64,000 nucleotides of DNA, taken from positions 124,001 through 188,000 of the forward strand of contig NZ_SRSF01000004.1 of the NCBI RefSeq assembly GCF_004803465.1. The letters run 5' to 3'. This DNA comes from Neolewinella litorea (GTDB lineage: Bacteria > Bacteroidota > Bacteroidia > Chitinophagales > Saprospiraceae). Both the position numbers and the translations under genes were made by a program. The notes under the pieces were generated by a model. That model had not been told where the DNA came from and searched no databases. It was given only the letters and a program-made list of their open reading frames with translations. Positions 1 to 64,000 of the stretch are shown here, in pieces. Within the stretch, counting starts at the first letter, position 1. Each line of letters opens with the position of its first letter.

Positions 1-1
1 C

Positions 2-2779
2 ATCGGAGCGGAAGCCACCTTCTACGCCGACGCGGACAACGACGGCTACGGCGACCCGACCAGCATCACCACCGCCTGCTCGGCCCCGGCTGGTTACGTC
101 ACCCAGGCCGACGACTGCAACGACGCCAATGCCACCATATATCCCGGCGCCCCGGAGCTCTGCGACGGCCTCGATAACGACTGCGACGGTTACGTGGATG
201 AGGAAGGGGCCAACGCTACCTTCTACGCCGATGGCGACAACGACGGACTGGGAGACCCCACCGTATCCCTGCAAGGGTGCACCCCGCCCCCGGGCTACGT
301 GAACAACGCCCTGGACTGCGACGACACCGACGCTACCGTCGGACAGGCCACCACCTTCTACGCCGATAAGGATAACGACGGCTACGGCGACGCCACCATG
401 AGCACCACGGCCTGCACGGCCCCGGTGGGCTACCTAACCCAGGCCGGCGACTGCAACGACGCGAACGCCATCATTTACCCCGGCGCCCCCGAGCTCTGCG
501 ACGGCCTGGACAACGACTGCAACGGCACGATCGACGACGCAGTAACCATCACCACCTTCTACGCCGACGCGGACAACGACGGCTACGGGGATGCGGCAAC
601 CACCATTATGGCTTGTGTAGCCCCAACCGGCTACGTCTCGCAGGCCGGCGACTGCAACGACGCGAACCCCACCATCTACCCTGGCGCCCCCGAGCTTTGC
701 GACGCCCTTGACAACGACTGCAACGGCACCATCGATGATGAGGTGATCTCCAGTATCTTTTACGCCGACGTCGACCAGGACGGCCTGGGAGACCCGAGCA
801 GCCCGCTGGAGGATTGTACCCCGCCCCCCGGTTACGTGACCAATGCCCTGGACTGCGACGACACCGACGCCACCATCGGACAGGCCACGATCTTCTACGC
901 CGACACCGACAACGACGGCTACGGTGACCCCTCAGCTACCACCACGGGCTGCACGGTCCCGACCGGCTACGTGGACCAAGCCGGCGACTGCGACGATAGC
1001 GATGCGCTGGCTTTTCCCGGCCAACTGTGGTACTTCGACCGCGACGGCGACGGGTACCCGGAAGGCTCGGTGACCGACTGCACCCGGCCGACAGACGGAT
1101 TCGTCGCCTCCGAACTGACCGCGCTGGATCCCGACAACTGTCCGGGCACCTACAACCCCGACCAGTCCGACACCGACGCAAACGGAATCGGCGACGCCTG
1201 TGGTACCCCGGGAGGTGGGGCCGATACCCTGTCGGCTTACTCGCTGGAAGCCGAGTGCGCCCAGGTGGGCGACAACTGGAAAGTGGCTGCGGATGCCGAC
1301 GCCTCTAACCAAGCCTTCGTCTACGCTCCCGGCCGGCGCAGCACCGCTCAGCCGCCGATGGACGTGCCCGACAACCGCATCCGCTTCACCCTGGAGCGGG
1401 CGGCGGCCGGCAGCTACCACCTGCATATCCGCGCTTACACCCGTAACCGCGGGGAAGACTCATTCTGGATCCGCCTCAACGGGGGCGAATGGATCCGGTG
1501 GAACAACATCCCCTGCACCCGCCGTTTCAGCTGGGCCACCCTGCCCACCGACCTGCAATTGGCGGCCGGCACCAACACCCTGGACATTGCTTTCCGGGAG
1601 GGCAACGCCCAGCTCGATAAAGTATACCTCGCCCGGGAGGCTACTCAACCCACGGGCTTCGGCCAGTACGCCACCAACTGCACCGAACTCGTGAACCAGC
1701 CCCCAACGGCCATTGCCTCGGCTTCCGTACTGCAGGGAGCGGCGCCGCTCACGGTGCAGCTGGACGGCAGCCAGAGCTTTGACACCGACGGACAGATCGT
1801 GCAGTACGCCTGGAGCTGGACCGGCGGCAGCGCCAACGGACCCACCCCCACGGTGGTCCTCGAGGCTGGCCAGTACACCATTTCCCTGAAGGTCACCGAC
1901 GACGCCGGTCTGACCAATACCGCGCAACTCAAGCTCCGGGTGACGCCCCCCGACGGGGTACCCACCGCGCCGCCCTTCGCCTTCGAGGCGGAATGTACCA
2001 GCCGCGACCCCAACTGGCGCCTCAGCGGCAGTACCGATGCCAGCGGCGACCGCTTCGTGAGCTACACCGGCTGCCGCTGTGAGCGGGAACCGAGTATGCA
2101 GCACGCCGACCAGTACCTGAACTACAATTTCCGTACCGCGACGACGGATACCTTCTACCTCTTCCTGCGCCTGGATGCGCCCGACGTGGGCCGCAACTCC
2201 TTCTGGGTCCGCGTGGACGGCGGCCCGTGGATCAAGATGTGGCGGGAGGAGGACGGCCGGGAACTCCTGACCCAGGGTTTCGAATGGCGGCGCGTTAACG
2301 ACGATGTCCGTCCCGTCTCCTTCCCCCTGTCGCCCGGCGAGCACACCATTACGGTGGCCGCCCGGGAACCCGGCACGAAGTTGGACAAATTGATCCTGTC
2401 GCCCACAAACGAGCTGCCTCTCGGCACCGGCGAACCCGCCCAAAATTGTACCGTGTCCGCGCCGTTCGCGCTGAAAGGGGCCAGCCGGGAAGAGCAGGTA
2501 CTGCCCTACGAAGATGAGCTGTTCACGACGGTGGCACTAGTGGTTTACCCCAACCCCGCCACGGACCGCGTCACGGTAGAGTTAACCGACGGCTACGCGG
2601 GCGAAGTGACCTTCAATCTCGTCGATGCGCTGGGCCGCCAGGTGCGCCACCTGCAGCGCAGCAAGGAATCCGGGACATTACGTACTGAACTCTCCGTCGG
2701 TGATCTGCCGCCCGGCCTGTACCACCTGCAGCTGCTGCAGGGTGACTGCCAGACGGTTGAGCGCTTCGTCAAACGATGA
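2..2779 (+). CDS. T9SS-exported MopE-like repeat protein, 5' end missing
   Basis: The frame is open from the window edge, so the start lies upstream. The visible part has seven repeats built on an FYAD-DxDNDG-type acidic loop (thrombospondin-3/EF-like, probably Ca-binding). Three are followed by an ELCDGLDNDC-type Cys motif typical of MopE-like 'putative metal-binding' repeats. Next come two related beta-rich carbohydrate-binding-like segments with a PKD domain between them (it begins near NQPPTAIASA). The protein ends in a type IX secretion sorting domain (VYPNPATDRVTV ... YHLQLLQG ... FVKR). It is therefore probably delivered to the cell surface or medium by the T9SS. The ligand is unknown. 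A strong terminator follows the stop. Confidence 0.9.
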   Translation: MGAEATFYADADNDGYGDPTSITTACSAPAGYVTQADDCNDANATIYPGAPELCDGLDNDCDGYVDEEGANATFYADGDNDGLGDPTVSLQGCTPPPGYVNNALDCDDTDATVGQATTFYADKDNDGYGDATMSTTACTAPVGYLTQAGDCNDANAIIYPGAPELCDGLDNDCNGTIDDAVTITTFYADADNDGYGDAATTIMACVAPTGYVSQAGDCNDANPTIYPGAPELCDALDNDCNGTIDDEVISSIFYADVDQDGLGDPSSPLEDCTPPPGYVTNALDCDDTDATIGQATIFYADTDNDGYGDPSATTTGCTVPTGYVDQAGDCDDSDALAFPGQLWYFDRDGDGYPEGSVTDCTRPTDGFVASELTALDPDNCPGTYNPDQSDTDANGIGDACGTPGGGADTLSAYSLEAECAQVGDNWKVAADADASNQAFVYAPGRRSTAQPPMDVPDNRIRFTLERAAAGSYHLHIRAYTRNRGEDSFWIRLNGGEWIRWNNIPCTRRFSWATLPTDLQLAAGTNTLDIAFREGNAQLDKVYLAREATQPTGFGQYATNCTELVNQPPTAIASASVLQGAAPLTVQLDGSQSFDTDGQIVQYAWSWTGGSANGPTPTVVLEAGQYTISLKVTDDAGLTNTAQLKLRVTPPDGVPTAPPFAFEAECTSRDPNWRLSGSTDASGDRFVSYTGCRCEREPSMQHADQYLNYNFRTATTDTFYLFLRLDAPDVGRNSFWVRVDGGPWIKMWREEDGRELLTQGFEWRRVNDDVRPVSFPLSPGEHTITVAAREPGTKLDKLILSPTNELPLGTGEPAQNCTVSAPFALKGASREEQVLPYEDELFTTVALVVYPNPATDRVTVELTDGYAGEVTFNLVDALGRQVRHLQRSKESGTLRTELSVGDLPPGLYHLQLLQGDCQTVERFVKR

Positions 2780-2803
2780 GTGGCAGGCGGCTAGATCGAC
2801 CGA

Positions 2804-2835
2804 GGGTCGGCATCTCCGGGTGCCGGCCCTTTTTT
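2804..2835 (+). terminator. Rho-independent terminator of the T9SS protein gene
   Basis: A 9-bp stem (GGGTCGGCA with TGCCGGCCC, one G-T pair) with an 8-nt loop is followed by six T. It lies 25 bp after the stop codon. Confidence 0.9.
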
Positions 2836-2907
2836 ATGCAGGAAAGCGAAACCGGGTTCCCGTCTAATCAACCTGTACGCCAAGGGGCGGCGGCGCGCAG
2901 GTGCCGT

Positions 2908-2955
2908 AAAACACCAACGGCCCGTTTCCCACGAGGGAACGGGCCGTTGGTGTTT
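2908..2955 (-). terminator. Terminator downstream of tRNA-Ser
   Basis: A nearly perfect inverted repeat of about 21 bp (AAACACCAACGGCCCG paired with CGGGCCGTTGGTGTTT, one bulge) begins four bases beyond the tRNA 3' end and runs into TTTT on the minus strand. It could also act on plus-strand transcripts. Confidence 0.8.
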
Positions 2956-2958
2956 AGG

Positions 2959-3046
2959 CGGAGGATGAGGGATTCGAACCCCCGGTACCCGTAAGGGTAC
3001 ACCTGATTTCGAATCAGGCACGTTCAGCCAGCTCCGCCAATCCTCC
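2959..3046 (-). tRNA. tRNA-Ser (anticodon CGA)
   Basis: This is an 88-nt cloverleaf with acceptor arms GGAGGAT/ATCCTCC. The anticodon stem CCTGA/TCAGG encloses loop TTCGAAA, giving anticodon CGA. It has the long variable arm of class II tRNAs (GTACCC/GGGTAC) and a GGTTCGAATCC T-arm. CCA is not encoded. Confidence 0.97.
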
Positions 3047-3065
3047 GGGAAGCTTTTCAGCGCTA

Positions 3066-3073
3066 CAAAGTTA
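3066..3073 (-). promoter_or_regulatory. -7 promoter box for tRNA-Ser
   Basis: On the minus strand this reads TAACTTTG, an exact match to the Bacteroidota TAnnTTTG box, 19 nt before the mature tRNA 5' end. No clear -33 element is visible. Confidence 0.6.
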
Positions 3074-3146
3074 CTCAGTCCGCCGAAAAGCACAAAGCAG
3101 GGGAAAAAGTTTCTGCGTTAATACAAACATTTTGTGGCAAAATACT

Positions 3147-3154
3147 TATGTTTG
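3147..3154 (+). promoter_or_regulatory. Possible -7 promoter box for dprA
   Basis: TATGTTTG matches TAnnTTTG and lies 84 nt before the preferred dprA start. If used, transcription starts near 3159, which would exclude the longer upstream start at 3134. Confidence 0.45.
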
Positions 3155-3238
3155 TACCGCCACGCTACCCGACCTTTTCTCAGTTCCCCCGCCGTCTGTT
3201 CTCTCCGTGGCACCTTCGTTTCAGCACAGAATTTGAAC

Positions 3239-4342
3239 ATGTCTTCCGAAGCGTTCTACGCCGTGGCCCTGAGCCGCGTGCCATCCGTCGGGTCCAAGGT
3301 GTACCGCTGTTTGGTTTCCCACTTCGGGTCCGCTGAGGGTGCTTGCCAGGCCAGTCCCCGCGAACTGAAGCGTATTTCCGGCATCGGTGAACGTACCGCC
3401 GCCCACTTTGCCGCTGGGGACCACCTCCGGGAAGCGGAACGCATTATTGCCCACGCGCGCGCCCACTCGATCGAGATACTGCAGGTAGGGAACGAGCACT
3501 ATCCCCCCGCCCTCACCCCCTTTGACTATGCGCCCCCGGTGCTCTATCACCGGGGCACCACCGATTTTGCTAACCCCCGCGCCATCGCCGTAGTAGGTAC
3601 CCGCCGGATGAGTGAGCAGGGTGCCAGACAAGTTGAGCGTCTGCTGGACCCTCTGCAATCCTACCAGCCCCTGATCGTGAGCGGTCTGGCTTACGGCGTG
3701 GACGTGGCCGCTCACCGGCGTGCCCTGGAGGTGGGGCTTCCAACGCTGGCGGTGATGGGCAGTGGCTTTGACCAGCTTTACCCGCGGGCACATTACCGGG
3801 TAGCACGACAGATGGAAGAGCGGGGTGGGGGCGTACTGACCGAATACCCACCCTGGCAATCTCCGGAGCGGGAGCACTTTCCGGCCCGTAACCGGATCGT
3901 GGCCATGCTATCCCGCCTTATCCTGGTTGTCGAATCAGATACCACCGGGGGGTCGATCATTACGGCCAATATGGGGCACGATATCGGCCGCAAGATCGCG
4001 GCTTGTCCGGGCAGGGGTGGCGACCCGCGCACCGCCGGCTGTAATGCCTTGATCAAGATGGGCAAGGCCCATTTGGTGGATTCGGCGACGGACATCATCG
4101 AGCTCCTAGGCTGGCAAAGGGAAGCTTCTGCTCCCGAGCAGATGCGGCTATTCGACTCGCTCTCCCCCGAAGAACAGGCAGTGGTCGGGAAGCTCGGCGG
4201 GGAAGCCGGTGCCTCCATTGATGAGCTCAACCGTAATTTGCAGTTGCCCCCGGCCAGGCTGGCGGGCATTCTTTTGGGACTCGAGATGCGGGAGGTTATC
4301 ACTGCCCTGCCCGGGTATCGCTATCGATTGCGCGCGGGTTGA
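3239..4342 (+). CDS. dprA: DNA-processing protein DprA
   Basis: DprA/Smf binds incoming single-stranded DNA and loads RecA during natural transformation. The 367-aa protein has an N-terminal helix-hairpin-helix-like region (GIGERTAAHF), then the Rossmann SMF core. Core motifs are VVGTRR, VSGLAYGVD, VMGSGFDQLYP, FPARNRI and TTGGSIITANMG. It ends with a winged-helix-like tail. The start at 3239 (MSSEAFYAVAL) is chosen over one 35 codons upstream because family alignments begin here and a promoter-like box lies between. Its length is normal. It ends against the phosphatase gene, which has its own promoter. Confidence 0.93.
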   Translation: MSSEAFYAVALSRVPSVGSKVYRCLVSHFGSAEGACQASPRELKRISGIGERTAAHFAAGDHLREAERIIAHARAHSIEILQVGNEHYPPALTPFDYAPPVLYHRGTTDFANPRAIAVVGTRRMSEQGARQVERLLDPLQSYQPLIVSGLAYGVDVAAHRRALEVGLPTLAVMGSGFDQLYPRAHYRVARQMEERGGGVLTEYPPWQSPEREHFPARNRIVAMLSRLILVVESDTTGGSIITANMGHDIGRKIAACPGRGGDPRTAGCNALIKMGKAHLVDSATDIIELLGWQREASAPEQMRLFDSLSPEEQAVVGKLGGEAGASIDELNRNLQLPPARLAGILLGLEMREVITALPGYRYRLRAG

Positions 4343-4383
4343 GCGCGATGGTCACTTATCGGTCCTCCCTGCCGGGTGTCATT

Positions 4384-4391
4384 TATCTTTG
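4384..4391 (+). promoter_or_regulatory. -7 box of the alkaline phosphatase gene, leaderless spacing
   Basis: TATCTTTG is followed by CGGC and then the ATG at 4396. Transcription about five bases after the box would start at the initiation codon itself. Confidence 0.7.
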
Positions 4392-4395
4392 CGGC

Positions 4396-5577
4396 ATGAA
4401 TATGATCCACTCAGCCTTTGTCCTCCTGTTGGTAGTCCTCCTCACCGGTTGTCCGCCGGCTCCCCAGGATACCGTAATTGGTAACCCGGCCCCGGTATCC
4501 TCTGCCGAACCCGACAGCCGTGTACGGGATGGGGGGGCTTACGTCCGGGCCCAGCGCGGACCGAAGAACATCATCCTGATGATCGGGGACGGCATGGGGG
4601 TCACGCAGATATCGGCGGGTATGTACAGTAGCGACAAACAGCTCAATCTGGAGCGCTTTCCGGTTATCGGTCTTCACAAGAGCTACAGTGCGGACAACCT
4701 CATTACCGACTCCGCCGCCGGTGCCACGGCTTTCTCCGCCGGAGTGAAAACCTACAACGGGGCCATCGGGGTCGACATGGACACTATGCCCGTGACGACG
4801 ATTCTCGAAATGGCCGAATCGGCGGGCATGCCTACCGGACTGGTAGCCACGTCGTCGATCGTGCACGCCACGCCGGCCTCCTTTTACGCTCACGTGAAAT
4901 TGAGGAAGGAATACGAGGAGATCGCCGCTGATCTGATGGAGACCGACATCGACATTTTCATTGGCGGTGGTGCCAAATATTTCGAGCGCCGTGAGATGGA
5001 TACGCGTAACCTCAGCGACGAGATGCGCAGCCGGGGAAGCGAAGTGGCTTCTTTCGTTGATACCAAGCTGAAGGATATCAAGGTCAAAAAAGCCAAGCGG
5101 ATCGCCTATTACACGGCCGACAGTGAGCCCTTGCCCTACAGCCAGGGACGCGACTACCTTGTTGATGCCACTGAAATCGCCATGAATTTCCTCGACCAGC
5201 GCGACAGCCTCGACAAGGGGTTTTTCCTGATGGTGGAGGGCTCGCAGATCGACTGGGGCGGACACAGCAACAACAGCGATTACATCATCTCCGAAGTGCT
5301 GGAGTTCGACCGGGCAATCGGAGCCGCCCTTAACTTCGCCCAGCAGGACGGAGAAACGCTGGTCATCGTGACTGCCGACCACGAAACGGGTGGCTACGCC
5401 ATCAATACGGGATCGGTTCGCGGACAGATCGAAGGGGCGTTCACCTCGGATTACCATACCGCCGACCTCATCCCGGTGTTTGCCTACGGGCCGGGGGCGG
5501 AGCAGTTTTCGGGAATTTTCGAAAACACTGCTATTTTTGACAAAATGAAGTTGCTGTACGGCTTCGCCCGTCGCTAA
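4396..5577 (+). CDS. Alkaline phosphatase (PhoA-type), lipoprotein
   Basis: A secreted phosphomonoesterase that releases phosphate from organic esters. A lipoprotein signal ends in LLTGC (Cys19), so it is probably membrane-anchored outside the cytoplasm. Metal-site Asp65 lies in MIGDGMG, and the nucleophile is Ser106 in DSAAGATA. SQIDWGGH and TADHETGG supply further Zn ligands. At 393 aa it is close to the usual length. The start at 4396 is preferred because it gives the signal peptide directly and sits four bases behind a promoter box; the frame is open to a TTG at 4339. No pho-box was identified. Confidence 0.92.
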   Translation: MNMIHSAFVLLLVVLLTGCPPAPQDTVIGNPAPVSSAEPDSRVRDGGAYVRAQRGPKNIILMIGDGMGVTQISAGMYSSDKQLNLERFPVIGLHKSYSADNLITDSAAGATAFSAGVKTYNGAIGVDMDTMPVTTILEMAESAGMPTGLVATSSIVHATPASFYAHVKLRKEYEEIAADLMETDIDIFIGGGAKYFERREMDTRNLSDEMRSRGSEVASFVDTKLKDIKVKKAKRIAYYTADSEPLPYSQGRDYLVDATEIAMNFLDQRDSLDKGFFLMVEGSQIDWGGHSNNSDYIISEVLEFDRAIGAALNFAQQDGETLVIVTADHETGGYAINTGSVRGQIEGAFTSDYHTADLIPVFAYGPGAEQFSGIFENTAIFDKMKLLYGFARR

Positions 5578-5701
5578 AGGGGTGCACCCACAGGCGGGTG
5601 CCGCATTAAATTTGACTTAATAATAACTTCTTCGTCATAACTCTGCCCGGCCCCTGCCGTTTAGGTTGATGGGAAGAGGCGTTGAGAAAACGTTCGGGGT
5701 G

Positions 5702-5709
5702 TATCTTTA
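5702..5709 (+). promoter_or_regulatory. Promoter-like box before the desaturase
   Basis: TATCTTTA matches the -7 box except for the last base and lies seven bases before the proposed ATG at 5717. Confidence 0.4.
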
Positions 5710-5716
5710 TCGATCC

Positions 5717-6820
5717 ATGGCCGGTTTTCCGCAACGCCATCAGGGCATTATTCTTAAAATTCATCAAGTGCAAGTACAATTTCAAAACACTGTCGAAGAC
5801 ATCCACCAGTCGCTAAAAAACTGGAAGACAATTATCTCCCAGTACCAACAAGCAAATACCTGGCGCGCGATTGGCCAATTATTCAGCAGTTTTGGTCCGT
5901 TTGTCGCCCTTTGGGTAGCGATGTACTTCAGCGTCGGGTACTCCATCTGGTTGACCTTGCTGCTGGGCATGGTGAACGCCTTCTTTCTTGTCCGGATCTT
6001 CATCATTCAGCACGATTGCGGCCACTACTCCTTTTTCAGTAAGCGGAAGGTCAACGATGCCATGGGCTTCATTTGCTCCTTCTTCAGCTCGATTCCGTAC
6101 ACCTACTGGGCGCGGGTACACAGCTTCCACCACGGTCACACCGGTCAGTTGGAGCACCGTGACATCGGCGATATCGACTTCCTGACGGTGGACGAGTTTC
6201 GTAAACTGAACGGTTGGGGCCGGTTTAAATACCGCGTCTTCCGCAACCCATTCGTGCTCTTCATCCTGCTGCCCATGCTTTACCTGGGCGTGGTACTCCG
6301 CGTTCCCCGGATCAACTTCCCCGGCTGGTCGCCCATCCACCGCAAGATGCACCTCAACAACTTGCTCATCCTGGCCGCTTACGTAGGTCTGGGTTTCCTC
6401 CTGGGCTGGAAGGCTTTCCTGATCGTTCAGGGTAGTATCATTTTCTTCTTCGGCATCATCGCATTCTGGTTCTTCTACGTACAGCACCAGCACGATCATA
6501 CCTACATGCAGTGGTCCAAGAACTGGGACTACCTCACCGCGGCCATCAAGGGCGCTACCTTCTACAAGCTGCCCCGGATCATGCATTTCCTTACCGGCAA
6601 CATCGGTTATCACCACATTCATCACCTGAGCAGCCGTATCCCGAACTACAACCTGCGCCGTTGCGCCAAGGAAAATCCGGTGCTGCAGCGTCACGTGACG
6701 AAGATTACCTTCCTGCAAAGCCTGCCCCTGATGTTCAACAAACTGTGGGATGAAGAAAAGCAGCGGATGATCTCCTTCCGCGAATTCTACCGCAATGAGC
6801 AGCGTAACCTGGCTGCATAG
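5717..6820 (+). CDS. Membrane fatty-acid desaturase
   Basis: A di-iron acyl-lipid desaturase that introduces double bonds into membrane fatty acids. All three histidine boxes are present: HDCGH at residues 99-103, HSFHH at 135-139 and HHIHH at about 299-303. Four to six hydrophobic segments lie between them. The start at 5717 (MAGFPQRHQG) is chosen for the promoter-like box just upstream; an ATG at 5666 in the same frame is less likely. Regiospecificity (delta-9, -12 or other) cannot be read from the sequence. It converges on the permease gene across a shared terminator. Confidence 0.9.
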   Translation: MAGFPQRHQGIILKIHQVQVQFQNTVEDIHQSLKNWKTIISQYQQANTWRAIGQLFSSFGPFVALWVAMYFSVGYSIWLTLLLGMVNAFFLVRIFIIQHDCGHYSFFSKRKVNDAMGFICSFFSSIPYTYWARVHSFHHGHTGQLEHRDIGDIDFLTVDEFRKLNGWGRFKYRVFRNPFVLFILLPMLYLGVVLRVPRINFPGWSPIHRKMHLNNLLILAAYVGLGFLLGWKAFLIVQGSIIFFFGIIAFWFFYVQHQHDHTYMQWSKNWDYLTAAIKGATFYKLPRIMHFLTGNIGYHHIHHLSSRIPNYNLRRCAKENPVLQRHVTKITFLQSLPLMFNKLWDEEKQRMISFREFYRNEQRNLAA

Positions 6821-6859
6821 TGTCCGAGGTTGATCGGATGGATCAATCCAGATTTAACC

Positions 6860-6899
6860 AAAAAATGGGTGCCCGACCGAGGTCGGGCACCCATTTTTT
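6860..6899. terminator. Bidirectional terminator between convergent genes
   Basis: A perfect 18-bp stem (AAAAAATGGGTGCCCGAC and its complement) encloses a 4-nt loop, so there is a T6 tract on both strands. It serves both the desaturase (+) and the LolC/E-like permease (-). Confidence 0.93.
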
Positions 6900-6922
6900 G
6901 GTTGACAAAGCACCCGCTCAGG

Positions 6923-8170
6923 TCAGTCTACCACCACGACCGGTTTCTCCGCCAGTTGCTCGGCCCGGCGCGCGGGCAGTATGGAGGCCAGCAATCCAAT
7001 GAATAGTACGGTAGCGGCTACGATGAGGAAGTCCGACAGCCGCAACGACATCGGATAGGCTTCCGCCAGGGTGCCTGGCAATCCTACGATTCCGTAGTGC
7101 GTCTGGATCAGGTAGGTAAGGACCGCCAGTCCAAAACCAGAGAAGAGTCCGATACCGGAGATCAGTAATCCGACCCGCAGAAACACGTTTCGGATGTCGG
7201 ACCCTAGCATACCCAGGCTGCGGAGGATAATGATGTCTTTGCGCTTTTCCAGGACGATCATCCACAGGGCACCCACCAGGTTGAAACTGATGAGGATTAC
7301 CATGAGGGTCACGATCGCGTAGGCCACGTATTTTTCTACCCGCATCAGTTTCAGGATGCTGTTCTCCTGCTCGAACCGGTTTTTCACCAGGTAGGCTTCT
7401 CCCAGGGCCTCCTTCAGGGCCTTGTAGGTGCGGTCGGTGGCGTACCCGGGGAGTAATTTGATCTCCAGGGAAGAAACCGTCGGTGCTTCCACCCCCATGA
7501 TCTCCCGGGCTAGGCCGATATCGATTAGTACGGCCTGATTTTCAAAGGCCTCCTGGCTGCGAATGATGCCAACGGGCAACACTTCCCGCACTTGGTACGG
7601 TAGTCGCCCTGAAGCCAGGACCGTCCCCCCACCACGGGTGCGGGGGCGCGGAACGTAGATCGACAGCAGGTTGATCTGGTTGAAGGGGTCGATGAGCAGT
7701 TCGCGGGCGAGGTTCTGACCGACTACGGCGCCCAGCGTTTCAAACTGGGGAACCAGGAGATCGTAGCGCCCCTCTTCGATCATGGAGTCGATGCCGTTGA
7801 TCCGGGCATATTCACTGTCGACGCCCTTAAGTGGTCCAAAAGCCTGATGTCCGAGATACTGGAAGCGGGCGGTCTCCTCCAGGGTGTGGGAAATGATCCT
7901 TACGCCTTCCGTCTTGCGAATTTTGGCGAGCAGTTCGTCCGAGGCCTCGAATGTCTTTCCTTCCGCCGCCGTGATGCGAACGTCGGGATTGAGGTTGTTG
8001 AAGAGGCCCACGAATATATCCTCGAACCCATTGAATACGCTCAGGGCAATAATCAGCGCGGCAGCACCGATAGCCACCCCGAAGGCGGCTACGAAGGTGA
8101 TGATGTTGATGGCATTGGTGGACTTGCGGGCAAAGAGGTACCGCCATGCCATGCGCGCGGAAAGGTTCAT
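6923..8170 (-). CDS. FtsX-like ABC permease (LolC/LolE type)
   Basis: 415 aa with the MacB/FtsX plan: one N-terminal membrane helix (about residues 20-45), a large periplasmic domain, then three C-terminal helices. The motif RKDIIILRSLGM is characteristic of LolC/E-type lipoprotein-releasing permeases. It would extract lipoproteins from the inner membrane with an ATPase (LolD) that is not encoded nearby. A LolA-like carrier lies divergently at 8941, which supports the role. A promoter box sits four bases before the ATG although a MarR gene lies just upstream on the same strand. Confidence 0.85.
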   Translation of the reverse strand: MNLSARMAWRYLFARKSTNAINIITFVAAFGVAIGAAALIIALSVFNGFEDIFVGLFNNLNPDVRITAAEGKTFEASDELLAKIRKTEGVRIISHTLEETARFQYLGHQAFGPLKGVDSEYARINGIDSMIEEGRYDLLVPQFETLGAVVGQNLARELLIDPFNQINLLSIYVPRPRTRGGGTVLASGRLPYQVREVLPVGIIRSQEAFENQAVLIDIGLAREIMGVEAPTVSSLEIKLLPGYATDRTYKALKEALGEAYLVKNRFEQENSILKLMRVEKYVAYAIVTLMVILISFNLVGALWMIVLEKRKDIIILRSLGMLGSDIRNVFLRVGLLISGIGLFSGFGLAVLTYLIQTHYGIVGLPGTLAEAYPMSLRLSDFLIVAATVLFIGLLASILPARRAEQLAEKPVVVVD

Positions 8171-8174
8171 GGGC

Positions 8175-8182
8175 CAAAGTTA
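8175..8182 (-). promoter_or_regulatory. -7 box of the FtsX-like permease gene, leaderless spacing
   Basis: On the minus strand TAACTTTG is followed by GCCC and the ATG at 8170. It suggests the permease has its own promoter besides any read-through from marR. Confidence 0.65.
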
Positions 8183-8220
8183 CTTCAGCCGGGGTAAGCA
8201 CCTTCGCCGGTCGTGGTGCT

Positions 8221-8673
8221 TTATCGGAGGCGGACCAGCAGTTCGTTCAGGTACGCAACTTCCCCTTCCGTCAATCTTTCGCGGATAATGGCGTCAAGGT
8301 CCTTGCGGTCGCGGTCGATCCGTTCGATCAGTTCGCTACCCTTCGTGGTGATACGGGTACGGTTGCTGCGGCGGTCGTGGTCAGACGGAAACTTGTCCAG
8401 CAAGTTTTTCTTCTCCAGGCGGTCTACCAACCGGCTGGCGTCCGACATCTTGTCGGCCAGCATATCCCGCAGTTCCTGAATGGACAAGGATTCGGGGAAG
8501 TGCTCGTTGAGAATACGGAGAATGCTGTACTGCTTGGGAGTAATGTCATGGGGGTGAAGAAACTTTCGCATGCTGTTGTTAATCCAGCTGCAACTATGCA
8601 GCAGATTAAAGCGAAGCTCCCTGAATTGGTCATCGGTTACTAAATTCCTGTCCTTTTCGGGCCTTGCCTTCAT
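8221..8673 (-). CDS. MarR-family transcriptional regulator
   Basis: 150 aa with a winged-helix core: helix-turn-helix TPKQYSILRILNEHFPESLS, a recognition region around DKMSDASRLVDRLEKKNLL and a wing with DHDRRSNRTRITTKG. It probably acts as a dimeric ligand-responsive repressor. The ATG at 8673 is preferred over a GTG two codons upstream. It is 50 bp upstream of the permease gene. A palindrome at 8774-8789 in the divergent region is a candidate operator for itself and the lolA-like gene. Confidence 0.9.
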   Translation of the reverse strand: MKARPEKDRNLVTDDQFRELRFNLLHSCSWINNSMRKFLHPHDITPKQYSILRILNEHFPESLSIQELRDMLADKMSDASRLVDRLEKKNLLDKFPSDHDRRSNRTRITTKGSELIERIDRDRKDLDAIIRERLTEGEVAYLNELLVRLR

Positions 8674-8738
8674 GTTCACTTACTCTGTATGGGGTTAGAT
8701 GGTTAGGATATCGGGGCCCCACGATCAAGGCCGGGGGT

Positions 8739-8746
8739 CAAAGATA
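8739..8746 (-). promoter_or_regulatory. -7 promoter box for marR
   Basis: TATCTTTG on the minus strand is an exact box match 65 nt before the marR ATG. Confidence 0.55.
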
Positions 8747-8773
8747 ATAAAAATTGATATCTTATTCTGATAT

Positions 8774-8789
8774 TTCAGCAAATACTGAA
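8774..8789. promoter_or_regulatory. Palindrome, candidate MarR operator
   Basis: Arms TTCAG and CTGAA flank six bases in an AT-rich stretch about 28 bp upstream of the marR -7 box. Position and symmetry suit a MarR dimer; binding is inference. Confidence 0.4.
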
Positions 8790-8940
8790 TAATCCGGTGC
8801 CTTTCCAGTTTTTTGGTTGATACCATTCGTGACCATGAGGTAACCTTCCAGAGGCCTTCATCTTAGCTTTAACGTCAAATTAAGAGGGCCCCAACGTCCA
8901 TTGATGCGCCTGCTGCGTTAAAGTCGTACAAACCTGTTGT

Positions 8941-9630
8941 ATGAAATTTTCCTCTTTTCTGCTTTCGCTGGCCCTGCTCCTGTTTGGAACATCAGTTGCC
9001 GCTCAGGCCAACCACTATACCAACGCTTCCCAAAGCGATAAGGAAGCCAAAAGGATCCTCGAAAGCATACGCCAAAAGTATGACGGTTATGCTACGTTGA
9101 CGGCGGATTTTCGTTTGGAATTGGCTTTCCCCAACCAACCGGTAGAAGTTCAGCGCGGCAGCCTAAGCCGTAAAGGTGACCTGGTCCGCTTCAAACTGGG
9201 CAGCCAGGAGGGCATTATCAACAAGGATGCCGCCTACTTCATCCTCCACAACAGCAAGGAGGTACAGATAAACGACCTGCCGCAGCCCGGGGAAACCACG
9301 GGTATGCTCACCCCCCAGAACCTCTTCAATTTTTACGAGGGAGAGGAGTACGTCCTGTCCTTGCAGGGCGAGGAGACCGTCGATGGCCGCAAGCTTCAGA
9401 TCATCGAGATGAAGCCGGTGGACCGCAACGCCAGTGACTTCACCAAACTCCGCCTGATGGCCGATCAGCAGCGCAAGGAAATCATGTCCGTCAAGGCCTT
9501 CAGCCGGGATGGCAGCAGCTACACCTTCTTCCTCGACAACACCCGGGGAAACACCGCCCTGGCCGACAACAACTTCACATTCGATAAGTCGCAGTTCCCG
9601 GGCTACCACGTCGAAGACCTGCGCTTCTAA
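8941..9630 (+). CDS. LolA-like outer-membrane lipoprotein carrier
   Basis: 229 aa with a cleavable signal peptide (MKFSSFLLSLALLLFG ... AAQA). The LolA-like beta fold follows: an AKRILESIRQKYDGYATLTADF start, 'LSRKGDLVRFKLGSQEGIINKD', and a C-terminal DNNFTFDKSQFPGYHVEDLRF. It would ferry lipoproteins across the periplasm. It is divergent from the marR/LolC-E-like pair, which suggests a functional cluster. A weak promoter-like TAGCTTTA lies near 8865. Confidence 0.85.
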   Translation: MKFSSFLLSLALLLFGTSVAAQANHYTNASQSDKEAKRILESIRQKYDGYATLTADFRLELAFPNQPVEVQRGSLSRKGDLVRFKLGSQEGIINKDAAYFILHNSKEVQINDLPQPGETTGMLTPQNLFNFYEGEEYVLSLQGEETVDGRKLQIIEMKPVDRNASDFTKLRLMADQQRKEIMSVKAFSRDGSSYTFFLDNTRGNTALADNNFTFDKSQFPGYHVEDLRF

Positions 9631-9732
9631 CGCTTACCGCTCGACTCAGCCTGGCATCCATCTGCCGCCGGCGGAGCGCAGGTGCTGGGGACCGGTGGTT
9701 AACAACTCCCGAGATTCGCCGTTTGGAAGGGT

Positions 9733-11112
9733 ATGTCGCGACCTACCCTCGTCATCGCCGGTGCCACCGGATTTATCGGCCGCTGGTTCATCGAGCGGTA
9801 CCACCAAAAATACCGGATCATTGCCCTCAGTCGGAGCGCAATGGAACCGGCCCCCGGCTACGACAAAGCCGAGTGGCGACAGGTTGAACTGTATTCCATC
9901 ACGAGTACCGAGGCGGGGGTAGCCGGGGCTGACCTGGCGCTTTATCTGGTGCACTCCATGTCGCCCTCGGCCCGACTCTCCCAGGGCAGCTTCGAGGATA
10001 CCGATGTATTGCTGGCGGATAATTTCGCCCGCGCGGCCCGTAATCAGGGCATCCGGCAGATCGTATTCGTAGGTGGCCTGCTGCCGGAAGACGAGGTACC
10101 CGAGGATTATAGCCGGCACCTGCGCAGCCGGCGGGAAGTAGAACTCACCCTCGCCTCCACCGGTGTGCCGGTTACCACCCTGCGGGCCGGCATCATCGTG
10201 GGTCCCGGTGGCTCTTCCTTTCAAATGATCGAGCGCTTGGTCAATCGGCTGCCCGTATTGGTCTGCCCTGCCTGGTGCCAATCGGCGACCCACCCCATCG
10301 AGCTTTTTGACGCGCTACAGATCATCGATTACTGCCTCGACCGGCCCTCGACTTTTGAGCGGGCGATTGACATTGGGGGATCGGAGGTGACTACCTACAT
10401 GGAAATGCTGGCCACCGTAGCGGAACTGATGGACAAGCGGCGGATCATTCAGCCCGTCTCCTTTTTCAGCCCCGGCTTGTCTACGCTTTGGGTGAGCACC
10501 TTCACCGATACCCCGACGGATCTGGTAACTCCCCTGGTTGAAAGTTTACGGCACCGCATGGTAGCCAGGGATAACGAAGTGCTGCAGGCCTTCCCCGAAA
10601 GGGTAAACTTCCGGTCAGCGGCCCAGCGCGCCCTGGCAGGCAACGATCGACTGCCGCCCCTGCCCCCGCGCCGCGCCGGCCAGCAGATAGAACGGAATAC
10701 CGTAAGGAGCGTGCAGCGGTTACCAAATCCCCGCCGGCACACCGCCACCTACGTAGCCAGGCTGTATCAGCGGTGGTTGCCGGTGTTCTTCCGGGCATTG
10801 GTAGGGGTAAAAACGGAGGGGGAGAAGTCGACCTTCCAGTTCATGGGTATCCCGTTGCTCAGGCTGGCGTTCATACCGAGCCGGAGCGACAATCACCGCC
10901 AGCTGTTTTACATCGTCGGCGGACTGCTGACAGCCCCGGACAACAAGGGTTGGCTGGAATTTCGCAGCGTACTCGGCGGCCGGTTCATCATCTCCGCCGT
11001 TCACAATTTCGTGCCGGCCCTGCCCTGGTATCTCTACGTCCTGACCCAGGCGCGGGCCCACAAATGGGTAATGGTGCGTTTCGGTCGCTACCTCGCAAAG
11101 CTGGACCACTAA
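9733..11112 (+). CDS. NAD(P)-binding SDR-type protein with DUF2867 domain
   Basis: 459 aa in two parts. Residues 1-290 are an atypical SDR/NmrA-like Rossmann domain with nucleotide motif GATGFIGRWF. From about residue 330 there is a DUF2867-type C-terminal domain (LEFRSVLGG ... AVHNFVPALPWYLYVLTQA). The substrate is unknown. The fusion is common in Bacteroidota. It follows the lolA-like gene by 102 bp and precedes an aldo/keto reductase by about 33 bp, so the two reductases may be co-transcribed. Confidence 0.85.
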   Translation: MSRPTLVIAGATGFIGRWFIERYHQKYRIIALSRSAMEPAPGYDKAEWRQVELYSITSTEAGVAGADLALYLVHSMSPSARLSQGSFEDTDVLLADNFARAARNQGIRQIVFVGGLLPEDEVPEDYSRHLRSRREVELTLASTGVPVTTLRAGIIVGPGGSSFQMIERLVNRLPVLVCPAWCQSATHPIELFDALQIIDYCLDRPSTFERAIDIGGSEVTTYMEMLATVAELMDKRRIIQPVSFFSPGLSTLWVSTFTDTPTDLVTPLVESLRHRMVARDNEVLQAFPERVNFRSAAQRALAGNDRLPPLPPRRAGQQIERNTVRSVQRLPNPRRHTATYVARLYQRWLPVFFRALVGVKTEGEKSTFQFMGIPLLRLAFIPSRSDNHRQLFYIVGGLLTAPDNKGWLEFRSVLGGRFIISAVHNFVPALPWYLYVLTQARAHKWVMVRFGRYLAKLDH

Positions 11113-11145
11113 GAACCCAGGGGCATTCGTCAGGTTATGCTTGGT

Positions 11146-11958
11146 ATGAGAACCTACAAACTGAACAACGGACTGGAAATGCCCCGATTGGGCCTTGGCG
11201 TTTGGAAAAGCGACAATGGACAGGAAACCGTGAACGCCATCCACTGGGCACTTGAAGCCGGATACCGGCATGTGGACACCGCCAAAATATACAAGAACGA
11301 AGAGGCCGTCGGCGAAGCCATTCAGACCGCTTCCCTTCCCCGGGAAGAGGTCTGGTTGACCACCAAGATATGGAACGACGCCATCCGGGAAGGTAGAACC
11401 ACCCAGGCCCTGGACAACAGCCTGAAGCGTCTGAAGACCGACTACGTGGACCTGGTACTGCTCCACTGGCCCGTATCCGGACGGGTGAAGGCCTGGCAGG
11501 AACTGGAAAAAGCGGTTGAAGAAGGGAAGGTGCGCAGTATCGGGTTGAGCAACTTCATGGAAGAGCACGTACAGGAAATCCTGGACGGTGGAAACATCAC
11601 CCCCGCCGTCAATCAGATCGAGTACCATCCTTATTTGACCCAGGCGGACGCGATCTCAATCTGCGACGCCAACGACATTGCCATCACGGCCTGGTCGCCC
11701 CTCATGCAGGGTAACTTCTTGCAGGAGCCCCTCTTCGCCGAGATCGGGAAGCGCTACGACAAGACTGCCGCCCAGGTCGTATTAAGGTGGTGCCTGCAGA
11801 ACGATGTAATCGTCATTCCCAAGAGCGTTAACCGTGGCCGTATCATTGAGAACGGTCAGCTGTTCGACTTCGAACTGTCGGAAGAAGACATGACCGCCAT
11901 CGACCAATTGGAACGGGATGAGCGATTCGGGCCGGACCCCCACAATTTTGATTTTTAG
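11146..11958 (+). CDS. Aldo/keto reductase
   Basis: NADPH-dependent carbonyl reductase of the AKR (beta/alpha)8 family. The catalytic tetrad is visible as Asp44, Tyr49, Lys74 and His107, with the signatures GYRHVDTAKIY and IPKSVN. 270 aa, normal for the prokaryotic AKR5-like group. An ATG three codons upstream (11137) is an equally possible start. The physiological substrate cannot be inferred. Confidence 0.92.
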   Translation: MRTYKLNNGLEMPRLGLGVWKSDNGQETVNAIHWALEAGYRHVDTAKIYKNEEAVGEAIQTASLPREEVWLTTKIWNDAIREGRTTQALDNSLKRLKTDYVDLVLLHWPVSGRVKAWQELEKAVEEGKVRSIGLSNFMEEHVQEILDGGNITPAVNQIEYHPYLTQADAISICDANDIAITAWSPLMQGNFLQEPLFAEIGKRYDKTAAQVVLRWCLQNDVIVIPKSVNRGRIIENGQLFDFELSEEDMTAIDQLERDERFGPDPHNFDF

Positions 11959-12025
11959 GAGGGGAACCGGTGCGGCGCACCACATCCGCCCGTAAAAGTG
12001 TAGTTTCCAAGCCTCAACCGTAACC

Positions 12026-12628
12026 ATGCCCACTCCCCACGTCTCCCTTCTGCGTTCGTCACTGATTGGTGGAGCTCTGGCGGCGATGATAATTTTTATC
12101 GGAACGTACCTACTGGGCACCATCACCAGTCAGGAGGCCATCCAGAACCTGCAGGAGGTCCGGCCCACGCTACGCTTCACGGCCAGTGGGTTGATGACTT
12201 CCACGGCCACTATCCTGGCGTTAATGCTCACCCTGCTGTCGTTCAGCCAGCAAACGGACCGAAAACTGAAGGCCTACCACTACGACCGGATTGGCTACAT
12301 CGCGCATTTCGCGGCCGTGATTTTCATTGCGGCGCTGGTGCTGTTGATGGTGCTCAATGTCCCGATCAGCAACGCCGAGGAGACCTTTGCCGGATTCTAC
12401 AATGTGGTGTACTACGTCATGCTGACCTACACGGCCCTGTTGGGGGGAAGCATGATTACCGTCATCCTACTGTTGTACCAGGCGGCACGTGATATTATCC
12501 TGATCGCACACCCCGACCGCAAGGTTACCGGTCTGTACGCCGAAGAGGAAAGTAAGTACAGCCTGACCAAACGCGAAAGAGAAGGAATGATCACCGAAGA
12601 GGAAGAAGAGGAACCAGCCGCCAACTAG
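12026..12628 (+). CDS. Hypothetical four-helix membrane protein
   Basis: 200 aa with four hydrophobic segments (about residues 15-32, 55-75, 92-112 and 130-152). The C-terminal tail is acidic and cytosolic, ending in seven consecutive Glu near the terminus. Segment 2 (LALMLTLLSFS) recalls DUF2254-type membrane proteins, but the extracellular domain of that family is missing. Function unknown. It stands alone between the reductase and citrate synthase. Confidence 0.7.
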   Translation: MPTPHVSLLRSSLIGGALAAMIIFIGTYLLGTITSQEAIQNLQEVRPTLRFTASGLMTSTATILALMLTLLSFSQQTDRKLKAYHYDRIGYIAHFAAVIFIAALVLLMVLNVPISNAEETFAGFYNVVYYVMLTYTALLGGSMITVILLLYQAARDIILIAHPDRKVTGLYAEEESKYSLTKREREGMITEEEEEEPAAN

Positions 12629-12752
12629 GGGCGGTGCCGGCGAAATTTTGTTTCTTGGCGGGCCAACGAGCTCCGGCAGCAAACCCTCCGCTACCGGCGG
12701 CGTTAGCTAGCTACCGATAAAGACCAATACCAACAAATTCCCCACCCAGTCA

Positions 12753-14063
12753 ATGGAAGCCCTTAAACAGAAATTCGCCGAGAAGGCCCTTTCCCTATAC
12801 CAAGAACTCCGGTCCGCCACGAAGGCCAATGGCACCCTCAAAGTCGACGAGGTTACCCTGAGCCAGGTGGTCGGCGGAGCAAGAGGCATCAAGATGATGC
12901 TTTGGGAAACCAGCCAGCTCGACCCGAATAAGGGAATCCGATTCCGGGGCTACTCCATTCCGGAGATTAAGGAGGCCCTGCCGAGCGGTCCGCAGGGTGA
13001 ACCCAAGCCCGAAGGGTTGTTCTGGCTCATGCTTACGGGTGAAATACCCACCCCCGAGGAGGTGGACGCCCTGACCCAGGAGTGGCACAGCCGCGCCGAC
13101 GTGCCCGGGGCCGTGTTTACCGTCCTGGACAGCCTGCCTACCGACGCTCACCCCATGACCCAGCTGACGATCGGCGTGATGGCCATGCAGTCCGACAGTA
13201 TTTTCTCGCGCCGCTACGCCGAGGGCATGCCGAAGTCGGATTACTGGGATGCCGTCTACGAAGACAGCATGAACCTCATTGCCCGGCTCCCGCGCGTCGC
13301 CGCCTACATCTACCGCCGAACCTTCAAGGAAGGTAAGCACATCGAGCCGGATACGAGTCTGGACTACAGTGCCAACTACGCCCACATGCTTGGTAGCGAT
13401 GATGAGGATTTCCGCAGCCTCATGCGCCTCTACCTCACCATTCACGCCGACCACGAGGGAGGAAATGCCTCCGCGCACACCGTCCACCTGGTCGGTTCCA
13501 CGCTGAGTGATCCGTATCTGGCGTTTTCCGCGGGTATGAACGCCCTGGCCGGACCCCTGCACGGACTGGCCAACCAGGAGGTGATCAAGTGGATATTCGA
13601 AATGATCGACAGCCTCGGCACCAAGACGCCGACCGAGCAACAGATCGCGGACTACGTACAGCAAACGCTGGACGAGGGCAAGGTGATTCCCGGTTACGGC
13701 CACGCCGTACTGCGCGAACCCGACCCCCGCTTCACGGCGCAGCGCCGCTTTGCCGAGCAGTACATCCACGACAGCGACCTGATCAGTACCGTATGGAAGA
13801 TCTTCGACGTGGTGCCGCCGATGCTGCAGGCGCTCGGTAAGGTCAAGAACCCCTGGCCCAACGTGGATGCCCACTCCGGTGCCCTCCTGGTTCATTACGG
13901 CTTTAGCGAATTCAGCTACTACACCGTCCTGTTCGGCGTCAGCCGCGCCCTTGGCGTACTGGCCGCCGGAATTTGGAGCCGCGCCCTGGGCATGCCCCTG
14001 GAACGCCCAAAATCGGTTACCACCGACTGGGTAATGAACCAGGTAAAGAACAACTCTAAATAG
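12753..14063 (+). CDS. gltA: Citrate synthase
   Basis: Condenses oxaloacetate and acetyl-CoA at the entry to the TCA cycle. 436 aa of the eukaryote-like/type I group found in Bacteroidota. The active site is visible as His234 (ADHEGGN), His270 (GPLHGLAN) and Asp372 (NVDAHSG). The CoA/citrate loop is GYGHAVLREPDPR. No -7 box is evident before it. gcvH follows 9 bp downstream, so the two may share a transcript. Confidence 0.97.
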   Translation: MEALKQKFAEKALSLYQELRSATKANGTLKVDEVTLSQVVGGARGIKMMLWETSQLDPNKGIRFRGYSIPEIKEALPSGPQGEPKPEGLFWLMLTGEIPTPEEVDALTQEWHSRADVPGAVFTVLDSLPTDAHPMTQLTIGVMAMQSDSIFSRRYAEGMPKSDYWDAVYEDSMNLIARLPRVAAYIYRRTFKEGKHIEPDTSLDYSANYAHMLGSDDEDFRSLMRLYLTIHADHEGGNASAHTVHLVGSTLSDPYLAFSAGMNALAGPLHGLANQEVIKWIFEMIDSLGTKTPTEQQIADYVQQTLDEGKVIPGYGHAVLREPDPRFTAQRRFAEQYIHDSDLISTVWKIFDVVPPMLQALGKVKNPWPNVDAHSGALLVHYGFSEFSYYTVLFGVSRALGVLAAGIWSRALGMPLERPKSVTTDWVMNQVKNNSK

Positions 14064-14072
14064 AATAATTGT

Positions 14073-14462
14073 ATGAACGTACCAGCCAACCTCTTCTACA
14101 CCGAAGAGCACGAATGGGTGATGATCGAAGGAAACGTCGCCACCATAGGTATCACCGATTTTGCCCAGGAGCAGCTCGATGAGCTGGTCTATGTGGAAGT
14201 GGATACGGTAGGGGAGACCCTGAGCCGCAATGAGGTATTCGGAACGGTCGAGGCCGTCAAGACCACCAGCGACCTGTTCATGCCGGTCGCCGGCAAGGTG
14301 ATCGAGTTCAACGGTGAGTTGGACGAGAGCGACGGGGACAACCCGACCCTGGTCAACGAAGACCCCTACGGTAAGGGTTGGATCGTGAAAGTGGAACTTA
14401 CCGATCCCGACGACCGGGAAGGCCTGCTCGACGCGGCGGCTTATTCTGCATTAATTTCCTGA
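14073..14462 (+). CDS. gcvH: Glycine cleavage system H protein
   Basis: Lipoyl carrier of the glycine cleavage complex. 129 aa with the lipoylated Lys63 in GTVEAVKTTSDL and the typical ends FYTEEHEWV and DPYGKGWIVKV. The P and T subunit genes are not in the window. The order gcvH, vanZ-like, tonB is tight (4 and 23 bp gaps). Confidence 0.97.
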   Translation: MNVPANLFYTEEHEWVMIEGNVATIGITDFAQEQLDELVYVEVDTVGETLSRNEVFGTVEAVKTTSDLFMPVAGKVIEFNGELDESDGDNPTLVNEDPYGKGWIVKVELTDPDDREGLLDAAAYSALIS

Positions 14463-14466
14463 TAAT

Positions 14467-14907
14467 TTGTCGATACAACCACCAAAGGGCCGACCGGCCG
14501 CATCTGTCAGTCAGGGAAAGCGACGGCTAAGACTCGTCACCGGAGCCTACGCCCTACTGCTGGTCTACGTCAGTCTCGCCCCGGGTCAACGGATCCCGGG
14601 AATTTTTGACTGGGGCGAGTTATTTTCGCCGGATAAGATTGCACATTTTGGCGCTTACGCCTTTTTTGCAGTATTATTGTCTTTCTCAAACGGCATGGCT
14701 TCCCGGTGGAAGCGGGCGGCAACGGCCGCCCTGGCCGCAGCCCTCTTCGGGGCCCTCATGGAAGTCCTGCAAGGAATTGCCGGGACCGGGCGCGATTTCG
14801 ATCCCGTCGACATGGCGGCCAATCTGATCGGTGCCGTGCTGGGAGGAATGGTGTACCTGTTGCTCCAACCTATTATGATTAAGTACCTCACTCCGGTGAG
14901 GTCATAG
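14467..14907 (+). CDS. VanZ-like membrane protein
   Basis: 146 aa with four hydrophobic segments and the VanZ-family signatures 'SPDKIAHFGAYAFFAVLLS' and 'DPVDMAANLIGAVLG'. Molecular role unknown; VanZ itself affects teicoplanin susceptibility. The only start near the expected N-terminus is TTG at 14467, four bases after the gcvH stop, suggesting translational coupling. The start is uncertain. Confidence 0.8.
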   Translation: MSIQPPKGRPAASVSQGKRRLRLVTGAYALLLVYVSLAPGQRIPGIFDWGELFSPDKIAHFGAYAFFAVLLSFSNGMASRWKRAATAALAAALFGALMEVLQGIAGTGRDFDPVDMAANLIGAVLGGMVYLLLQPIMIKYLTPVRS

Positions 14908-14930
14908 CGATAACTGTTTAAATATTTGCC

Positions 14931-15866
14931 ATGGACCAATTATCAATAAGTGGTGGTTCCCTGGCGATAGCCTTCGTGGTCATCCTGCTCTTGTTCATCG
15001 GCCTCATCGTAATGATGCGGAACGTGTACAAGTCACGAACCGAAAAGGGTATTGCCGGTGAGTACACCGAGGCAGCTGACAAGAACAGCTCCTACATCGA
15101 AAACCGGGCGAAGTACGAGCGGGTCGATGTCTTTGGACTGAGCTCCACCTTCTTCAACTTCGGCCTTGCCCTCGCCGTCGGAATGTCGCTCCTGGCCTTC
15201 GCCTGGACGCAGTACGAAGCGGAGATCATTATCCCCGAAGGTGCCCTTGAGCTCAACGAAGAGATCGAAATGGAGCCGCCGCGTACGGCCGAACCGCCCC
15301 CGCCACCACCGCCCCCGCCGCCCCCCGTCATTGAGGAGGTACCGGAAGAAGAACTGATCGAGGAAGATCCGCCCGAATTCGAGGATACCTCCATCGACGA
15401 AGAAACCATCATCAAGGAAGCTCCGCCGGAAGTGAAGGAGGATAAGGCCCCGCCGCCCCCACCACCACCGCCGCCACCGCCGCCCGCTCCGGAAGTAGAA
15501 GAGATCTTTAAGGTCGTAGAGCAAATGCCGCTCTTCCCCGGTTGTGACGACCTGGGCAGCTACGCCGAGAAAAAGCAGTGCGCCGACAAGAAGATGCTCG
15601 AATTCATCTACGGCAACATCAAGTACCCCGCCATTGCCCGGGAGAACGGTGTGGAAGGAATGGCAGTAGTCTCCTTCGTAGTCGAAAAGGACGGTACGGT
15701 CACCGACGCCAAAGTAGTCCGTAATCCCGGTGCCAAGACCGGTGAAGAAGCCCTCCGCGTCGTTAACCTGATGAACGAGAAAGGAATCAAGTGGACCCCC
15801 GGCAAACAGGGTGGACGTAACGTACGCGTTCAGTTCAACCTGCCCGTCAAGTTCCAGCTCGAGTAA
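14931..15866 (+). CDS. Energy transducer TonB with two proline tracts
   Basis: Couples proton-motive force to TonB-dependent outer-membrane receptors. The C-terminal domain (about residues 225-311: IKYPAIARENGVEGMAVVSF ... RVQFNLPVKFQLE) is a clear TonB_C fold. Two polyproline runs (about residues 122-134 and 173-186) separated by Glu-rich linker span the periplasm. Hydrophobic segments lie at about 10-29 and 74-92. Classical TonB has only the second. Starting at Met28 or Met29 (15012/15015) would give the classical topology, so the first helix needs checking. A terminator follows. Confidence 0.9.
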   Translation: MDQLSISGGSLAIAFVVILLLFIGLIVMMRNVYKSRTEKGIAGEYTEAADKNSSYIENRAKYERVDVFGLSSTFFNFGLALAVGMSLLAFAWTQYEAEIIIPEGALELNEEIEMEPPRTAEPPPPPPPPPPPVIEEVPEEELIEEDPPEFEDTSIDEETIIKEAPPEVKEDKAPPPPPPPPPPPPAPEVEEIFKVVEQMPLFPGCDDLGSYAEKKQCADKKMLEFIYGNIKYPAIARENGVEGMAVVSFVVEKDGTVTDAKVVRNPGAKTGEEALRVVNLMNEKGIKWTPGKQGGRNVRVQFNLPVKFQLE

Positions 15867-15893
15867 TACCAACCTTGCTCCACGGCAAAGAAG

Positions 15894-15927
15894 GCCGACA
15901 ACTCCCCGGGAGTTGTCGGCTTTTTTT
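15894..15927 (+). terminator. Terminator of the gcvH-vanZ-tonB group
   Basis: A GCCGACAACTCCC stem with its exact complement is followed by seven T, 28 bp after the tonB stop. Confidence 0.93.
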
Positions 15928-16010
15928 ATGGCCAGATCCGGCTACTATTTCGACCCCGAAAATGCCGCTCGGCACACCCACCGGCGGTAGCAATTTTAAA
16001 GCCTATAGCT

Positions 16011-16018
16011 TATCTTTG
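16011..16018 (+). promoter_or_regulatory. -7 promoter box for tRNA-Pro
   Basis: TATCTTTG, an exact box match, 11 nt before the mature tRNA 5' end. Confidence 0.7.
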
Positions 16019-16029
16019 CCGACCGATTG

Positions 16030-16103
16030 CGGGATGTAGCGCAGCCCGGTAGCGCGCGTCGTTCGGGACGACGAGGCCGCTGGTTCGAATCCAGTCATCC
16101 CGA
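16030..16103 (+). tRNA. tRNA-Pro (anticodon CGG)
   Basis: 74-nt cloverleaf with acceptor arms CGGGATG/CATCCCG. The anticodon stem CGTCG/CGACG encloses loop TTCGGGA, giving anticodon CGG. The T-arm is CTGGTTCGAATCCAG. CCA is not encoded directly after the discriminator A. Confidence 0.96.
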
Positions 16104-16217
16104 CCCACAGGAGGAGCCGAAAGGTCCGGTGAGCAAAAACTTGCTTCCCGATCTTTTTGCTCCTCTTTTTAGTATATGGCACCCGCGTTCGCGCCTAAAG
16201 GTTGTTACGCCGGGGTC

Positions 16218-18017
16218 TTACACGAGCCCGAACAGGAAGGGTACGGTAAGGGTAGTGACCAGCCAGAAGATCAGACTCAGGGGCGCACCGATCCGCGTGA
16301 AATCCAGGAACTTGTACCGCCCGGCGCTATACACCATTGCGTTCGTCTGGTAGCCCACCGGTGTCATGAAGCAAGCTGAGGCCGCCACGGCCACGGTGAC
16401 CAGCAACGGCATAGGATCGAGGCCCACCTGCTCGGCCGCGGCGATGGCCACGGGGGCCAGCAGGGCGGCGGTCGCGTTGTTGCTCATCACCTCGGTCAGC
16501 AGATTGGTGGTCAGGTAGAGCACGGCAATGAGGGCGAAGGGCCCGAGCTGACTGATGGTGCCCGTAAGCAAGGAAGCGATGTCACCATCCAGGCCACTGT
16601 TGCTCATCGCCCGGCCGAGACTCAGCGCGCCGGCGAGCAGAAAGACGATCTTCCAGTCGATGGACTCGTACGCCTCGGACATCGTGACCGTGTTGCCAAG
16701 CACCAGTACGCAGACGCCCAACAGGGCGGCGATGCTGATCGGTAGCAAACCCAGCGTAGCGATCACGATCACGGCAAGGATGAGGGCGCTGACGAAGTAA
16801 AAGCGGCCGCGGTTAAAGTCGGTGATCGTATCGGTCGACAGGAGGATAAAGGGACTGTCCTGCTGCTGCTCGATGTGCTGCAACTCCTTGATGTAGTGGC
16901 TTTTTACTTCGGCCAGGATCACGTCGCCTGCCGTCAGCGGCAGCTTGTAGAGGTGTTCGTGCAGCGTTTCCTCCCGCTGCCGGATCGCCAGAGGTACGGC
17001 CCGGTAACTGCGCCGGAAATCCACCTCCCGAAGGTTTTTGCCCACGAAGTCGGAATCGGGCGTGACCACCATTTCGATGAGGCTGCTGTTGTCGCGCTCC
17101 AGGCCGGTGCCCATGACCTTGACGCTGCCGGAATTGTCGACCAGCCGCACCCAGTCTTTAAGGTTGAGGATCTTCTTGCGGTCGCAACGGACTTTAAGAG
17201 TATCACCCTCCACCATCCGGAAGTCGCCGGGGGGCAGCACAAAAGATTGGGAATCGCGCCGCACCTCGATGATGTCCATGTCCAGTTCCCGGACGAGGGG
17301 GGAGTCCATGATCCGCTTGCCGGCCAGGTCCGGATGGTCCAGAATGACGATCTCGGCGAGGTAGTCGTGCAGAGCAAACTTCTCTTCCAGGTCGTTATCG
17401 CCGTCGCGGTCGGGCAGCAGGCGGGATCCGAAGTACGTCAGGAACACCGCCCCAATTGCCAGCAGGATCAGGCCCACGGGCGTGATGGTAAACATGCCGA
17501 AACCGGGCAGGCCGTGGGTGATGGCTACCCCGCTGACCAGAATATTGGTGGAGGTGCCGATCAGCGTACAAAGCCCGCCGAAAATGCTGGCGAACGACAG
17601 GGGGATCAGCAGCTTGGAAGGCTTGATCTTGGCGGTGGCGGCGATGCGGATCACCACGGGGATGAAGACCGCGACCACCGGGGTATTGTTGATGAAGGCA
17701 GAACTGATCGCCACGACCAGGATAAGCAGCAACATGGCCCGCTTGGGGTTGGTGCGGAAGCGGGCGGCCATGGTCCCGGCCACCTGTTGCAGGGCCCCGG
17801 TCTTGAGCAGCGCCGCCGACAGCACGAACATGAACGCCACGGTCAGGGTCGCATCGTTGCTGAAGCCGGCCAGGCCCTCTTCCGGACTGATCACCCCACC
17901 TACAATGAGGGCCACGACAATGAGCATGGCAACGAGGTCGACCGAGAGCCATTCCGTAACGAAAAGAACGACGGCCCCCAACGCAACCACGAGAGTAATA
18001 ACGGCGGGTGTCAGCAT
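16218..18017 (-). CDS. SLC13-family anion permease with two RCK-C domains
   Basis: 599 aa. Two membrane halves (about residues 1-190 and 400-599) flank two cytosolic TrkA-C/RCK-C domains (about 210-290 and 300-385). This is the layout of sodium-coupled sulfate/dicarboxylate-type transporters of the SLC13/DASS group. Family motifs include SAFINNTPVVAVFIPVV, GTSTNILVSG and SNNATAALLAPVA. The start is set at the ATG at 18017 because the TTG four codons upstream is the last three bases of the -7 box. Substrate (sulfate, dicarboxylate or other) not determinable. Confidence 0.9.
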   Translation of the reverse strand: MLTPAVITLVVALGAVVLFVTEWLSVDLVAMLIVVALIVGGVISPEEGLAGFSNDATLTVAFMFVLSAALLKTGALQQVAGTMAARFRTNPKRAMLLLILVVAISSAFINNTPVVAVFIPVVIRIAATAKIKPSKLLIPLSFASIFGGLCTLIGTSTNILVSGVAITHGLPGFGMFTITPVGLILLAIGAVFLTYFGSRLLPDRDGDNDLEEKFALHDYLAEIVILDHPDLAGKRIMDSPLVRELDMDIIEVRRDSQSFVLPPGDFRMVEGDTLKVRCDRKKILNLKDWVRLVDNSGSVKVMGTGLERDNSSLIEMVVTPDSDFVGKNLREVDFRRSYRAVPLAIRQREETLHEHLYKLPLTAGDVILAEVKSHYIKELQHIEQQQDSPFILLSTDTITDFNRGRFYFVSALILAVIVIATLGLLPISIAALLGVCVLVLGNTVTMSEAYESIDWKIVFLLAGALSLGRAMSNSGLDGDIASLLTGTISQLGPFALIAVLYLTTNLLTEVMSNNATAALLAPVAIAAAEQVGLDPMPLLVTVAVAASACFMTPVGYQTNAMVYSAGRYKFLDFTRIGAPLSLIFWLVTTLTVPFLFGLV

Positions 18018-18026
18018 AGGAAGCCG

Positions 18027-18034
18027 CAAAGATA
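18027..18034 (-). promoter_or_regulatory. -7 box of the SLC13 gene
   Basis: TATCTTTG on the minus strand, followed by CGGCTTCCT and the ATG at 18017. Predicts a leader of only a few bases. Confidence 0.65.
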
Positions 18035-18062
18035 AAGACTGCGGCTCGCCGCGGCGGGGGAT

Positions 18063-20732
18063 TTAGAACTGCTCGTAGATATTCTGCAGGTCGGTGTTGG
18101 TCTCCGCGGCCTTAATGGCTTCGAGACTCGTACCCATCTCCAGGATCAGTTTGTTCAGGTCGCCGGCCTCACCCAGCTGCTCAATCTGCTCCGAAAGCGT
18201 AGTCCGCAGGTCGCTGATGGCCTTAGTCGCGGCCAGGCGACGCCAGGGGCTTTGCGACTGGTCCAGGGCAATCTCCTTCAGGCGGGAGACACCCGCGGTT
18301 TGATCGGCCGACTGCCCCTGCGCCAGCAGCGACTGGTAGGCCGTGTACAGATTGATGGCTGAGTAACCGTCGCTGCCCTCCAGCCGTTCTTCGAAGAAGG
18401 GCAGTTTGCTCAGGTCGCCGGATTCGCTGTAAAGTTGGGCGAGCGCCCCACTGATGTCCGGATTGTCAATATCCTCCAGCTGGCCGGCGGCTTCCGTGGC
18501 GGCGTCGGGGTCGGTGGCCACCAGGGCCTGAAGTCCGGCAGCAACCACCGAGTAGGCCCGGGCCTGCATGGCTTCCCGCGCGATCGGCGCCAGCTCTTCG
18601 TCGCCCACCTGGGCCAGTACATCGAGGGCGGCGGCCCGAACCTGGCTGCGGTCATCCTGCCGGGCGATGTTACGTACCCGTTCCAGCTGGACGGGCGTCG
18701 GATCCACCAGGCTCTGCACGGCCACCCCACGGATGGCGTAGAAGGTGTCCTGCAGGGCCGCCGTGAGGATCTCGTCCTCCAGTTCGGGTACCCCTTCCAT
18801 GCGGCCGATCAGTCCTACGGCTTCGTAGCGGTCAAAAAAGGCGGGGGCATAACGGTACTGCGCCGCCAGCTCCTGGCCCGTCTTTTGGTAGTCGTACTCA
18901 GCCAGCAACTGGTGGTGGGGGTCGAAAATAACTACGTCCGGATCGGTGTCGGCGGGGAAGGTGAAGGTCTGCTCGCGCTGCTCGATGGTAATGTCGTGGC
19001 GTTCGGCGGTGCCGTTGGTGTACACGTCGACGCTTACGGGGATTTTAAATACGGCGGGCACGTTGTCGTCGGTAGACTGTATCTGCTGGACGGTAAGCGA
19101 TACGCTGCCGTCTGCATAATCAGTAGTAATCCGGAGCCTGGGGTGGCCGGCCCGCAAGAACCACTGGTCGAAGAACCAGCTGAGGTCTTCTCCGGTGGTG
19201 TCTTCAAAGGCCATGCGGAGTTCGTCGATCTCGACGGCGGAGAACTTGTGGCGCTCCAGGTAGTGCTGGAGGCTGTTGAAGAAGGCTTCGTCGCCCACGT
19301 AATGGCGCAGCATGTGCAGCACGGCGCCGCCTTTGTTGTAGCTGTGGGCGTCGAACATGGCCTCCTTGTCCGGCACGTCGTACCAGATCAGTTCGTGGGG
19401 CGCCCCGTTCTGTACGGAACTGAAGTAACCCTGCCACTCCTCCAGCAGGTGGTAGTCGGCGGCATCTTTACCGTGCTGCTTCTCCATCCACAGGTACTCG
19501 CTGTAGTTGGCGAAACCTTCGTTGAGGGTGAGTTGCGACCAGCTCTCGCAGGTGACGAGGTCGCCGAACCAGTGGTGGAACATCTCGTGGGCCACGATCT
19601 TCTCGTTGATGTCCACGTCGATCAGGTCGCGGTCGGTACCGTTCATGAACTCGCCGAAGATGACGGCGGTAGTGTTTTCCATGGCGCCACTCACGTAGTC
19701 GCGCACCGCCACCTGGCTGTACTTCGGCCAGGGGTACTGCACGCCGGTCAGCTCGCTGAAAAAGGTCAGCATCTCAGGCGTATAGGGAAAAACGGAAGTG
19801 GCGTAGGGAGCGAATTTCGGCTCCATATAATAGTTGACGGGGATGCCGTTCCAGGGCTCGTCTTCCACGATCTCAAACTCTCCCACCACCAGCGCGAAGA
19901 GGTAAGGGGCGTGGGGCAGGTCCATTTTCCAGTAGTCCGTCCGCTTGCCTTCACCGGCCGGCTCGGAGCTGACCAGGATCCCATTGGAGAGCGTCTTGTA
20001 GCTGTCGTCGACGGTTACGTAGAGCTCCTGCGTGGTGCGCTCATTGGGTTTGTCGATGGTCGGGAACCAGCGGCTGTTGTTTTCCGTCTCGCCCTGGGTC
20101 CAGATCTGCCGTGGCTTGTCGCCTTCCTCACCGCGGGGGTTGATGAAGAAGAGGCCCTTGTCGGAAGTAATGGCCTGTCCGGCCCCGCCCCCTTCCGCTG
20201 GGGTAGCGGTATAGTCGAGCACCACGGTGTATTCCTGACCGCGGGTGTAGGCGCGGTCCAACTGAATGGTCACCTGCTGCCGGTCGTCGTCGTAGGCGTA
20301 TTCCAGGGGGGTGCCGTCGCCGTTGGTGATGGACCGGAAGGTGAAGTTCTTCGCGTCCAGCGTCAGTTCGTCGCTGGGCCGGAAGATGGGCTTAAGCCGC
20401 AGGGTCGCCTTGCCGATGACCATCTCCTGCTCCCAGTCGAAGCTCACTTCCAGTTTGGTGTGCAGCAGGTCGTGCACCCGGTTGAACGCGATCGCGCGTG
20501 GGGGCAGGGTAGTGGGCACTTCCTCCGGGGCCGTACCTTCCATTTCCTCTTCCGTGATCTCACCGTTGGTGGCCGGGCTCACCGTCAGGGTGTCCAGGTT
20601 GCGCGTTTCGGTGATGGTGGGGTCGCTCGTCTCCGCGGGGGTAGGGGTGGTAGCTACCGCCGGGCGGGTGGTTGAACAGCTGACGACCAGAAGGAGGGCG
20701 GCCAGCAGGCCCGTAAGGCTCAGTTGTTGCAT
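18063..20732 (-). CDS. M1-family aminopeptidase lipoprotein
   Basis: Zinc metallopeptidase, gluzincin M1 family. The lipoprotein signal MQQLSLTGLLAALLLVVSC puts Cys19 as the lipid-bearing residue, so the enzyme is probably periplasmic or outer-membrane anchored. The zinc motif HEMFHHW begins at His382 and is followed by NEGFANY supplying the third ligand. The exopeptidase signature is VSGAMENTTAV. The C-terminal third consists of HEAT-like helical repeats (DPTPVQLERVRNIARQDD and similar). 889 aa. It probably trims peptides taken up for nutrition. Confidence 0.92.
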   Translation of the reverse strand: MQQLSLTGLLAALLLVVSCSTTRPAVATTPTPAETSDPTITETRNLDTLTVSPATNGEITEEEMEGTAPEEVPTTLPPRAIAFNRVHDLLHTKLEVSFDWEQEMVIGKATLRLKPIFRPSDELTLDAKNFTFRSITNGDGTPLEYAYDDDRQQVTIQLDRAYTRGQEYTVVLDYTATPAEGGGAGQAITSDKGLFFINPRGEEGDKPRQIWTQGETENNSRWFPTIDKPNERTTQELYVTVDDSYKTLSNGILVSSEPAGEGKRTDYWKMDLPHAPYLFALVVGEFEIVEDEPWNGIPVNYYMEPKFAPYATSVFPYTPEMLTFFSELTGVQYPWPKYSQVAVRDYVSGAMENTTAVIFGEFMNGTDRDLIDVDINEKIVAHEMFHHWFGDLVTCESWSQLTLNEGFANYSEYLWMEKQHGKDAADYHLLEEWQGYFSSVQNGAPHELIWYDVPDKEAMFDAHSYNKGGAVLHMLRHYVGDEAFFNSLQHYLERHKFSAVEIDELRMAFEDTTGEDLSWFFDQWFLRAGHPRLRITTDYADGSVSLTVQQIQSTDDNVPAVFKIPVSVDVYTNGTAERHDITIEQREQTFTFPADTDPDVVIFDPHHQLLAEYDYQKTGQELAAQYRYAPAFFDRYEAVGLIGRMEGVPELEDEILTAALQDTFYAIRGVAVQSLVDPTPVQLERVRNIARQDDRSQVRAAALDVLAQVGDEELAPIAREAMQARAYSVVAAGLQALVATDPDAATEAAGQLEDIDNPDISGALAQLYSESGDLSKLPFFEERLEGSDGYSAINLYTAYQSLLAQGQSADQTAGVSRLKEIALDQSQSPWRRLAATKAISDLRTTLSEQIEQLGEAGDLNKLILEMGTSLEAIKAAETNTDLQNIYEQF

Positions 20733-20767
20733 TTGGCTTGGTTTGAAGAAGTAGGACGCGCAAGGCC

Positions 20768-20781
20768 CCCAAATGTTTGGG
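20768..20781. promoter_or_regulatory. Palindrome upstream of the M1 peptidase gene
   Basis: CCCAAA and TTTGGG arms flank TG, about 36 bp before the peptidase start. Could be an operator or a small hairpin. No -7 box was recognised nearby. Confidence 0.3.
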
Positions 20782-20892
20782 CGACCGTGCCGCTTTGCCT
20801 GTGGATGTCGGGCGCTGCACGCGGGTGCCGGGGAATTTCCCCCGATGCCATCTTTACTGGCTACCCCTACGGGAACGGGGAGCAGTCACTGA

Positions 20893-20931
20893 CAAAAGAG
20901 GGGCGACAACGAAACCATTCGCTGTCGCCCC
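20893..20931 (-). terminator. Terminator of the Spy-like gene
   Basis: On the minus strand GGGGCGACA and TGTCGCCCC form a 9-bp stem with a 14-nt loop, followed by TCTTTTG. It lies about 57 bp after the stop codon. Confidence 0.75.
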
Positions 20932-20987
20932 CGTATGCCGGATATAGTTGCCGTGACGCCACCGGCGCACGCACTGAGCAGGTGTTC

Positions 20988-21371
20988 CTAGCCCCGGTCG
21001 CGCTGCCGTGGGCGCTGGTGACCCGCCTTGCCATCCTGGTGGCGTTCGCGGCGACCGGCCTCCAGGGCTTCGAGTTTCTTGAACTGTTCCGCGGTGAGGA
21101 CTTCCTTGATCCGGGCTTTACGCTCGGAACGGGCTTTTTCCATGGTCTGCCGCATTTCCTCGCGGGCAGCTTCTGCGTCGCGGGCAAAGGCAGTGTTTAT
21201 TTCTTTCACTTGATCCGCCTGCTCGGGGCTGAGGTCGAGCACCGTGGTCAGCCGCTCCGCTTGCCGTTCGGCGCGGGCTACGGGATCAAGTCCGGCGTCG
21301 TCCTGGGCGAAGAGCCCACCGGCGGTGAGGAAGAAAAGGAAAGCGAAAAGGATCATTCTGGTAGTTTTCAT
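20988..21371 (-). CDS. Spy/CpxP-like periplasmic helical protein
   Basis: 127 aa. A signal peptide (MKTTRMILFAFLFFLTAGGLFAQ written in parts: MKTTRMILF, then FLTAGGLFAQ) is followed by a charged helical domain. Its LTxxQ-like motifs are LDLSPEQADQVKEI and VLTAEQFKKLEALE. This matches Spy/CpxP and DUF4890-type proteins, ATP-independent chaperones or stress sensors of the envelope. The ATG at 21371 is preferred because it starts the signal peptide directly. The C-terminal tail is Arg/Gln-rich and possibly disordered. It is divergent from the sensor-kinase operon. Confidence 0.75.
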   Translation of the reverse strand: MKTTRMILFAFLFFLTAGGLFAQDDAGLDPVARAERQAERLTTVLDLSPEQADQVKEINTAFARDAEAAREEMRQTMEKARSERKARIKEVLTAEQFKKLEALEAGRRERHQDGKAGHQRPRQRDRG

Positions 21372-21529
21372 CGGAATCGGTTTTGGTGATGAGGAGCGAA
21401 GCGGGCTTTTCCGCTTCTGTTGATACAAATATGCCGGAAGCGCTTACGCCGGCCAATTCTTTTCAACGAACGGGCCGATTGCTTCAACGAACCGCCACCG
21501 AAACCCTTTTCTGCCCGCGCTTCAGGGGC

Positions 21530-21537
21530 GACCTTTG
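21530..21537 (+). promoter_or_regulatory. Near-match -7 box of the sensor kinase gene
   Basis: GACCTTTG (G in place of the first T) is followed by five bases and the ATG at 21543. Confidence 0.4.
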
Positions 21538-21542
21538 TCGGG

Positions 21543-22574
21543 ATGAAACCACTGGACTACTCCCGTATTGCCAGACAGGCCCTCGCCTGGGTAGGGGTGT
21601 GGGTGGTGGTCTTTCTGGTGCTGGGGGGTGGATTCGCTACGCCGGTGCGCGGCATCTTCCGGCTTCTCCCCCTCTTGCTTGCCATTGCACTGGTGGTAGC
21701 CGTCAACGGAGCCGTGTTGCTGCCCCGCCTGTACTTCACCGGTCGGCGCGGGTGGTTCGTTTTGGCCGGCGCGGTACTGGTACTGGCGCTCAGCTTCTTT
21801 TTGCAGTACGGGATGGCACCCGACCGGGCCTTCCCCATCCGCTTCGGACGGGGGGCGCGGGCGGCGGGCCCGGGCATGGCCACCCTCCGCTACCTTCTGC
21901 CCCTGGCCACCGCCTTTCTGGGCTCGTCGCTCTTCGAGGTCATGCGGTACGCCGGGTACCAGGAAAAACAGGCCGTGCAAGCCCAACGTGAGCAGCTCGC
22001 TACGGAACTGAAGTTTCTCAAGTCGCAGGTCAACCCCCATTTCCTTTTCAATAGTCTCAATAACATCTACACCCTCACGCTACTGCGCGACGAGCAGGCT
22101 TCCGAAAGCCTGCTGCGGCTGTCCGGCATGCTCCGGTATATGCTCTACGACTCCGAGACGGAAGCGGTACCCCTCGGCCGGGAGATCGAGTACATCCGCA
22201 ATTACATCTCCCTTCGGCGGCTGAAGGACAGCCGTAACATGAATATCCGGGCTGACCTCGACGAGAGCCGGCCCCAACTTCCGATCGCCCCGCTGCTGCT
22301 GATCCCCTTCGTTGAGAATGCCTTCAAGCACAGCCGCGTGGAGGACCTGCCCGACGCCTTCGTGCACGTGTCGCTTTCGACCACCCCCGGCGGCATACGG
22401 TTCGCGGTGGAGAACACCGTGCCAGTGGTTCCCTCCCCGGTCGATTCCGTAGGGGGCATCGGCCTGGATAACGTCCGTAAGCGGCTGGCGCTCCTGTACC
22501 CCGACCGGCATGCGTTGCAGGTAATTGATCAGGGCCGTCGTTTCTCCGTCAGCCTAAGCCTGGAATTGTCATGA
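21543..22574 (+). CDS. LytS-type sensor histidine kinase
   Basis: 343 aa. Four hydrophobic segments (about residues 14-36, 40-60, 66-86 and 105-125) are followed by a coiled linker and a His_kinase (LytS/YehU) domain. The phosphoacceptor is His166 in NPHFLFNSLNN, and the ATP-binding N-box is IPFVENAFKHS. There is no periplasmic sensor domain, so the signal is probably sensed in or near the membrane. The start at 21543 is preferred over an open extension to 21420. ATGA overlap with the response regulator gene. Confidence 0.92.
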   Translation: MKPLDYSRIARQALAWVGVWVVVFLVLGGGFATPVRGIFRLLPLLLAIALVVAVNGAVLLPRLYFTGRRGWFVLAGAVLVLALSFFLQYGMAPDRAFPIRFGRGARAAGPGMATLRYLLPLATAFLGSSLFEVMRYAGYQEKQAVQAQREQLATELKFLKSQVNPHFLFNSLNNIYTLTLLRDEQASESLLRLSGMLRYMLYDSETEAVPLGREIEYIRNYISLRRLKDSRNMNIRADLDESRPQLPIAPLLLIPFVENAFKHSRVEDLPDAFVHVSLSTTPGGIRFAVENTVPVVPSPVDSVGGIGLDNVRKRLALLYPDRHALQVIDQGRRFSVSLSLELS

Positions 22575-23290
22575 GCGTACTGAACTGCCTGATCGTCGAC
22601 GATGAAGAACTGGCCCGCCGGCTGGTACGCGCGTACTGCGACCGCCTGCCGGGACTGCGGGTGATTGGCGAGGCACCCAACCCGGTGGCCGCCCTGCCGT
22701 TGTTGCGGGAAACGACCGTTGACCTGCTGTTCCTCGACATCCAGATGCCGGAGATGATCGGGCTGGATTTCCTGCGCACCCTGCGTCGGCGGCCCGCCGT
22801 CGTCCTCACCACCGCCTACTCCGAGTACGCGCTGGAAGGGTTTGACCTGGACGTGGCGGACTACCTCCTCAAGCCCTTCGGTTTCGAGCGCTTCGTGCGC
22901 GCCGTCGGTAAGGCCAGAGATCACCGCTTTGCGGCCAGCTACGGCACCGGCGCGCCGCCGCCCCCGAATGCCATGACGGAATCGCCCACCTACCAGGTGG
23001 TGCGGGCCGACCGAAAAGTGTACCGCATCCCCCACGCCGAGATCCTGTACGTGGAAAGCCTGCGGGAATACGTGGCCTACCATACGTCCCGGGGCCGGAC
23101 GGTCGCCCTGGGTTCCCTGCGGCAACTGGAGGAGGAGCTGCCGGCCAATTTCCTGCGCGTGCATAAGTCCTTCATCGTGGCCGCCGACAAGGTAGAAGTT
23201 CTGGAAGGTAACCAGTTGCTCGTGGGACAGGCGCGGATTCCCATTGGCGGGAGCTACCGGGAGGCGGTCAAGTTAAGATTGTTCCCTTAA
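22571..23290 (+). CDS. LytTR-family response regulator
   Basis: 239 aa. The receiver domain has acidic pocket DDEE at 12-15 and phosphoacceptor Asp56 in FLDIQMP. A LytTR DNA-binding domain follows (about residues 140-239: ILYVESLREYVAYHT ... FLRVHKSFIV). Partner of the overlapping kinase gene. Targets unknown; the divergent Spy-like gene is a plausible one. Confidence 0.94.
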   Translation: MSVLNCLIVDDEELARRLVRAYCDRLPGLRVIGEAPNPVAALPLLRETTVDLLFLDIQMPEMIGLDFLRTLRRRPAVVLTTAYSEYALEGFDLDVADYLLKPFGFERFVRAVGKARDHRFAASYGTGAPPPPNAMTESPTYQVVRADRKVYRIPHAEILYVESLREYVAYHTSRGRTVALGSLRQLEEELPANFLRVHKSFIVAADKVEVLEGNQLLVGQARIPIGGSYREAVKLRLFP

Positions 23291-23403
23291 CCATTAAATT
23301 TTGGTAACGAGCGAGTTACGTGTTTGCACAATCTTGTGAAAGTTATTACCTTAGTTACCCGGTCGCTATAATTGGTAGTGGCCGCGGATATGTACCGACG
23401 TAT

Positions 23404-23432
23404 GCGAAGTATGAATGAGCTGCGTACTTCGC
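23404..23432 (+). promoter_or_regulatory. Hairpin in the leader of a small membrane protein gene
   Basis: A perfect 8-bp inverted repeat, GCGAAGTA with TACTTCGC, spans a 13-nt loop and ends 24 bp before the ATG at 23456. No T-run follows. The preceding stretch 23291-23403 is AT-rich and holds TATAATTG, one mismatch from a -7 box, near 23368. Confidence 0.45.
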
Positions 23433-23455
23433 CATGGCACCAAAACCTTTGACCT

Positions 23456-23644
23456 ATGAGTCATTTACCCATCGTATTAGGCGTATTGGCCACGTTGTTG
23501 ATTTTTGCCGGGGCAGTTATGACAACCCAGTTGTCCGACAGCGCCACCTACAGCAGCTATCTGTTGGGTGCCGGCGTGGTATCTTTTATGGCGGGTGTGC
23601 TGGTGTTCCTTGTTCAGGAAGAGGATACCTTTGCCGAACGGTGA
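23456..23644 (+). CDS. Small two-helix membrane protein
   Basis: 62 aa with two hydrophobic helices (about residues 5-24 and 33-53) and a short acidic tail EEDTFAER. Function unknown. Supported by codon use, its own AT-rich upstream region with a hairpin, and clean boundaries with its neighbours. Confidence 0.6.
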   Translation: MSHLPIVLGVLATLLIFAGAVMTTQLSDSATYSSYLLGAGVVSFMAGVLVFLVQEEDTFAER

Positions 23645-23715
23645 GGCACCCGATTGCCCGGCCCAAGCCCTAGATTGTGGGTAAGGACTGCCGAAGAATC
23701 CGATATCCACAGCTC

Positions 23716-23988
23716 ATGAACTACTACCTTCTGTTCTACGAAACGGTCAAGGGCTACGAGGCCAAGCGCCAGCCCTACCGCGACAGCCACCTGCGTCTGG
23801 CCCGTGAGGCCCAGGAACGCGGCGAACTCATTATGGCCGGGGCCTTCGATCCGGCCGACGGGGCGGCCCTCCTCTTCAAGGGGGAGACGGCCACCGACGC
23901 CGAAGCCTTCGCCGAAGCCGATCCCTACGTGCGCAAGGGCCTCGTGAGCCGCTGGTACGTGAAGAAGTGGTCGGTAGTGGTAGAGTAG
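23716..23988 (+). CDS. YciI-like protein
   Basis: 90 aa, a single YciI-type dimeric alpha/beta barrel domain (YLLFYETVKGYEAKRQPYRDSH ... LIMAGAFDPADG, split here for length). The conserved His lies in RDSHLRLA and an Asp in DPADG. YciI-like proteins are thought to be small enzymes or binding proteins of unknown substrate. The start at 23716 (MNYYLLFYE) fits the family. Confidence 0.85.
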   Translation: MNYYLLFYETVKGYEAKRQPYRDSHLRLAREAQERGELIMAGAFDPADGAALLFKGETATDAEAFAEADPYVRKGLVSRWYVKKWSVVVE

Positions 23989-23996
23989 TACTTTTG
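23989..23996 (+). promoter_or_regulatory. -7 box of hisA, leaderless spacing
   Basis: TACTTTTG is followed by CGGC and the ATG at 24001, the same arrangement as at the phosphatase and OmpA genes. The box overlaps the end of the YciI-like gene region. Confidence 0.65.
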
Positions 23997-24000
23997 CGGC

Positions 24001-24714
24001 ATGTACATCATCCCCGCCATTGACCTGATTGACGGAAAGTGCGTGCGCCTGACCCAGGGCGATTACGCCCAGAAGACCGTTTACCACGAAGACCCCCTCA
24101 CGGTAGCCCGTGAGTTCGAGCAGGCCGGCCTGGAGCGCCTGCACGTGGTCGACCTCGACGGAGCCCGCGGCGGCGGCATCGTGAACCACCATGTCCTGGA
24201 GCGCATCGCTGGCGGCACCAATCTCAAGATCGACTGGGGCGGCGGGATGAAGAGCGACGAAGACCTGCGCATCGCCTTCGAAGCCGGTGCCCACCAGGTG
24301 ACCGGTGGCACCATCGCGGTGAAGCAACCAGAAGTTTTCCTGGGCTGGCTGGAGCGGTTCGGGCCTGAGCGAATCATCCTAGGCACCGACGTCCACGGCA
24401 CCCGCATCGCCGTGAGCGGCTGGGAGGAGTCCAGCGACCGGGAGCTGTTCGAGTTCCTGGCCGACTACGTGGCCCAAGGCGTGCGCTACACCATATGCAC
24501 CGACGTGAGCAAGGACGGACTGCTGCAGGGCACCGCCCGTGAACTCTACGCCCGCATTCGGCGGGAGCAACCGGAGGTGAAGCTCATCGCCAGCGGCGGC
24601 GTGACGACCACCGAAGACCTGGACGCCCTGGCGGCCCTCGATTGCTACGGCGTGATCGTGGGCAAGGCGATCTACGAGGGCCGCATCGGACTGGAGGAGC
24701 TGGCGGGATACTGA
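24001..24714 (+). CDS. hisA: HisA, phosphoribosyl-ProFAR isomerase
   Basis: Fourth step of histidine synthesis: isomerises ProFAR to PRFAR. 237-aa (beta/alpha)8 barrel with catalytic Asp8 in PAIDLIDGKCVRL and a second Asp in LGTDVHG. The phosphate-binding loops are DWGGGMK and IASGGV. It stands apart from other his genes here, with its own promoter box, whereas hisA usually sits in a his operon. Confidence 0.93.
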   Translation: MYIIPAIDLIDGKCVRLTQGDYAQKTVYHEDPLTVAREFEQAGLERLHVVDLDGARGGGIVNHHVLERIAGGTNLKIDWGGGMKSDEDLRIAFEAGAHQVTGGTIAVKQPEVFLGWLERFGPERIILGTDVHGTRIAVSGWEESSDRELFEFLADYVAQGVRYTICTDVSKDGLLQGTARELYARIRREQPEVKLIASGGVTTTEDLDALAALDCYGVIVGKAIYEGRIGLEELAGY

Positions 24715-24747
24715 TCGCGGCAGCCCGCCCAATAGTCCGCCCCATCC

Positions 24748-24755
24748 TACCTTTG
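24748..24755 (+). promoter_or_regulatory. -7 box of aroA, near-leaderless spacing
   Basis: TACCTTTG followed by GCCCC and the ATG at 24761. Confidence 0.65.
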
Positions 24756-24760
24756 GCCCC

Positions 24761-26011
24761 ATGACGCTCAGCTATCCAGGCGGTCCCCTCACCGGGCACC
24801 TCCGTCTCACCGGTTCCAAATCCATCGCCAACCGCGCCCTGCTCATCCGTGCCCTGACCCCGGGGGGCTTTGAAATCGACGGCCTGGCGGCCGCGGACGA
24901 CACCGTGCGGCTGCAACAACTACTGGAGAGCGACGAGGAGGTGCTGGATTGCGGTCCGGCTGGAACGACCTACCGTTTCCTTACCGGATACCTGTGTCGG
25001 CGGCGGGGCACCCAGATATTAACCGGCAGTGCGCGCATGAAGGAGCGGCCCATCGGCATCCTGGTGGATGCCTTGCGGTCGCTGGGCGCGGACATTGAAT
25101 ACGCCGAAAAAGAAGGCTATCCGCCCCTGCGCATCGGCTACAGTGCCCTGGATCGCAGCGACCGGGTGAGCATTGCGGCCGACACCAGCAGCCAATACAT
25201 CTCCAGTCTGCTCATGCTGGCACCCACCTTGCCGACGGGGCTGAAACTCACGCTGGAGGGGGAGATCGTCAGCCTGCCCTACATCAAAATGACCCTGGCC
25301 CTGATGCAGCACTTCGGCGTGCACCACCACTGGGAGGGGCAGACCATCGTGATCAACCCCCAGTACTACCAGGCCCGGTCGTTCACCGTGGAGGCCGACT
25401 GGTCGGCCGCCAGCTACTATTACAGCTTGGCGGCTCTGGCCGAATCTGCCGACCTGAAGATCGACGGCCTCTTTGCCGAAAGCCTGCAGGGCGACGCCGT
25501 GGTCCAGCAACTCTACGAGGAGTTCGGCGTGACTACCACCTTCACCGAAACGGGCGTGCGCCTGCAAAAGGCAGCGGGTACCCCGCCGCCGCCCCTGTTT
25601 GAGCACAATTTCGTGGAGTGCCCCGACATCGCGCAGACCCTCATGGGCACCTGCGCGGGACTGGGCGTGCAGGGGCTGTATTCCGGCCTGCAGACGCTCT
25701 TCATCAAGGAGACCGACCGCGTGAAGGCCATGAAGACCGAACTGGCGAAAGTGGGCGTGAGCCTGTACAAGATCCCGCCGCACATGACGGAGAAGACCGG
25801 CGTGCGCTACTTCGCCCAGGAGGGTCGGGCCGATTTCGCGGGCGGCACCCCGCGCTTTGCCACTTACCACGATCACCGCATGGCGATGGCCCTTGCCCCG
25901 CTGGCGCTCCTGCACCCCGTTGAAGTGGAGCACCCGGAGGTGGTGAACAAGAGTTACCCTGACTTCTACCGCGACCTGCAGACGATCGGACTGACCACCA
26001 AAGAAGCGTAG
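24761..26011 (+). CDS. aroA: 3-phosphoshikimate 1-carboxyvinyltransferase (EPSP synthase)
   Basis: Sixth step of the shikimate pathway: joins phosphoenolpyruvate to shikimate-3-phosphate. 416 aa with the two inside-out alpha/beta domains of the family. Recognisable motifs are LTGSKSIANRALLI (N-terminal substrate loop), CGPAGTTYRFLTGYL, DTSSQYISSLLMLAP and 'TYHDHRMAMALAPLAL' near the C-terminus. The sequence is of the divergent, shorter Bacteroidota type. ygjP-like follows after 3 bp. Confidence 0.95.
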   Translation: MTLSYPGGPLTGHLRLTGSKSIANRALLIRALTPGGFEIDGLAAADDTVRLQQLLESDEEVLDCGPAGTTYRFLTGYLCRRRGTQILTGSARMKERPIGILVDALRSLGADIEYAEKEGYPPLRIGYSALDRSDRVSIAADTSSQYISSLLMLAPTLPTGLKLTLEGEIVSLPYIKMTLALMQHFGVHHHWEGQTIVINPQYYQARSFTVEADWSAASYYYSLAALAESADLKIDGLFAESLQGDAVVQQLYEEFGVTTTFTETGVRLQKAAGTPPPPLFEHNFVECPDIAQTLMGTCAGLGVQGLYSGLQTLFIKETDRVKAMKTELAKVGVSLYKIPPHMTEKTGVRYFAQEGRADFAGGTPRFATYHDHRMAMALAPLALLHPVEVEHPEVVNKSYPDFYRDLQTIGLTTKEA

Positions 26012-26014
26012 TCC

Positions 26015-26791
26015 ATGCCCCGCACCCGCAAAACCGGCGAGCACCGCAGCACCCTGGACCTGAACGGGATCCCGGTACCGCTGCGCATCATCACCGAGCG
26101 GGGACGGCGGTCGACCATTGCCTCCGTGCGGCAGCGCGCCCTTTACATCCGGCTGCCGGCCGCCCTGAGCAAGGGGGAGCGGGAGCGCCGGATTACTGAG
26201 ATGCTCGACTGGGCCCGCAGAACCGCTGCGGAGAAACCGGAGGCCTTCGCCCACTTCGTCCCGCCTCCAGCGGCCGGCGCGTACACTTTCGCCTTCCGCG
26301 GTCACGAATACCGAATTACGGTGGAGGCCCACGACGGGGCCACGCACCGGATTGTTGCCACCCCGGATCTTGGCTTGCGGGTAGCCCTCAGCACCCGCGA
26401 TCCCCGCCCCAATCCGACGCAAGCCATCCCCCGACTGCTGGCTAAACACTTTGGCCGCCGCTATCTGCCGGAAGTTTCCCGGCGGGTCCACGAGCTCAAC
26501 GACCGGCACTTCAAGCGCACCATCCGGGCGGTGAAGCTCAGCGACACCTACAGTCGTTGGGGGTCGTGCTCCCACCTCGGTAACATCAACCTGGCGACCC
26601 GTCTGCTGCTGGCTCCCCCCGAGGTGCTCGACGCGGTGATCATCCACGAACTGGCCCACCTGGTGGTAGCCGACCATTCCGCCCGCTTCTGGGCCGAAGT
26701 GGCGCGCGCCCTGCCGGAGTATGAGCGCTACGACCAGTGGCTGCGGGAAAACGGGAACGGCCTGCGCTTCGATCCGCAAGTATTGGGCTAA
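26015..26791 (+). CDS. YgjP-like zinc metallopeptidase (DUF45)
   Basis: 258 aa with zinc motif HELAHLVVADHSARFW and the upstream family signature YSRWGSCSHLGNINLATRL. Members are predicted cytosolic gluzincin peptidases often encoded near restriction or repair genes, and their substrates are unknown. It sits 3 bp after aroA, so it is probably co-transcribed. Its last codons overlap the -7 box of the OmpA gene. Confidence 0.88.
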   Translation: MPRTRKTGEHRSTLDLNGIPVPLRIITERGRRSTIASVRQRALYIRLPAALSKGERERRITEMLDWARRTAAEKPEAFAHFVPPPAAGAYTFAFRGHEYRITVEAHDGATHRIVATPDLGLRVALSTRDPRPNPTQAIPRLLAKHFGRRYLPEVSRRVHELNDRHFKRTIRAVKLSDTYSRWGSCSHLGNINLATRLLLAPPEVLDAVIIHELAHLVVADHSARFWAEVARALPEYERYDQWLRENGNGLRFDPQVLG

Positions 26792-26796
26792 TTTTG
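26789..26796 (+). promoter_or_regulatory. -7 box of the OmpA lipoprotein gene, leaderless spacing
   Basis: TAATTTTG is followed by CGGC and the ATG at 26801. The first bases of the box are the stop codon of the upstream gene. Confidence 0.65.
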
Positions 26797-26800
26797 CGGC

Positions 26801-27679
26801 ATGCGTATACTGTCAATCGGCCTGCTGGCCCTCGCCCTAGTGGGCTGTATTTCCCCCAAGAAAGCCGCCGAGCGCTACCAACCGCAGATCAACCGGCTGG
26901 ACAGTCTGGCCGCCGCTCAGGCCGACTCCATCTACCAACTCACCCTGGCCCTGGAACGCAGCCGCGGCGGCAACGACATGCTGCTTGAAACCCAGAACCG
27001 ACTGCAGGACCGTTTAGCGTTACAAGACGACCAGATCGAAGACCTCGAGCGCAGCCTGAACTCCACCAATAGCGAAATGGGGGAACAGGTGGCCGACCTG
27101 CGCCGCGACCTGGCCCGCAACCAGCGTCTCCGCGACTCCCTGATCAGTACCCAACGCCGGATCATTCGCGACTACTCCGACGGGCTGCGGCAGGCCGCCA
27201 ACCGCATCAGCGACTCCCTGGAGATGAAACTGGACAGCAACCTCTACGAGGTCAGGGAACTGCCCGGTGAACTGGTGCTCAGTATTCAGGAAAGCGCCAT
27301 TTTTCGACCGCGCTCCGTGGGCTACCTCGAGAACGGGCACGAGCCCATCCTGCAGGTGGTCACCCAGGTACTGCAGGCCAATCCGCTCCTTAAACTGCGT
27401 ATCGTAGGCCACACCGACAACCAGCCCAACCCCCTGCGCGGTACCGACAACTGGAAGTACGGCGCCATGCGGGCCACCAAGATCGCCGACGAACTGGCCA
27501 CCGCCTACTACGTGAGCCCCAACCGCCTCATTGCCGCCAGCCAGGGAGAGTACGGACCCACCCGCAGCAACGCCACCGAGGAGGGGCGGTTCCGCAACCG
27601 CCGGATGGATTTCGTCTTCACCAGCAGCGTCGGCAACCTGCTGCGCGAACTGGAGCGGGCGGCCGAGCTTAATGAGTAA
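26801..27679 (+). CDS. OmpA-family lipoprotein with coiled coil
   Basis: 292 aa. The lipoprotein signal ends in LALVGC (Cys16). Residues about 25-150 are a long charged coiled coil. The C-terminal OmpA domain (about 170-280) carries the peptidoglycan-binding motif VGHTDNQP and RATKIADELA ... NRRMDFVF. It probably tethers the outer membrane to peptidoglycan. Confidence 0.9.
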   Translation: MRILSIGLLALALVGCISPKKAAERYQPQINRLDSLAAAQADSIYQLTLALERSRGGNDMLLETQNRLQDRLALQDDQIEDLERSLNSTNSEMGEQVADLRRDLARNQRLRDSLISTQRRIIRDYSDGLRQAANRISDSLEMKLDSNLYEVRELPGELVLSIQESAIFRPRSVGYLENGHEPILQVVTQVLQANPLLKLRIVGHTDNQPNPLRGTDNWKYGAMRATKIADELATAYYVSPNRLIAASQGEYGPTRSNATEEGRFRNRRMDFVFTSSVGNLLRELERAAELNE

Positions 27680-27749
27680 ACTTTTTGATTACAAACTTTT
27701 TGTTTTAATCAATTAATTTATAATTTGAGCGCGCCCAACCGATAAAGCC

Positions 27750-28502
27750 ATGGTAGACCAGATTGACATTACCCGCGTCCTCTTTCTCGACATCGAGACC
27801 GTAAGCGGAGCCCCGGATTACGACGCTCTCGACGAGAACTTCCGAAAACTCTGGTCGTATAAGGCCCCTTCCGCCCTGAAGCGCTACGGTGAGGAGTTGA
27901 CCCCGGAGGAGGTCGCCGAAGCCTACAACGATAAGGCCGGCATCTTTGCCGAATTTGGCAAGATCGTCTGTATCAGCGTCGGGGCCGTGTACCGCGACCG
28001 CGACAAGCAACTGAAGATCCGGCTCAAGTCCTTCGCCCACCGCGATGAGGCTACCCTGCTGCGGGAGTTTAGCGAAATGATCGACCAGTACTACGGCGAC
28101 ATCAACAAGTACTACATCTGCGGGCACAACATCAAGGAATTCGACGTGCCCTACATGTGCCGCCGCATCGTGATCAACCAGTTGCCCATGCCCGTTCTGC
28201 TCGACATTTCTGGGAAGAAGCCGTGGGAGACCAAGCACCTGGTGGACACCATGGAATTGTGGAAATTCGGCGACCGCAAGTCCTACGTCTCCCTCAAGCT
28301 GTTGGCCGCCGTGCTGGGATTCCCCAGCCCGAAGGACGATATCGACGGCAGCGATGTGGGTCGGGTATTCTGGGCGGAAGACGACGTAGAGCGTATCGCC
28401 GTGTACTGTGAGAAGGACGTACTGGCCACCGCCCAGCTGTTCCTGAAATACCAGCGCAAGCCCGTATTCGCCGACGATCAGGTCATTTTCGTGGAGCGGT
28501 AG
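27750..28502 (+). CDS. 3'-5' exonuclease related to the PolB proofreading domain
   Basis: 250 aa of the DnaQ-like/PolB exonuclease-2 group. DEDD residues are visible: Asp14 and Glu16 in FLDIET, Asp132 in GHNIKEFDVPY, and Tyr219/Asp223 in YCEKD. It is a stand-alone nuclease, probably acting in DNA repair or RNA processing. The AT-rich upstream stretch (27680-27740) has TTGATTA/TAATCAA arms and TATAATTTG, a plausible but imperfect promoter. It converges on tamL, 11 bp apart. Confidence 0.88.
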   Translation: MVDQIDITRVLFLDIETVSGAPDYDALDENFRKLWSYKAPSALKRYGEELTPEEVAEAYNDKAGIFAEFGKIVCISVGAVYRDRDKQLKIRLKSFAHRDEATLLREFSEMIDQYYGDINKYYICGHNIKEFDVPYMCRRIVINQLPMPVLLDISGKKPWETKHLVDTMELWKFGDRKSYVSLKLLAAVLGFPSPKDDIDGSDVGRVFWAEDDVERIAVYCEKDVLATAQLFLKYQRKPVFADDQVIFVER

Positions 28503-28513
28503 CCGGCCGTGAA

Positions 28514-31036
28514 TCAGAAAGGGTAGCCCAGGCCCAGCTGGAAGGTGATGTCACTGAACCTGAAGGAGCCGAAATCCCGCCAGTAGGCGGTTTCCGGGTA
28601 GCTGATGGGTTCCCGCGGAGAGATCGGCTCCCCGTCCCCCATCTGGGGGTAATTGTACCGCAGCGGCAGGGCCAGGTCAAGCCGGAAGATGAAGTAACTC
28701 AGGTCGATCCGTATCCCCGCTCCCCCGGCCACGGCCAGTTGCCGGTAAAAGGGTTGGTGGTAGAACGGGTCGGAGCCCTCCTCCCGCCGGATGCGTCCCT
28801 GAAACAGGAACTGGGAGCCCGGCCGGTCGGGGTCCTCCTCCACGGTCCACACATTGCCAATGTCGGTAAACACGGCACCCCGCACGAAGGAAAACAGGTT
28901 GAAACGGTATTCCAGGTTGAGTTCCAGCTGCAGGTCGCCCGTCTGGTACAGCCGCAGGTTGTTGTTGAAGGTGCCGTCGGCCGGATCGATGCTCAGGGGA
29001 TCGACGTAGCCGCCGGGACCGAGGCCGCGCGGGGCCCACGCCCGCATGGAATTGGCACCGCCGGCGAAAAACTGCTTTACGTATGGCACCTCCTGATCCA
29101 CTACCATCGGCCGGCCAATGCCGAACAACAGGCGTGAGGCGAAGCTGCGCAGCGGACTGAACTGCTTGTAGTAGCGTACGTCGGCCACCGCCAGTGCGTA
29201 CTGGGCGAAGTGGTCCCGCGGGTCGAGATTGTTGAAGAACTGTCGTGCGAGGTAGACTTCCCCGCCCGTCAGCTCAAACTGCCCGTTGAGGTTCATCGAC
29301 CGCCCGTGCCGGTCCGGCCGCCCCACGCGGGAATACTCCAGGTTACGAAAGAGGGCACTGAAGAAGTACTGGTCGCTGATGCTGCGGCGCAGCCGCTGGT
29401 TGTTCTGCAGGATCTCCTCAAACTGCGGTTCGATGGTGAAATTCAGGATGTCGACCGCCGCGTGGTTGATCCGGTAGCTAGTCTGGGCGGACCGCCGGAA
29501 ATCGTAGCCCAGCCGGGCATTGGCGGTGGTGTAGGCGTAGAAGGTGCGGATGAGCAGGTACTCGTAGGCCATGCTGTACCGGGTGCTGGCCCGTTCGCGC
29601 AGTTGCTGGTAGAAGTTGCCGGAGAGTATACCCGTCCGGTTGGCCAGCCGGTAAAAGCCGAAATCCTTGAAGCGCGGGAGGTTCAGCGACACTTCCGCGG
29701 CCAGGTCGATGGTGTTGAAGAATTGTGCCGCGCTGTCGGAGCTCGGGTTGATCTCCACCCCCGCCCGCAGGGCCACGCTTAACAGCTCGGCGCCCCCGAA
29801 GACGTTCCGGTTGCGGAAGTTGGGGCTGACACTCACCCCGATCAGGTTGTTGTTGAAGGCGGTGTTTTGGTCGGTGTCCGTATTGACCAGCTGGCTGCGG
29901 TTGGTGTAGTTGAGGTCGAGGTCTACGCCTACGGACATGCGTTTGTCCGGGCTAAGCTGGATCCGGTAGTTGAGTACGTCCGGCTGGTTGGGATCCACCA
30001 CCTGGTTGATGCGCACGAAGCGGTAGATGCCCAGGCCGCCCAGGGAAAGGTTCGTCTTTTCGTAAGCCTCCCGGCTGTAGGTGCTGTCGGTGTGGAGGAA
30101 GATGTTCTGGGCCAGCAATTCCGGCCGCATCCGGAAGCGGGGGGTGGGGGAGAGGAAGCGAATGCCATCGACCACGGTATCCCCCGGGTAGGCAGCCCCC
30201 GCGGCGTCGAGGGCGGGGGAGTAGTCGGTGATCACCGTCACTTCCCCGATGCGGTACTTGCGGTAGGCCTCCTCCTGCTCCGGGGGCAGGATGCTCAGGT
30301 AGATGTTGGCGTAGCCTTCACGCTGGCTGGTGTCAATCTCGAGTTTGTCAAAGTAATTGCCCGAGAAGTAGGCGTAGCCCTCGTCGCGCAGGTACCGGCT
30401 GATGCGCGCTTTCTCCTCGTCGAAGGCATTGAGATTGAGGGGGGTATTGGGTTGTAGGGGACTGTCTTCCTTGAGCACCTGCAACAGGCTGTCGATCTCG
30501 GGTGCCGGACTGGAATACTGTACGCTGTCGATGTAAAATCGGGTGCCGGGCTCCACGTGGTAAATCAGATTGACCTTCTTCCGTTTCCGCCGGTCGGGTT
30601 CGTGGTAGGCGGTGGCGTTGAAGTAGCCGCGGTAGCGCAGGAAATCCTCCATGAGCTCGGCCGACCGCCGCGCCAGACTATCGCTGTACAGCACCGGCGG
30701 CTGACCGATGGTGTTGCGCAGGAAACGGTCGATCCGGGTGGTATCGCGGGGCTTGCTGTTGGCGAGGTAGAAGTGCTCGCGCGGGAAGAGGAACAGGAAG
30801 TTGCCGTTAGGCTTTTGCTGGGCCAGCAGCGACAATTCGTAGTTCACTTCCCCGCGGTTTTCCAGCTTGCTGCCCTTGCGGATGGCTACCCGCTGGGCGG
30901 TGAGCAGCTCGGCGTCTTCAGCGAGGTATTTCGTAACATTGCAGGACGTCAGCAGCACGGCCGCCGTCAGGACCGGACCCAGGCGGCGCAGACCCCCAGC
31001 CAGTATGCCCATCAGCTCCGGTACCATCAAGTTCAT
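28514..31036 (-). CDS. tamL: TamL, translocation and assembly module lipoprotein (BamA/TamA family)
   Basis: 840 aa. A lipoprotein signal ends in VLLTSC, followed at once by NVTKYLAEDAELL, typical of TamL. POTRA-like domains come next (about residues 50-330). A 16-strand Omp85 barrel makes up the C-terminal half (about 430-840) and ends in FQLGLGYPF, an aromatic-terminated last strand. With TamB it helps place proteins or lipids in the outer membrane. Start candidates are 31036 or Met9 at 31012; both overlap the divergent methyltransferase gene. Confidence 0.88.
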   Translation of the reverse strand: MNLMVPELMGILAGGLRRLGPVLTAAVLLTSCNVTKYLAEDAELLTAQRVAIRKGSKLENRGEVNYELSLLAQQKPNGNFLFLFPREHFYLANSKPRDTTRIDRFLRNTIGQPPVLYSDSLARRSAELMEDFLRYRGYFNATAYHEPDRRKRKKVNLIYHVEPGTRFYIDSVQYSSPAPEIDSLLQVLKEDSPLQPNTPLNLNAFDEEKARISRYLRDEGYAYFSGNYFDKLEIDTSQREGYANIYLSILPPEQEEAYRKYRIGEVTVITDYSPALDAAGAAYPGDTVVDGIRFLSPTPRFRMRPELLAQNIFLHTDSTYSREAYEKTNLSLGGLGIYRFVRINQVVDPNQPDVLNYRIQLSPDKRMSVGVDLDLNYTNRSQLVNTDTDQNTAFNNNLIGVSVSPNFRNRNVFGGAELLSVALRAGVEINPSSDSAAQFFNTIDLAAEVSLNLPRFKDFGFYRLANRTGILSGNFYQQLRERASTRYSMAYEYLLIRTFYAYTTANARLGYDFRRSAQTSYRINHAAVDILNFTIEPQFEEILQNNQRLRRSISDQYFFSALFRNLEYSRVGRPDRHGRSMNLNGQFELTGGEVYLARQFFNNLDPRDHFAQYALAVADVRYYKQFSPLRSFASRLLFGIGRPMVVDQEVPYVKQFFAGGANSMRAWAPRGLGPGGYVDPLSIDPADGTFNNNLRLYQTGDLQLELNLEYRFNLFSFVRGAVFTDIGNVWTVEEDPDRPGSQFLFQGRIRREEGSDPFYHQPFYRQLAVAGGAGIRIDLSYFIFRLDLALPLRYNYPQMGDGEPISPREPISYPETAYWRDFGSFRFSDITFQLGLGYPF

Positions 31037-31754
31037 AAGCAGCCTACGTCAGAAAAAAGTCAGGCAAAATTACCACAAATTCACCGCCGAGGGTGGGCGC
31101 ATCGTCGGGGAGCTCCTCCGGCAGGAGCGCTACCGGGTGGATCACGTCTACGCGCTGGAAAGCTGGGTCCATAACGTAGATCCCAAATCCAATGTTCCTC
31201 TCACGCAAGTTAGTCCGCGGGAGCTGAGCCGCATGAGTCAGCTCACCACCCCCAACCAGGTGCTGGCGGTGGTCGACATCCCCGCCGGCCCGGACCCCCT
31301 CCCCGACGACCTCGATACCGGCTGGTCGTTGTACCTCGACGGACTACAGTCGCCCAGCAATCTCGGGGCCCTCCTGCGCATCGCCGACTGGTTCGGATTC
31401 AGCAACGTCTTTGGCGGGCCGGGTACGGCCGATCTCTACAATGCCAAGAGCATCCAGGCCAGTATGGGTTCATTCCTCCGCGTCGACTACCGGGAAATGA
31501 CATTAGAGGCTATCACCGCTCCTTTCCCGGGGCTTACGGTGTTCGGCGCCGACCTGGTCGGGGAAAACGTACACCGCATTGACCCTCCCGGTGCCGGACT
31601 GCTCGTCATCGGGGCGGAAGGACCGGGCATCCGGGAAGAAACGCGGGAAAGGATAAACCGCTGGCTCACCATCCCGCAGGCACCGGGCCGTTCCGCCGAA
31701 AGCCTCAACGCGGCCGTAGCGGCGGGTATCCTGTGCAGCGCCTTGCGTCGATAG
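31005..31754 (+). CDS. SpoU-family RNA 2'-O-methyltransferase (RlmB/TrmH type)
   Basis: 249 aa. The N-terminal substrate-binding domain starts IKFISSLRQKKVRQNYHKF and GGRIVGELL. The C-terminal SPOUT knot has the three motifs NLGALLRIADWFG, GAEGPGIRE and SLNAAVAAGI. It methylates ribose in rRNA or tRNA; the target nucleotide is not evident. The start at 31005 retains the complete N-terminal motif. It overlaps the 5' end of tamL by up to 32 bp in divergent orientation. Confidence 0.88.
   Translation: MPISSGTIKFISSLRQKKVRQNYHKFTAEGGRIVGELLRQERYRVDHVYALESWVHNVDPKSNVPLTQVSPRELSRMSQLTTPNQVLAVVDIPAGPDPLPDDLDTGWSLYLDGLQSPSNLGALLRIADWFGFSNVFGGPGTADLYNAKSIQASMGSFLRVDYREMTLEAITAPFPGLTVFGADLVGENVHRIDPPGAGLLVIGAEGPGIREETRERINRWLTIPQAPGRSAESLNAAVAAGILCSALRR
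31065..31072 (-). promoter_or_regulatory. -7 box of tamL inside the methyltransferase gene
   Basis: TAATTTTG on the minus strand lies 28 bp before the 31036 start and within the divergent coding sequence. Confidence 0.5.
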
Positions 31755-31763
31755 ATAAATGCC

Positions 31764-31799
31764 AAAAAAGGCCGCGCCCGGCGGTGAGCCGGGCGCGGC
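31764..31799 (-). terminator. Terminator of the polysaccharide operon, read leftward
   Basis: A GC-rich 12-bp stem (GCCGCGCCCGGC and complement, 5-nt loop) is followed on the minus strand by TTTTTT. It lies about 280 bp beyond the sugar-transferase stop and could also slow plus-strand transcripts. In the interval 31800-32080 no gene is supported; it contains only an isolated TATGTTTG at 31899. Confidence 0.75.
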
Positions 31800-32080
31800 A
31801 GGGTCTACTTTCTGGAATGTATCGAACGGACCACCTATTCGTAGCCCGTCAAATCTTGAAACACGTACCGTGTACCGGGAGGGCGGTACCGCGGGTGCTA
31901 TGTTTGCCTCCCGGGCCGGGTTAAGGTGGCCGGGAGCCAGTGGTGACCTGGGGGTAACCCGACAAATCGCCGTTTGGTTTATATGTCGATGCGATTGGTT
32001 GATCAGTTACAATACAAGCGAGTCGCTCCGCCCGGCGTCGGCGGGGGGTGACGGATCTAGGGGCCGTAGGCCAACGTTTC

Positions 32081-33511
32081 CTACTTCCCCTTGCCCTGAA
32101 TGAGCACCAGCAGGGTGTAGAACAGGATCTTGAAGTCGAGGCCAAGGGACCGGTTTTCGATGTACAGGATATCAAACTTCAGCCGCTGCACCATCTCCTC
32201 CACGTTGGAGGCGTAGCCGTACTTCACTTGCCCCCAACTTGTTATACCGGGCCGAACCCGTAGCAAATGGCGGTAGTGCGGTGCCTGGGCACTGATCAGG
32301 TCGATGTAATACTGCCGTTCCGGCCGCGGCCCGACCAGCGACATCTCGCCGATGAGCACGTTCCAGAACTGGGGCAGCTCGTCCAGCCGCCACTTTCGCA
32401 TGGTGGCACCCCAGGGGGTACAGCGTTCGTCGTCGTCGCGGCTCAGCTGAGGACCAAGGTTCTCGGCGTCCTGGTACATGGAACGGAACTTGATAATGTG
32501 AAACGGCGTACCGTTTTGCCCAATCCGCTCCTGGGTGTAGAGGATGGGACCGGGCGAGGACATCCGTACGCGCAGCGCCACGTAGAGATACAGTGGTGAT
32601 AGAAGTACCAGCAGGGCGATGGAACAGACTACGTCCAGAAGCCGCTTCGTGATACGCTGCCAGCGCGGCATGAGGTTCTGCCGGATCTCGATCAGCACGA
32701 CTCCGAAGACGTGGTTCATCTTCACGGTGCCGAGCATGATGTCGTACATATCCGGAATGATCTTCACCAACACCTGCCGTTCGTATTCCCCCAGCACCCC
32801 CAACAATTCCCGCAGGCGGCTGTGCTGACTGGTATCGATAGCGATGATCACTTCCTCGACGTTGCGCTCCTCGATGATCCTTCCTAGGTCGTCGAGACCC
32901 CCCAGGCGGGGAAGTTGTTCCTCCAGCTGTGGTGTGGATTTCCGACGTCCGTCGACGAAGCCAATGAAGCGGTAGCCGAGTCCTTTCGGTCGCCCCACGA
33001 TGTCTTGATACAACGATACGGCCCGCTCCCCGCCGCCGACGAGCAGGGTGTTGAAAGCTACTTCGCCCGCCTTGAGGCGACGGCTGGCCCGCGTAAGCAG
33101 GAACATGCGAACGAAGGCGGTAAGAAAGAAGTGGTAGGCCAGGTAGACCGGCAAGCCGCGGTAAGGAGGCTGGTACAGGGTTGCCGGATCATCCGCCGGC
33201 AGCAGGAAGAAGAGGAGCAATACGCCGCCCACCGAAAGGGCCAGGGTCTGGACCAGGGTGGTCAATCGGCTCAGCCGGTAAATGTCGCGGTACTGGTCGA
33301 ACAGGGCGTAGAGCAGCAACCACGCCACGGCAATTAGCGCTCCGAGCCCGACGGTGGCGTAGATGGCGTCGGATGCCCGGGCGGCGGAAAACAGGGACCA
33401 CCCCAGCCAGGCCGCGGCAAAATCGCCCGCCACATACACGTACCGGTGCCGCAGCCGCCGCCCGGCGGTGTCGGGCTGTAGATCACGTGCTTGCTGCAGA
33501 GGAGGCGTCAT
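32081..33511 (-). CDS. Polyprenyl-phosphate sugar-1-phosphate transferase (WcaJ-like)
   Basis: 476 aa. About four N-terminal membrane helices (residues 25-150), a CoA-binding-like domain (VGGGERAVSLYQDI ... GFVDGRR), a fifth helix near 290, then the catalytic bacterial sugar-transferase domain. Motifs there are KRLLDVVCSIALLVLLSP, KFRSMYQDAE, RKWRLDELPQFWNVL and GEMSLVGPRPE. It loads the first sugar phosphate onto undecaprenyl phosphate to prime exopolysaccharide or O-antigen synthesis. Last gene of a three-gene operon, ATGA-coupled to the lipoprotein gene. Confidence 0.92.
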   Translation of the reverse strand: MTPPLQQARDLQPDTAGRRLRHRYVYVAGDFAAAWLGWSLFSAARASDAIYATVGLGALIAVAWLLLYALFDQYRDIYRLSRLTTLVQTLALSVGGVLLLFFLLPADDPATLYQPPYRGLPVYLAYHFFLTAFVRMFLLTRASRRLKAGEVAFNTLLVGGGERAVSLYQDIVGRPKGLGYRFIGFVDGRRKSTPQLEEQLPRLGGLDDLGRIIEERNVEEVIIAIDTSQHSRLRELLGVLGEYERQVLVKIIPDMYDIMLGTVKMNHVFGVVLIEIRQNLMPRWQRITKRLLDVVCSIALLVLLSPLYLYVALRVRMSSPGPILYTQERIGQNGTPFHIIKFRSMYQDAENLGPQLSRDDDERCTPWGATMRKWRLDELPQFWNVLIGEMSLVGPRPERQYYIDLISAQAPHYRHLLRVRPGITSWGQVKYGYASNVEEMVQRLKFDILYIENRSLGLDFKILFYTLLVLIQGKGK

Positions 33512-34362
33512 CGGGGGGGAAGGTACAGGAGTTTGATATTGTCAAGATACAGGGTACCCCGGGTCAACTCCGCCCCGAGCAGGGTGGAGAACGCGACGCG
33601 TACCTCGGGCAGGTCCGCCGCTCCGACCACCGAACTGAGATTGAAGTAAATCTTGGTCCACTCCGCCCTGGGTAGAAAACCGGGGTCAAAGACCCGAACC
33701 GGCAACCCGCCCTCCTGGCCGATCACGCCGAAGACCGTCGGCGCATCGCTGCGGAAGTCCACCTCCAGCCAGACATTGATCGGCAGTTCATTCAGTCCGC
33801 CGTAAGCGCGATCGGTGGCGATCTCCACCAAGCGGTTGCTGTCGGTGAGATATACGGCACCCGCGGCCGCGCCACTACGAACCACTTCCGTTTGCACGAC
33901 CAGGCCCTCCGTACCCGACAAACGGTCCGTGAACACCCGCGCAGTCTCCGGCTCAAAGCCCTCCACGAACCCGAAAACCGTCTCGGGGCGATAGGCTATC
34001 GGAAGGATGCCCAGTGCCACCGAAGCGTTGCTGTTGAGGTCCAGATTGTGGAGCGACGGGGTGTAGAAGGGGTAAATATCGGGCGTAACGCTGCGGCCGT
34101 CCTGGCGAATACCGGCCTCCAGCCGCAGGGATACGGGTCCCAGGCGGTAAACGGGGATGCGTGCCGGGAGGGGGAATACCCCCAGGAATTCATCGTCGGC
34201 GAAGGCCCAGACTTCGGTGATGGCCGTGGTGGGTGCGCCCTGCCCTTCCGTTACGGTGAGCGCGAAGCCGTCGACCGTCACCACGGCGGGGGCTACCTCG
34301 ATATCGGCGGGGCAGGAGGTAAGGCCCAGAACGGGCAGCAGCAGGACAAGCAGGCGAAGCAT
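33508..34362 (-). CDS. Hypothetical lipoprotein of the polysaccharide operon
   Basis: 284 aa. The lipoprotein signal is MLRLLVLLLPVLGLTSC (Cys17). The mature protein is beta-rich with a discoidin/CBM-like appearance in its second half (FDPGFLPRAEWTKIYFNLSS ... GTLYLDNIKLLYLP). No family was recognised. It sits between an oxidoreductase gene (5-bp gap) and a sugar-transferase gene (4-bp overlap), so it is probably needed for the same surface polysaccharide. Exact role unknown. Confidence 0.8.
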   Translation of the reverse strand: MLRLLVLLLPVLGLTSCPADIEVAPAVVTVDGFALTVTEGQGAPTTAITEVWAFADDEFLGVFPLPARIPVYRLGPVSLRLEAGIRQDGRSVTPDIYPFYTPSLHNLDLNSNASVALGILPIAYRPETVFGFVEGFEPETARVFTDRLSGTEGLVVQTEVVRSGAAAGAVYLTDSNRLVEIATDRAYGGLNELPINVWLEVDFRSDAPTVFGVIGQEGGLPVRVFDPGFLPRAEWTKIYFNLSSVVGAADLPEVRVAFSTLLGAELTRGTLYLDNIKLLYLPPR

Positions 34363-34367
34363 GGCGA

Positions 34368-35372
34368 TCAGGCTAGGGGGTCGGGCAGCCGCGACTGGTT
34401 ATCGGCCACTGCCTCGGCAATGCGCTGGGCGAGGGCGAGGGCGCGGTACCCATCTTCAATACTGACGGCCGCGGGTTGCTCATCGCGGATACTGTAGGCC
34501 AGGCTTTCGAGTTCCATCTGAATGGCGTTGACCGGTCCGCTGGCGGGTTGGTCGACGTGGATGATACGGGGGCCGCGCGGGGTTTCGAGTGGAAACTGCT
34601 GCCCCCGGTCGGGAAGGTCGGTGGCGTCGGCGTCAAAGAGGCGGACCACCTGGCTTTCCTTTTCCAGGAGGTCGAGGCTGATGTAGGCGTCGCGTTGGAA
34701 GAGCCGCACCTTGCGCATATTCTTGAGGCTTACCCGCGACGCGGTTAGGTTGGCCACCGCGCCGTTGCGGAACTCCAGCCGCGCGTTCACGATATCGGGG
34801 GTGTTGCTCAGTACGGCGACGCCGCTGGCCCGTACTTCGGCTACCTCATCGTTGGCCAGTTTCAGTACGATGTCGAGATCGTGGATCATCAGATCCAGGA
34901 TGACGCTCACGTCGGTGCCGCGGGGGTTGAACATGGCCAGGCGGTGGGCTTCGATAAAGTAGGGCTGCACCTTGACATCGCCTAGGGCGAGGAGGGCGGG
35001 GTTGAAGCGCTCTACGTGCCCTACCTGTACCAGCTTTCCGGTCTGTTTGCTGAGTTCGATCAGTTGTTCGGCTTCGTCGAGGGTCTCGGTGAGGGGCTTC
35101 TCCACAAAGACGTGGCACCCGCCCTCGAGCGCGGCCTTCACGACCGCGAAGTGGGTAGATGTTGGCGTGACCACGTCGACCACCTCCGCTGCATCGATCA
35201 GTTCCTCGAGGTTTGCGAACGATTTGACCCCGAACTCCTCGGCCACGCGGCCGGCCAGTTCCTGGTCGGTGTCGTAAATGCCGACCAGTTCGTAGACCTC
35301 CCGGGCCAGGCGAATGCACTTGAGGTGGATTTTGCCGAGGTGACCGACACCGATGAGTCCGATTTTGAGCAT
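34368..35372 (-). CDS. Gfo/Idh/MocA-family oxidoreductase
   Basis: 334 aa. The N-terminal Rossmann fold has nucleotide motif GVGHLGKIHLKC, and the family signature is VEKPLTETLDEAEQLI. The C-terminal alpha/beta domain carries MIHDLDIVLKLA with the catalytic His. Probably an NAD-dependent sugar-nucleotide dehydrogenase feeding the downstream polysaccharide genes, e.g. UDP-GlcNAc 3-dehydrogenase; the substrate is inferred from context only. First gene of the operon, with a promoter box 17 nt upstream. Confidence 0.9.
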   Translation of the reverse strand: MLKIGLIGVGHLGKIHLKCIRLAREVYELVGIYDTDQELAGRVAEEFGVKSFANLEELIDAAEVVDVVTPTSTHFAVVKAALEGGCHVFVEKPLTETLDEAEQLIELSKQTGKLVQVGHVERFNPALLALGDVKVQPYFIEAHRLAMFNPRGTDVSVILDLMIHDLDIVLKLANDEVAEVRASGVAVLSNTPDIVNARLEFRNGAVANLTASRVSLKNMRKVRLFQRDAYISLDLLEKESQVVRLFDADATDLPDRGQQFPLETPRGPRIIHVDQPASGPVNAIQMELESLAYSIRDEQPAAVSIEDGYRALALAQRIAEAVADNQSRLPDPLA

Positions 35373-35389
35373 GTTGAGGGCTTAGGCCA

Positions 35390-35397
35390 CAAAGCTA
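35390..35397 (-). promoter_or_regulatory. -7 box of the Gfo/Idh-lipoprotein-sugar transferase operon
   Basis: TAGCTTTG on the minus strand, 17 nt before the ATG at 35372. Confidence 0.6.
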
Positions 35398-35593
35398 CTC
35401 CGCGGCGGGGAAAGCGGTTTCAGGCCGGGCAAAGTGTTAAAACGAGTGTATTTCAAAAACTTTAACATTCAAAAGCCGCCCCACACATTTACGAATCTCT
35501 GTTTTGGAGCGTACAATTAAATTCGGTGAGCGGGGGCTCCGGGGTCAGAAGTAAGGCGGGGGGTAATAAGGGCCGAACCTGTGTCGGAAGGTA

Positions 35594-35609
35594 ATTTGGT
35601 AGACCAAAT
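35594..35609. promoter_or_regulatory. Perfect 16-bp palindrome in the divergent region
   Basis: ATTTGGT and ACCAAAT arms flank AG. It lies about 90 bp upstream of the transglycosylase promoter box and about 200 bp upstream of the polysaccharide operon box. An operator for a dimeric regulator is plausible. The rest of 35398-35694 is AT-rich, with no supported gene. Confidence 0.45.
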
Positions 35610-35694
35610 CCAGCCTCCGAACAGCGCACGTCAACAACTTGTTAAAAAAGTAACAGTCGGACCCGCGCCCTTGATTGGCGTGGACTAACCGTCC

Positions 35695-35702
35695 TAGATT
35701 TG
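35695..35702 (+). promoter_or_regulatory. Promoter of the lytic transglycosylase gene or leader RNA
   Basis: TAGATTTG is an exact -7 box, with TTG 21 bp upstream (35671-35673) as a possible -33 element. It gives a leader of about 115 nt. Confidence 0.6.
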
Positions 35703-35715
35703 CATTCACAGCTAA

Positions 35716-35803
35716 CGGGTTATGGCCCGCTGGTAAGTGAGTATCGGGACGGAATAGGTCCCCCCGAAGCCCCGCTATTTGCACGTAGCGGGTGCCATTT
35801 TTT
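35716..35803 (+). promoter_or_regulatory. Structured leader with terminator-like hairpin, class unknown
   Basis: Three hairpins follow the promoter. CGGG/CCCG at 35716-35729, GGGAC/GTCCC at 35747-35762 within CGGG/CCCG, and CCCGCTA/TAGCGGG at 35771-35792. The last is followed by TGCCA and six T (35798-35803), 16 bp before the transglycosylase ATG. The repeated CGGG/CCCG arms can pair alternatively. No plus-strand gene ends upstream, so this is either an attenuator/riboswitch or a free small RNA of about 95 nt. It was not matched to a known riboswitch class. Confidence 0.5.
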
Positions 35804-35819
35804 CACGAAATAATCCTTA

Positions 35820-36929
35820 ATGAGCAAGCTCCAAAAGGGGCTGTGCCAGGTATTGCTTATGCTCCTGGTTACGGTTCCTACCCTAGCTCACGCCACTTTA
35901 TTCACCCCCACAAACAACACCCGAGCGCGTTCACAGATGGTGAATCGCGTACAACGGCTGAACCTTCCCCTAAAGGTAGAAGCCGCCGATGATTTTACCA
36001 AGCGTAAGATCGCTGATTATCTGGAGTTAGGCGGCCGCAGCACCGAGAAGATGCTCGGGCGCGCCAACCAGTACTTCCCGGTCTTCGAGTACTATCTGCG
36101 CAAGCACGATATGCCCGCCACCCTGAAGTACCTCGCCGTAGCCGAATCGATGCTGGTACCGGGGGCCGTTTCCTCCATGAGTGCCGCCGGCCTCTGGCAA
36201 CTGATGCCCGCCACCGCCCGCGAGATGGGCCTGCGGGTCGACGGCGTGATCGACGAGCGCCTCGATCTCTACCGCAGCACCGAAGCCGCCGTGGTGATGC
36301 TCAAGACCCTCCACGCTGAATTCAACGACTGGCACCTCGCCCTGGCTGCGTACAATTGCGGTTCCGGTCGGGTACGACAGGCCATCCGTTCGGCCGGCAG
36401 CCAACGGTACAAGCTCGTCGAGCGCCACCTCCCCAGCGAAACCCAGCGTTACGTAGCCGCCTACGTGGCCGCCGCCTACGCCGTGAATTACTACGAAGAG
36501 CACGGATTGGTCCCCCACGAAATGGAAACGACCGACTACGTATTCGTACACCGCCGCATGACGCTTGCCAAGATCGCCCGCGAATGCGACCTGCGAATCT
36601 CTACCCTGCGCCGGTTGAACCCGAACTTTGTCCAGGCCTACATCCCGGGTAGTGTCGAAGGCTATCGCCTGCGCATACCTGCTCACAAGAAGCACACCGT
36701 ACAGCAGTTCCTCTGGGGCCGCCCGAACCTGGTCGAGCTCCCGCTGGACGAGAACCTTGACGTGGCCGACGCCACCGCGACACTCCTGGGGTACGACCCC
36801 TACCTGACGCTACTGGGCGCCCGTGCCGAAACCCTGATTTACGAGCGGCCGGTCTGGAATTTCGTGCAGCAGCGCGAATCGATGCTGCTCAACTTCTTCC
36901 ACAACTACCGGGCCGTAGCCAGCCTATAG
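35820..36929 (+). CDS. Periplasmic lytic transglycosylase (MltD-like)
   Basis: Cleaves peptidoglycan glycan strands to 1,6-anhydro ends. 369 aa. Signal peptide (about residues 1-25), then an SLT domain with catalytic Glu109 in LAVAESMLVPGAVS, followed by SAAGLWQLMPATAREMGL and ALAAYNCGSGRVRQAI. The C-terminal part (TDYVFVHRRMTLAKIARECD ... LRRLNP) resembles a LysM-like cell-wall binding module. Its last six bases overlap the convergent smpB end. Confidence 0.9.
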   Translation: MSKLQKGLCQVLLMLLVTVPTLAHATLFTPTNNTRARSQMVNRVQRLNLPLKVEAADDFTKRKIADYLELGGRSTEKMLGRANQYFPVFEYYLRKHDMPATLKYLAVAESMLVPGAVSSMSAAGLWQLMPATAREMGLRVDGVIDERLDLYRSTEAAVVMLKTLHAEFNDWHLALAAYNCGSGRVRQAIRSAGSQRYKLVERHLPSETQRYVAAYVAAAYAVNYYEEHGLVPHEMETTDYVFVHRRMTLAKIARECDLRISTLRRLNPNFVQAYIPGSVEGYRLRIPAHKKHTVQQFLWGRPNLVELPLDENLDVADATATLLGYDPYLTLLGARAETLIYERPVWNFVQQRESMLLNFFHNYRAVASL

Positions 36930-37388
36930 GTATTGTTTCTTGATGCGGTCCATCTGCCGCTTGTTTTCGCGTTGGCGGATGGTATCGCGCTTGTCGTAGA
37001 CTTTCTTGCCCTGCACCAGCACGACTTCCACCTTGGCAAGCCCGCGCTCGTTGATGTACAGCCGGTAGGGAATGATGGTGAATCCCTTTTCCTTCACCTT
37101 CTTCTCCCACTTGCGCAGCTCCTGCCGCTTGAGCAGCAACTTCCGCGGGCGGCGTTCCTCGTGGTTGAACTGGTTGCCTTCCTTGTACTCACCGATGTAC
37201 AGGGAGCGCAGGATCATTTCGCCGCGGTCGAAGACGCAGTAACCGTCGCGCAGGTTGACGTGCCCGGCCCGGATGCTCTTGATCTCGGTGCCGGTCAGTT
37301 TAATCCCCGCCTCCACGGTTTCCAGGAATTCGTACTCGAATCTCGCTTTGCGGTTGACGAACTCCTTTTCCTTTGTTTTCTTAGCCAT
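36924..37388 (-). CDS. smpB: SsrA-binding protein SmpB
   Basis: Binds tmRNA and delivers it to stalled ribosomes. 154 aa with typical motifs NRKARFEYEFLETVEAGIKL, TGTEIKSIRAG, LHIGEYK-like LYIGEYKEGN and the C-terminal VYDKRDTIRQRENKRQMDR tail. The start at 37388 (MAKKTKEKEF) is used instead of an open extension upstream. The upstream TATTATAT near 37400 may be its promoter. It converges on the transglycosylase gene with a 6-bp overlap. Confidence 0.95.
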   Translation of the reverse strand: MAKKTKEKEFVNRKARFEYEFLETVEAGIKLTGTEIKSIRAGHVNLRDGYCVFDRGEMILRSLYIGEYKEGNQFNHEERRPRKLLLKRQELRKWEKKVKEKGFTIIPYRLYINERGLAKVEVVLVQGKKVYDKRDTIRQRENKRQMDRIKKQYL

Positions 37389-37513
37389 AGCTGGGATATA
37401 ATACGTCTGCCCCGGTAAAAGTTGCCCTACCGATCTTGCGCCCAATATCGGACACGCTCGCGAGGTGGATGACCCGCCCCGACCGCTGCGATACAAGCCA
37501 CATTGTCCCTGGC

Positions 37514-37990
37514 TCAAACCGCCATTTCCAGTTCGGCTACCGGGCACGCTTCCTTCAGCAGCGTGCGCGGGGTGACGCCCGTGAAGGCGCGGAACTCACG
37601 AATCAGGTGCGCCGCGTCGGCGTAACCGTGACTGAAGGCTACGGCAGACAGCGGGACCCAACCGTGCCGCTCCAAAAAGCGGAAGGTCTGTTCAAAGCGG
37701 AAAAACCGCAGGTATACCTTCGGCGATACACCCAGTCGTTTTTGAAAAATGCGCTGCAGCTGACGGCGACTGATCCCCACCGCCATACTCAGCCGGTGAA
37801 CGCTGCGGGCGGCGGGTGCCCGGTTATGGATGAGGGCTATGGCCCGGTGGAAGGGACGGTCGCGGGCGACGGGCAGGGAACGGCGCCACTGCGCCAGGCC
37901 GGAGAGAATGAATTGCCGAGTCCCGGGCTGCTCGGCGTGCCGAAGCAGTCCGATAGCGGTCCCAATGAAGGTAGATTTCAGCGTGGACAT
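37514..37990 (-). CDS. Short AraC-family regulator, probably truncated
   Basis: 158 aa. Residues about 70-150 are a complete AraC DNA-binding domain: SVHRLSMAVGISRRQLQRIF (helix-turn-helix 1), GVSPKVYLRFFRFEQTFRFL, and AVAFSHGYADAAHLIREFRAFTG in the second half. Related proteins usually carry a sensor domain of about 130-150 residues; here only about 65 remain. An in-frame TGA lies about 50 bp upstream of the start, so the missing part is not simply mis-started. A run of ten G lies 116 bp upstream. It may be a remnant or a minimal regulator. Confidence 0.7.
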   Translation of the reverse strand: MSTLKSTFIGTAIGLLRHAEQPGTRQFILSGLAQWRRSLPVARDRPFHRAIALIHNRAPAARSVHRLSMAVGISRRQLQRIFQKRLGVSPKVYLRFFRFEQTFRFLERHGWVPLSAVAFSHGYADAAHLIREFRAFTGVTPRTLLKEACPVAELEMAV

Positions 37991-38144
37991 TCCGGCTGAT
38001 TTGGCGCGTGATAAGGTGAGGATAGGTTTCCCCTTTCAAGTTAGGCCCGGCCGATACACGCTGCATTGATAAAATGCGACCCTTTCCGTTAAATTCCGGG
38101 ACGGCGGGGGGGGGGTGGCGACCTTTCTCGCCCCAGGTGCCAAA

Positions 38145-38175
38145 AGGAAAGGCCCCGTCGGGTCATGACGGAGCC
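38145..38175 (-). terminator. Terminator of the DPP-IV-like gene
   Basis: On the minus strand GGCTCCGTC and GACGGGGCC form a 9-bp stem (one T-G pair) with a 7-nt loop, followed by TTTCCTTTT. A second palindrome, GAAACGGCCGTTTC, lies at 38209-38222. Confidence 0.6.
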
Positions 38176-38267
38176 TCTCAATGTAGGTATAAACACTACG
38201 CGCCGTTGGAAACGGCCGTTTCAGCTTTGGAAATCGCTACTATAAGAGCCGGAGCAGACTTATATGT

Positions 38268-40457
38268 TTACTTCGAGCCGGGATTTGAGCCCAGGTTGTT
38301 GATTAAAAAGTTGGTCATCTTGGTATACAGGTGCAGCCGGGTGGGGCCACCGTAGATACCGTGGTTCCGGTTGGGGTAAAAGTAGGTCTCAAACTGCTTA
38401 TTATTCATGATCAGTGCGTTGGCCATTTCGGCCGTGTGTTGGAAATGAACGTTGTCGTCGCCCATTCCGTGTACGAGCAGCAGGTCGCCCTTCAATTGGT
38501 CGGCGTAGTGGATGGGGCTGTTGCGGTCGTAACCCTCCTTGTTTTCGGCGTAGGTACGCATATAACGTTCTGTATAGATGGTATCGTACCACTTCCAGTT
38601 CGTCACCGGGGCTACGGCAATGGCCGCGGAGAAAACATCATTCCCTTGCAGGATGGCGTGAAGCGCCATGAAGCCGCCGTAGCTCCATCCGAAGATGCCG
38701 ATGCGATCGGCGTCGATGTAGTCCAGGCCGCCCAGGTACCTGGCCGCGCTGATCTGATCCTCGGTCTCCTGCTTACCAAGTGTAAGGTAGGTCTGTTTCT
38801 TAAGTTCCTGTCCGCGGGCGCCCGTGCCGCGGTTGTCGACCACGGCCACTACGAAGCCTTTCTGGGCCAGCAGTTGGAACCACGCCATATTCTGTCCGCG
38901 CCAGTTATCGAGTACCTGTTGGCTGCCGGGGCCGCCGTAGACGTGCATCAGCAACGGGTGCTCGACGTTGCTGCTGAAGTTTCCGGGCTTGATCATGTAC
39001 CCGTTCAATTCCGTACCCTCTTCGGTGGTGAAGGTGAAGAACTCCGCAGGCTGGTAGCCGTAGTCCTGTATTTTCCGGGCCAGTTCCTGGTTGCTGACGA
39101 TCTCCCGAATTTCAGTGCCGCTCTCGTCCACGACCACCACCCGGGCGGGTTGGTTGATGGTGGAGTTTGTAAGCACGAAGTAGTCGTAGTCGCCGGAGAA
39201 TTGGGCTTCATTGTACCCGCGCGCCGCCGCAATTGGTCGGGGCAGGTCCTTTCCACGCAGGCTCTTGATGTATACCTCCCGCTGCATGGGATCGCGCCCG
39301 GCCGCCTGGAAGTAGATCTGGCCGTCGTTTACCCCGTAGAATTCCGTCACGTCGTAGCGGTCGGTGGTCAGTTGCTGGGGCTGCCCGCCATCCATATCGT
39401 AGAGGTAAATTTGGTTGAAGCCGTCCTGCTCACTCGTCCAGATGAACCCACCGTCGAGGAAGGTGAGGTTGTCGTGCACGTCGACGTAGTAGGGGTTTTC
39501 TTCCCGCAACAGCGTACGTTGGCTGTTGCCCTCCAGGTCGAAGAGCAGGAGTTCCAGTTCATTCTGGTGGCGGTTCATGCGCTGGGCGGTGAGTGCCCCG
39601 GCGTCGTTGGTCCACTGAACACGGGGGAGGTAGTGCCACGCGCCGCTGTTTTCGCCGTTCACGGTCAGCAGATCGGTGGTTAGTTGCTGGTCGAGGTGGT
39701 AGACGTGCAGACTTACGGTACTGTTCTCCTCGCCGACCTTGGGGTACTTGAAGGTGTTGTACTCGGGGTACATACCGTTATGGAAGTCGGTGTAGGTGAA
39801 CTCCGGGACGGCCCGTTCATCAAATTTCAGGAAGGCCAGTCGCTGGCCGTCGGGGCTCCAATAGAGGGCCTTGCTGAAGCCGAATTCCTCTTCGTAGACC
39901 CAGTCGGTGGCGCCATTGATGATGGCGTTGACCGCACCGTCTTCGGTTACCTGCGTCAGGTCACCGGATGACAGCTCCTTGATAAATACATTGTTGTTGA
40001 CCACGAAGGCCACGCGCTGCCCGGTAGGGTCGAGCGTCGCCAGGCGAATCTTGGCCTCGGGGTACACGGACGTCAAGGTCCCGGAGGCGACGTCGTACAC
40101 GAAGTAGTTGGACTGCGAACTGCGCCGGAACAGTTGCTCGGTATCGCTGCTGAGCAGGAGTTTGCGCTCGTCTTCGCTGAACGCATAACTGCTGATGGTG
40201 CCGCTGAAGCCGCCCGATCTGTCCAGTTCACTGCCGTCGACCAATGTATCCGTAGCCTCGCCGGTGGTGATGTCGTAAGTAACTACGGCATTCCCCTCCA
40301 GTTCCGCGTAGGAACCGCCGTCTTGCAGAAAATTGAAGCCACTAACGCCGTCAGGTGTGAAAATGTACGACGACCAGATATCCTCGAGAGAAATGGCTTG
40401 TTGCTGAGCCGTAACGGGCAGGGAGACCCCCAAAAGGAGGTAAAATAAAATTCGCAT
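38268..40457 (-). CDS. S9-family prolyl peptidase (dipeptidyl peptidase IV-like)
   Basis: 729 aa. The signal peptide is MRILFYLLLGVSLPVTAQQ. An eight-bladed beta-propeller follows (about residues 40-480) with DPP-IV residues 'TDWVYEEEFGFSKALYWSP', the double Glu that binds the substrate amino terminus. A C-terminal alpha/beta hydrolase comes next, with nucleophile Ser592 in GWSYGGF, Asp in GMGDDNVHF and His in NRNHGIYGG. It removes X-Pro dipeptides in the periplasm. The ATG at 40457 is preferred because it starts the signal peptide; the frame is open further upstream. Confidence 0.92.
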   Translation of the reverse strand: MRILFYLLLGVSLPVTAQQQAISLEDIWSSYIFTPDGVSGFNFLQDGGSYAELEGNAVVTYDITTGEATDTLVDGSELDRSGGFSGTISSYAFSEDERKLLLSSDTEQLFRRSSQSNYFVYDVASGTLTSVYPEAKIRLATLDPTGQRVAFVVNNNVFIKELSSGDLTQVTEDGAVNAIINGATDWVYEEEFGFSKALYWSPDGQRLAFLKFDERAVPEFTYTDFHNGMYPEYNTFKYPKVGEENSTVSLHVYHLDQQLTTDLLTVNGENSGAWHYLPRVQWTNDAGALTAQRMNRHQNELELLLFDLEGNSQRTLLREENPYYVDVHDNLTFLDGGFIWTSEQDGFNQIYLYDMDGGQPQQLTTDRYDVTEFYGVNDGQIYFQAAGRDPMQREVYIKSLRGKDLPRPIAAARGYNEAQFSGDYDYFVLTNSTINQPARVVVVDESGTEIREIVSNQELARKIQDYGYQPAEFFTFTTEEGTELNGYMIKPGNFSSNVEHPLLMHVYGGPGSQQVLDNWRGQNMAWFQLLAQKGFVVAVVDNRGTGARGQELKKQTYLTLGKQETEDQISAARYLGGLDYIDADRIGIFGWSYGGFMALHAILQGNDVFSAAIAVAPVTNWKWYDTIYTERYMRTYAENKEGYDRNSPIHYADQLKGDLLLVHGMGDDNVHFQHTAEMANALIMNNKQFETYFYPNRNHGIYGGPTRLHLYTKMTNFLINNLGSNPGSK

Positions 40458-40584
40458 TGGTCTAATTTGGGGCGATAAATCTACCAAGAAACAATTGATG
40501 CGGGCGGAGGTTGTGTTGCCCTCACCCCTCTGAGCGTAGCAAGGGCCAGACGGCAAACCCAAAGACCCAAAGGCCCGAAACACA

Positions 40585-40615
40585 AAACCCCACCTCCAAA
40601 AAGGAAGCGGGGTTT
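40585..40615 (-). terminator. Terminator downstream of tRNA-Asn
   Basis: AAACCCC/GGGGTTT with an inner CTCC/GGAAG pairing, 14 bp beyond the tRNA 3' end; it runs into TTTTG on the minus strand. Confidence 0.65.
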
Positions 40616-40628
40616 GCAACTTGCTGTG

Positions 40629-40702
40629 CGCCTCAGAAAGGGCTCGAACCTTTGACCTACGGATTAACAGTCCGCCGCTCTAACCAACTGAGCTACTGAG
40701 GC
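40629..40702 (-). tRNA. tRNA-Asn (anticodon GTT)
   Basis: 74-nt cloverleaf with acceptor arms GCCTCAG/CTGAGGC. The anticodon arm CGGACTGTTAATCCG gives GTT. D-arm AGCTCAGTTGGTTAGAGC, T-arm with GGTTCGAGCC. CCA is not encoded. Confidence 0.97.
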
Positions 40703-40720
40703 GGGGCGCTTAAGCGGACG

Positions 40721-40728
40721 CAAATTTA
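40721..40728 (-). promoter_or_regulatory. -7 promoter box for tRNA-Asn
   Basis: TAAATTTG on the minus strand, 18 nt before the mature tRNA end, nearly the same spacing as for tRNA-Ser (19 nt). Confidence 0.6.
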
Positions 40729-40776
40729 CGTGGTCCGGGTTTATTTTGCAATCTTTGCCGGCCTAAAATTAAAAAT

Positions 40777-41691
40777 ATGAGCCTGCTCGCAGTCGGAACC
40801 CTGGCCTACGATGACGTTTACACCCCTTACGGAGAAGTAAAAATGATTGAGGCGGGCAGTTGCACCTATATCGCCATGGCCGCCACCTATTTCGTGCAGC
40901 CCGTGCAGCTGGTGTCGGTTATCGGCGGCGACTTCAACGATGCTTTTCTGGCCGATCTGGAGCGCCGGGGCGCCGACCTGGAGGGCGTAGAGGTCATCCC
41001 CGATGGCAAGTCCTTCTACTGGGCCGGCCGCTACCACGACGATATGATGGGTCGCGACACCCTAGACACCCAGCTGAACGTCCTGGCTGACTTCAATCCC
41101 AAGGTTCCCCCCAGCTACCGCGGTACCGACTACATCATGCTCGGCAACCTCACCCCGGCCGTACAGTCGAGCGTACTCGACCAGCTCGAGGGTCGGCCCA
41201 AGCTGGTGGCCCTTGATACCATGAATTTCTGGATGGACCACGCCCTGGAAGACCTGAAGGCCGTCCTGCGACGCATCGACGTGCTCATCGTCAACGACGA
41301 GGAGGCCCGCCAACTGAGCGGCGAACTCAGTCTGCTCAAGGCCGCCGCGAAGATCGTGGAAATGGGTCCCCGCATCCTCATCATCAAGAAGGGCGAGCAC
41401 GGTGCCCTGCTCTTCGACGGGGAGGAGCTGTTTTCCGCTCCGGCCCTCCTGCTGCCCAAAGTGGTCGACCCCACCGGTGCCGGCGACACTTTCGCCGGTG
41501 GCCTGATGGGCTATCTGGCCGCTACCGACGACCTTAGCTTCGCCAACCTCAAGCGGGCGGTCATCTACGGCTCGGCCATGGCCAGCTTCGTGGTGGAAGA
41601 CTTCGGTACCCGCCGCATGCAGGGCCTCGACCGGGAACAGATCGACCACCGCGTGCAGCGGTTTGCCGACCTGATCCACGTAGCTATCTAG
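40777..41691 (+). CDS. PfkB-family sugar kinase
   Basis: 304-aa ribokinase fold. The N-terminal glycine motif and lid region (MIEAGSCTYIAMAATYF) and the C-terminal PfkB signature VVDPTGAGDTFAGGLMGYLA with catalytic Asp are present. It phosphorylates a sugar or nucleoside; the substrate is not clear. The sequence AATCTTTG at 40750, one mismatch from a -7 box, lies 19 bp before the start. PnuC follows 33 bp downstream. Confidence 0.9.
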   Translation: MSLLAVGTLAYDDVYTPYGEVKMIEAGSCTYIAMAATYFVQPVQLVSVIGGDFNDAFLADLERRGADLEGVEVIPDGKSFYWAGRYHDDMMGRDTLDTQLNVLADFNPKVPPSYRGTDYIMLGNLTPAVQSSVLDQLEGRPKLVALDTMNFWMDHALEDLKAVLRRIDVLIVNDEEARQLSGELSLLKAAAKIVEMGPRILIIKKGEHGALLFDGEELFSAPALLLPKVVDPTGAGDTFAGGLMGYLAATDDLSFANLKRAVIYGSAMASFVVEDFGTRRMQGLDREQIDHRVQRFADLIHVAI

Positions 41692-41724
41692 GCAGCAAGC
41701 ACCAATCGCAACCCGGCCGGGCCA

Positions 41725-42381
41725 ATGCAGGAACTTCTCGCACAAGTCTACGCTACCGACGCCGTGGAGTGGGCCGCCACCCTGACGGCCCTTGCCTATG
41801 TATACCTGGCCGCGCGCGACAACAACTGGTGTTGGCTGTTTGCCGCCCTGAGCGCCACGCTGTGGGCTTACCAGTCGCTGATCGTTTACCAACTGGTTTC
41901 GGATGCGCTCCTGCAGCTGTTTTACCTGGTTATGGCCGGCGTAGGCCTTTTCCGCTGGCAACGATCGCGCCGGGTAAGTCCACCCAATGAGATGCTCGAC
42001 AGCATCGCCCGGGACCCCGTGGCCGACGGGGAAAGCGACATACGCCGTATGGAGACGGGCGAACACCTTACGGTGATCGGTCTGGGTCTAACTACGGGCC
42101 TGCTGCTGGGATATCTGGTGGGCTCAGTGTCCACGGCTACGCAGACCTACCTCGACGCCGTCACTACCTCATTCAGCGTGGTGGCCACCTTCCTGCTGAT
42201 CTGGCGGCGGCTCGACAACTGGATTTATTGGATGGTGATCGACGCGGTCTACGTCTACATCTACCTGCGCGCCGGCGCCCTGCTGTTTGCCCTGCTGATG
42301 ATCCTCTATATCGTGATGGCCATTTACGGTTACCTTACCTGGCGATCAGCCGTAGATGGTGGCCACGAGACAGCGCGCTGA
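41725..42381 (+). CDS. pnuC: PnuC-family vitamin transporter
   Basis: 218 aa, seven predicted membrane helices. PnuC signatures are visible: 'WAATLTALAYVYLAARDNNW' with CWLFAAL following, 'YQLVSDALLQLFYLVMAGVG' and 'LIWRRLDNWIYWMVIDAVYV'. It facilitates uptake of nicotinamide riboside or, in related forms, thiamine. No TPP or NAD riboswitch is visible upstream. Co-directional with the PfkB kinase, which could trap the transported nucleoside. The 3' end overlaps the convergent yjbQ gene by 36 bp. Confidence 0.85.
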   Translation: MQELLAQVYATDAVEWAATLTALAYVYLAARDNNWCWLFAALSATLWAYQSLIVYQLVSDALLQLFYLVMAGVGLFRWQRSRRVSPPNEMLDSIARDPVADGESDIRRMETGEHLTVIGLGLTTGLLLGYLVGSVSTATQTYLDAVTTSFSVVATFLLIWRRLDNWIYWMVIDAVYVYIYLRAGALLFALLMILYIVMAIYGYLTWRSAVDGGHETAR

Positions 42382-42756
42382 GGCGCGGTTCCGGAATTCG
42401 CATAGATAAATTCCCTGCCAGGTGCCGAGCGCCAACCGGCCATCGGTGATAGGGAGTACGATGCTGTGGCCGATCATGGCCGCCTTGATGTGCGCGGGCA
42501 TATCGTCCGGCCCTTCAAGGGTATGCACAAGGAAGGGCAGGTTCTCAGGTACGAGCTGGTTGAAGATCGACTCAAAATCGGTAAGGACGTCCGGGTCCGC
42601 CGCTTCGTTCACCGTAATGGCCGCCGACGTGTGCTGTATGAAGAGGTGGAGCATGCCCGTCTGCGGCAGGTCGGGAAGCTCTTCCATGATCTCACGGGTG
42701 ACGACGTGGAAACCGCGCGGGCGGGGAGAAAGACGGAATGCTTTTTGGGAAACCAC
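42346..42756 (-). CDS. yjbQ: YjbQ/UPF0047 family protein
   Basis: 136 aa with the UPF0047 signatures FHVVTREIMEELPDL, LHLFIQHTSAAITVNEAAD and LALGTWQGIYLCEFRNRA. YjbQ can replace thiamine-phosphate synthase weakly; its native role is unsettled. The start is set at GTG 42756, since the open frame reaches a TTG (42783) that is the end of the -7 box. Convergent with and overlapping pnuC. Confidence 0.88.
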   Translation of the reverse strand: MVSQKAFRLSPRPRGFHVVTREIMEELPDLPQTGMLHLFIQHTSAAITVNEAADPDVLTDFESIFNQLVPENLPFLVHTLEGPDDMPAHIKAAMIGHSIVLPITDGRLALGTWQGIYLCEFRNRASARCLVATIYG

Positions 42757-42780
42757 GGTACGAGGGGGATAGATGGACCG

Positions 42781-42788
42781 CAAAAATA
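42781..42788 (-). promoter_or_regulatory. -7 box of yjbQ
   Basis: TATTTTTG on the minus strand, 24 nt before the proposed GTG start. Its TTG would be mistaken for a start codon. Confidence 0.55.
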
Positions 42789-42852
42789 CACCGGAGTGAA
42801 CAGAGACCCCCCCTCAGACCTATCAAAGAGTAAAACATAACCGTACCCCCCT

Positions 42853-43932
42853 ATGCAGGTATCTGATAAGTTGGTAAGCTTCGTCCTTCGGCTGGCCGCG
42901 CTTTTTGGTGTGGTAGCGATCCTCTACTACGGAAAATCTATCCTGGTCCTGTTGACCATCGCCGGACTGCTCGCCATCCTGCTTGATCCGGTAGACAACA
43001 AACTGCGCAGCTGGGGCTGGAAGCCCGGATTCGCCATAGCCGGCGCTACCTTCCTGCTGCTTTTCTTTTTTGCGGGCATCTTCTTTGCGATCGGCAAGCA
43101 GGCCGCGCGGTTCTCCCAGAACTGGCCACAGATCGAAGAACGCCTGACCGAGCAACTGGCAAACGTCCGAGAAAAGATCCCCATGCTCCCCGGGGGGGAA
43201 GGGGAAACGCAACAAAACGCGGCCTCCTCTCCCCGTGCCGACAGCACCGCCACCTCTACCGGCTCCTCAAGCTTATTGCAGGATCTGCCCATCGGGAGCG
43301 GCACCATCAAGGGGGCGCTTTCCCAGACGCTCAGCGTATTGGGCGACTTTCTGCTTATGTTCGTCTACGTGGTCCTTTTCCTGAGCCAGAAGGAGCGCCT
43401 GCGGGAATTCGTTCTGCGCCGCACCCCCGATGAGCACCGCGGCGAGGCCCACCAGGCCATGAACGAAGCTACGGACGTGGCCCAAAATTACCTCAAGGGG
43501 AGGCTCATCCTGATTCTCATTCTGTCGGTGCTTTACGGCATTGGCTTTACGATCGTCGGACTGAACTACGCCATCGTCATTGCTTTTCTGGTGGCCATCT
43601 TGAGCATCATCCCTTATCTCGGTAACATTATTGGCGGACTGATCGCCGTAGCCATTGCCATAGCCAGCGGTGGGGGTACGAATATGATTCTGGGCGTGCT
43701 GGGCACCATCGCCCTGGCCCAAACGCTGGAAAGTTATGTTCTGACCCCCCTCATCGTGGGCGACGAGGTGGACATTAACCCCCTCACTACCATCGTTGCC
43801 GTCATCGGCTTCACCGTTATGTGGGGTGCGGTGGGCGCTATCGTGGCCATTCCCGTAGTAGCCATTGTCCGCATCATCTTCAAGCACGTCAACGGCATGG
43901 AGGACTACGCCTACCTCCTCGGGCAGGAATAG
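42853..43932 (+). CDS. AI-2E family transporter (TqsA/PerM-like)
   Basis: 359 aa, about seven or eight membrane helices with a cytosolic/periplasmic insert (about residues 85-150) rich in Ser, Thr and Gly. The family core motifs are SVLYGIGFTIVGLNYAIVIA, ILSIIPYLGNIIGG and LTPLIVGDEVDINPLTTI. Members export autoinducer-2 or act as ion-coupled exporters; the substrate here is unknown. Confidence 0.88.
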   Translation: MQVSDKLVSFVLRLAALFGVVAILYYGKSILVLLTIAGLLAILLDPVDNKLRSWGWKPGFAIAGATFLLLFFFAGIFFAIGKQAARFSQNWPQIEERLTEQLANVREKIPMLPGGEGETQQNAASSPRADSTATSTGSSSLLQDLPIGSGTIKGALSQTLSVLGDFLLMFVYVVLFLSQKERLREFVLRRTPDEHRGEAHQAMNEATDVAQNYLKGRLILILILSVLYGIGFTIVGLNYAIVIAFLVAILSIIPYLGNIIGGLIAVAIAIASGGGTNMILGVLGTIALAQTLESYVLTPLIVGDEVDINPLTTIVAVIGFTVMWGAVGAIVAIPVVAIVRIIFKHVNGMEDYAYLLGQE

Positions 43933-43974
43933 GCCGGGACGGACTATCTTGCGGCCCACCTTAGCCAATCGTAT

Positions 43975-44427
43975 ATGGGAGTTCTCTACACCGCCGTTCA
44001 ACACGCTCACTCCGGCCTGCGCTGGGTCGTCCTCATTTTGCTTATCGCGGCTATCGGGCGGGCCCTGTCGCGGCGCAAGGGCGGCACGGTATATCCCGGC
44101 AAGGACAAGCTGGCGCTCTTCGGACTGATCTCCGTACACATTCAGTTGCTACTGGGCCTTGCGCTCTATCTCTGGTTGAGTCCTTACGTCCGCTTCGAAG
44201 GCGACATCATGGGCGATCCACAGCTCCGCTTCTACACCGTGGAGCACTTTGCGGGCATGATCATCGCGATCATCCTCATCACCATCGGGTACAGTCGGGC
44301 CAAGCGGCAGGCGGAACTCAACAAGGGCTGGAAGACCATCGCCCTTTTCTATTCCATCGGCTTGCTGATCATCCTGCTGTCCATTCCCTGGCCATGGCGC
44401 GAGGGACTCATGGGTGGCTGGTTCTAG
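43975..44427 (+). CDS. Four-helix membrane protein with conserved-looking histidines
   Basis: 150 aa, four membrane helices (about residues 15-32, 47-68, 88-106, 120-140). His10/His12 (HAHSGLRW), His55 (SVHIQ) and His91 (VEHFAGM) lie in or at three helices, an arrangement that could bind b-type haem; that is inference. Family not recognised with certainty. The upstream TATCTTG is one base short of a -7 box. Convergent with the small gene on the other strand, 2 bp apart. Confidence 0.75.
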   Translation: MGVLYTAVQHAHSGLRWVVLILLIAAIGRALSRRKGGTVYPGKDKLALFGLISVHIQLLLGLALYLWLSPYVRFEGDIMGDPQLRFYTVEHFAGMIIAIILITIGYSRAKRQAELNKGWKTIALFYSIGLLIILLSIPWPWREGLMGGWF

Positions 44428-44429
44428 TT

Positions 44430-44612
44430 TTATTCCGCGTGCGGCCGTTCGATCAGGGTATCTTCCTCCCGCTGATCGACTACCCCCAAGCCTAATGCCT
44501 GCAGGATCAGCGACAGCGCGATCAGCAGGATAATCACGTAGACCACCTTCTTCAAGGTGGAGGTGCGCCTCTTTTCGGGCGCGGGCGCAGGTGCAGTATT
44601 CCGTGGGGACAT
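44430..44612 (-). CDS. Small single-pass membrane protein
   Basis: 60 aa. An Ala/Pro-rich basic N-terminus, one hydrophobic helix (KKVVYVIILLIALSLILQAL) and an acidic tail. The ATG at 44612 is preferred. The reading frame happens to stay open far upstream through the repeat array, but that part is not credible as protein. Function unknown. Confidence 0.6.
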   Translation of the reverse strand: MSPRNTAPAPAPEKRRTSTLKKVVYVIILLIALSLILQALGLGVVDQREEDTLIERPHAE

Positions 44613-45098
44613 AGCTAGGTTAAGGTGGCTCCTGGATTGGAACGGCCCAGTGTCGGGCTTGTTCCGTGAGGGCTGCTGACCGGACCCTCTCAGGTCCCCC
44701 TTGCGTCGGGCACGCTGCGAGGTCCTGGCGTTTGCTACATGGCACAGCACGTCGCAGTGTTCACGTACCCTGCAACATCGGGCCTGGAGGCCCTCAACCC
44801 GTGAGCAGCAGCAGCGGGATGAGCGACTCCAGGCGAGATTCAGCAAACTAGGGTAATTCAGCCGATCGGGCTGGAAAGCCCTCAACCCGCTTACCCCACG
44901 GGCTGAGCGACTCCAGGCGCGATTCAACAAGCTAAGGTGATTCAGCCGATCGGGCTGGAAAGCCCTCAACCCGCTTATCCCACGGGCGGAGCGACTCCAG
45001 GCGCGATACGCGGAAAAGTCCGGGTTAATATCATTCCAACGATCAGCACGTCGCAGTGTCCACGGCCCCTGCAACATCGGACCTGGAGGCCCCTCACC

Positions 45099-45312
45099 GG
45101 CCCGGCCCTGAAAGGGACGATATCCGACTAGCGAAGTCAATTCCGAGGGAACCGAGGAATGGGCTTCGCGGTCATATCGATCCCATCGGGCCTGGAGCCC
45201 ACTACGGCCCGGCCCTGAAAGGGACGGTATCCGACTAGCGGAGTCAATTCCGAGGGAACCGAGGAATGGGCTTCGCGGACATATCGATTCCATCGGGCCT
45301 GGAGGCCCCCAA
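45099..45312 (+). repeat. Unit A copies 1 and 2 (tandem, 107 bp each)
   Basis: Copy 1 is 45099-45205 and copy 2 is 45206-45312. Each has CCCTGAAAGGG, then a long imperfect hairpin (in copy 1 GCGAAG at 45131 pairs with CTTCGC ending 45169, inner ATTCC with GGAAT), then module H. Copy 2 has GCGGAG, keeping pairing through a G-T. Confidence 0.9.
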
Positions 45313-45445
45313 CCCGTAGGGAGCAGCAGCGGGTTGAGCGACTCCAGGCGCGATACGCGGAACAGTCCGGGTTGGTATCATTTCTACAATCAGCACGTTG
45401 CAGTGTCCACAGCCCCTGCAACATCGGACCTGGAGGCCCCCCACC

Positions 45446-45734
45446 GGCCCGGCCCTGAAAGGGACGGTATCCGACTAGCGAAGTCAATTCCGAGGGGAAC
45501 CGAGGAATGGGCTTCGCGAACATATCGATCCCGTCGGGCCTGGAGCCCACTACCGCCCGGCCCTGAAAGGGACGATATCCGACTAGCGGAGTTAATTCCG
45601 AGGGGAACCGCGGAATGGGCTTCGCGATCATATCGATCCCATCGGACCTGGAGGCCCACTACCGCCCGGCCCTGAAAGGGACGGTATCCGACTAGCGGAG
45701 TCAATTCCGAGGGAACCGAGGAATGGGCTTCGCG
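45446..45734 (+). repeat. Unit A copies 3, 4 and 5 (copy 5 truncated)
   Basis: Copies are 45446-45553, 45554-45662 and 45663-45734. Copy 5 stops after the long hairpin, without module H. ATTCC/GGAAT is kept in all copies while loop bases vary. Confidence 0.88.
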
Positions 45735-45756
45735 CGCAAAAAAACATCCACAAAAG

Positions 45757-45786
45757 TGTAACCTTCAGCAAAAGCGGGAGTATCCC
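45757..45786 (+). promoter_or_regulatory. Putative autoregulated ECF promoter
   Basis: TGTAAC at 45757-45762 is followed after 18 bp by TATCCC. The TGTAAC lies 50 bp before the sigma-factor GTG start, almost as at the second ECF operon (48 bp). Resembles the GTAAC-type -35 of many ECF promoters. Confidence 0.45.
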
Positions 45787-45806
45787 CTCTGAAACCAAGC
45801 ACGCCC

Positions 45807-46331
45807 GTGTCGCCGACCGACGAAGAATTGATGAGTGAAGTAGCCAAAGGCCAGACGAGTCGGCTGGCGGAGCTTTACGGTCGGTACAAAACACCGGTAT
45901 TCGGGTTTCTGATGAACCGCGCGGGTGGTGACCGCGCCACGTCGGAAGACCTGCTGCAGAACACTTTTGAGCGCATCCTCCGGTACCGGTCGAGCTGGCG
46001 CGAGGGGCAGTCCTTCCGTGCCTGGATCTTTGCCATCGCCCGGAATGCCTACCAGGACCACCTGCGCCGGGAGGGGAGACTGACCCTTGAGGAGGTGGAC
46101 GTCCCGACCGAGACAAGCCAGGAAGAGCCCGAACCGATTTTCGACTGTCGCCGCGCCCTGGCGGCCCTGCCGGACCCCTACCGGGTAGTGGTCGAACTGG
46201 CCTGGCAACGCAACCTCAAATACGCCGAGATCGCCACCGTACTCGGCACCACGGAAGCCAACGTAAAGGTGCGCATGCACCGCGCCTGCAAGCAACTACG
46301 CGCCAATTACCACAACGCAAACCGCCTATGA
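45807..46331 (+). CDS. ECF RNA polymerase sigma factor, operon 1
   Basis: 174 aa, sigma-70 region 2 (LAELYGRYKTPVFGFLMNRA ... AWIFAIARNAYQDHLRR) and region 4 (LAALPDPYRVVVELAWQRNL ... EANVKVRMHRACKQLR). The GTG start at 45807 gives the usual N-terminus TDEELMSEVAKG. ATGA overlap with the anti-sigma gene shows translational coupling. Confidence 0.92.
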   Translation: MSPTDEELMSEVAKGQTSRLAELYGRYKTPVFGFLMNRAGGDRATSEDLLQNTFERILRYRSSWREGQSFRAWIFAIARNAYQDHLRREGRLTLEEVDVPTETSQEEPEPIFDCRRALAALPDPYRVVVELAWQRNLKYAEIATVLGTTEANVKVRMHRACKQLRANYHNANRL

Positions 46332-47083
46332 AGCCCATCACCGAAGCCGACCTGATCGACTACCTGGCCGGGGAACTCTCCCCCGAACGCCGGCAAGAGT
46401 TCGACCGGCAGCTGGCCCGCAATCCCGCCCTGCAGGGTGAATTGGAAGCGCTGCGCGGAATGCAAAGCGAGCTTTCCCAGACCACTGACCCAGCGCCCAG
46501 CCCGGCCGCCGATGCCCGGTTCGCCGCTATGCTGGCCGCGGAAACCACCGACTCCGGCCGCATTCGCCGGATGCGGTACCCGCGCGCCGCCGCCCTCCTG
46601 CTGGGTGTGGCCGCTTCCCTCCTGCTCCTGGTCTACGCAGTAGGCTGGTACGCGGGGCGCAGTGATACCGCGGAAATGGAGCGGCAACTCGCCGCCACGC
46701 GCACCCTCATGCTGGAGCTGATGCAGGCCGAACACAGCACGACCCGGATGCGTGCCGCCACCGTGAGTCTGGAGGTGCCCGTAGCCGACCCCGAAGTGAT
46801 CGCCAACCTGGGCCACCTGCTGCGGACCGACCCCAACACCAACGTCAGGCTGGCCGCCCTGGACGCTCTGTATCGCTTTGCCGGCACCCCCGCCGCCCGC
46901 GACGAAATGCTGGCCGCCATGGCCGGCGACCCGCCCCCCGCCGTGCAGGTCCAACTGCTGGAAACCCTGGTCGGACTGAAAGAACGGCGCGTGCTGCCCT
47001 ACCTAGAAAACCTCATCCGTAACGATACCGTGCCCCGCCCCCTACGCGACGCGGCGGAACTCGGCACCTTTAAATTGATCTAA
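46328..47083 (+). CDS. Anti-sigma factor with HEAT-like periplasmic domain
   Basis: 251 aa. The cytosolic N-terminus LIDYLAGELSPERRQEFDRQ is typical of anti-sigma (zinc-finger/RsiW-like) domains, but no Zn-binding HxxxCxxC is visible. A single membrane helix lies at about residues 88-108. The periplasmic part is HEAT-like (DPNTNVRLAALDALYRFAG, AVQVQLLETLVGL). Probably holds the preceding sigma factor at the membrane and senses an envelope signal. Confidence 0.85.
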   Translation: MKPITEADLIDYLAGELSPERRQEFDRQLARNPALQGELEALRGMQSELSQTTDPAPSPAADARFAAMLAAETTDSGRIRRMRYPRAAALLLGVAASLLLLVYAVGWYAGRSDTAEMERQLAATRTLMLELMQAEHSTTRMRAATVSLEVPVADPEVIANLGHLLRTDPNTNVRLAALDALYRFAGTPAARDEMLAAMAGDPPPAVQVQLLETLVGLKERRVLPYLENLIRNDTVPRPLRDAAELGTFKLI

Positions 47084-47085
47084 CC

Positions 47086-47880
47086 ATGACTACCCTGTAC
47101 CATATCCTATTTTTCCTGTGCCTGACGGCCTCCCTGACCGCCCAGCAAAACTTCAAGATCGCCGTGGCCGGCAAGGCCATTGAATTCAGCGAAATGGGGG
47201 AAATGACCCTCATCGGCACCTCCGGCAACGAACTGGTCATCGAGCACGAAGGCACCTCCGGCGAAGACGACCGGCGCGCGGCCGGACTACGCAAGATCAG
47301 TGCCCTGGGCCTGCGCGATAATACCGGACTGGGTCTGAGCGTCACCGAAAGCGAAGGGCGGATCCTCATCCAGCCCGTCGGCAGCTCCGACAAGGCCTTC
47401 ACCGTGCGCGTACCGAACAGCGCCCGCGTGACCGTAGAGCAAAGTACCGAACGGGGTGGGGGGCTGACCGTGGAAAACTTCGCCGGTCCGCTCGACGTGA
47501 GCATGATGTACCACGAAGTGCAGTTGAAGAACGCCACCGGCCCCCTGGCCGTCAACACCATCTACGATGTAGTGACCGCCACCTGGGACAGTCCGCCCAC
47601 GCAAGAAGCCAGGCTGCACTCTACCTACGCGGGCGTCGACGTAACCCTGCCCGCGGTCACCCGGGCCACCCTGCGGCTGTCGACGGGCTACGGCGACATG
47701 TTTACCGACTTCGACCTGCAGATCAAGTCTAATACGCTGGCCGCCAACGGCTCCGGGGAGCGCGACCGCGAAGAGCCCGACGCGGTCAAACCCGGCACCC
47801 TGGTAGGCACCATCGGCGGCGGTGGCACCCTGCTGGCCCTGACTTCGACCTACTCCAACCTGTACCTCCGCAAAAAGTAA
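47086..47880 (+). CDS. Secreted DUF4097-like beta-solenoid protein 1
   Basis: 264 aa with a signal peptide (about residues 1-18) and a repetitive beta-strand domain like putative adhesin DUF4097. Repeated short motifs include STYAGVDVTLP and STGYGDMFTDFDL; the end is GTIGGGGTLLALTSTYSNLYL. Related to the next gene along its whole C-terminal half. Two bp after the anti-sigma gene. It may be a target or signal of the sigma system. Confidence 0.8.
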   Translation: MTTLYHILFFLCLTASLTAQQNFKIAVAGKAIEFSEMGEMTLIGTSGNELVIEHEGTSGEDDRRAAGLRKISALGLRDNTGLGLSVTESEGRILIQPVGSSDKAFTVRVPNSARVTVEQSTERGGGLTVENFAGPLDVSMMYHEVQLKNATGPLAVNTIYDVVTATWDSPPTQEARLHSTYAGVDVTLPAVTRATLRLSTGYGDMFTDFDLQIKSNTLAANGSGERDREEPDAVKPGTLVGTIGGGGTLLALTSTYSNLYLRKK

Positions 47881-47891
47881 ATTTCATCGCC

Positions 47892-48638
47892 ATGCTACGC
47901 TACCTCATTAGCGGCCTCCTCCTGGCCGCCGGCTACCTTCATGCCCAGTCCAACCCTACTTCCATACCCGTCGAGGACGCCCTCACCCTCATCGTAGACG
48001 CCCATTTCAGCACCGTGGAACTGTCTGCCGGCAGCGGACCGGCCGTCGAGGTGGACCACCGTATCACCGTGACCGGTAAGCCCCGCCCCGAACTCGGTAA
48101 GCTGGCCGTGAGCCGCGACGGCCAACGCCTCCGCATCACCGAAACCCACCCCCTGGAAGACGACCTCAAGTCGGCCATGACCGCTGATACAGTGATCATC
48201 TCGGGCCGCAAGCAGGTCGGCTACAGCGACCACAACATCGATACCCGCCTCCTGGTGTCCGTGCCGCCCGGCCTTACGGTCCACATCAAGACGCTCTACG
48301 GTGCCGTGGAAGTGGACGACGTGAGCGGACTACAGGCCGTGGAATCCACCTACGGCGCCGTCACCGTGACCTACCGTGCGGCGGACCGGGCCGACGACCT
48401 GGTGCTCTACAGCAATTACGGCGACGTGGACCTGGCCCTACCCGCGGATGCCACCGCCGACCTGGAGCTGGAAACCGAGCACGAGAACCTGCTCACCGAC
48501 TTCGACATCGCCATCGACGCCACAGCCAGTGAACACCGCAACTTCTTCGAGCGCATCAAGGGCACCATCAACGGCGGCGGCGCGCGGGTGCAATGCAAGT
48601 CGCCCTACAACAACGTCTACCTGCGCATCACCCGCTGA
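47892..48638 (+). CDS. Secreted DUF4097-like beta-solenoid protein 2
   Basis: 248 aa, tandem paralogue of the preceding gene: signal peptide, then strands such as KTLYGAVEVDDVSG, ESTYGAVTVTYRA, YSNYGDVDLALP and the shared end GTINGGGARVQCKSPYNNVYL. Both keep the TDFDI/TDFDL step about 50 residues from the end. Last gene of the ECF operon 1 by spacing. Confidence 0.8.
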   Translation: MLRYLISGLLLAAGYLHAQSNPTSIPVEDALTLIVDAHFSTVELSAGSGPAVEVDHRITVTGKPRPELGKLAVSRDGQRLRITETHPLEDDLKSAMTADTVIISGRKQVGYSDHNIDTRLLVSVPPGLTVHIKTLYGAVEVDDVSGLQAVESTYGAVTVTYRAADRADDLVLYSNYGDVDLALPADATADLELETEHENLLTDFDIAIDATASEHRNFFERIKGTINGGGARVQCKSPYNNVYLRITR

Positions 48639-48708
48639 GCTCCGGGTTGCAACCCTGCCTGCGACGCATCGTCCTTTCATTGCTCACTACCCAGTAAATA
48701 CACCCGGC

Positions 48709-51369
48709 ATGAAATTGAGAGGGTTCCTGATCCCCACCATCGTCCTTGCGCTCCCCCTTTTACTGGTCGCGCAGTCGGACGCCACCGCGACGGAGGAGTA
48801 CCCCCAGCGGGTATACCACACCCAAAGGGTAACGACGGAAGTGCCGGTCATCGACGGCACGCCAAACGAGGCGGCGTGGAACCTGGTGGAATGGAGCGGG
48901 GGCTACATGCAATTCGAGCCCAACCCGGGAGACCCACCGACACGGCGGACCTTCATCAAATTTCTCTACGATGACCGCAACCTCTACGTAGCCTACCGCT
49001 GTGAAGACGATCAGCCGGAACTCATCGAGCAACGGATGGCGCGCCGCGACCAATTTCCTGGCGACTGGGTGGAACTGAACATCGACAGCTACCACGACAA
49101 GCGTACCGCCTTTTCCTTTACAGTTTCGGCTTCTGGGGTGAAGAGCGATGAGTTCATTTCCAACGACGGCAACAACTGGGACAGTTCCTGGAACCCCATC
49201 TGGGAGACCCGCACCCAGATCGATTCCGCCGGCTGGACGGCCGAGCTGCGCATCCCCCTCTCCCAGATCCGGTTTTCGGCCGGGGCCGATCAGGTATGGG
49301 GCATCCAATCTACCCGCCGCGACTTCCGTATGGACGAACGCAGTATCTGGCAACCCCGCTCGCGCACGGCCTCCGGTTGGGTGAGCCGCTTCGGGGAACT
49401 CCGCGGCCTCCGTGACCTGCAGCCCCGCCGTACCCTCGAAGTCCAGCCCTACGTGGTGGCCCAGCGCTCCACTTTCCCGGCTGAGGAGAACAACCCCTTT
49501 GTGGACGGCACCGACAACCGGCTTTCGGCCGGACTGGACGCCCGGGTCGGTATCACCAATGACCTCACCCTTGACCTAACCATCAACCCCGACTTCGGCC
49601 AGGTAGAGGCCGACCCCGGTGCCCTGAACCTCGACGGCTACCAAATCTTCTTCCGGGAGCAGCGGCCCTTCTTCGTAGAGGGGCAGAATATCTTTGAATT
49701 CGGCCTGTCGGACGCACAGGCGGGCGGTCGCCATACCTCCGATCTCCTGTTCTACTCCCGCCGAATCGGGGGCAGTCCGCACCGGATACTTTCTTCCAAT
49801 GCCGCCGGCCGCTATTACGTCGATCAGCCCAACAACACCACGATCCTTGGGGCGGCCAAATTCAGCGGCAAGACCAAATCCGGCCTCTCGGTGGGCCTGC
49901 TGGAAAGCATGACCGAGCGGGAGATGGCCACGCTGGACCTGGCGGGGGAGCGCAGCGAGACGGTAGTGGAGCCCATGACCAACTACCAGGTGGGACGGAT
50001 CCAGCAGGATTTCCGGGGCGGCGATACCTACGTGGGGGCCATTCTGACGGGGGTACAGCGTAGTCTGAACGACGATCCCGAATTGGGTTTCCTGCACCGC
50101 GAAGCGTATTCCGGCGGCGTCGACTTCACCCACCGTTGGGACGATCGATCCTGGTACGTGGCGGGCAATACTGTACTCTCCTCCGTAAGCGGCAGCCGGG
50201 AGGCGATCCTCCAAACGCAAACGGGCTTCGAGCATTTCTTCCAGCGCCCGGGTGCCGAGCATCTTTCGGTGGACAGTACCGCCACCCGGCTCAACGGCAG
50301 CAGTGGACTACTGAAAGTGGGCAATCTCGGAGGCAACTTCATTTTCGAAACCGGGGCCACGTGGCGGTCGCCGGGCTTTGAGATCAACGATATCGGCTTC
50401 ATGCGGTCGGCCGACGAGATCAACTACTTCGGGTGGGCGGCACGGCGGTGGCAGGAGCCCTTCTCCATCTTCCGGCGCTTCCAGGTGAACGGTAACCTGT
50501 ATAGCACCTTCGACTTCGGTGGTGCCAGCCTGGGCCAGGCCGCCAATTTTAATACCCACGCCAACTTTACCAACTTTATGCGCGCCGGCACCGGCGCCAC
50601 CTACGTGGTCTACCGGGCATCGAAGACGGACCTGCGCGGCGGACCCCTCCTGCGGCAAAGTCCCGGCTACGAATACTTCGGCTACGTGGTTTCCGACAAC
50701 CGCAAGAAGGCGACCATCGGGACGCAAGGCTACTCGTTTCAGTCTTTCGACGGTACGGAGCGGCAACGTTCGATGTCCTTCTTTGTCCAGTGGCAACCTT
50801 TCGACGCAGCCTCCATGAACCTGGAACCCACCTACTCCACCTTCGACCGGGCGGATCAGTACGTGACGCGGGTTGAAGGCGAGTCCGGGCCTGAATACAT
50901 CGTCGGCGCGGTGGATCAGCGCACCTTCAGTACCACCCTGCGCCTGACCTATAACCTGACCCCCGACCTGACCGTCCAGTACTACGGACAGCCCTTCATC
51001 AGTCAGGGCCGTTACCGTGATTTCAAGACCTTCACCGGCGACGGACTCGCCTCAACCTTCGGCGAGCGCTTCGTGGCTTTTGCCGCGGACGAGGTGACCT
51101 ACGATATGGAATCCGACAGCTACCTGCTGGGGCCCGCGGGGCGGTACCGGGTGGGTAACCCCGACTTCAACTTCATTCAGTTCCGGTCGAATATGGTCCT
51201 CCGCTGGGAGTACCGGCCCGGCTCGGAGCTGTACCTCGTGTGGTCGCAGGGCAATACCGCCAGCGGCAATCCGGGACAGGGCCTGCTGCACAGCCTGGGG
51301 AACAACATCTTTTCCGAGGACGTCCGGAACAACTTCCTGGTAAAAGTCACCTACCGGTGGTTGCGATGA
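48709..51369 (+). CDS. DUF5916 outer-membrane protein with CBM9-like domain
   Basis: 886 aa. Signal peptide (MKLRGFLIPTIVLALPLLLV), then a family 9 carbohydrate-binding-like domain (VIDGTPNEAAWNLVEWSGGY ... LYVAYRCED). The DUF5916 beta-barrel follows with NPDFGQVEADPGALNLDGYQ, FFREQRPFFVEGQNIFEFG and a C-terminus NNFLVKVTYRWLR typical of outer-membrane barrels. The substrate is unknown; a sugar or glycan is likely. 70 bp after the DUF4097 pair, so possibly in the same regulon. Confidence 0.88.
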   Translation: MKLRGFLIPTIVLALPLLLVAQSDATATEEYPQRVYHTQRVTTEVPVIDGTPNEAAWNLVEWSGGYMQFEPNPGDPPTRRTFIKFLYDDRNLYVAYRCEDDQPELIEQRMARRDQFPGDWVELNIDSYHDKRTAFSFTVSASGVKSDEFISNDGNNWDSSWNPIWETRTQIDSAGWTAELRIPLSQIRFSAGADQVWGIQSTRRDFRMDERSIWQPRSRTASGWVSRFGELRGLRDLQPRRTLEVQPYVVAQRSTFPAEENNPFVDGTDNRLSAGLDARVGITNDLTLDLTINPDFGQVEADPGALNLDGYQIFFREQRPFFVEGQNIFEFGLSDAQAGGRHTSDLLFYSRRIGGSPHRILSSNAAGRYYVDQPNNTTILGAAKFSGKTKSGLSVGLLESMTEREMATLDLAGERSETVVEPMTNYQVGRIQQDFRGGDTYVGAILTGVQRSLNDDPELGFLHREAYSGGVDFTHRWDDRSWYVAGNTVLSSVSGSREAILQTQTGFEHFFQRPGAEHLSVDSTATRLNGSSGLLKVGNLGGNFIFETGATWRSPGFEINDIGFMRSADEINYFGWAARRWQEPFSIFRRFQVNGNLYSTFDFGGASLGQAANFNTHANFTNFMRAGTGATYVVYRASKTDLRGGPLLRQSPGYEYFGYVVSDNRKKATIGTQGYSFQSFDGTERQRSMSFFVQWQPFDAASMNLEPTYSTFDRADQYVTRVEGESGPEYIVGAVDQRTFSTTLRLTYNLTPDLTVQYYGQPFISQGRYRDFKTFTGDGLASTFGERFVAFAADEVTYDMESDSYLLGPAGRYRVGNPDFNFIQFRSNMVLRWEYRPGSELYLVWSQGNTASGNPGQGLLHSLGNNIFSEDVRNNFLVKVTYRWLR

Positions 51370-51431
51370 AGCAGTTTAGTTGATTACATAGTCTTTTTGG
51401 GTTACCGGTCGGCACCGCCGACCGGTTCCTT

Positions 51432-51439
51432 TATCTTTG
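51432..51439 (+). promoter_or_regulatory. -7 box of the radical SAM gene, leaderless spacing
   Basis: TATCTTTG is followed by GCGC and the ATG at 51444. Confidence 0.7.
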
Positions 51440-51443
51440 GCGC

Positions 51444-52481
51444 ATGGCGAAGTTGTACCCCCGCGATACCCTCAATTTTCTGCGGAAGCTCACGCCACGG
51501 CGGGTAGTGAATGCCACCCGGGTCATCGCCAGCTACTACGCCACCCGCTGGCTGCAGCGCCCGGTGGTGTGGGGTAAGCCCTTCACTGTTTCCTTCGAGC
51601 CCACTACCGCCTGTAACCTGCGGTGCCCGGAGTGCCCCAGCGGGCTGCGGCAGTTTACGCGCCCCACCGGCAACCTCAGGGCCGACTTCTTCCGCCGCAC
51701 CCTGGACGACATTGCCGACCGGCTGTTGTATCTCATCTTTTACTTTCAAGGGGAGCCTTACATTAATCCCGACTTCCTGGATATGGTGCGCGAGGCCACC
51801 GACCGCGGCGTGTATACCATTACCTCCACCAACGGTCACTTCCTCAACGACGCCAACGCCCGCCGCACCATCGAAAGCGGCCTGGACCGCCTCATCATCA
51901 GCGTCGACGGCACGACCCAGGAAGTGTACGAGCAGTACCGCAAATCGGGCAAACTCGAGACCGTCCTCCAGGGTGCCCGCAACGTTGTCCGCTGGAAGCG
52001 AGAACTGAAGTCGGCCACCCCCCACCTAATCTTCCAGTTTCTGGTGGTCAAGCCCAATGAGCACCAGATGGGCGAGGTGGTCCGCCTGGCCGATGAGATC
52101 GGCATTGATGAGGTAAAGTTTAAATCCGCCCAGCTTTACGACTACGAGCACGGCAATCCCCTTATGCCCGAACAGGAAAAGTACGCCCGCTACTACCGCA
52201 AGGACGACGGCACCTACGGTCTAAAGAATAAGCTGCAGAACCACTGCTGGAAATTGTGGCATAGCTGCGTCATTACCTGGGACGGGCTGGTAGCGCCCTG
52301 CTGCTTCGACAAGGACGTCACCCACCGCCTCGGGGACGTGAAATCGCAGTCCCTGGACGAAGTGTGGGATGGCCCGGCCTACGACGATTTCCGCACCAAG
52401 CTGCTGACCGGCCGCTCGGAGATTGACATTTGCAAGAATTGTACCGAGGGGTGCGAGGTATGGTTGGGCGCTGAGGTATGA
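51444..52481 (+). CDS. Radical SAM/SPASM protein
   Basis: 345 aa. The [4Fe-4S]-SAM cluster motif is Cys57, Cys61 and Cys64 in CNLRCPEC. The partial TIM barrel has FQGEPYINPDF, and the SPASM-type C-terminal cluster region has CVITWDGLVAPCC and CKNCTEGC. Such proteins modify peptides or cofactors; some act in cell-surface lipid metabolism. No precursor peptide gene is visible beside it, so the substrate is open. Confidence 0.9.
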   Translation: MAKLYPRDTLNFLRKLTPRRVVNATRVIASYYATRWLQRPVVWGKPFTVSFEPTTACNLRCPECPSGLRQFTRPTGNLRADFFRRTLDDIADRLLYLIFYFQGEPYINPDFLDMVREATDRGVYTITSTNGHFLNDANARRTIESGLDRLIISVDGTTQEVYEQYRKSGKLETVLQGARNVVRWKRELKSATPHLIFQFLVVKPNEHQMGEVVRLADEIGIDEVKFKSAQLYDYEHGNPLMPEQEKYARYYRKDDGTYGLKNKLQNHCWKLWHSCVITWDGLVAPCCFDKDVTHRLGDVKSQSLDEVWDGPAYDDFRTKLLTGRSEIDICKNCTEGCEVWLGAEV

Positions 52482-52500
52482 GGGGGTTTGTGTATGAGTT

Positions 52501-52733
52501 GGCGCTTTAGCGCTTTTTTGAACCGCGGATTACACAGATTCTTGCGCTGATTTTGGCGCGGATTTTTTTGCTTGCTTGGCTCGATTATCTAGGTTCGAGG
52601 GGATGTATCTGCGCCTTAATCCGCGCCCCAGTCGGCGGAATCTGCGGTAAATTTTTAGCGCTTACGGCGCTTGAGGGTTTTTTAAACCGCAGATCACACA
52701 GATTCTTGCGCTGATGTTGGCGCAGATTTTTGC
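52501..52733. repeat. Duplicated 'CCGCGGATTACACAGATT' intergenic element
   Basis: Two direct copies, 52501-52571 and 52666-52733, differ at about five positions and a 2-base gap. Between them AATCCGCGCC (52618-52627) exactly complements GGCGCGGATT of copy 1, and AATCTGCGGT nearly complements its ACCGCGGATT, so copy 1 and the middle can fold into a long hairpin. Each copy starts with GC-rich bases and T6, which could terminate the radical SAM gene. The rest of 52482-52831 shows no gene. Confidence 0.8.
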
Positions 52734-52870
52734 TCGCGTTGCTCGCGGACTGACGCGGACTTTCCCGCCTTTGACGTAGCAACTATTAGAGATCCCTCTT
52801 TTCTCTGCATACTACAATCGGGTAGTCGGCAATGGCGGGAGAAGGATTGGTCGAAAAAAGTGGGTGGGGC

Positions 52871-52900
52871 TGTAACAAAGGGGCTAGGTTACTACGTGTA
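52871..52900 (+). promoter_or_regulatory. Putative autoregulated ECF promoter, operon 2
   Basis: TGTAAC at 52871 and CGTGTA at 52895 are 18 bp apart. The TGTAAC is 48 bp before the GTG start, matching the arrangement at ECF operon 1. Confidence 0.45.
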
Positions 52901-52918
52901 CCCTTCAAACGCGCCAAC

Positions 52919-53422
52919 GTGCAAAGCTTTACCTCTCTAGTTGAAAACGTTCGCGACCGCCTGTACCGGCTGGCCCTGCGGATGACCGGCGACGGCAGTG
53001 AAGCGGAGGACGTGGTGCAGGAAGTATTGCTGAGCGGATGGAAACAGCAGGAGGAGATTGTCGGGCTCGACAACCCACCGGCCTGGCTGCTGCGGATGAC
53101 CCACAACCGGGCAATCGACCGGCTGCGGTCGCGCAAGGCGCGCACGCGCTACGAAAGTGCGGCAGCCCCCGCTGACCACCACCTGCAGACACCCCACCGG
53201 CTGGTGGAGTCGCGGGATACGCTGGAGCAGATCGACCGGCAAATGGCCAAATTGAGTCCGGAGCAGCGCACCGTACTGCAACTGCGCGAAGTGGAAGGAC
53301 TGAGCTACCGCGAGATCGTGGAAGCCACCGGTCTGACCCTGGACCAAGTAAAAGTGTACCTCCACCGCGGCCGCCGGCAGTTGCGCCGACTGCTGCTGGA
53401 GAAAAAGATAATCGAACGATGA
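52919..53422 (+). CDS. ECF RNA polymerase sigma factor, operon 2
   Basis: 167 aa, region 2 (LYRLALRMTGDGSEAEDVVQ ... WLLRMTHNRAIDRLRSRKA) and region 4 (LSPEQRTVLQLREVEGLSYR ... LTLDQVKVYLHRGRRQLRR). The GTG start at 52919 is preferred to an ATG at 52832, because the promoter-like TGTAAC box would lie inside the longer version. ATGA overlap with the anti-sigma gene. Confidence 0.9.
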   Translation: MQSFTSLVENVRDRLYRLALRMTGDGSEAEDVVQEVLLSGWKQQEEIVGLDNPPAWLLRMTHNRAIDRLRSRKARTRYESAAAPADHHLQTPHRLVESRDTLEQIDRQMAKLSPEQRTVLQLREVEGLSYREIVEATGLTLDQVKVYLHRGRRQLRRLLLEKKIIER

Positions 53423-53886
53423 AGCACCAACGCATCACCGAACTCCTGGACCGCTACTTCGCCGGAGAAACCACCCTGGAGGAGGAGCGTGCCCTGAAGA
53501 AATACTTCCGCGGTTCGCACGTTGCGGAAGATTTAAAAGTGTACGCCCCCCTGTTTGCGTACTGGGACCGCGAGGCAAGTATTGCCGCCCCTGCAAGGGT
53601 GGGGACCCTACGGCCTCGGCGACTGCCGCGACTGTTGCTTACCCTTGCGGCGGCCCTCCTGCTGCTGCTGGTGGCCCGTGGCCTGGTCTTGAAGCCATCG
53701 CCCACCCCGACCGCCTTCCCGGTGGCGGAAGCCGCGCCGGTAGACTGGAGCCGCCACGAGATAACGGACGAGAAAGAAGCCCTGCTGTTCCTGCGGACAG
53801 TACTAAAGTCGACCTCCCGTCAACTGACCCAAGGGCCCGCCATCACCCTGCGCGAACTCCGCGAGGCAGACCAAATCATCCATTGA
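53419..53886 (+). CDS. Anti-sigma factor, operon 2
   Basis: 155 aa. The cytosolic N-terminus ITELLDRYFAGETTLEEERA resembles other Bacteroidota anti-sigma proteins. A single membrane helix is at about residues 71-90 (LLLTLAAALLLLLVARGLVL). A short periplasmic tail contains EKEALLFLRTVLKST. Translationally coupled to its sigma factor gene. Confidence 0.8.
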   Translation: MKHQRITELLDRYFAGETTLEEERALKKYFRGSHVAEDLKVYAPLFAYWDREASIAAPARVGTLRPRRLPRLLLTLAAALLLLLVARGLVLKPSPTPTAFPVAEAAPVDWSRHEITDEKEALLFLRTVLKSTSRQLTQGPAITLRELREADQIIH

Positions 53887-53924
53887 ATCACCCGCCAGCT
53901 ACCGCTGCGCCAACGCCTGTAAAA

Positions 53925-54425
53925 ATGAAATACCTCATTGCCCTGCTGTTCCTGCTGTGTGCTGCACCCGCGTCCGCGCAAAACAAGTTGCCGCTGGATG
54001 CCATCTCGAGTTACTTCAGCGAGTACGTCGACGACGAGCGCTTCACCGCCGTGTACGTGAGCGGAAAGATGTTCACGCTCTTCAAGGACGCGCAGTTCGA
54101 TCTCGACGAAATGGACGAAAAGGAAGTGGCCGCCGTACTGGAAGTGGTGCGCGACCTGCAGGGCATCCGCGTCTTGCACACTGACATCACGCCCCTTAAA
54201 TTCTACCGGGAAGCGAAGGGCCGCATCGGCACCGATGCCTATGAATTACTCTTCAAGGTGCGTACCCAGGACGGACAGAACGTAGAGGCCTTCATCCAGG
54301 ATGAGGGGGCTGCCATCAACGAACTCTTTCTCCTGGTCGGTGCCGACGACAGCTTCGCGATGCTAAGCTTCGTTGGCAGCATCGACCTGAGCAAACTGGG
54401 GCAGCTGCAAAAGGCCCTCGAATAA
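53925..54425 (+). CDS. DUF4252 secreted protein
   Basis: 166 aa. The signal peptide (MKYLIALLFLLCAAPASA) is followed by a DUF4252 domain with FTAVYVSGKMFTLF and LQGIRVLHTDITP. DUF4252 proteins often accompany ECF/anti-sigma pairs in Bacteroidota; role unknown. Third gene of operon 2. Confidence 0.85.
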   Translation: MKYLIALLFLLCAAPASAQNKLPLDAISSYFSEYVDDERFTAVYVSGKMFTLFKDAQFDLDEMDEKEVAAVLEVVRDLQGIRVLHTDITPLKFYREAKGRIGTDAYELLFKVRTQDGQNVEAFIQDEGAAINELFLLVGADDSFAMLSFVGSIDLSKLGQLQKALE

Positions 54426-54446
54426 ACAACCGCTAAAGACAAGATC

Positions 54447-54950
54447 ATGCTACGCCTTTTACTCCTTTGCTTTTGTTGCTGGTCCGCCGCCCTGGGCGCG
54501 CAGGAGGCCGTCATCAAGGATTTCATCAAGGTGCACCGGAAAGGCGCGGAGAACGCCGCGGTGAAAGTACCCGGCTGGCTGATTGGCCTGGCCAGCGACG
54601 TGGCCACCGTGAGTACCGATGACCCCGGGGAGAAGGTTGTCTTCCGCCTGCTGGGCGAAGTCGGTACCGTGCGGCTGGTCTCCTACCTGGACGACGATTT
54701 CCCGGAGCCGGAATACAGCGTCGTCAACCTCCTCTACGTGCTGGAGCGGTATAAGCGCTTTGAACGCTGGGCCGAAGTACGGACGCCGGAGGGGCAGCGG
54801 GTAACGCTCAGTGTGCGCTACCAAAATGAGAAGATCAGGGACCTGGTGGCCGTAGTGCGGGAGGACGAACGGACCACCCTGGTTTCGGCCCGCACCGACC
54901 TTACCGCCCAGGAACTTGGTCGGTTGGTCGGCGACCTCCAGCGTCTTTAG
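54447..54950 (+). CDS. Second DUF4252-like secreted protein
   Basis: 167 aa. A signal peptide (MLRLLLLCFCCWSAALGA) is followed by a domain resembling the preceding protein in length and C-terminal half (LVAVVREDERTTLVSARTDL ... LGRLVGDLQRL versus LSKLGQLQKAL). Last gene of operon 2; role unknown. Confidence 0.75.
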   Translation: MLRLLLLCFCCWSAALGAQEAVIKDFIKVHRKGAENAAVKVPGWLIGLASDVATVSTDDPGEKVVFRLLGEVGTVRLVSYLDDDFPEPEYSVVNLLYVLERYKRFERWAEVRTPEGQRVTLSVRYQNEKIRDLVAVVREDERTTLVSARTDLTAQELGRLVGDLQRL

Positions 54951-54969
54951 CCACCCCGGCGCGGCACCG

Positions 54970-54977
54970 TACTTTTG
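54970..54977 (+). promoter_or_regulatory. -7 box of the aminotransferase gene, leaderless spacing
   Basis: TACTTTTG is followed by CCGG and the ATG at 54982. Confidence 0.7.
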
Positions 54978-54981
54978 CCGG

Positions 54982-56157
54982 ATGCGCGCCAATTTCCTGA
55001 AACACCTTGCCCAGACCAGTCCGGCCCCCATGGCCCTGGAAATCGCGGGTGGGGAGGGGGTCTACCTCATTGACACCGCCGGCAAACGCTACCTCGACCT
55101 CATCGCCGGCATCGGGGTGAGTGCCCTGGGCCACAACCACCCCGCCGTGGTGCAGGCGGTACAGCGGCAGGCGGCCACCTATATGCATACGCTGGTGTAC
55201 GGGGAGTTTGTCCTGAGTCCCCAGGTCGAACTCGCCACCTTGCTCTGCGCCCAGCTGCCGCCGGAGCTCGACAACGTCTACTTCACCAACTCCGGCACCG
55301 AAGCCACCGAGGGGGCCATGAAACTGGCCAAGCGGTACACCGGTCGCGCGGAATTCGTGGCCGCCACCCACGCCTACCACGGCAGCACCCAGGGGGCGGC
55401 GAGCCTGATGTGGCCCAAGGACTTTACCCAGGCCTTCCACCCCCTTCTGCCGGGAATTACCCACCTGGAATTCAATGATGACGCGGGGCTGGACCGCATT
55501 ACGAAGCACACCGCCGCCGTGGTCCTGGAAACGGTGCAGGCAGAGTGGGGGCTGCGCACCCCCCGCCCGGAATGGTTGCAGGCCGTGCGCCGCCGCTGTG
55601 ATGAAACCGGTGCCCTGCTGATCCTCGACGAGATCCAGGCCGGCATGGGCCGTACCGGAACCCTCTTTGCCTTCGAGCAGTACGGCGTGGTGCCCGACAT
55701 TCTCCTGCTGGCCAAGGGATTCGGCGGGGGCATGCCCCTCGGGGCCTTCGTGGCGCGACGGGAGGTGATGCAGGCGCTTACTTCCGACCCCGTCCTGGGG
55801 CACATCACCACTTTCGGCGGCCACCCGGTGAGTTGCGCGGCCGGACTGGCGACCCTGCGCACTTTGGTGGAACAGCCAGAAATCATTGCGGCGGTGAAGG
55901 AAAAGGAAGCCCGGTTTCGGCGCTTGTTGGTGCACCCCCGCATTCGCGAGATTCGTTCGGCCGGTCTATGGATGGCCGTGGAACTGGCCGACTTCGGCGA
56001 GGTTCAGCAGACCATTGCCGGCTGCCTGGAGCGCGGACTCATCACCGACTGGTTCCTCTTCAACGAGCGCAGCCTGCGCATTGCCCCGCCTCTGACCATT
56101 TCCGAGGAAGAGATTGATTGGGCTTGCGGGGTGATTGTTGCGGCGCTTGGGGAATAG
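54982..56157 (+). CDS. Class III PLP aminotransferase
   Basis: 391 aa, fold-type I, acetylornithine/ornithine/4-aminobutyrate aminotransferase group. Cofactor motifs are NSGTEATEGAMKLAKRYTG, the Asp in ILDEIQAGMGRTG and the Schiff-base Lys in LLLAKGFGGGMPLGAF. The substrate cannot be decided; annotated relatives are usually called aspartate aminotransferase family. The start at 54982 follows a promoter box. The frame is open to 54916, but that stretch overlaps the upstream gene. Confidence 0.9.
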   Translation: MRANFLKHLAQTSPAPMALEIAGGEGVYLIDTAGKRYLDLIAGIGVSALGHNHPAVVQAVQRQAATYMHTLVYGEFVLSPQVELATLLCAQLPPELDNVYFTNSGTEATEGAMKLAKRYTGRAEFVAATHAYHGSTQGAASLMWPKDFTQAFHPLLPGITHLEFNDDAGLDRITKHTAAVVLETVQAEWGLRTPRPEWLQAVRRRCDETGALLILDEIQAGMGRTGTLFAFEQYGVVPDILLLAKGFGGGMPLGAFVARREVMQALTSDPVLGHITTFGGHPVSCAAGLATLRTLVEQPEIIAAVKEKEARFRRLLVHPRIREIRSAGLWMAVELADFGEVQQTIAGCLERGLITDWFLFNERSLRIAPPLTISEEEIDWACGVIVAALGE

Positions 56158-56257
56158 GGTGGTTAACATCTTCCATTTACAATGGTACAATTTACCCTTT
56201 GGCTGCCGCTGCTATCTGCTTGCTTCGCTCGTGGGACCATTTACGATTTTCGATTTG

Positions 56258-56325
56258 GCAAAACCCGTTCCCCCGGTTCCCTACGGAATTGACTTTGCTT
56301 GGGGGCGTCCCTTTCAGGGGCGGAG
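56258..56325 (-). repeat. Decayed inverted copy of repeat unit A
   Basis: Reads in reverse as unit A of the 44.7-45.7 kb array: CGTCCCTTTCAGGG, GGAATTGACTTTGCTT and GGTTCCCT are kept with scattered changes. One stem pair changed from G-C to A-T, and another is kept by G-T. The preceding 56161-56257 is an AT-rich stretch with ATTTACAATGG and ATTTACGATTTTCGATTTGG motifs and no gene. Confidence 0.75.
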
Positions 56326-56409
56326 GGAGGTGGTTTGGTTTTTTGTTTGGCGGCGGAGCGCTGGTGCCGTTTGCAATCTTAAAGCCGGGTAGCTGGGTAT
56401 CGCTTTATG

Positions 56410-56417
56410 TACCTTTG
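56410..56417 (+). promoter_or_regulatory. -7 box of holA
   Basis: TACCTTTG, 26 nt before the ATG at 56444. Confidence 0.55.
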
Positions 56418-56443
56418 TGTTTTTCCAATCGATTCCCCATTTC

Positions 56444-57484
56444 ATGGACTTTTCCGCACTGCTGAAGGCGATCAAGGGTAAGGATTTTAAACCGATCTAT
56501 CTTCTACACGGGGAGGAGCCCTACTTCATCGATCAGCTCGAGGAAGCCATTGAGCAGCACGCGTTGCAGGAGCACGAGCGGGCCTTCAATCAGACGATCC
56601 TTTACGGAAAGGATACCGATCACCTGCAGGTGGTCGATGCGGCCCGTCGCTTCCCGATGATGGCCGAGCGGCAGTTGATCCTGCTGCGGGAAGCCCAGGA
56701 CATGCGCGACATCAAGGAACTGGCGCGCTACGCTGAGCATCCGGCACCGACCACCGTGCTGGTCATCAGTCACAAGCACAAAAAGCTGAACGGCAACCTG
56801 GCGGTAACGAAGCACATCAAGAAGAACGGGGTGGTCTTCGAGTCAAAGGGGCTGTACGACAACAAGGTGCCGGCCTGGATCTCGGGCTACCTCCGCGAAC
56901 GCAAGTACAAGATCGAGCCAGAGGCGAGCAACCTGCTGGCGGAGTTTCTCGGCACGAGTCTGGGCAAGATCACGAACGAACTGGACAAACTCCTGCTCAA
57001 TCTGCCCAAGGGCACCGAAGTGACCACCCAGATCGTAGAGGACCAGGTAGGCGTAAGTAAGGACTACAACGTCTTCGAGCTCCAGCGGGCCATAGGTCAC
57101 CACGATCAAATGAAAGCCGCGCGTATCCTGCAATACTTCCGCGGCAACCCCAAGGCCGCCCCACTGCCCATGGTCACCGGTAGCCTGTACAACTACTTCA
57201 GCAAGGTCTTTCTGCTCAAGGAACTGCAACGCAAACGTGAGAGCCGGCAGGAGATCATGAAGGCCCTCGGCTTACGCTTCGACTTCTTTCTGGCGGACTA
57301 CGAGCGCACGGCCCGAAACTTCAGTCTGCACGACCTGTACGCAGTCTTCGCCCTGCTGCGCGAATACGACCTCAAAAGCAAAGGGGTAGGCAGTAACCTG
57401 GCAGGCAAGGGGGAGAGTGAGTTGCTGAAGGAGATGGTTTGGAAAATGATGAATGTTAGTCTCTTAGGTGGTTTAGTCCGTTAG
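56444..57484 (+). CDS. holA: DNA polymerase III delta subunit
   Basis: Opens the sliding clamp in the clamp-loader complex. 346 aa with the divergent AAA+ N-terminal domain (IYLLHGEEPYFIDQLEEAIE, YGKDTDHLQVVDAARRFPM), the middle domain (LLAEFLGTSLGKITNELDKL) and C-terminal collar helices (SELLKEMVWKM). The start at 56444 (MDFSALLKAIKG) fits the family. The last ten or so residues (NVSLLGGLVR) are encoded by sequence related to the 16-bp repeats that follow, and the stop codon lies in the first unit. Confidence 0.9.
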   Translation: MDFSALLKAIKGKDFKPIYLLHGEEPYFIDQLEEAIEQHALQEHERAFNQTILYGKDTDHLQVVDAARRFPMMAERQLILLREAQDMRDIKELARYAEHPAPTTVLVISHKHKKLNGNLAVTKHIKKNGVVFESKGLYDNKVPAWISGYLRERKYKIEPEASNLLAEFLGTSLGKITNELDKLLLNLPKGTEVTTQIVEDQVGVSKDYNVFELQRAIGHHDQMKAARILQYFRGNPKAAPLPMVTGSLYNYFSKVFLLKELQRKRESRQEIMKALGLRFDFFLADYERTARNFSLHDLYAVFALLREYDLKSKGVGSNLAGKGESELLKEMVWKMMNVSLLGGLVR

Positions 57485-57565
57485 TTCTTTAGGCCATTAG
57501 TTCTTTAGGTGGGTAGTTCTTTAGGCCATTAGTTCTTTTGGCGGTGAGGCTGATAGTTCTTTAGG
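57481..57565. repeat. Left array of 16-bp repeats
   Basis: Four tandem units starting at 57481, 57497, 57513 and 57529 with consensus TTAGTTCTTTAGGCCA, then a fifth partial unit at 57553 after an 8-bp break. A degenerate unit (57456) lies inside the 3' end of holA. The remainder of the gap to 57615 shows nothing further. Confidence 0.92.
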
Positions 57566-57614
57566 ATATCTGATCATTCTGGGAAGGGCCTCCTTAATGA
57601 ATTGAATAATTGCG

Positions 57615-57998
57615 ATGATCAACATTCTGCTTTGGATGGGGATACATGTTTTTGTTCCGGCAGGGGGAGTACTGGCGTATTTGATCATGTTGAAGAGGAT
57701 GAAAAAGGAGCATACTTCTTGTCCTCCTGTCCGTTCTCTGCTCCTGGTTTTTGCGAGCTACGGAGGTGTGCTTCTGGTTCTGCTGACGGCGTTATTCTGG
57801 AAGTGGTCGGCCCTGGCATCATTCGGGGCTGCTTACCTCGTGCTTGGTGCTCCACTCATAATGGGGGCCGTGGCCTACATGCAATTTCCCACTCGTGTAT
57901 TATCAAAATATCATAGCCTGGTTTACCGATTGGCGCTGATCTATGCGATTGCTATTCCCGTTGTCGTGCTCGCACTGCGGGCATTTAACTTGTGGTGA
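57615..57998 (+). CDS. Hypothetical four-helix membrane protein in the cassette
   Basis: 127 aa with four hydrophobic helices (about residues 3-25, 42-62, 66-90 and 103-124). No family recognised. Base composition is visibly less GC-rich than the neighbouring genes, which suggests acquisition. Located between the two inverted 16-bp arrays. Confidence 0.65.
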   Translation: MINILLWMGIHVFVPAGGVLAYLIMLKRMKKEHTSCPPVRSLLLVFASYGGVLLVLLTALFWKWSALASFGAAYLVLGAPLIMGAVAYMQFPTRVLSKYHSLVYRLALIYAIAIPVVVLALRAFNLW

Positions 57999-58237
57999 AG
58001 GTCCTTAGTGCGGTGGCTTTCCTTTGGAGGATGGTGCGCCTCCTTTACTTAGTGCAAGTCGCAGATCAGGGCATTACCTTCCTCCACTTCCGTAATGAAT
58101 AGCTGAGGAAAACCCAGCTATACGAGATAGGTTGAACAACTCGCCGAACCGTATATAGCCGTATATATTCGATTATATTCGTTTAAGTATCGATTATAAG
58201 GGAGACTGGACCAGACCTTTAGGGAAAGTCTTCTACT

Positions 58238-58618
58238 ATGGCATTTTCCCGTTTCAAGGAATGGGCCGCATACCGCAAGGCCCGGTCGCTATCCACATCC
58301 ATCCTGCATCACTCGGCAGCCTTTCCTAGAGAGGAGCGATACAGCCTCACCGATCAAATCAGGCGGAGCAGTCGATCGGTTTGTGCCAACCTGGGTGAGG
58401 CCTATGCGAAGCGCTGCTACCCCAAACACTTCCATGCCAAGCTCACCGATTCTGCCGGGGAAAACTTTGAGACGCAGGTGTGGCTCGACTTTGCCCTTGA
58501 CTGTGGCTACATCAACCAGGCTACTCACCAGCGTTTAACCGCAGACGCGGAAGAAGTCGGAAAACTATTGTCCTTCATGCAACGCAACCCCGAAAAATTC
58601 CTTCCCGGGAAATCCTAA
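58238..58618 (+). CDS. Four-helix-bundle protein (23S rRNA intervening-sequence/bAvd family)
   Basis: 126 aa with family motifs FKEWAAYRKARSLSTSI, FPREERYSLTDQIRRSSRSV, NLGEAYAKR and the C-terminal GKLLSFMQRN. These proteins form pentameric barrels that bind nucleic acid. One relative (Avd) assists diversity-generating retroelements, but no reverse transcriptase is present here. The 240 bp upstream include a run of GTATATA-type AT repeats (58148-58200). The right 16-bp array begins two bases after its stop. Confidence 0.88.
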   Translation: MAFSRFKEWAAYRKARSLSTSILHHSAAFPREERYSLTDQIRRSSRSVCANLGEAYAKRCYPKHFHAKLTDSAGENFETQVWLDFALDCGYINQATHQRLTADAEEVGKLLSFMQRNPEKFLPGKS

Positions 58619-58620
58619 CA

Positions 58621-58684
58621 GCCTAAAGAACCAATAGCCTAAAGCCCTACCCGCCTAAAGAACTAACTGCCTACAGAACTACTC
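58621..58684. repeat. Right array of 16-bp repeats, inverted relative to the left one
   Basis: Four units at 58621, 58637, 58653 and 58669 with consensus GCCTAAAGAACTAACT, the reverse complement of the left-array unit. The array ends one base before the cvpA stop codon. Confidence 0.92.
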
Positions 58685-58685
58685 T

Positions 58686-59261
58686 TCACTCCTCCAGATC
58701 AAAAATGCTGTCGCTCTCACGTTTATCCACCCCGTCGCGCAACCGGTCCATGGCGTCCACGGCTTGTTCGTAGAAATCGTAGAAAATCGGGAAGATGGCC
58801 TTCGCGTTTTCGATGACCAGGTCCGGGAGTTGGGCCAGCACGGGGTAGGTGATACTGTCGGCCCGTACCTCGTCGCTGATGATGTGGCTGCGGTCGCCGA
58901 AATAGACCAAACCGGAAAAAATGAACGTAAAAAACAGTCCGGAAAGCACGCCGCCCAGGATCTGGTTGATAAAGTTGATGTTAACGGATTCCAGTACACC
59001 GGTCAGTCCACGCGCCAGGATTCGGAACAGCACCAGCGTCAGGAAAAACAGCAACACCACCCCCAGAATGAACGCCCCCGCGCTCGTCACCGCCGGGAAA
59101 GCATCGAAGATCATCTCCGCCGCAATGGGACCGAACTTCATCGCCGCCAGTACGCCAAAGATGTAACTCACCAGGCTAAGCACCGTGGAAATGATCCCGC
59201 GGCTGTATCCTACCCAGAAGCCGTAAGCCAGAAATATGAGGCAGACGATGTCGATGACCAT
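58686..59261 (-). CDS. CvpA-family membrane protein
   Basis: 191 aa with four membrane helices (about residues 3-20, 27-50, 62-85 and 100-122) and the CvpA pattern GFWVGYSRGIISTVLSLVSY ... GGVLSGLFFTFIFSGLVYFG. E. coli CvpA is needed for colicin V export and envelope integrity. The stop codon abuts the right 16-bp array. Confidence 0.88.
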   Translation of the reverse strand: MVIDIVCLIFLAYGFWVGYSRGIISTVLSLVSYIFGVLAAMKFGPIAAEMIFDAFPAVTSAGAFILGVVLLFFLTLVLFRILARGLTGVLESVNINFINQILGGVLSGLFFTFIFSGLVYFGDRSHIISDEVRADSITYPVLAQLPDLVIENAKAIFPIFYDFYEQAVDAMDRLRDGVDKRESDSIFDLEE

Positions 59262-59265
59262 TTTG

Positions 59266-59273
59266 TAAAGATA
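59266..59273 (-). promoter_or_regulatory. -7-like box of cvpA, leaderless spacing
   Basis: TATCTTTA on the minus strand (final G replaced by A) is followed by CAAA and the ATG at 59261. Confidence 0.5.
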
Positions 59274-59769
59274 AGGGGGATTGGGTTGCTGCGTTGGTGA
59301 GGTGTTGGGTTTGCCGTCTGGCTTTCGTCCCTCGCTTTGCCCGGGCGGGTGTCATCTCGTTGTGGAGTTTTTGAGTTGTTGGGTGTGAAGTCTGGCATTC
59401 GTCCCTCGCTCTTCTCGGAGGCTACAGCGCCTGGTTCGCCTCTGCACCTCGCCCTACCGGTATGAGTGCGGGACCGCGTTATCCGGGGGTAACTGACGTG
59501 TAGACTCGATAAGAGTAAGCGATCATTCCATGAGCATTCCACAGGCCACTCAGTATCCCGCTAAGCGTGGAGTGAAAGTGATCTGTTATCCCCAGGTTCC
59601 CGGCTATGATGGTCATTTGTGGTAGCTGCCCAAATAGGAATTACGGGCTTTAACCGCTGCGTCCGGAGGTGACAAGCCGCACTCCCCGAGCGAAGCGCCA
59701 GGGCAAACGCAGCGCCAACTCAAAAAACCAGCAACCTACCAACCCAAAGACCCACCACCACAATCCTTC
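59274..59769. other. Long intergenic stretch with duplicated motif and CA-rich tracts
   Basis: No gene is supported between cvpA and the serA-like gene. A 21-bp motif is repeated at 59316-59336 and 59390-59410 with one difference. CA-rich tracts precede both promoter boxes. A related string around CCAGACGGCAAACCCAA also occurs at 40547-40565, so part of this stretch is probably dispersed intergenic repeat. Confidence 0.6.
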
Positions 59770-59777
59770 TATCTTTG
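59770..59777 (+). promoter_or_regulatory. -7 box of the serA-like gene
   Basis: TATCTTTG, 17 nt before the ATG at 59795. Confidence 0.6.
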
Positions 59778-59794
59778 CGCAAAATTTCTGCACT

Positions 59795-60739
59795 ATGATT
59801 CGCATCTTAGCAAACGACGGCATCGCCGACAACGGCAAGCAACTCCTGGAAGAAGCCGGCTTCTCGGTGGATACGACCAAGATCCCCCAAGACGAACTCA
59901 TGACCCGCCTCAACGATTACGACGCCATCATCGTGCGCAGCGCCACCGAGGTACGCAAGGAGCTTATCGACGCCACCCCCAACCTGAAGGCCATCCTCCG
60001 CGGCGGCGTGGGTATCGACAACATCGACCACGAATACGCCGAAAGCAAGGGCATCCCCACCTACAATACCCCCGCCGCCTCCAGCCAGGCCGTGGCCGAA
60101 CTCGTATTCGCCCACTTCTTTGCCCTCAGCCGCTTCCTGCACCGCTCGAACCGCGAACTGACCCGGCCCGACGGTAACTTCAACAAGCTCAAAAAAGCCT
60201 ATTCCGAAGGTCAGCAACTGCGTGGCCGTACCCTCGTGGTGGTCGGATTCGGACGCATCGGCATCGCCATCGGGCGTATCGCCCTCGGACTCGGCATGAA
60301 AGTGGTGCCGGTCGACCCCTACAAGGAAAAGGAAACCGTCAAACTTGATTTCGCCGACGGACGGAGCATCGACTTCAATTTCGACATGGTATCCCTCGAC
60401 GAAGCCATCAGCCAGGCCGACTACATCACCATCAACGTACCCGGCGGCGACCTTATGGGTGCCGAAGAGATCGCCCGCATGAAGGACGGCGTCATCATCG
60501 CCAACACCAGCCGGGGCGGCGTCATCAACGAAGACGCCCTGCTCGAAGCCCTCAACAGCGGCAAGGTAGCCGGAGCCGCCCTCGACGTGTTCGTCGACGA
60601 GCCCAATCCCCGCCGCGACCTCCTGGAGCACCCCCGCGTAAGTGTTACTCCCCACATTGGCGCCGCTACCGCAGAGGCGCAGGACAACATCGGCGTTGAG
60701 CTCTTCGAAAAGATCCGAGACCATTTTGGTAAGCAGTAG
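59795..60739 (+). CDS. serA: D-3-phosphoglycerate dehydrogenase-like D-2-hydroxyacid dehydrogenase
   Basis: 314 aa. NAD-binding motif GFGRIGIAIGRIALGLGMKV and catalytic residues in RSATEVRKELID, MKDGVIIANTSRGGVINEDA and the His in TPHIGAAT. There is no C-terminal ACT regulatory domain, so allosteric serine inhibition of the E. coli kind is not expected. Likely catalyses the first step of serine synthesis, but other D-2-hydroxyacid dehydrogenases look alike. The start at 59795 (MIRILANDGI) fits the family. Confidence 0.85.
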   Translation: MIRILANDGIADNGKQLLEEAGFSVDTTKIPQDELMTRLNDYDAIIVRSATEVRKELIDATPNLKAILRGGVGIDNIDHEYAESKGIPTYNTPAASSQAVAELVFAHFFALSRFLHRSNRELTRPDGNFNKLKKAYSEGQQLRGRTLVVVGFGRIGIAIGRIALGLGMKVVPVDPYKEKETVKLDFADGRSIDFNFDMVSLDEAISQADYITINVPGGDLMGAEEIARMKDGVIIANTSRGGVINEDALLEALNSGKVAGAALDVFVDEPNPRRDLLEHPRVSVTPHIGAATAEAQDNIGVELFEKIRDHFGKQ

Positions 60740-61202
60740 GAGCACCGCTACGGCAGTATTCGAACTCGCCTGGTGGGCCTTCGCCCTGGTGCTGGCCGGA
60801 CTGGTCGTGCTGCCGATCTCCAGCACGCTGCCTAACTACCCCTTCTACGTCCCGAATTTCATCTACGTGGTGGTGGCCATCACCCTCACGCGCTACCTCT
60901 TTCTGCTTCACGTGAGTTGGTTGCGCGACCGGCTGATCATTCAGGCCGCGGTGGCGATGCTACTGATCCCCCTCATCTTCTATATGGTGCAAGCCTTCAA
61001 CAGCTTCATCATTTACTTCGATGAGCAGGGACCGGACGTGCTGCTGGGCGGACTCGAGCAGGAGGTGGCCAATACCATAGACAGCTACATCCACGCTGAA
61101 TTCCGCTTTTTCGGGGTGTGGGCGATCGTCGCGGCGGCGGTCACTCCCTTTCGGCTGATTTACAATGCCTGGGTACGCTACCGGGCCGGCGTGCGGCGGT
61201 AA
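60726..61202 (+). CDS. Hypothetical membrane protein downstream of serA
   Basis: 158 aa from a TTG at 60726 that overlaps the serA 3' end by 14 bp; the start is uncertain. Four hydrophobic helices (about residues 16-36, 45-62, 72-92 and 125-145). No family recognised. Tight overlap suggests co-expression with serA. Confidence 0.65.
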   Translation: MVSSRSTATAVFELAWWAFALVLAGLVVLPISSTLPNYPFYVPNFIYVVVAITLTRYLFLLHVSWLRDRLIIQAAVAMLLIPLIFYMVQAFNSFIIYFDEQGPDVLLGGLEQEVANTIDSYIHAEFRFFGVWAIVAAAVTPFRLIYNAWVRYRAGVRR

Positions 61203-61335
61203 AGGGTGTGTTAATTAGGCAGTTAGGCGGACATGTGCCCCCGGTGATTTACGATTTGTTCCGGCAATGGGTTGTTTCGATCACTTTTCCTTGTAGCTTG
61301 ATCGGGTTACCGCATTTTTTCAGCGAATATTCGCC

Positions 61336-61821
61336 ATGACGCCACTCGAACTGGTCTACGACAAGATCCTCCCGCTCCCCGAGCTCAGTCGCCGCCGCTG
61401 CGGTTGGCGCTGTTACAGTCACCGGACCGTATTCACCAACGGCGTCTTCGACCTGGTCCACCCCGGGCACCTGACCTACCTGGCGCAGGCGGCCGGACTC
61501 GGACGGCGCCTCATCGTGGGCGTGAACAGCGACGAAAGCGTGCGCCGGCTGAAGGGCGATTCCCGCCCCGTCATGCCCCTGGAAGCGCGTATGCAACTGC
61601 TGGCCAGTCTGGCCTTCGTCGACGGTGTGATTTCCTTCGACGAGGATACTCCCCTGGAACTGATCAAGGCCCTGCGGCCCGACGTGCTCGTGAAGGGCGG
61701 CGACTACACCGAGGCGACAATGGTGGGTGCCCCCGAGGTTCGCAGTTGGGGTGGCAAAGTAGAAGTCCTGCCCTTCGTCGCCGGGCACTCCACCACCGCG
61801 CTGCTGGAAAGCATCCGTTAG
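61336..61821 (+). CDS. rfaE2: Heptose-1-phosphate adenylyltransferase (RfaE2/HldE C-domain type)
   Basis: 161 aa, nucleotidyltransferase fold with FTNGVFDLVHPGHLTYL (HxGH motif) and VGVNSDESVRRLKG. It transfers AMP to D-glycero-beta-D-manno-heptose 1-phosphate for lipopolysaccharide core sugar synthesis. The kinase half found fused in E. coli HldE is absent. Related cytidylyl/adenylyl-transferases are alternatives. Confidence 0.88.
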   Translation: MTPLELVYDKILPLPELSRRRCGWRCYSHRTVFTNGVFDLVHPGHLTYLAQAAGLGRRLIVGVNSDESVRRLKGDSRPVMPLEARMQLLASLAFVDGVISFDEDTPLELIKALRPDVLVKGGDYTEATMVGAPEVRSWGGKVEVLPFVAGHSTTALLESIR

Positions 61822-61866
61822 GGTACCTTGCACCTGCGCTCTGGCGCAAAGGAAAACCAACGCGAC

Positions 61867-62661
61867 ATGACCACCATCAAGGAAGTCACCGACTACCTGG
61901 AACGGATCGCCCCCGGGCACCTGCAGGAGAGCTACGACAATGCCGGACTGATCGTGGGAGACCCCGCTACCGAGGTGACCGGTGTGCTTACGAGCCTGGA
62001 CTGTACCGAAGAAATCATCGAGGAGGCGGCGGCGCGCGGGTGCAATGTCGTGGTGGCCCATCACCCCATCGTGTTCCGCGGACTGAAGCGCCTCAACGGG
62101 GCCAACTACGTGGAACGGACGGTCATCCAGGCCATCCGCCGCGGCATCGCGATCTACGCCATCCACACCAACCTGGACAACGTGCGCTTCCGTGGCGTCA
62201 ATGAGCGTATCGCGCAGCGGCTCGGACTGCAAAGGCTCCGGCTTCTGCGGGCCAAGGACGAAACCGGGGAGGTGGGCTCCGGCATGGTGGGCGAACTGCC
62301 CCAGCCCCTGTCCGAGGGCGACTTCCTGGCGTTACTTCACGAGCGGATGCACGCCACGGTCGTGCGCCACACGCCCCTGACCGGTAAAGAGGTCCGTACC
62401 GTAGCCGTAGCGGGCGGGGCGGGGGGCTTCCTGCTGGCCGATGCGAAGGCGGCGGGTGCCCAGGCCTTCGTGACGGCCGACTACAAGTATCACGAGTTCT
62501 TTGACGCTGAGGGGGATATCGTCATATGCGACATCGGGCACTACGAAAGCGAACAGTTTACAACTCAATTACTTGCGGAGTTGTTAACTAAAGAATTTAC
62601 TACCTTTGCGGTCCTTTCCACGGAGCGGAACACCAATCCGGTGCGCTATTACGTAGGGTAA
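61867..62661 (+). CDS. Nif3-like dinuclear metal-centre protein (YbgI family)
   Basis: 264 aa. Metal-ligand motifs NVVVAHHPIVFRGLK, AIHTNLDNV and DIGHYESEQF are present. It has the short form without the roughly 100-residue insert found in many Bacteroidota Nif3 proteins. Biochemical role unsettled; some relatives have GTP cyclohydrolase IB activity. The next gene's promoter box lies inside its 3' end. Confidence 0.9.
   Translation: MTTIKEVTDYLERIAPGHLQESYDNAGLIVGDPATEVTGVLTSLDCTEEIIEEAAARGCNVVVAHHPIVFRGLKRLNGANYVERTVIQAIRRGIAIYAIHTNLDNVRFRGVNERIAQRLGLQRLRLLRAKDETGEVGSGMVGELPQPLSEGDFLALLHERMHATVVRHTPLTGKEVRTVAVAGGAGGFLLADAKAAGAQAFVTADYKYHEFFDAEGDIVICDIGHYESEQFTTQLLAELLTKEFTTFAVLSTERNTNPVRYYVG
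62601..62608 (+). promoter_or_regulatory. -7 box of the zinc-ribbon gene, inside the nif3-like gene
   Basis: TACCTTTG with TTG 17 bp upstream (62581). It gives a leader of about 80 nt before the ATG at 62694. Confidence 0.5.
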
Positions 62662-62693
62662 GGTACCCTCTAACATCTTTAAAGCTACACTGC

Positions 62694-63458
62694 ATGGCTG
62701 CTGCTGCCCCCACCGAACTGACGGTCGAAGAAAAAATGCGCGAACTGTATCGCCTGCAACTCATTGACTCCCAGATCGACGAGATCGAGATCCTCAAAGG
62801 AGAACTCCCCATGGAGGTGAGCGACCTGGAAGACGAGATCGCCGGACTGGAGACGCGCATCAGCCGTACCGAAGGTATCGTTGACGAGCTCCGCACCGAG
62901 ATCAGCCGCCACGAGGCGAACATGAACGAGTCGGACATGCTCATCACCCGCTACGAGGAGCAGATGAACAACGTCAAGAACAACCGCGAGTACGAGGCCC
63001 TGATGAAGGAGACCGAAATGCAGCGGCTCGAGATCCAGCTCAGCCAGAAGAAAGCCAAGACCGCCAGCGAAGACCTGGAAGGTCGCGTAGCTACCCTGGA
63101 TGCCACCAAGGAACGGCGCGACGCCAAGCTCAAACTGCTCGAAGTGAAGCAGGAAGAGCTGAAGAGCATCATCGCCAAGACCGAAAAGGAAGAGAAGAAA
63201 CTGCGCCGCCTCTCCGACAAGCAGCGCAAGCTCATCGAAGACCGCCTGCTGCGTGCCTACGACAAGACCCGTGCCAACTTCCGCAACGGACTGGCCGTAG
63301 TGACCGTGGAGCGCAACGCCTGCGGCGGATGCTTCAACGCCATCCCGCCCCAGCAGCAACTCGAGATCAGCCAGCGCAAACGCCTTATGGCCTGCGAACA
63401 CTGCAGCCGCGTACTGGTCGACGGCAACATCCTTGAAGAAGAAGCTGTGGAATCTTAG
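62694..63458 (+). CDS. Coiled-coil zinc-ribbon protein (COG1579 type)
   Basis: 254 aa. A long antiparallel coiled coil (about residues 10-190) with the motif NNREYEALMKETE, then a C4 zinc ribbon (ACGGCFNAIPPQ ... MACEHCSRVLV). Such proteins are thought to bind nucleic acid; the chlamydial relative CT398 interacts with sigma-54 and secretion components. It follows the Nif3-like gene, an order common in Bacteroidota. Confidence 0.88.
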   Translation: MAAAAPTELTVEEKMRELYRLQLIDSQIDEIEILKGELPMEVSDLEDEIAGLETRISRTEGIVDELRTEISRHEANMNESDMLITRYEEQMNNVKNNREYEALMKETEMQRLEIQLSQKKAKTASEDLEGRVATLDATKERRDAKLKLLEVKQEELKSIIAKTEKEEKKLRRLSDKQRKLIEDRLLRAYDKTRANFRNGLAVVTVERNACGGCFNAIPPQQQLEISQRKRLMACEHCSRVLVDGNILEEEAVES

Positions 63459-63491
63459 TAGTACCGCCACGGAATAGCACGGAAGTGCGAT

Positions 63492-63533
63492 AGGGATCAC
63501 CCGGTTTGCTTGGCAGGCCGGGTGATCCCTTTT
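63492..63533 (+). terminator. Terminator of the zinc-ribbon gene
   Basis: A 13-bp perfect stem (AGGGATCACCCGG and complement) with a 13-nt loop, followed by a TTTT tract. Confidence 0.88.
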
Positions 63534-63955
63534 GGGATGAACGGTTCCGGTCACTGCAGCACATAGGCAAGCCGTTTGCCCACCTCTTCCGCGCCCCGGA
63601 CCTACTGCCCGTACTGTTCTTTGGTGAGGCAACCCTGGGCCAGGGCAAAGAATAGTCGTGATAAAGGGCACGACAGCGACACAATATTCACTGATCCTGC
63701 AGCCGTGTGAGTGGCTAATGGTTCCAACACGCGGCTACCCTCCCTGGCTGAAGCACCGCAAACCCGGCAGCTAGCTCTTTTTTGTGAAATCGACGGTGTA
63801 ACCCCAACGGTACTGGGTGGGAAACGGTACCACGGTGGAACCAGATTGCCGTACTATTGTCCCGTTCAACTATTGCACTACCTTATTGAAGCACTGACCT
63901 ACTATTGTACTGAGATACTGCCAAACTACCGTTCTACAGTACTGCCGTACTAACC
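63534..63955. other. Intergenic stretch without a supported gene
   Basis: The first 130 bp can be read as a short open stretch in one frame but lack a start. From about 63840 the sequence is AT-richer, with recurring CTACTATTG/ACTGCC words. No RNA gene, palindrome or insertion sequence was recognised. Confidence 0.5.
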
Positions 63956-63963
63956 TACCTTTA
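63956..63963 (+). promoter_or_regulatory. -7-like box of the last gene, leaderless spacing
   Basis: TACCTTTA (final G replaced by A) is followed by CCAC and the ATG at 63968, the same four-base gap as elsewhere in the window. Confidence 0.5.
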
Positions 63964-63967
63964 CCAC

Positions 63968-64000
63968 ATGTCCTCCAGAATCCTGATCATCGGTGCCGGC
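63968..64000 (+). CDS. Start of an NAD(P)-binding protein, cut by the window edge
   Basis: Only eleven codons are visible (MSSRILIIGAG). They form a hydrophobic first strand leading into a GxG nucleotide-binding turn, as in saccharopine dehydrogenase-like proteins. Identity cannot be settled from this fragment. Confidence 0.6.
   Translation, partial: MSSRILIIGAG

What the first reader, a model, noticed from the sequence alone, without database searches (positions are those of the whole stretch)
57481..58684. Four-helix-bundle cassette bounded by inverted arrays of a 16-bp repeat
A 1.07-kb segment with a four-helix-bundle gene and a small membrane protein gene lies between four units of TTAGTTCTTTAGGCCA-type repeat on the left and four units of its reverse complement on the right. 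Unit length (16 bp) and copy number match on both sides. The arrays touch the stop codons of holA and cvpA, and the inner DNA is less GC-rich. This looks like an inserted unit with repeat-array termini rather than ordinary terminal inverted repeats. The bundle family binds nucleic acid and includes the retroelement helper Avd, so the protein could act on the repeats.
Basis: partly seen in the sequence, partly recalled or inferred. Interest (0 to 1): 0.75.

Follow-up and report, generated by a model that had tools for sequence, protein, structure and literature searches.

The report
Protein gene inside mirrored repeat arrays
A small four-helix protein gene sits between mirror-image arrays of an 8-letter repeat; many members of this gene family in several bacterial phyla have the same layout, and gene-free copies of the repeat hairpin lie scattered through the genome, which suggests an overlooked kind of self-spreading DNA element.

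Summary
The 16-bp repeat is a dimer of an 8-bp unit (TAG-N5); 68-nt arms, 84% complementary, enclose an S23 (23S_rRNA_IVP) four-helix-bundle gene. It is not a one-off: all 5 S23 genes of this genome lie between inverted arrays, each of a different 7-8 bp unit. So do 21 of 30 best-scoring and 11 of 20 other loci of the family, 48 of 78 named loci from several phyla (same-locus controls 3 of 596), and 11 of 14 plasmid loci (controls 0 of 140). Unit similarity tracks the protein (Mantel r 0.25, 0 of 2000 permutations). The window's unit also occurs without the gene at 13 other places. At sites shared with a congener the unit is species-specific (TAGTTCTT versus TAGTACGG). The window holds a decayed second S23 gene whose array keeps the congener's unit. 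Best reading: a driver-satellite family that works like RAYT-REPIN, with an S23 protein in place of a transposase. Association, polarity and unit turnover are shown; binding and copying are inferred. Against: about half of the unselected S23 genes lack clear inverted arrays, array density did not depend on S23 in the few genomes sampled, and a second family (PDDEXK_3) has similar flanks.

The parts
57472..57565 (+). 5' array: TAG-N5 octamers (TAGTTCTT/TAGGCCAT; 16-bp dimer), G/T-rich strand
58615..58682 (-). 3' array: reverse complement of the same unit (CCTAAAGAACTAA)
58238..58618 (+). S23 / 23S_rRNA_IVP four-helix-bundle protein (126 aa), proposed driver
   Evidence: PF05635 95.6 bits; TIGR02436 89.9 bits; AF2 pLDDT 93.9; Foldseek 2gsc, 2rld
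57615..57998 (+). small membrane-like ORF (127 aa; membrane nature read by eye), rare passenger, not part of the core element
   Evidence: no Pfam or NCBIfam match; homologue in 2 of 120 family genomes including this one; tandem repeat finder gives no array at the other copy
56417..57484 (+). holA (DNA pol III delta), upstream neighbour; the stop codon of the frame is the array's TAG
58686..59261 (-). cvpA, convergent downstream neighbour
63509..63824 (-). decayed S23 gene (in-frame stops), at the site where the congener G006 has an intact S23 gene
   Evidence: tblastn E 1e-6 and 2e-6; local score 73 against a maximum of 46 in 300 control pieces; synteny
63849..63985 (-). array remnant beside the decayed S23, still of the TAGTACGG (G006) type
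   Evidence: score 50 to (CCGTACTA)n against 11 to (AAGAACTA)n; TRF row 63925-63952

Best explanation
S23 genes outside rRNA are the drivers of a family of array-hairpin elements. A typical driver lies between two mirror arrays of its own 7-9 bp unit, with the G-rich strand on the gene's 5' side. The same unit, without the gene, forms further arrays and compact hairpins beside gene 3' ends (13 other places here, about 30 in the congener): satellites, as REPINs are to RAYTs. I propose that the S23 protein, as a pentamer, recognises the cognate unit in the extruded or single-stranded hairpin, or in its RNA, and brings hairpins together, so that host replication or repair enzymes copy one hairpin over another or into a new 3'-end site. 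When a new driver with another unit takes over, the population is gradually rewritten to that unit. Shown: anatomy, recurrence, polarity, gene-less copies, shared sites with species-specific units, unit-protein covariation. Inferred: binding by S23, the pentamer in solution, copying or conversion as the process, and the host enzymes.
For: 5 of 5 S23 genes in this genome lie in inverted arrays of different units. Family: 21 of 30 best-scoring loci and 11 of 20 others score >=30, against 8 of 266 neighbouring ORFs. Named GTDB loci: 48 of 78, against 3 of 596 same-locus controls. Plasmids: 11 of 14, against 0 of 140. Control genes LeuD 0 of 26, CvpA 0 of 30. In 96 scored arms the 5' arm has G>C in 89. 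In this genome the other four S23 proteins are only 22-34% identical to the window's, and none lies at the 13 other places of its unit. Unit hits: 37 in G000, 77 in G006. Species specificity: TAGTTCTT pattern 34 vs 4, TAGTACGG pattern 0 vs 77, reversed controls 0. Of 15 G006 array sites with synteny on both sides in the G000 stretches, 10 keep an array in G000; leaving out the window's own site and one stretch fetched because it had an array, 8 of 13. At three sites the arms pair within a species (47-81) and not across (14-26). The decayed S23 in the window keeps the G006-type unit, while 5 of 6 other G000 arrays tested are of the type of the live S23. Unit similarity follows protein identity (Mantel r 0.254, 0 of 2000).
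Against: 9 of 20 unselected family S23 loci, 9 of 30 best-scoring ones and 30 of 78 GTDB loci score below 30, although many of the GTDB ones still show period-7/8 arms. The two flanks also match in direct orientation at >=30 in 12 of 78 loci, and the upper quartile of direct scores was 38.5, so not all arrays are simply mirrored. Eight neighbouring ORFs score >=30; the six checked are an ABC transporter ATPase, three FG-GAP proteins, a HAD hydrolase and a weak PEGA match. S23-negative G046 has 2 inverted arrays in 80 kb and G043/G021 none in 320 kb, while S23-positive regions away from S23 have 4 in 279 kb and 0 in 100 kb: no clear dependence on S23. PF13366 nuclease-like genes have the same kind of flanks (16 of 30), so S23 may not be the only, or the relevant, factor. 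At three of six judgeable shared sites the arms also pair across species (26-50). No target-site duplication could be read at the 5 sites empty in G000. No nuclease or transposase was found between the arrays. The driver switch is a single case, and only two of the four S23 genes of G006 were read.
Confidence: 0.5

Rival explanations
1. Host-made hairpins as safe harbours. The array hairpins are terminator-like or mRNA-end structures that arise by slippage and are homogenised by ordinary gene conversion. S23 (and PDDEXK_3) genes merely persist best when they land inside them.
For: In 27 of 28 G006 sites a gene 3' end (mechanical ORFs) lies within 24 nt of the outermost exact units; 14 are convergent. 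Three G006 hairpins fold strongly (z -6.5 to -7.0). Arrays occur around ordinary genes and in an S23-negative genome. A second gene family shows the same flanks. PMC4692102 reports Xanthomonas heptamer arrays close to or overlapping stop codons and 83% kept in the same gene context (passages seen).
Against: Five S23 genes of one genome sit in five different units, and unit similarity follows protein similarity across genera. The unit changed between congeners while sites stayed, and the array of the dead driver kept the old unit. Passive landing does not predict these.
Confidence: 0.27
2. RNA-level intervening sequence. The inverted arrays exist to fold the transcript into a long stem that RNase III cuts, releasing the S23 message and sparing the surrounding operon, as for S23-carrying IVSs in 23S rRNA; the DNA arrays are a by-product.
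For: IVS elements in rRNA carry S23 in the loop of a terminal-inverted-repeat stem cut by RNase III (PMC4990558, passages). The window arms, joined by an artificial loop, fold into a near-continuous stem of -83 kcal/mol. Insertions lie inside gene pairs that are usually operons: leuC-leuD (in both congeners; gene names by reading) and cas6-cas4.
Against: Rfam found nothing at 56000-64000. Gene-less copies outnumber S23 copies, and the tandem 7-9 bp periodicity is not needed for an RNase III stem.
Confidence: 0.18
3. Artefact of composition or of the search: low-complexity intergenic DNA that pairs by chance.
For: Short tandem arrays are common here: 165 per Mb in the G000 stretches.
Against: Cross-pair, same-locus, neighbouring-ORF and control-family tests, reversed-pattern controls of 0 and fixed polarity.
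Confidence: 0.02

Closest known systems
RAYT-REPIN systems (REP doublets with REP-associated tyrosine transposases; PMC3116915, passages seen)
   Same: A driver gene flanked by the repeat, with many dispersed gene-less inverted pairs that form hairpins; distinct families side by side in one genome; repeat type linked to driver type. In this genome one intact S23 carries the window's unit.
   Different: The driver here is a four-helix-bundle protein, not a tyrosine transposase; termini are tandem arrays of a 7-9 bp unit rather than a single REP; shared sites are rewritten to another unit.
S23-encoding intervening sequences (IVS) of 23S rRNA (Coxiella and others; PMC4990558, passages seen)
   Same: S23 ORF in the loop of a terminal inverted-repeat stem.
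   Different: Not in rRNA; arms are tandem arrays; gene-less copies and species-specific units; sites beside 3' ends of protein genes and between operon genes.
Heptamer arrays: cyanobacterial STRRs (name recalled; Calothrix heptamers cited in PMC4692102), Xanthomonas GGGAATC and Nostoc GGGGA(C/T)T (PMC4692102), TAACTGA of Beggiatoaceae (PMC4679880)
   Same: 7-bp tandem units, mostly intergenic; in Xanthomonas near stop codons and often as convergent inverted pairs.
   Different: The two papers hold 0 occurrences of 'four helix' and 'intervening' and name no such gene partner in the passages seen. X. campestris does encode an S23 protein (XCC0516 = 2gsc); its flanks could not be examined here.
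DGR accessory protein Avd (bAvd)
   Same: Similar fold: Avd 4dwl at TM 0.74; the S23 structures 2gsc and 2rld have five chains each.
   Different: Below the Avd-specific cut-offs.
PDDEXK_3 / GxxExxY (PF13366) loci
   Same: Small gene between inverted arrays of 8-10 bp units (16 of 30, cross-pair controls 33 of 870).
   Different: Different Pfam family (PD-(D/E)XK by name); more degenerate arrays with units such as CGCAGATTT and CGCAAAGG.

Membership tests
S23 / 23S_rRNA_IVP (PF05635, TIGR02436) | profile match above curated cut-off | tested here: met
   95.6 bits vs 33.8; 89.9 vs 24
S23 / 23S_rRNA_IVP (PF05635, TIGR02436) | four-helix-bundle fold as in 2gsc/2rld | tested here: met
   AF2 pLDDT 93.9; Foldseek 2gsc E 1.8e-5, TMq 0.80
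23S rRNA intervening sequence (IVS) | located inside an rRNA gene | tested here: not met
   lies between holA and cvpA; no Rfam hit at 56000-64000
23S rRNA intervening sequence (IVS) | terminal inverted repeats enclosing the S23 ORF | tested here: met
   68-nt arms, 84% complementary
23S rRNA intervening sequence (IVS) | excision from the transcript by RNase III | not testable with these tools
   needs RNA
RAYT-REPIN | driver is a REP-associated tyrosine transposase | tested here: not met
   driver is PF05635; the only other ORF examined between the arrays has no Pfam match
RAYT-REPIN | dispersed inverted doublets forming hairpins with the driver's flanking repeat | tested here: met
RAYT-REPIN | active within-genome transposition of the satellites | tested here: inconclusive
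   5 of 15 syntenic G006 sites have no array in G000; direction (gain or loss) unknown
DGR (Avd) | Avd equivalog score | tested here: not met
   25.6 bits vs 80; bAvd 26 vs 40
DGR (Avd) | adjacent reverse transcriptase and template/variable repeats | tested here: not met
   no reverse transcriptase between the arrays or as the next gene on either side; template/variable repeats and the rest of the genome were not searched
IS element / MITE | fixed terminal inverted repeats with target-site duplication | tested here: inconclusive
   termini are variable arrays; no duplication readable by eye at 5 sites empty in the other congener, because of divergence
Heptamer SSR/STRR arrays | tandem 7-bp (here 8-bp) intergenic unit at gene ends | tested here: met
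   (best period 7 in 48, 8 in 23, 9 in 4 of the 75 arms with a clear period)

The most novel reading that the evidence does not exclude
Genomes in several phyla carry a population of 3'-end hairpins whose 7-9 bp 'address' is set by a resident S23 four-helix-bundle protein. When the driver changes, the population is rewritten to the new unit at unchanged sites. This would be a transposase-free driver-satellite system that also accounts for the unexplained heptamer arrays of Xanthomonas, Nostoc and relatives, with PDDEXK_3 proteins as a second, independent class of driver.
Probability: 0.35. Interest if true: 0.92.

Novelty: categorically new. Interest (0 to 1): 0.8.

Why it matters
S23/IVP proteins have had solved structures since 2006 (2gsc) and occur in 54 of 61 genomes sampled in this family, still without a function. 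Short 7-bp arrays have been described separately in Xanthomonas, cyanobacteria and Beggiatoaceae (PMC4692102, PMC4679880, passages), also without a settled one. The data here tie the two together: the gene often sits inside such arrays in several phyla, each gene of this genome with its own unit, and gene-less copies follow the resident gene. If S23 reads or copies its unit, this is a new way for repeats to spread and be homogenised without a transposase. Even if the genes are only passengers, the link gives both puzzles a direct test: bind the protein to its flanking unit, and compare hairpin units in strains that swapped drivers. It also suggests that IVP genes found in cas loci (PMC3936711, passage; L059 here) can be array-element insertions rather than CRISPR components.

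Tried and rejected
Composition or chance: rejected by cross-pair, same-locus, neighbour-ORF and control-family tests. Ordinary IS or MITE: no transposase found between the arrays, termini are variable arrays, no readable target duplication. DGR: below Avd cut-offs, no reverse transcriptase next to it. Defence system: PADLOC gave no match. Known RNA: Rfam none at 56000-64000. Membrane ORF as cargo: rare, and no tandem array at its only other carrier. Mirrored order of unit variants as proof of fold-back copying: in-register identity exceeded the shuffled mean in 42 of 45 loci (21 with p<=0.05), but the register was chosen by the best alignment, so I do not lean on it. Dependence of array density on S23: underpowered and not supported. 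The ten shared array sites were read by eye; two of them (L303, and the decayed S23 site) are degraded in G000, and the G000 hairpin at L298 is split by an insertion.
Full report
WHAT IS THERE. Between holA and cvpA (convergent genes) lies a 1.2-kb unit: a left array 57472-57565, a rare 127-aa membrane-like ORF, an S23 (23S_rRNA_IVP) gene at 58238-58618, and a right array 58615-58682 that is the reverse complement of the left one. The '16-bp' unit is two 8-bp units of the form TAG-N5, TAGTTCTT alternating with TAGGCCAT and variants. The arms are 68 nt, 84% complementary, and joined by a short artificial loop they fold as a near-continuous stem (-83 kcal/mol). Chance is excluded: 8 pattern matches, 0.58 expected, 0 of 100 shuffles. 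The array provides the stop codon of the holA frame.

IT RECURS. This genome has five PF05635 matches, four of them over the Pfam cut-off. All five lie between inverted arrays, each of a different unit: 8-bp TAGTTCTT, 7-bp GATTCTC, GAAGTAC and CAAATTG types, and 8-bp GGGTCAAT. I scored the best local match of each left flank with the reverse complement of the right flank. At a score of 30 or more: own 5 of 5, best-scoring family loci 21 of 30, other family loci 11 of 20 against 8 of 266 neighbouring ORFs, named GTDB loci 48 of 78 against 3 of 596 same-locus positions (at 35 or more, 38 against 0), plasmid loci 11 of 14 against 0 of 140 (13 cyanobacterial, one Azospirillum). Cross-pair control (408 pairs): median 21 against 39, 95th percentile 26, 99th 38.6. 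Conserved genes as control families: LeuD 0 of 26, CvpA 0 of 30, with approximate gene bounds. The family and named sets share at least two loci (L016 = L257, L022 = L216). Record titles of GTDB loci with scores of 30 or more include Bacteroidota, Planctomycetota, Poribacteria, Desulfobacterota, a Thiodictyon, an alphaproteobacterial MAG and an Ignavibacteriae MAG; MAG contigs can be mis-binned.

RULES OF THE ARRAYS. Of 96 scored arms, the gene's 5' arm has more G than C in 89, equal in 4, fewer in 3; of 75 arms with a clear period it is 7 in 48, 8 in 23, 9 in 4. In the congener G006, of 28 gene-less sites examined, 19 have both arms in the same order, none in the reverse order, 1 is mixed and 8 show exact units on one strand only; in 27 of 28 a gene 3' end lies within 24 nt on at least one side (14 convergent; ORFs called mechanically). 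Unit similarity follows protein identity over 56 loci (Mantel r 0.254, 0 of 2000 permutations; pairs of 60-80% identity share 0.22 of 5-mers, pairs of 40-60% 0.06-0.07). Related hosts contribute to this, but some pairs are from distant hosts, such as L259 Adhaeribacter and L261 Aequorivita, 62% identical.

DRIVER AND SATELLITES. The 12-mer TAGTTCTTTAGG occurs 37 times at 14 places in the genome (reversed control 1). One of these is the window's element; none of the other 13 coincides with an S23 gene, and some are compact inverted hairpins. The other four S23 proteins of this genome are 22-34% identical to the window's. G006, of the same genus, has a 55% identical S23, four S23 matches in all, of which I read two, and 77 hits of its own unit pattern. 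The two units are almost mutually exclusive: 34 vs 4 for the TAGTTCTT pattern and 0 vs 77 for the TAGTACGG pattern, controls 0.

CONCERTED CHANGE. I took about 1.28 Mb of this genome in stretches (the window included) and matched it to 31 G006 site rows. Fifteen sites have synteny on both sides: 10 keep an array in both species (two of them degraded in G000), 5 have none in G000. Two of the ten are biased: the window's own site, and L140, whose G000 stretch had been fetched because it has an array; without them it is 8 of 13. At three clean sites each species' arms pair with each other (scores 47-81) and not with the other species' arms (14-26). Three others (L299, L307, L310) are less clear, with cross scores of 26-50, and two (L298, L303) cannot be judged because the G000 hairpin is split or degraded. 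So at clean sites the hairpin persists while both its arms are replaced.

A NATURAL EXPERIMENT IN THE WINDOW. G006 has its S23 gene about 4 kb from cvpA; at holA-cvpA it has only a gene-less hairpin. In this window the S23 gene is at holA-cvpA, and the site orthologous to the G006 S23 (63509-63824) holds a decayed S23 gene with stops (tblastn E 1e-6 in that 600-bp piece; local score 73 against a maximum of 46 in 300 control pieces). The array beside the dead gene scores 50 to the G006 unit and 11 to the G000 unit, while five of six other G000 arrays tested score the other way (L310 is the exception). The simplest reading is that the population's unit follows the live driver. This is one case.

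THE PROTEIN. AF2 gives a confident four-helix bundle (pLDDT 93.9). The closest solved folds are XCC0516 (2gsc) and BT_0352 (2rld), each with five chains in the entry. Invariant residues over 33 sequences are E33, Q40, S47, N51, E54 and E78; a related motif was noted in PMC3936711. Pfam and NCBIfam show no nuclease domain. Avd similarity is distant.

A SECOND FAMILY. I recalled that GxxExxY genes have similar flanks and tested it: PF13366 loci score 30 or more in 16 of 30, cross-pair controls in 33 of 870.

AGAINST. About half of unselected S23 loci lack a clear inverted array (9 of 20). The two flanks also match in direct orientation at 30 or more in 12 of 78 loci, and direct scores were high in the upper quartile (38.5). 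Some ordinary genes lie between arrays. Array density in S23-negative genomes was 0 in 160 kb, 0 in 160 kb and 2 in 80 kb, against 12 in 1282 kb here (not a random sample), and 4 in 279 kb and 0 in 100 kb in other S23-positive genomes away from S23: no clear dependence. No copying event was observed.

LITERATURE. Nine searches of the held open-access library listed no paper linking S23 genes to short-unit arrays; several listings were capped, and subscription papers are not held. Passages only were seen of PMC4692102, PMC4679880, PMC4990558, PMC3116915, PMC3936711, PMC10053308, PMC11270868, PMC8934634 and PMC8700078. PMC4692102 reports convergent inverted pairs of GGGAATC heptamers in Xanthomonas (70 and 75 cases), close to stop codons and 83% in the same gene context between two species, without a gene partner in the passages seen.

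IDENTITY OF THE HOST. Contigs of two relatives have the same lengths as named records (L257 Saprospiraceae bacterium UBA2365; L216 Flavilitoribacter nigricans), so the window most likely comes from a Saprospiraceae-level relative; this is inference.

VERDICT. Observation confirmed; interpretation extended. The association is secure (my estimate 0.95 or more); the driver-satellite mechanism is the best of the readings weighed (0.5).

Noticed in passing
window 63457-63985: Decayed S23 gene and G006-type array remnants, orthologous to the congener's intact S23 locus.
   Followed up: yes
L401-L430 (PF13366 loci): PDDEXK_3 / GxxExxY genes also lie between inverted arrays of 8-10 bp units (CGCAGATTT, CGCAAAGG, GGATTT types) in 16 of 30 loci.
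   Followed up: partly
L059, between cas6 and cas4 of a type I-D locus (Pseudanabaena plasmid): An S23 array element sits inside a CRISPR gene cluster, a simple explanation for IVP genes reported in cas loci.
   Followed up: partly
L048, L049, L050, L052, L055 (cyanobacterial plasmids): The S23 gene is followed directly by a gene annotated as tyrosine-type recombinase or integrase.
   Followed up: no
window 44815-45734 and 56260-56345: 84-108 bp tandem repeats (GCCCTGAAAGGGACG ... GAAGTCAATTCCG type); a related stretch also lies upstream of holA.
   Followed up: no
L010/L178 (this genome, contig C34:297100-297520): A roughly 104-bp higher-order tandem repeat whose copies carry one or two TAGTTCTTTAGG units, downstream of a Der-like GTPase gene (gene name by reading).
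   Followed up: no
this genome, contig C12 about 530850-531750 (site L298): An insertion of about 0.9 kb with GAGCGTGTCTAAAA terminal inverted repeats splits a gene-less array hairpin.
   Followed up: no
L297 (G006 C5:297000-297340): Array units separated by repeated CGCTCGCTGTGCTCGCTGG blocks, a composite repeat.
   Followed up: no
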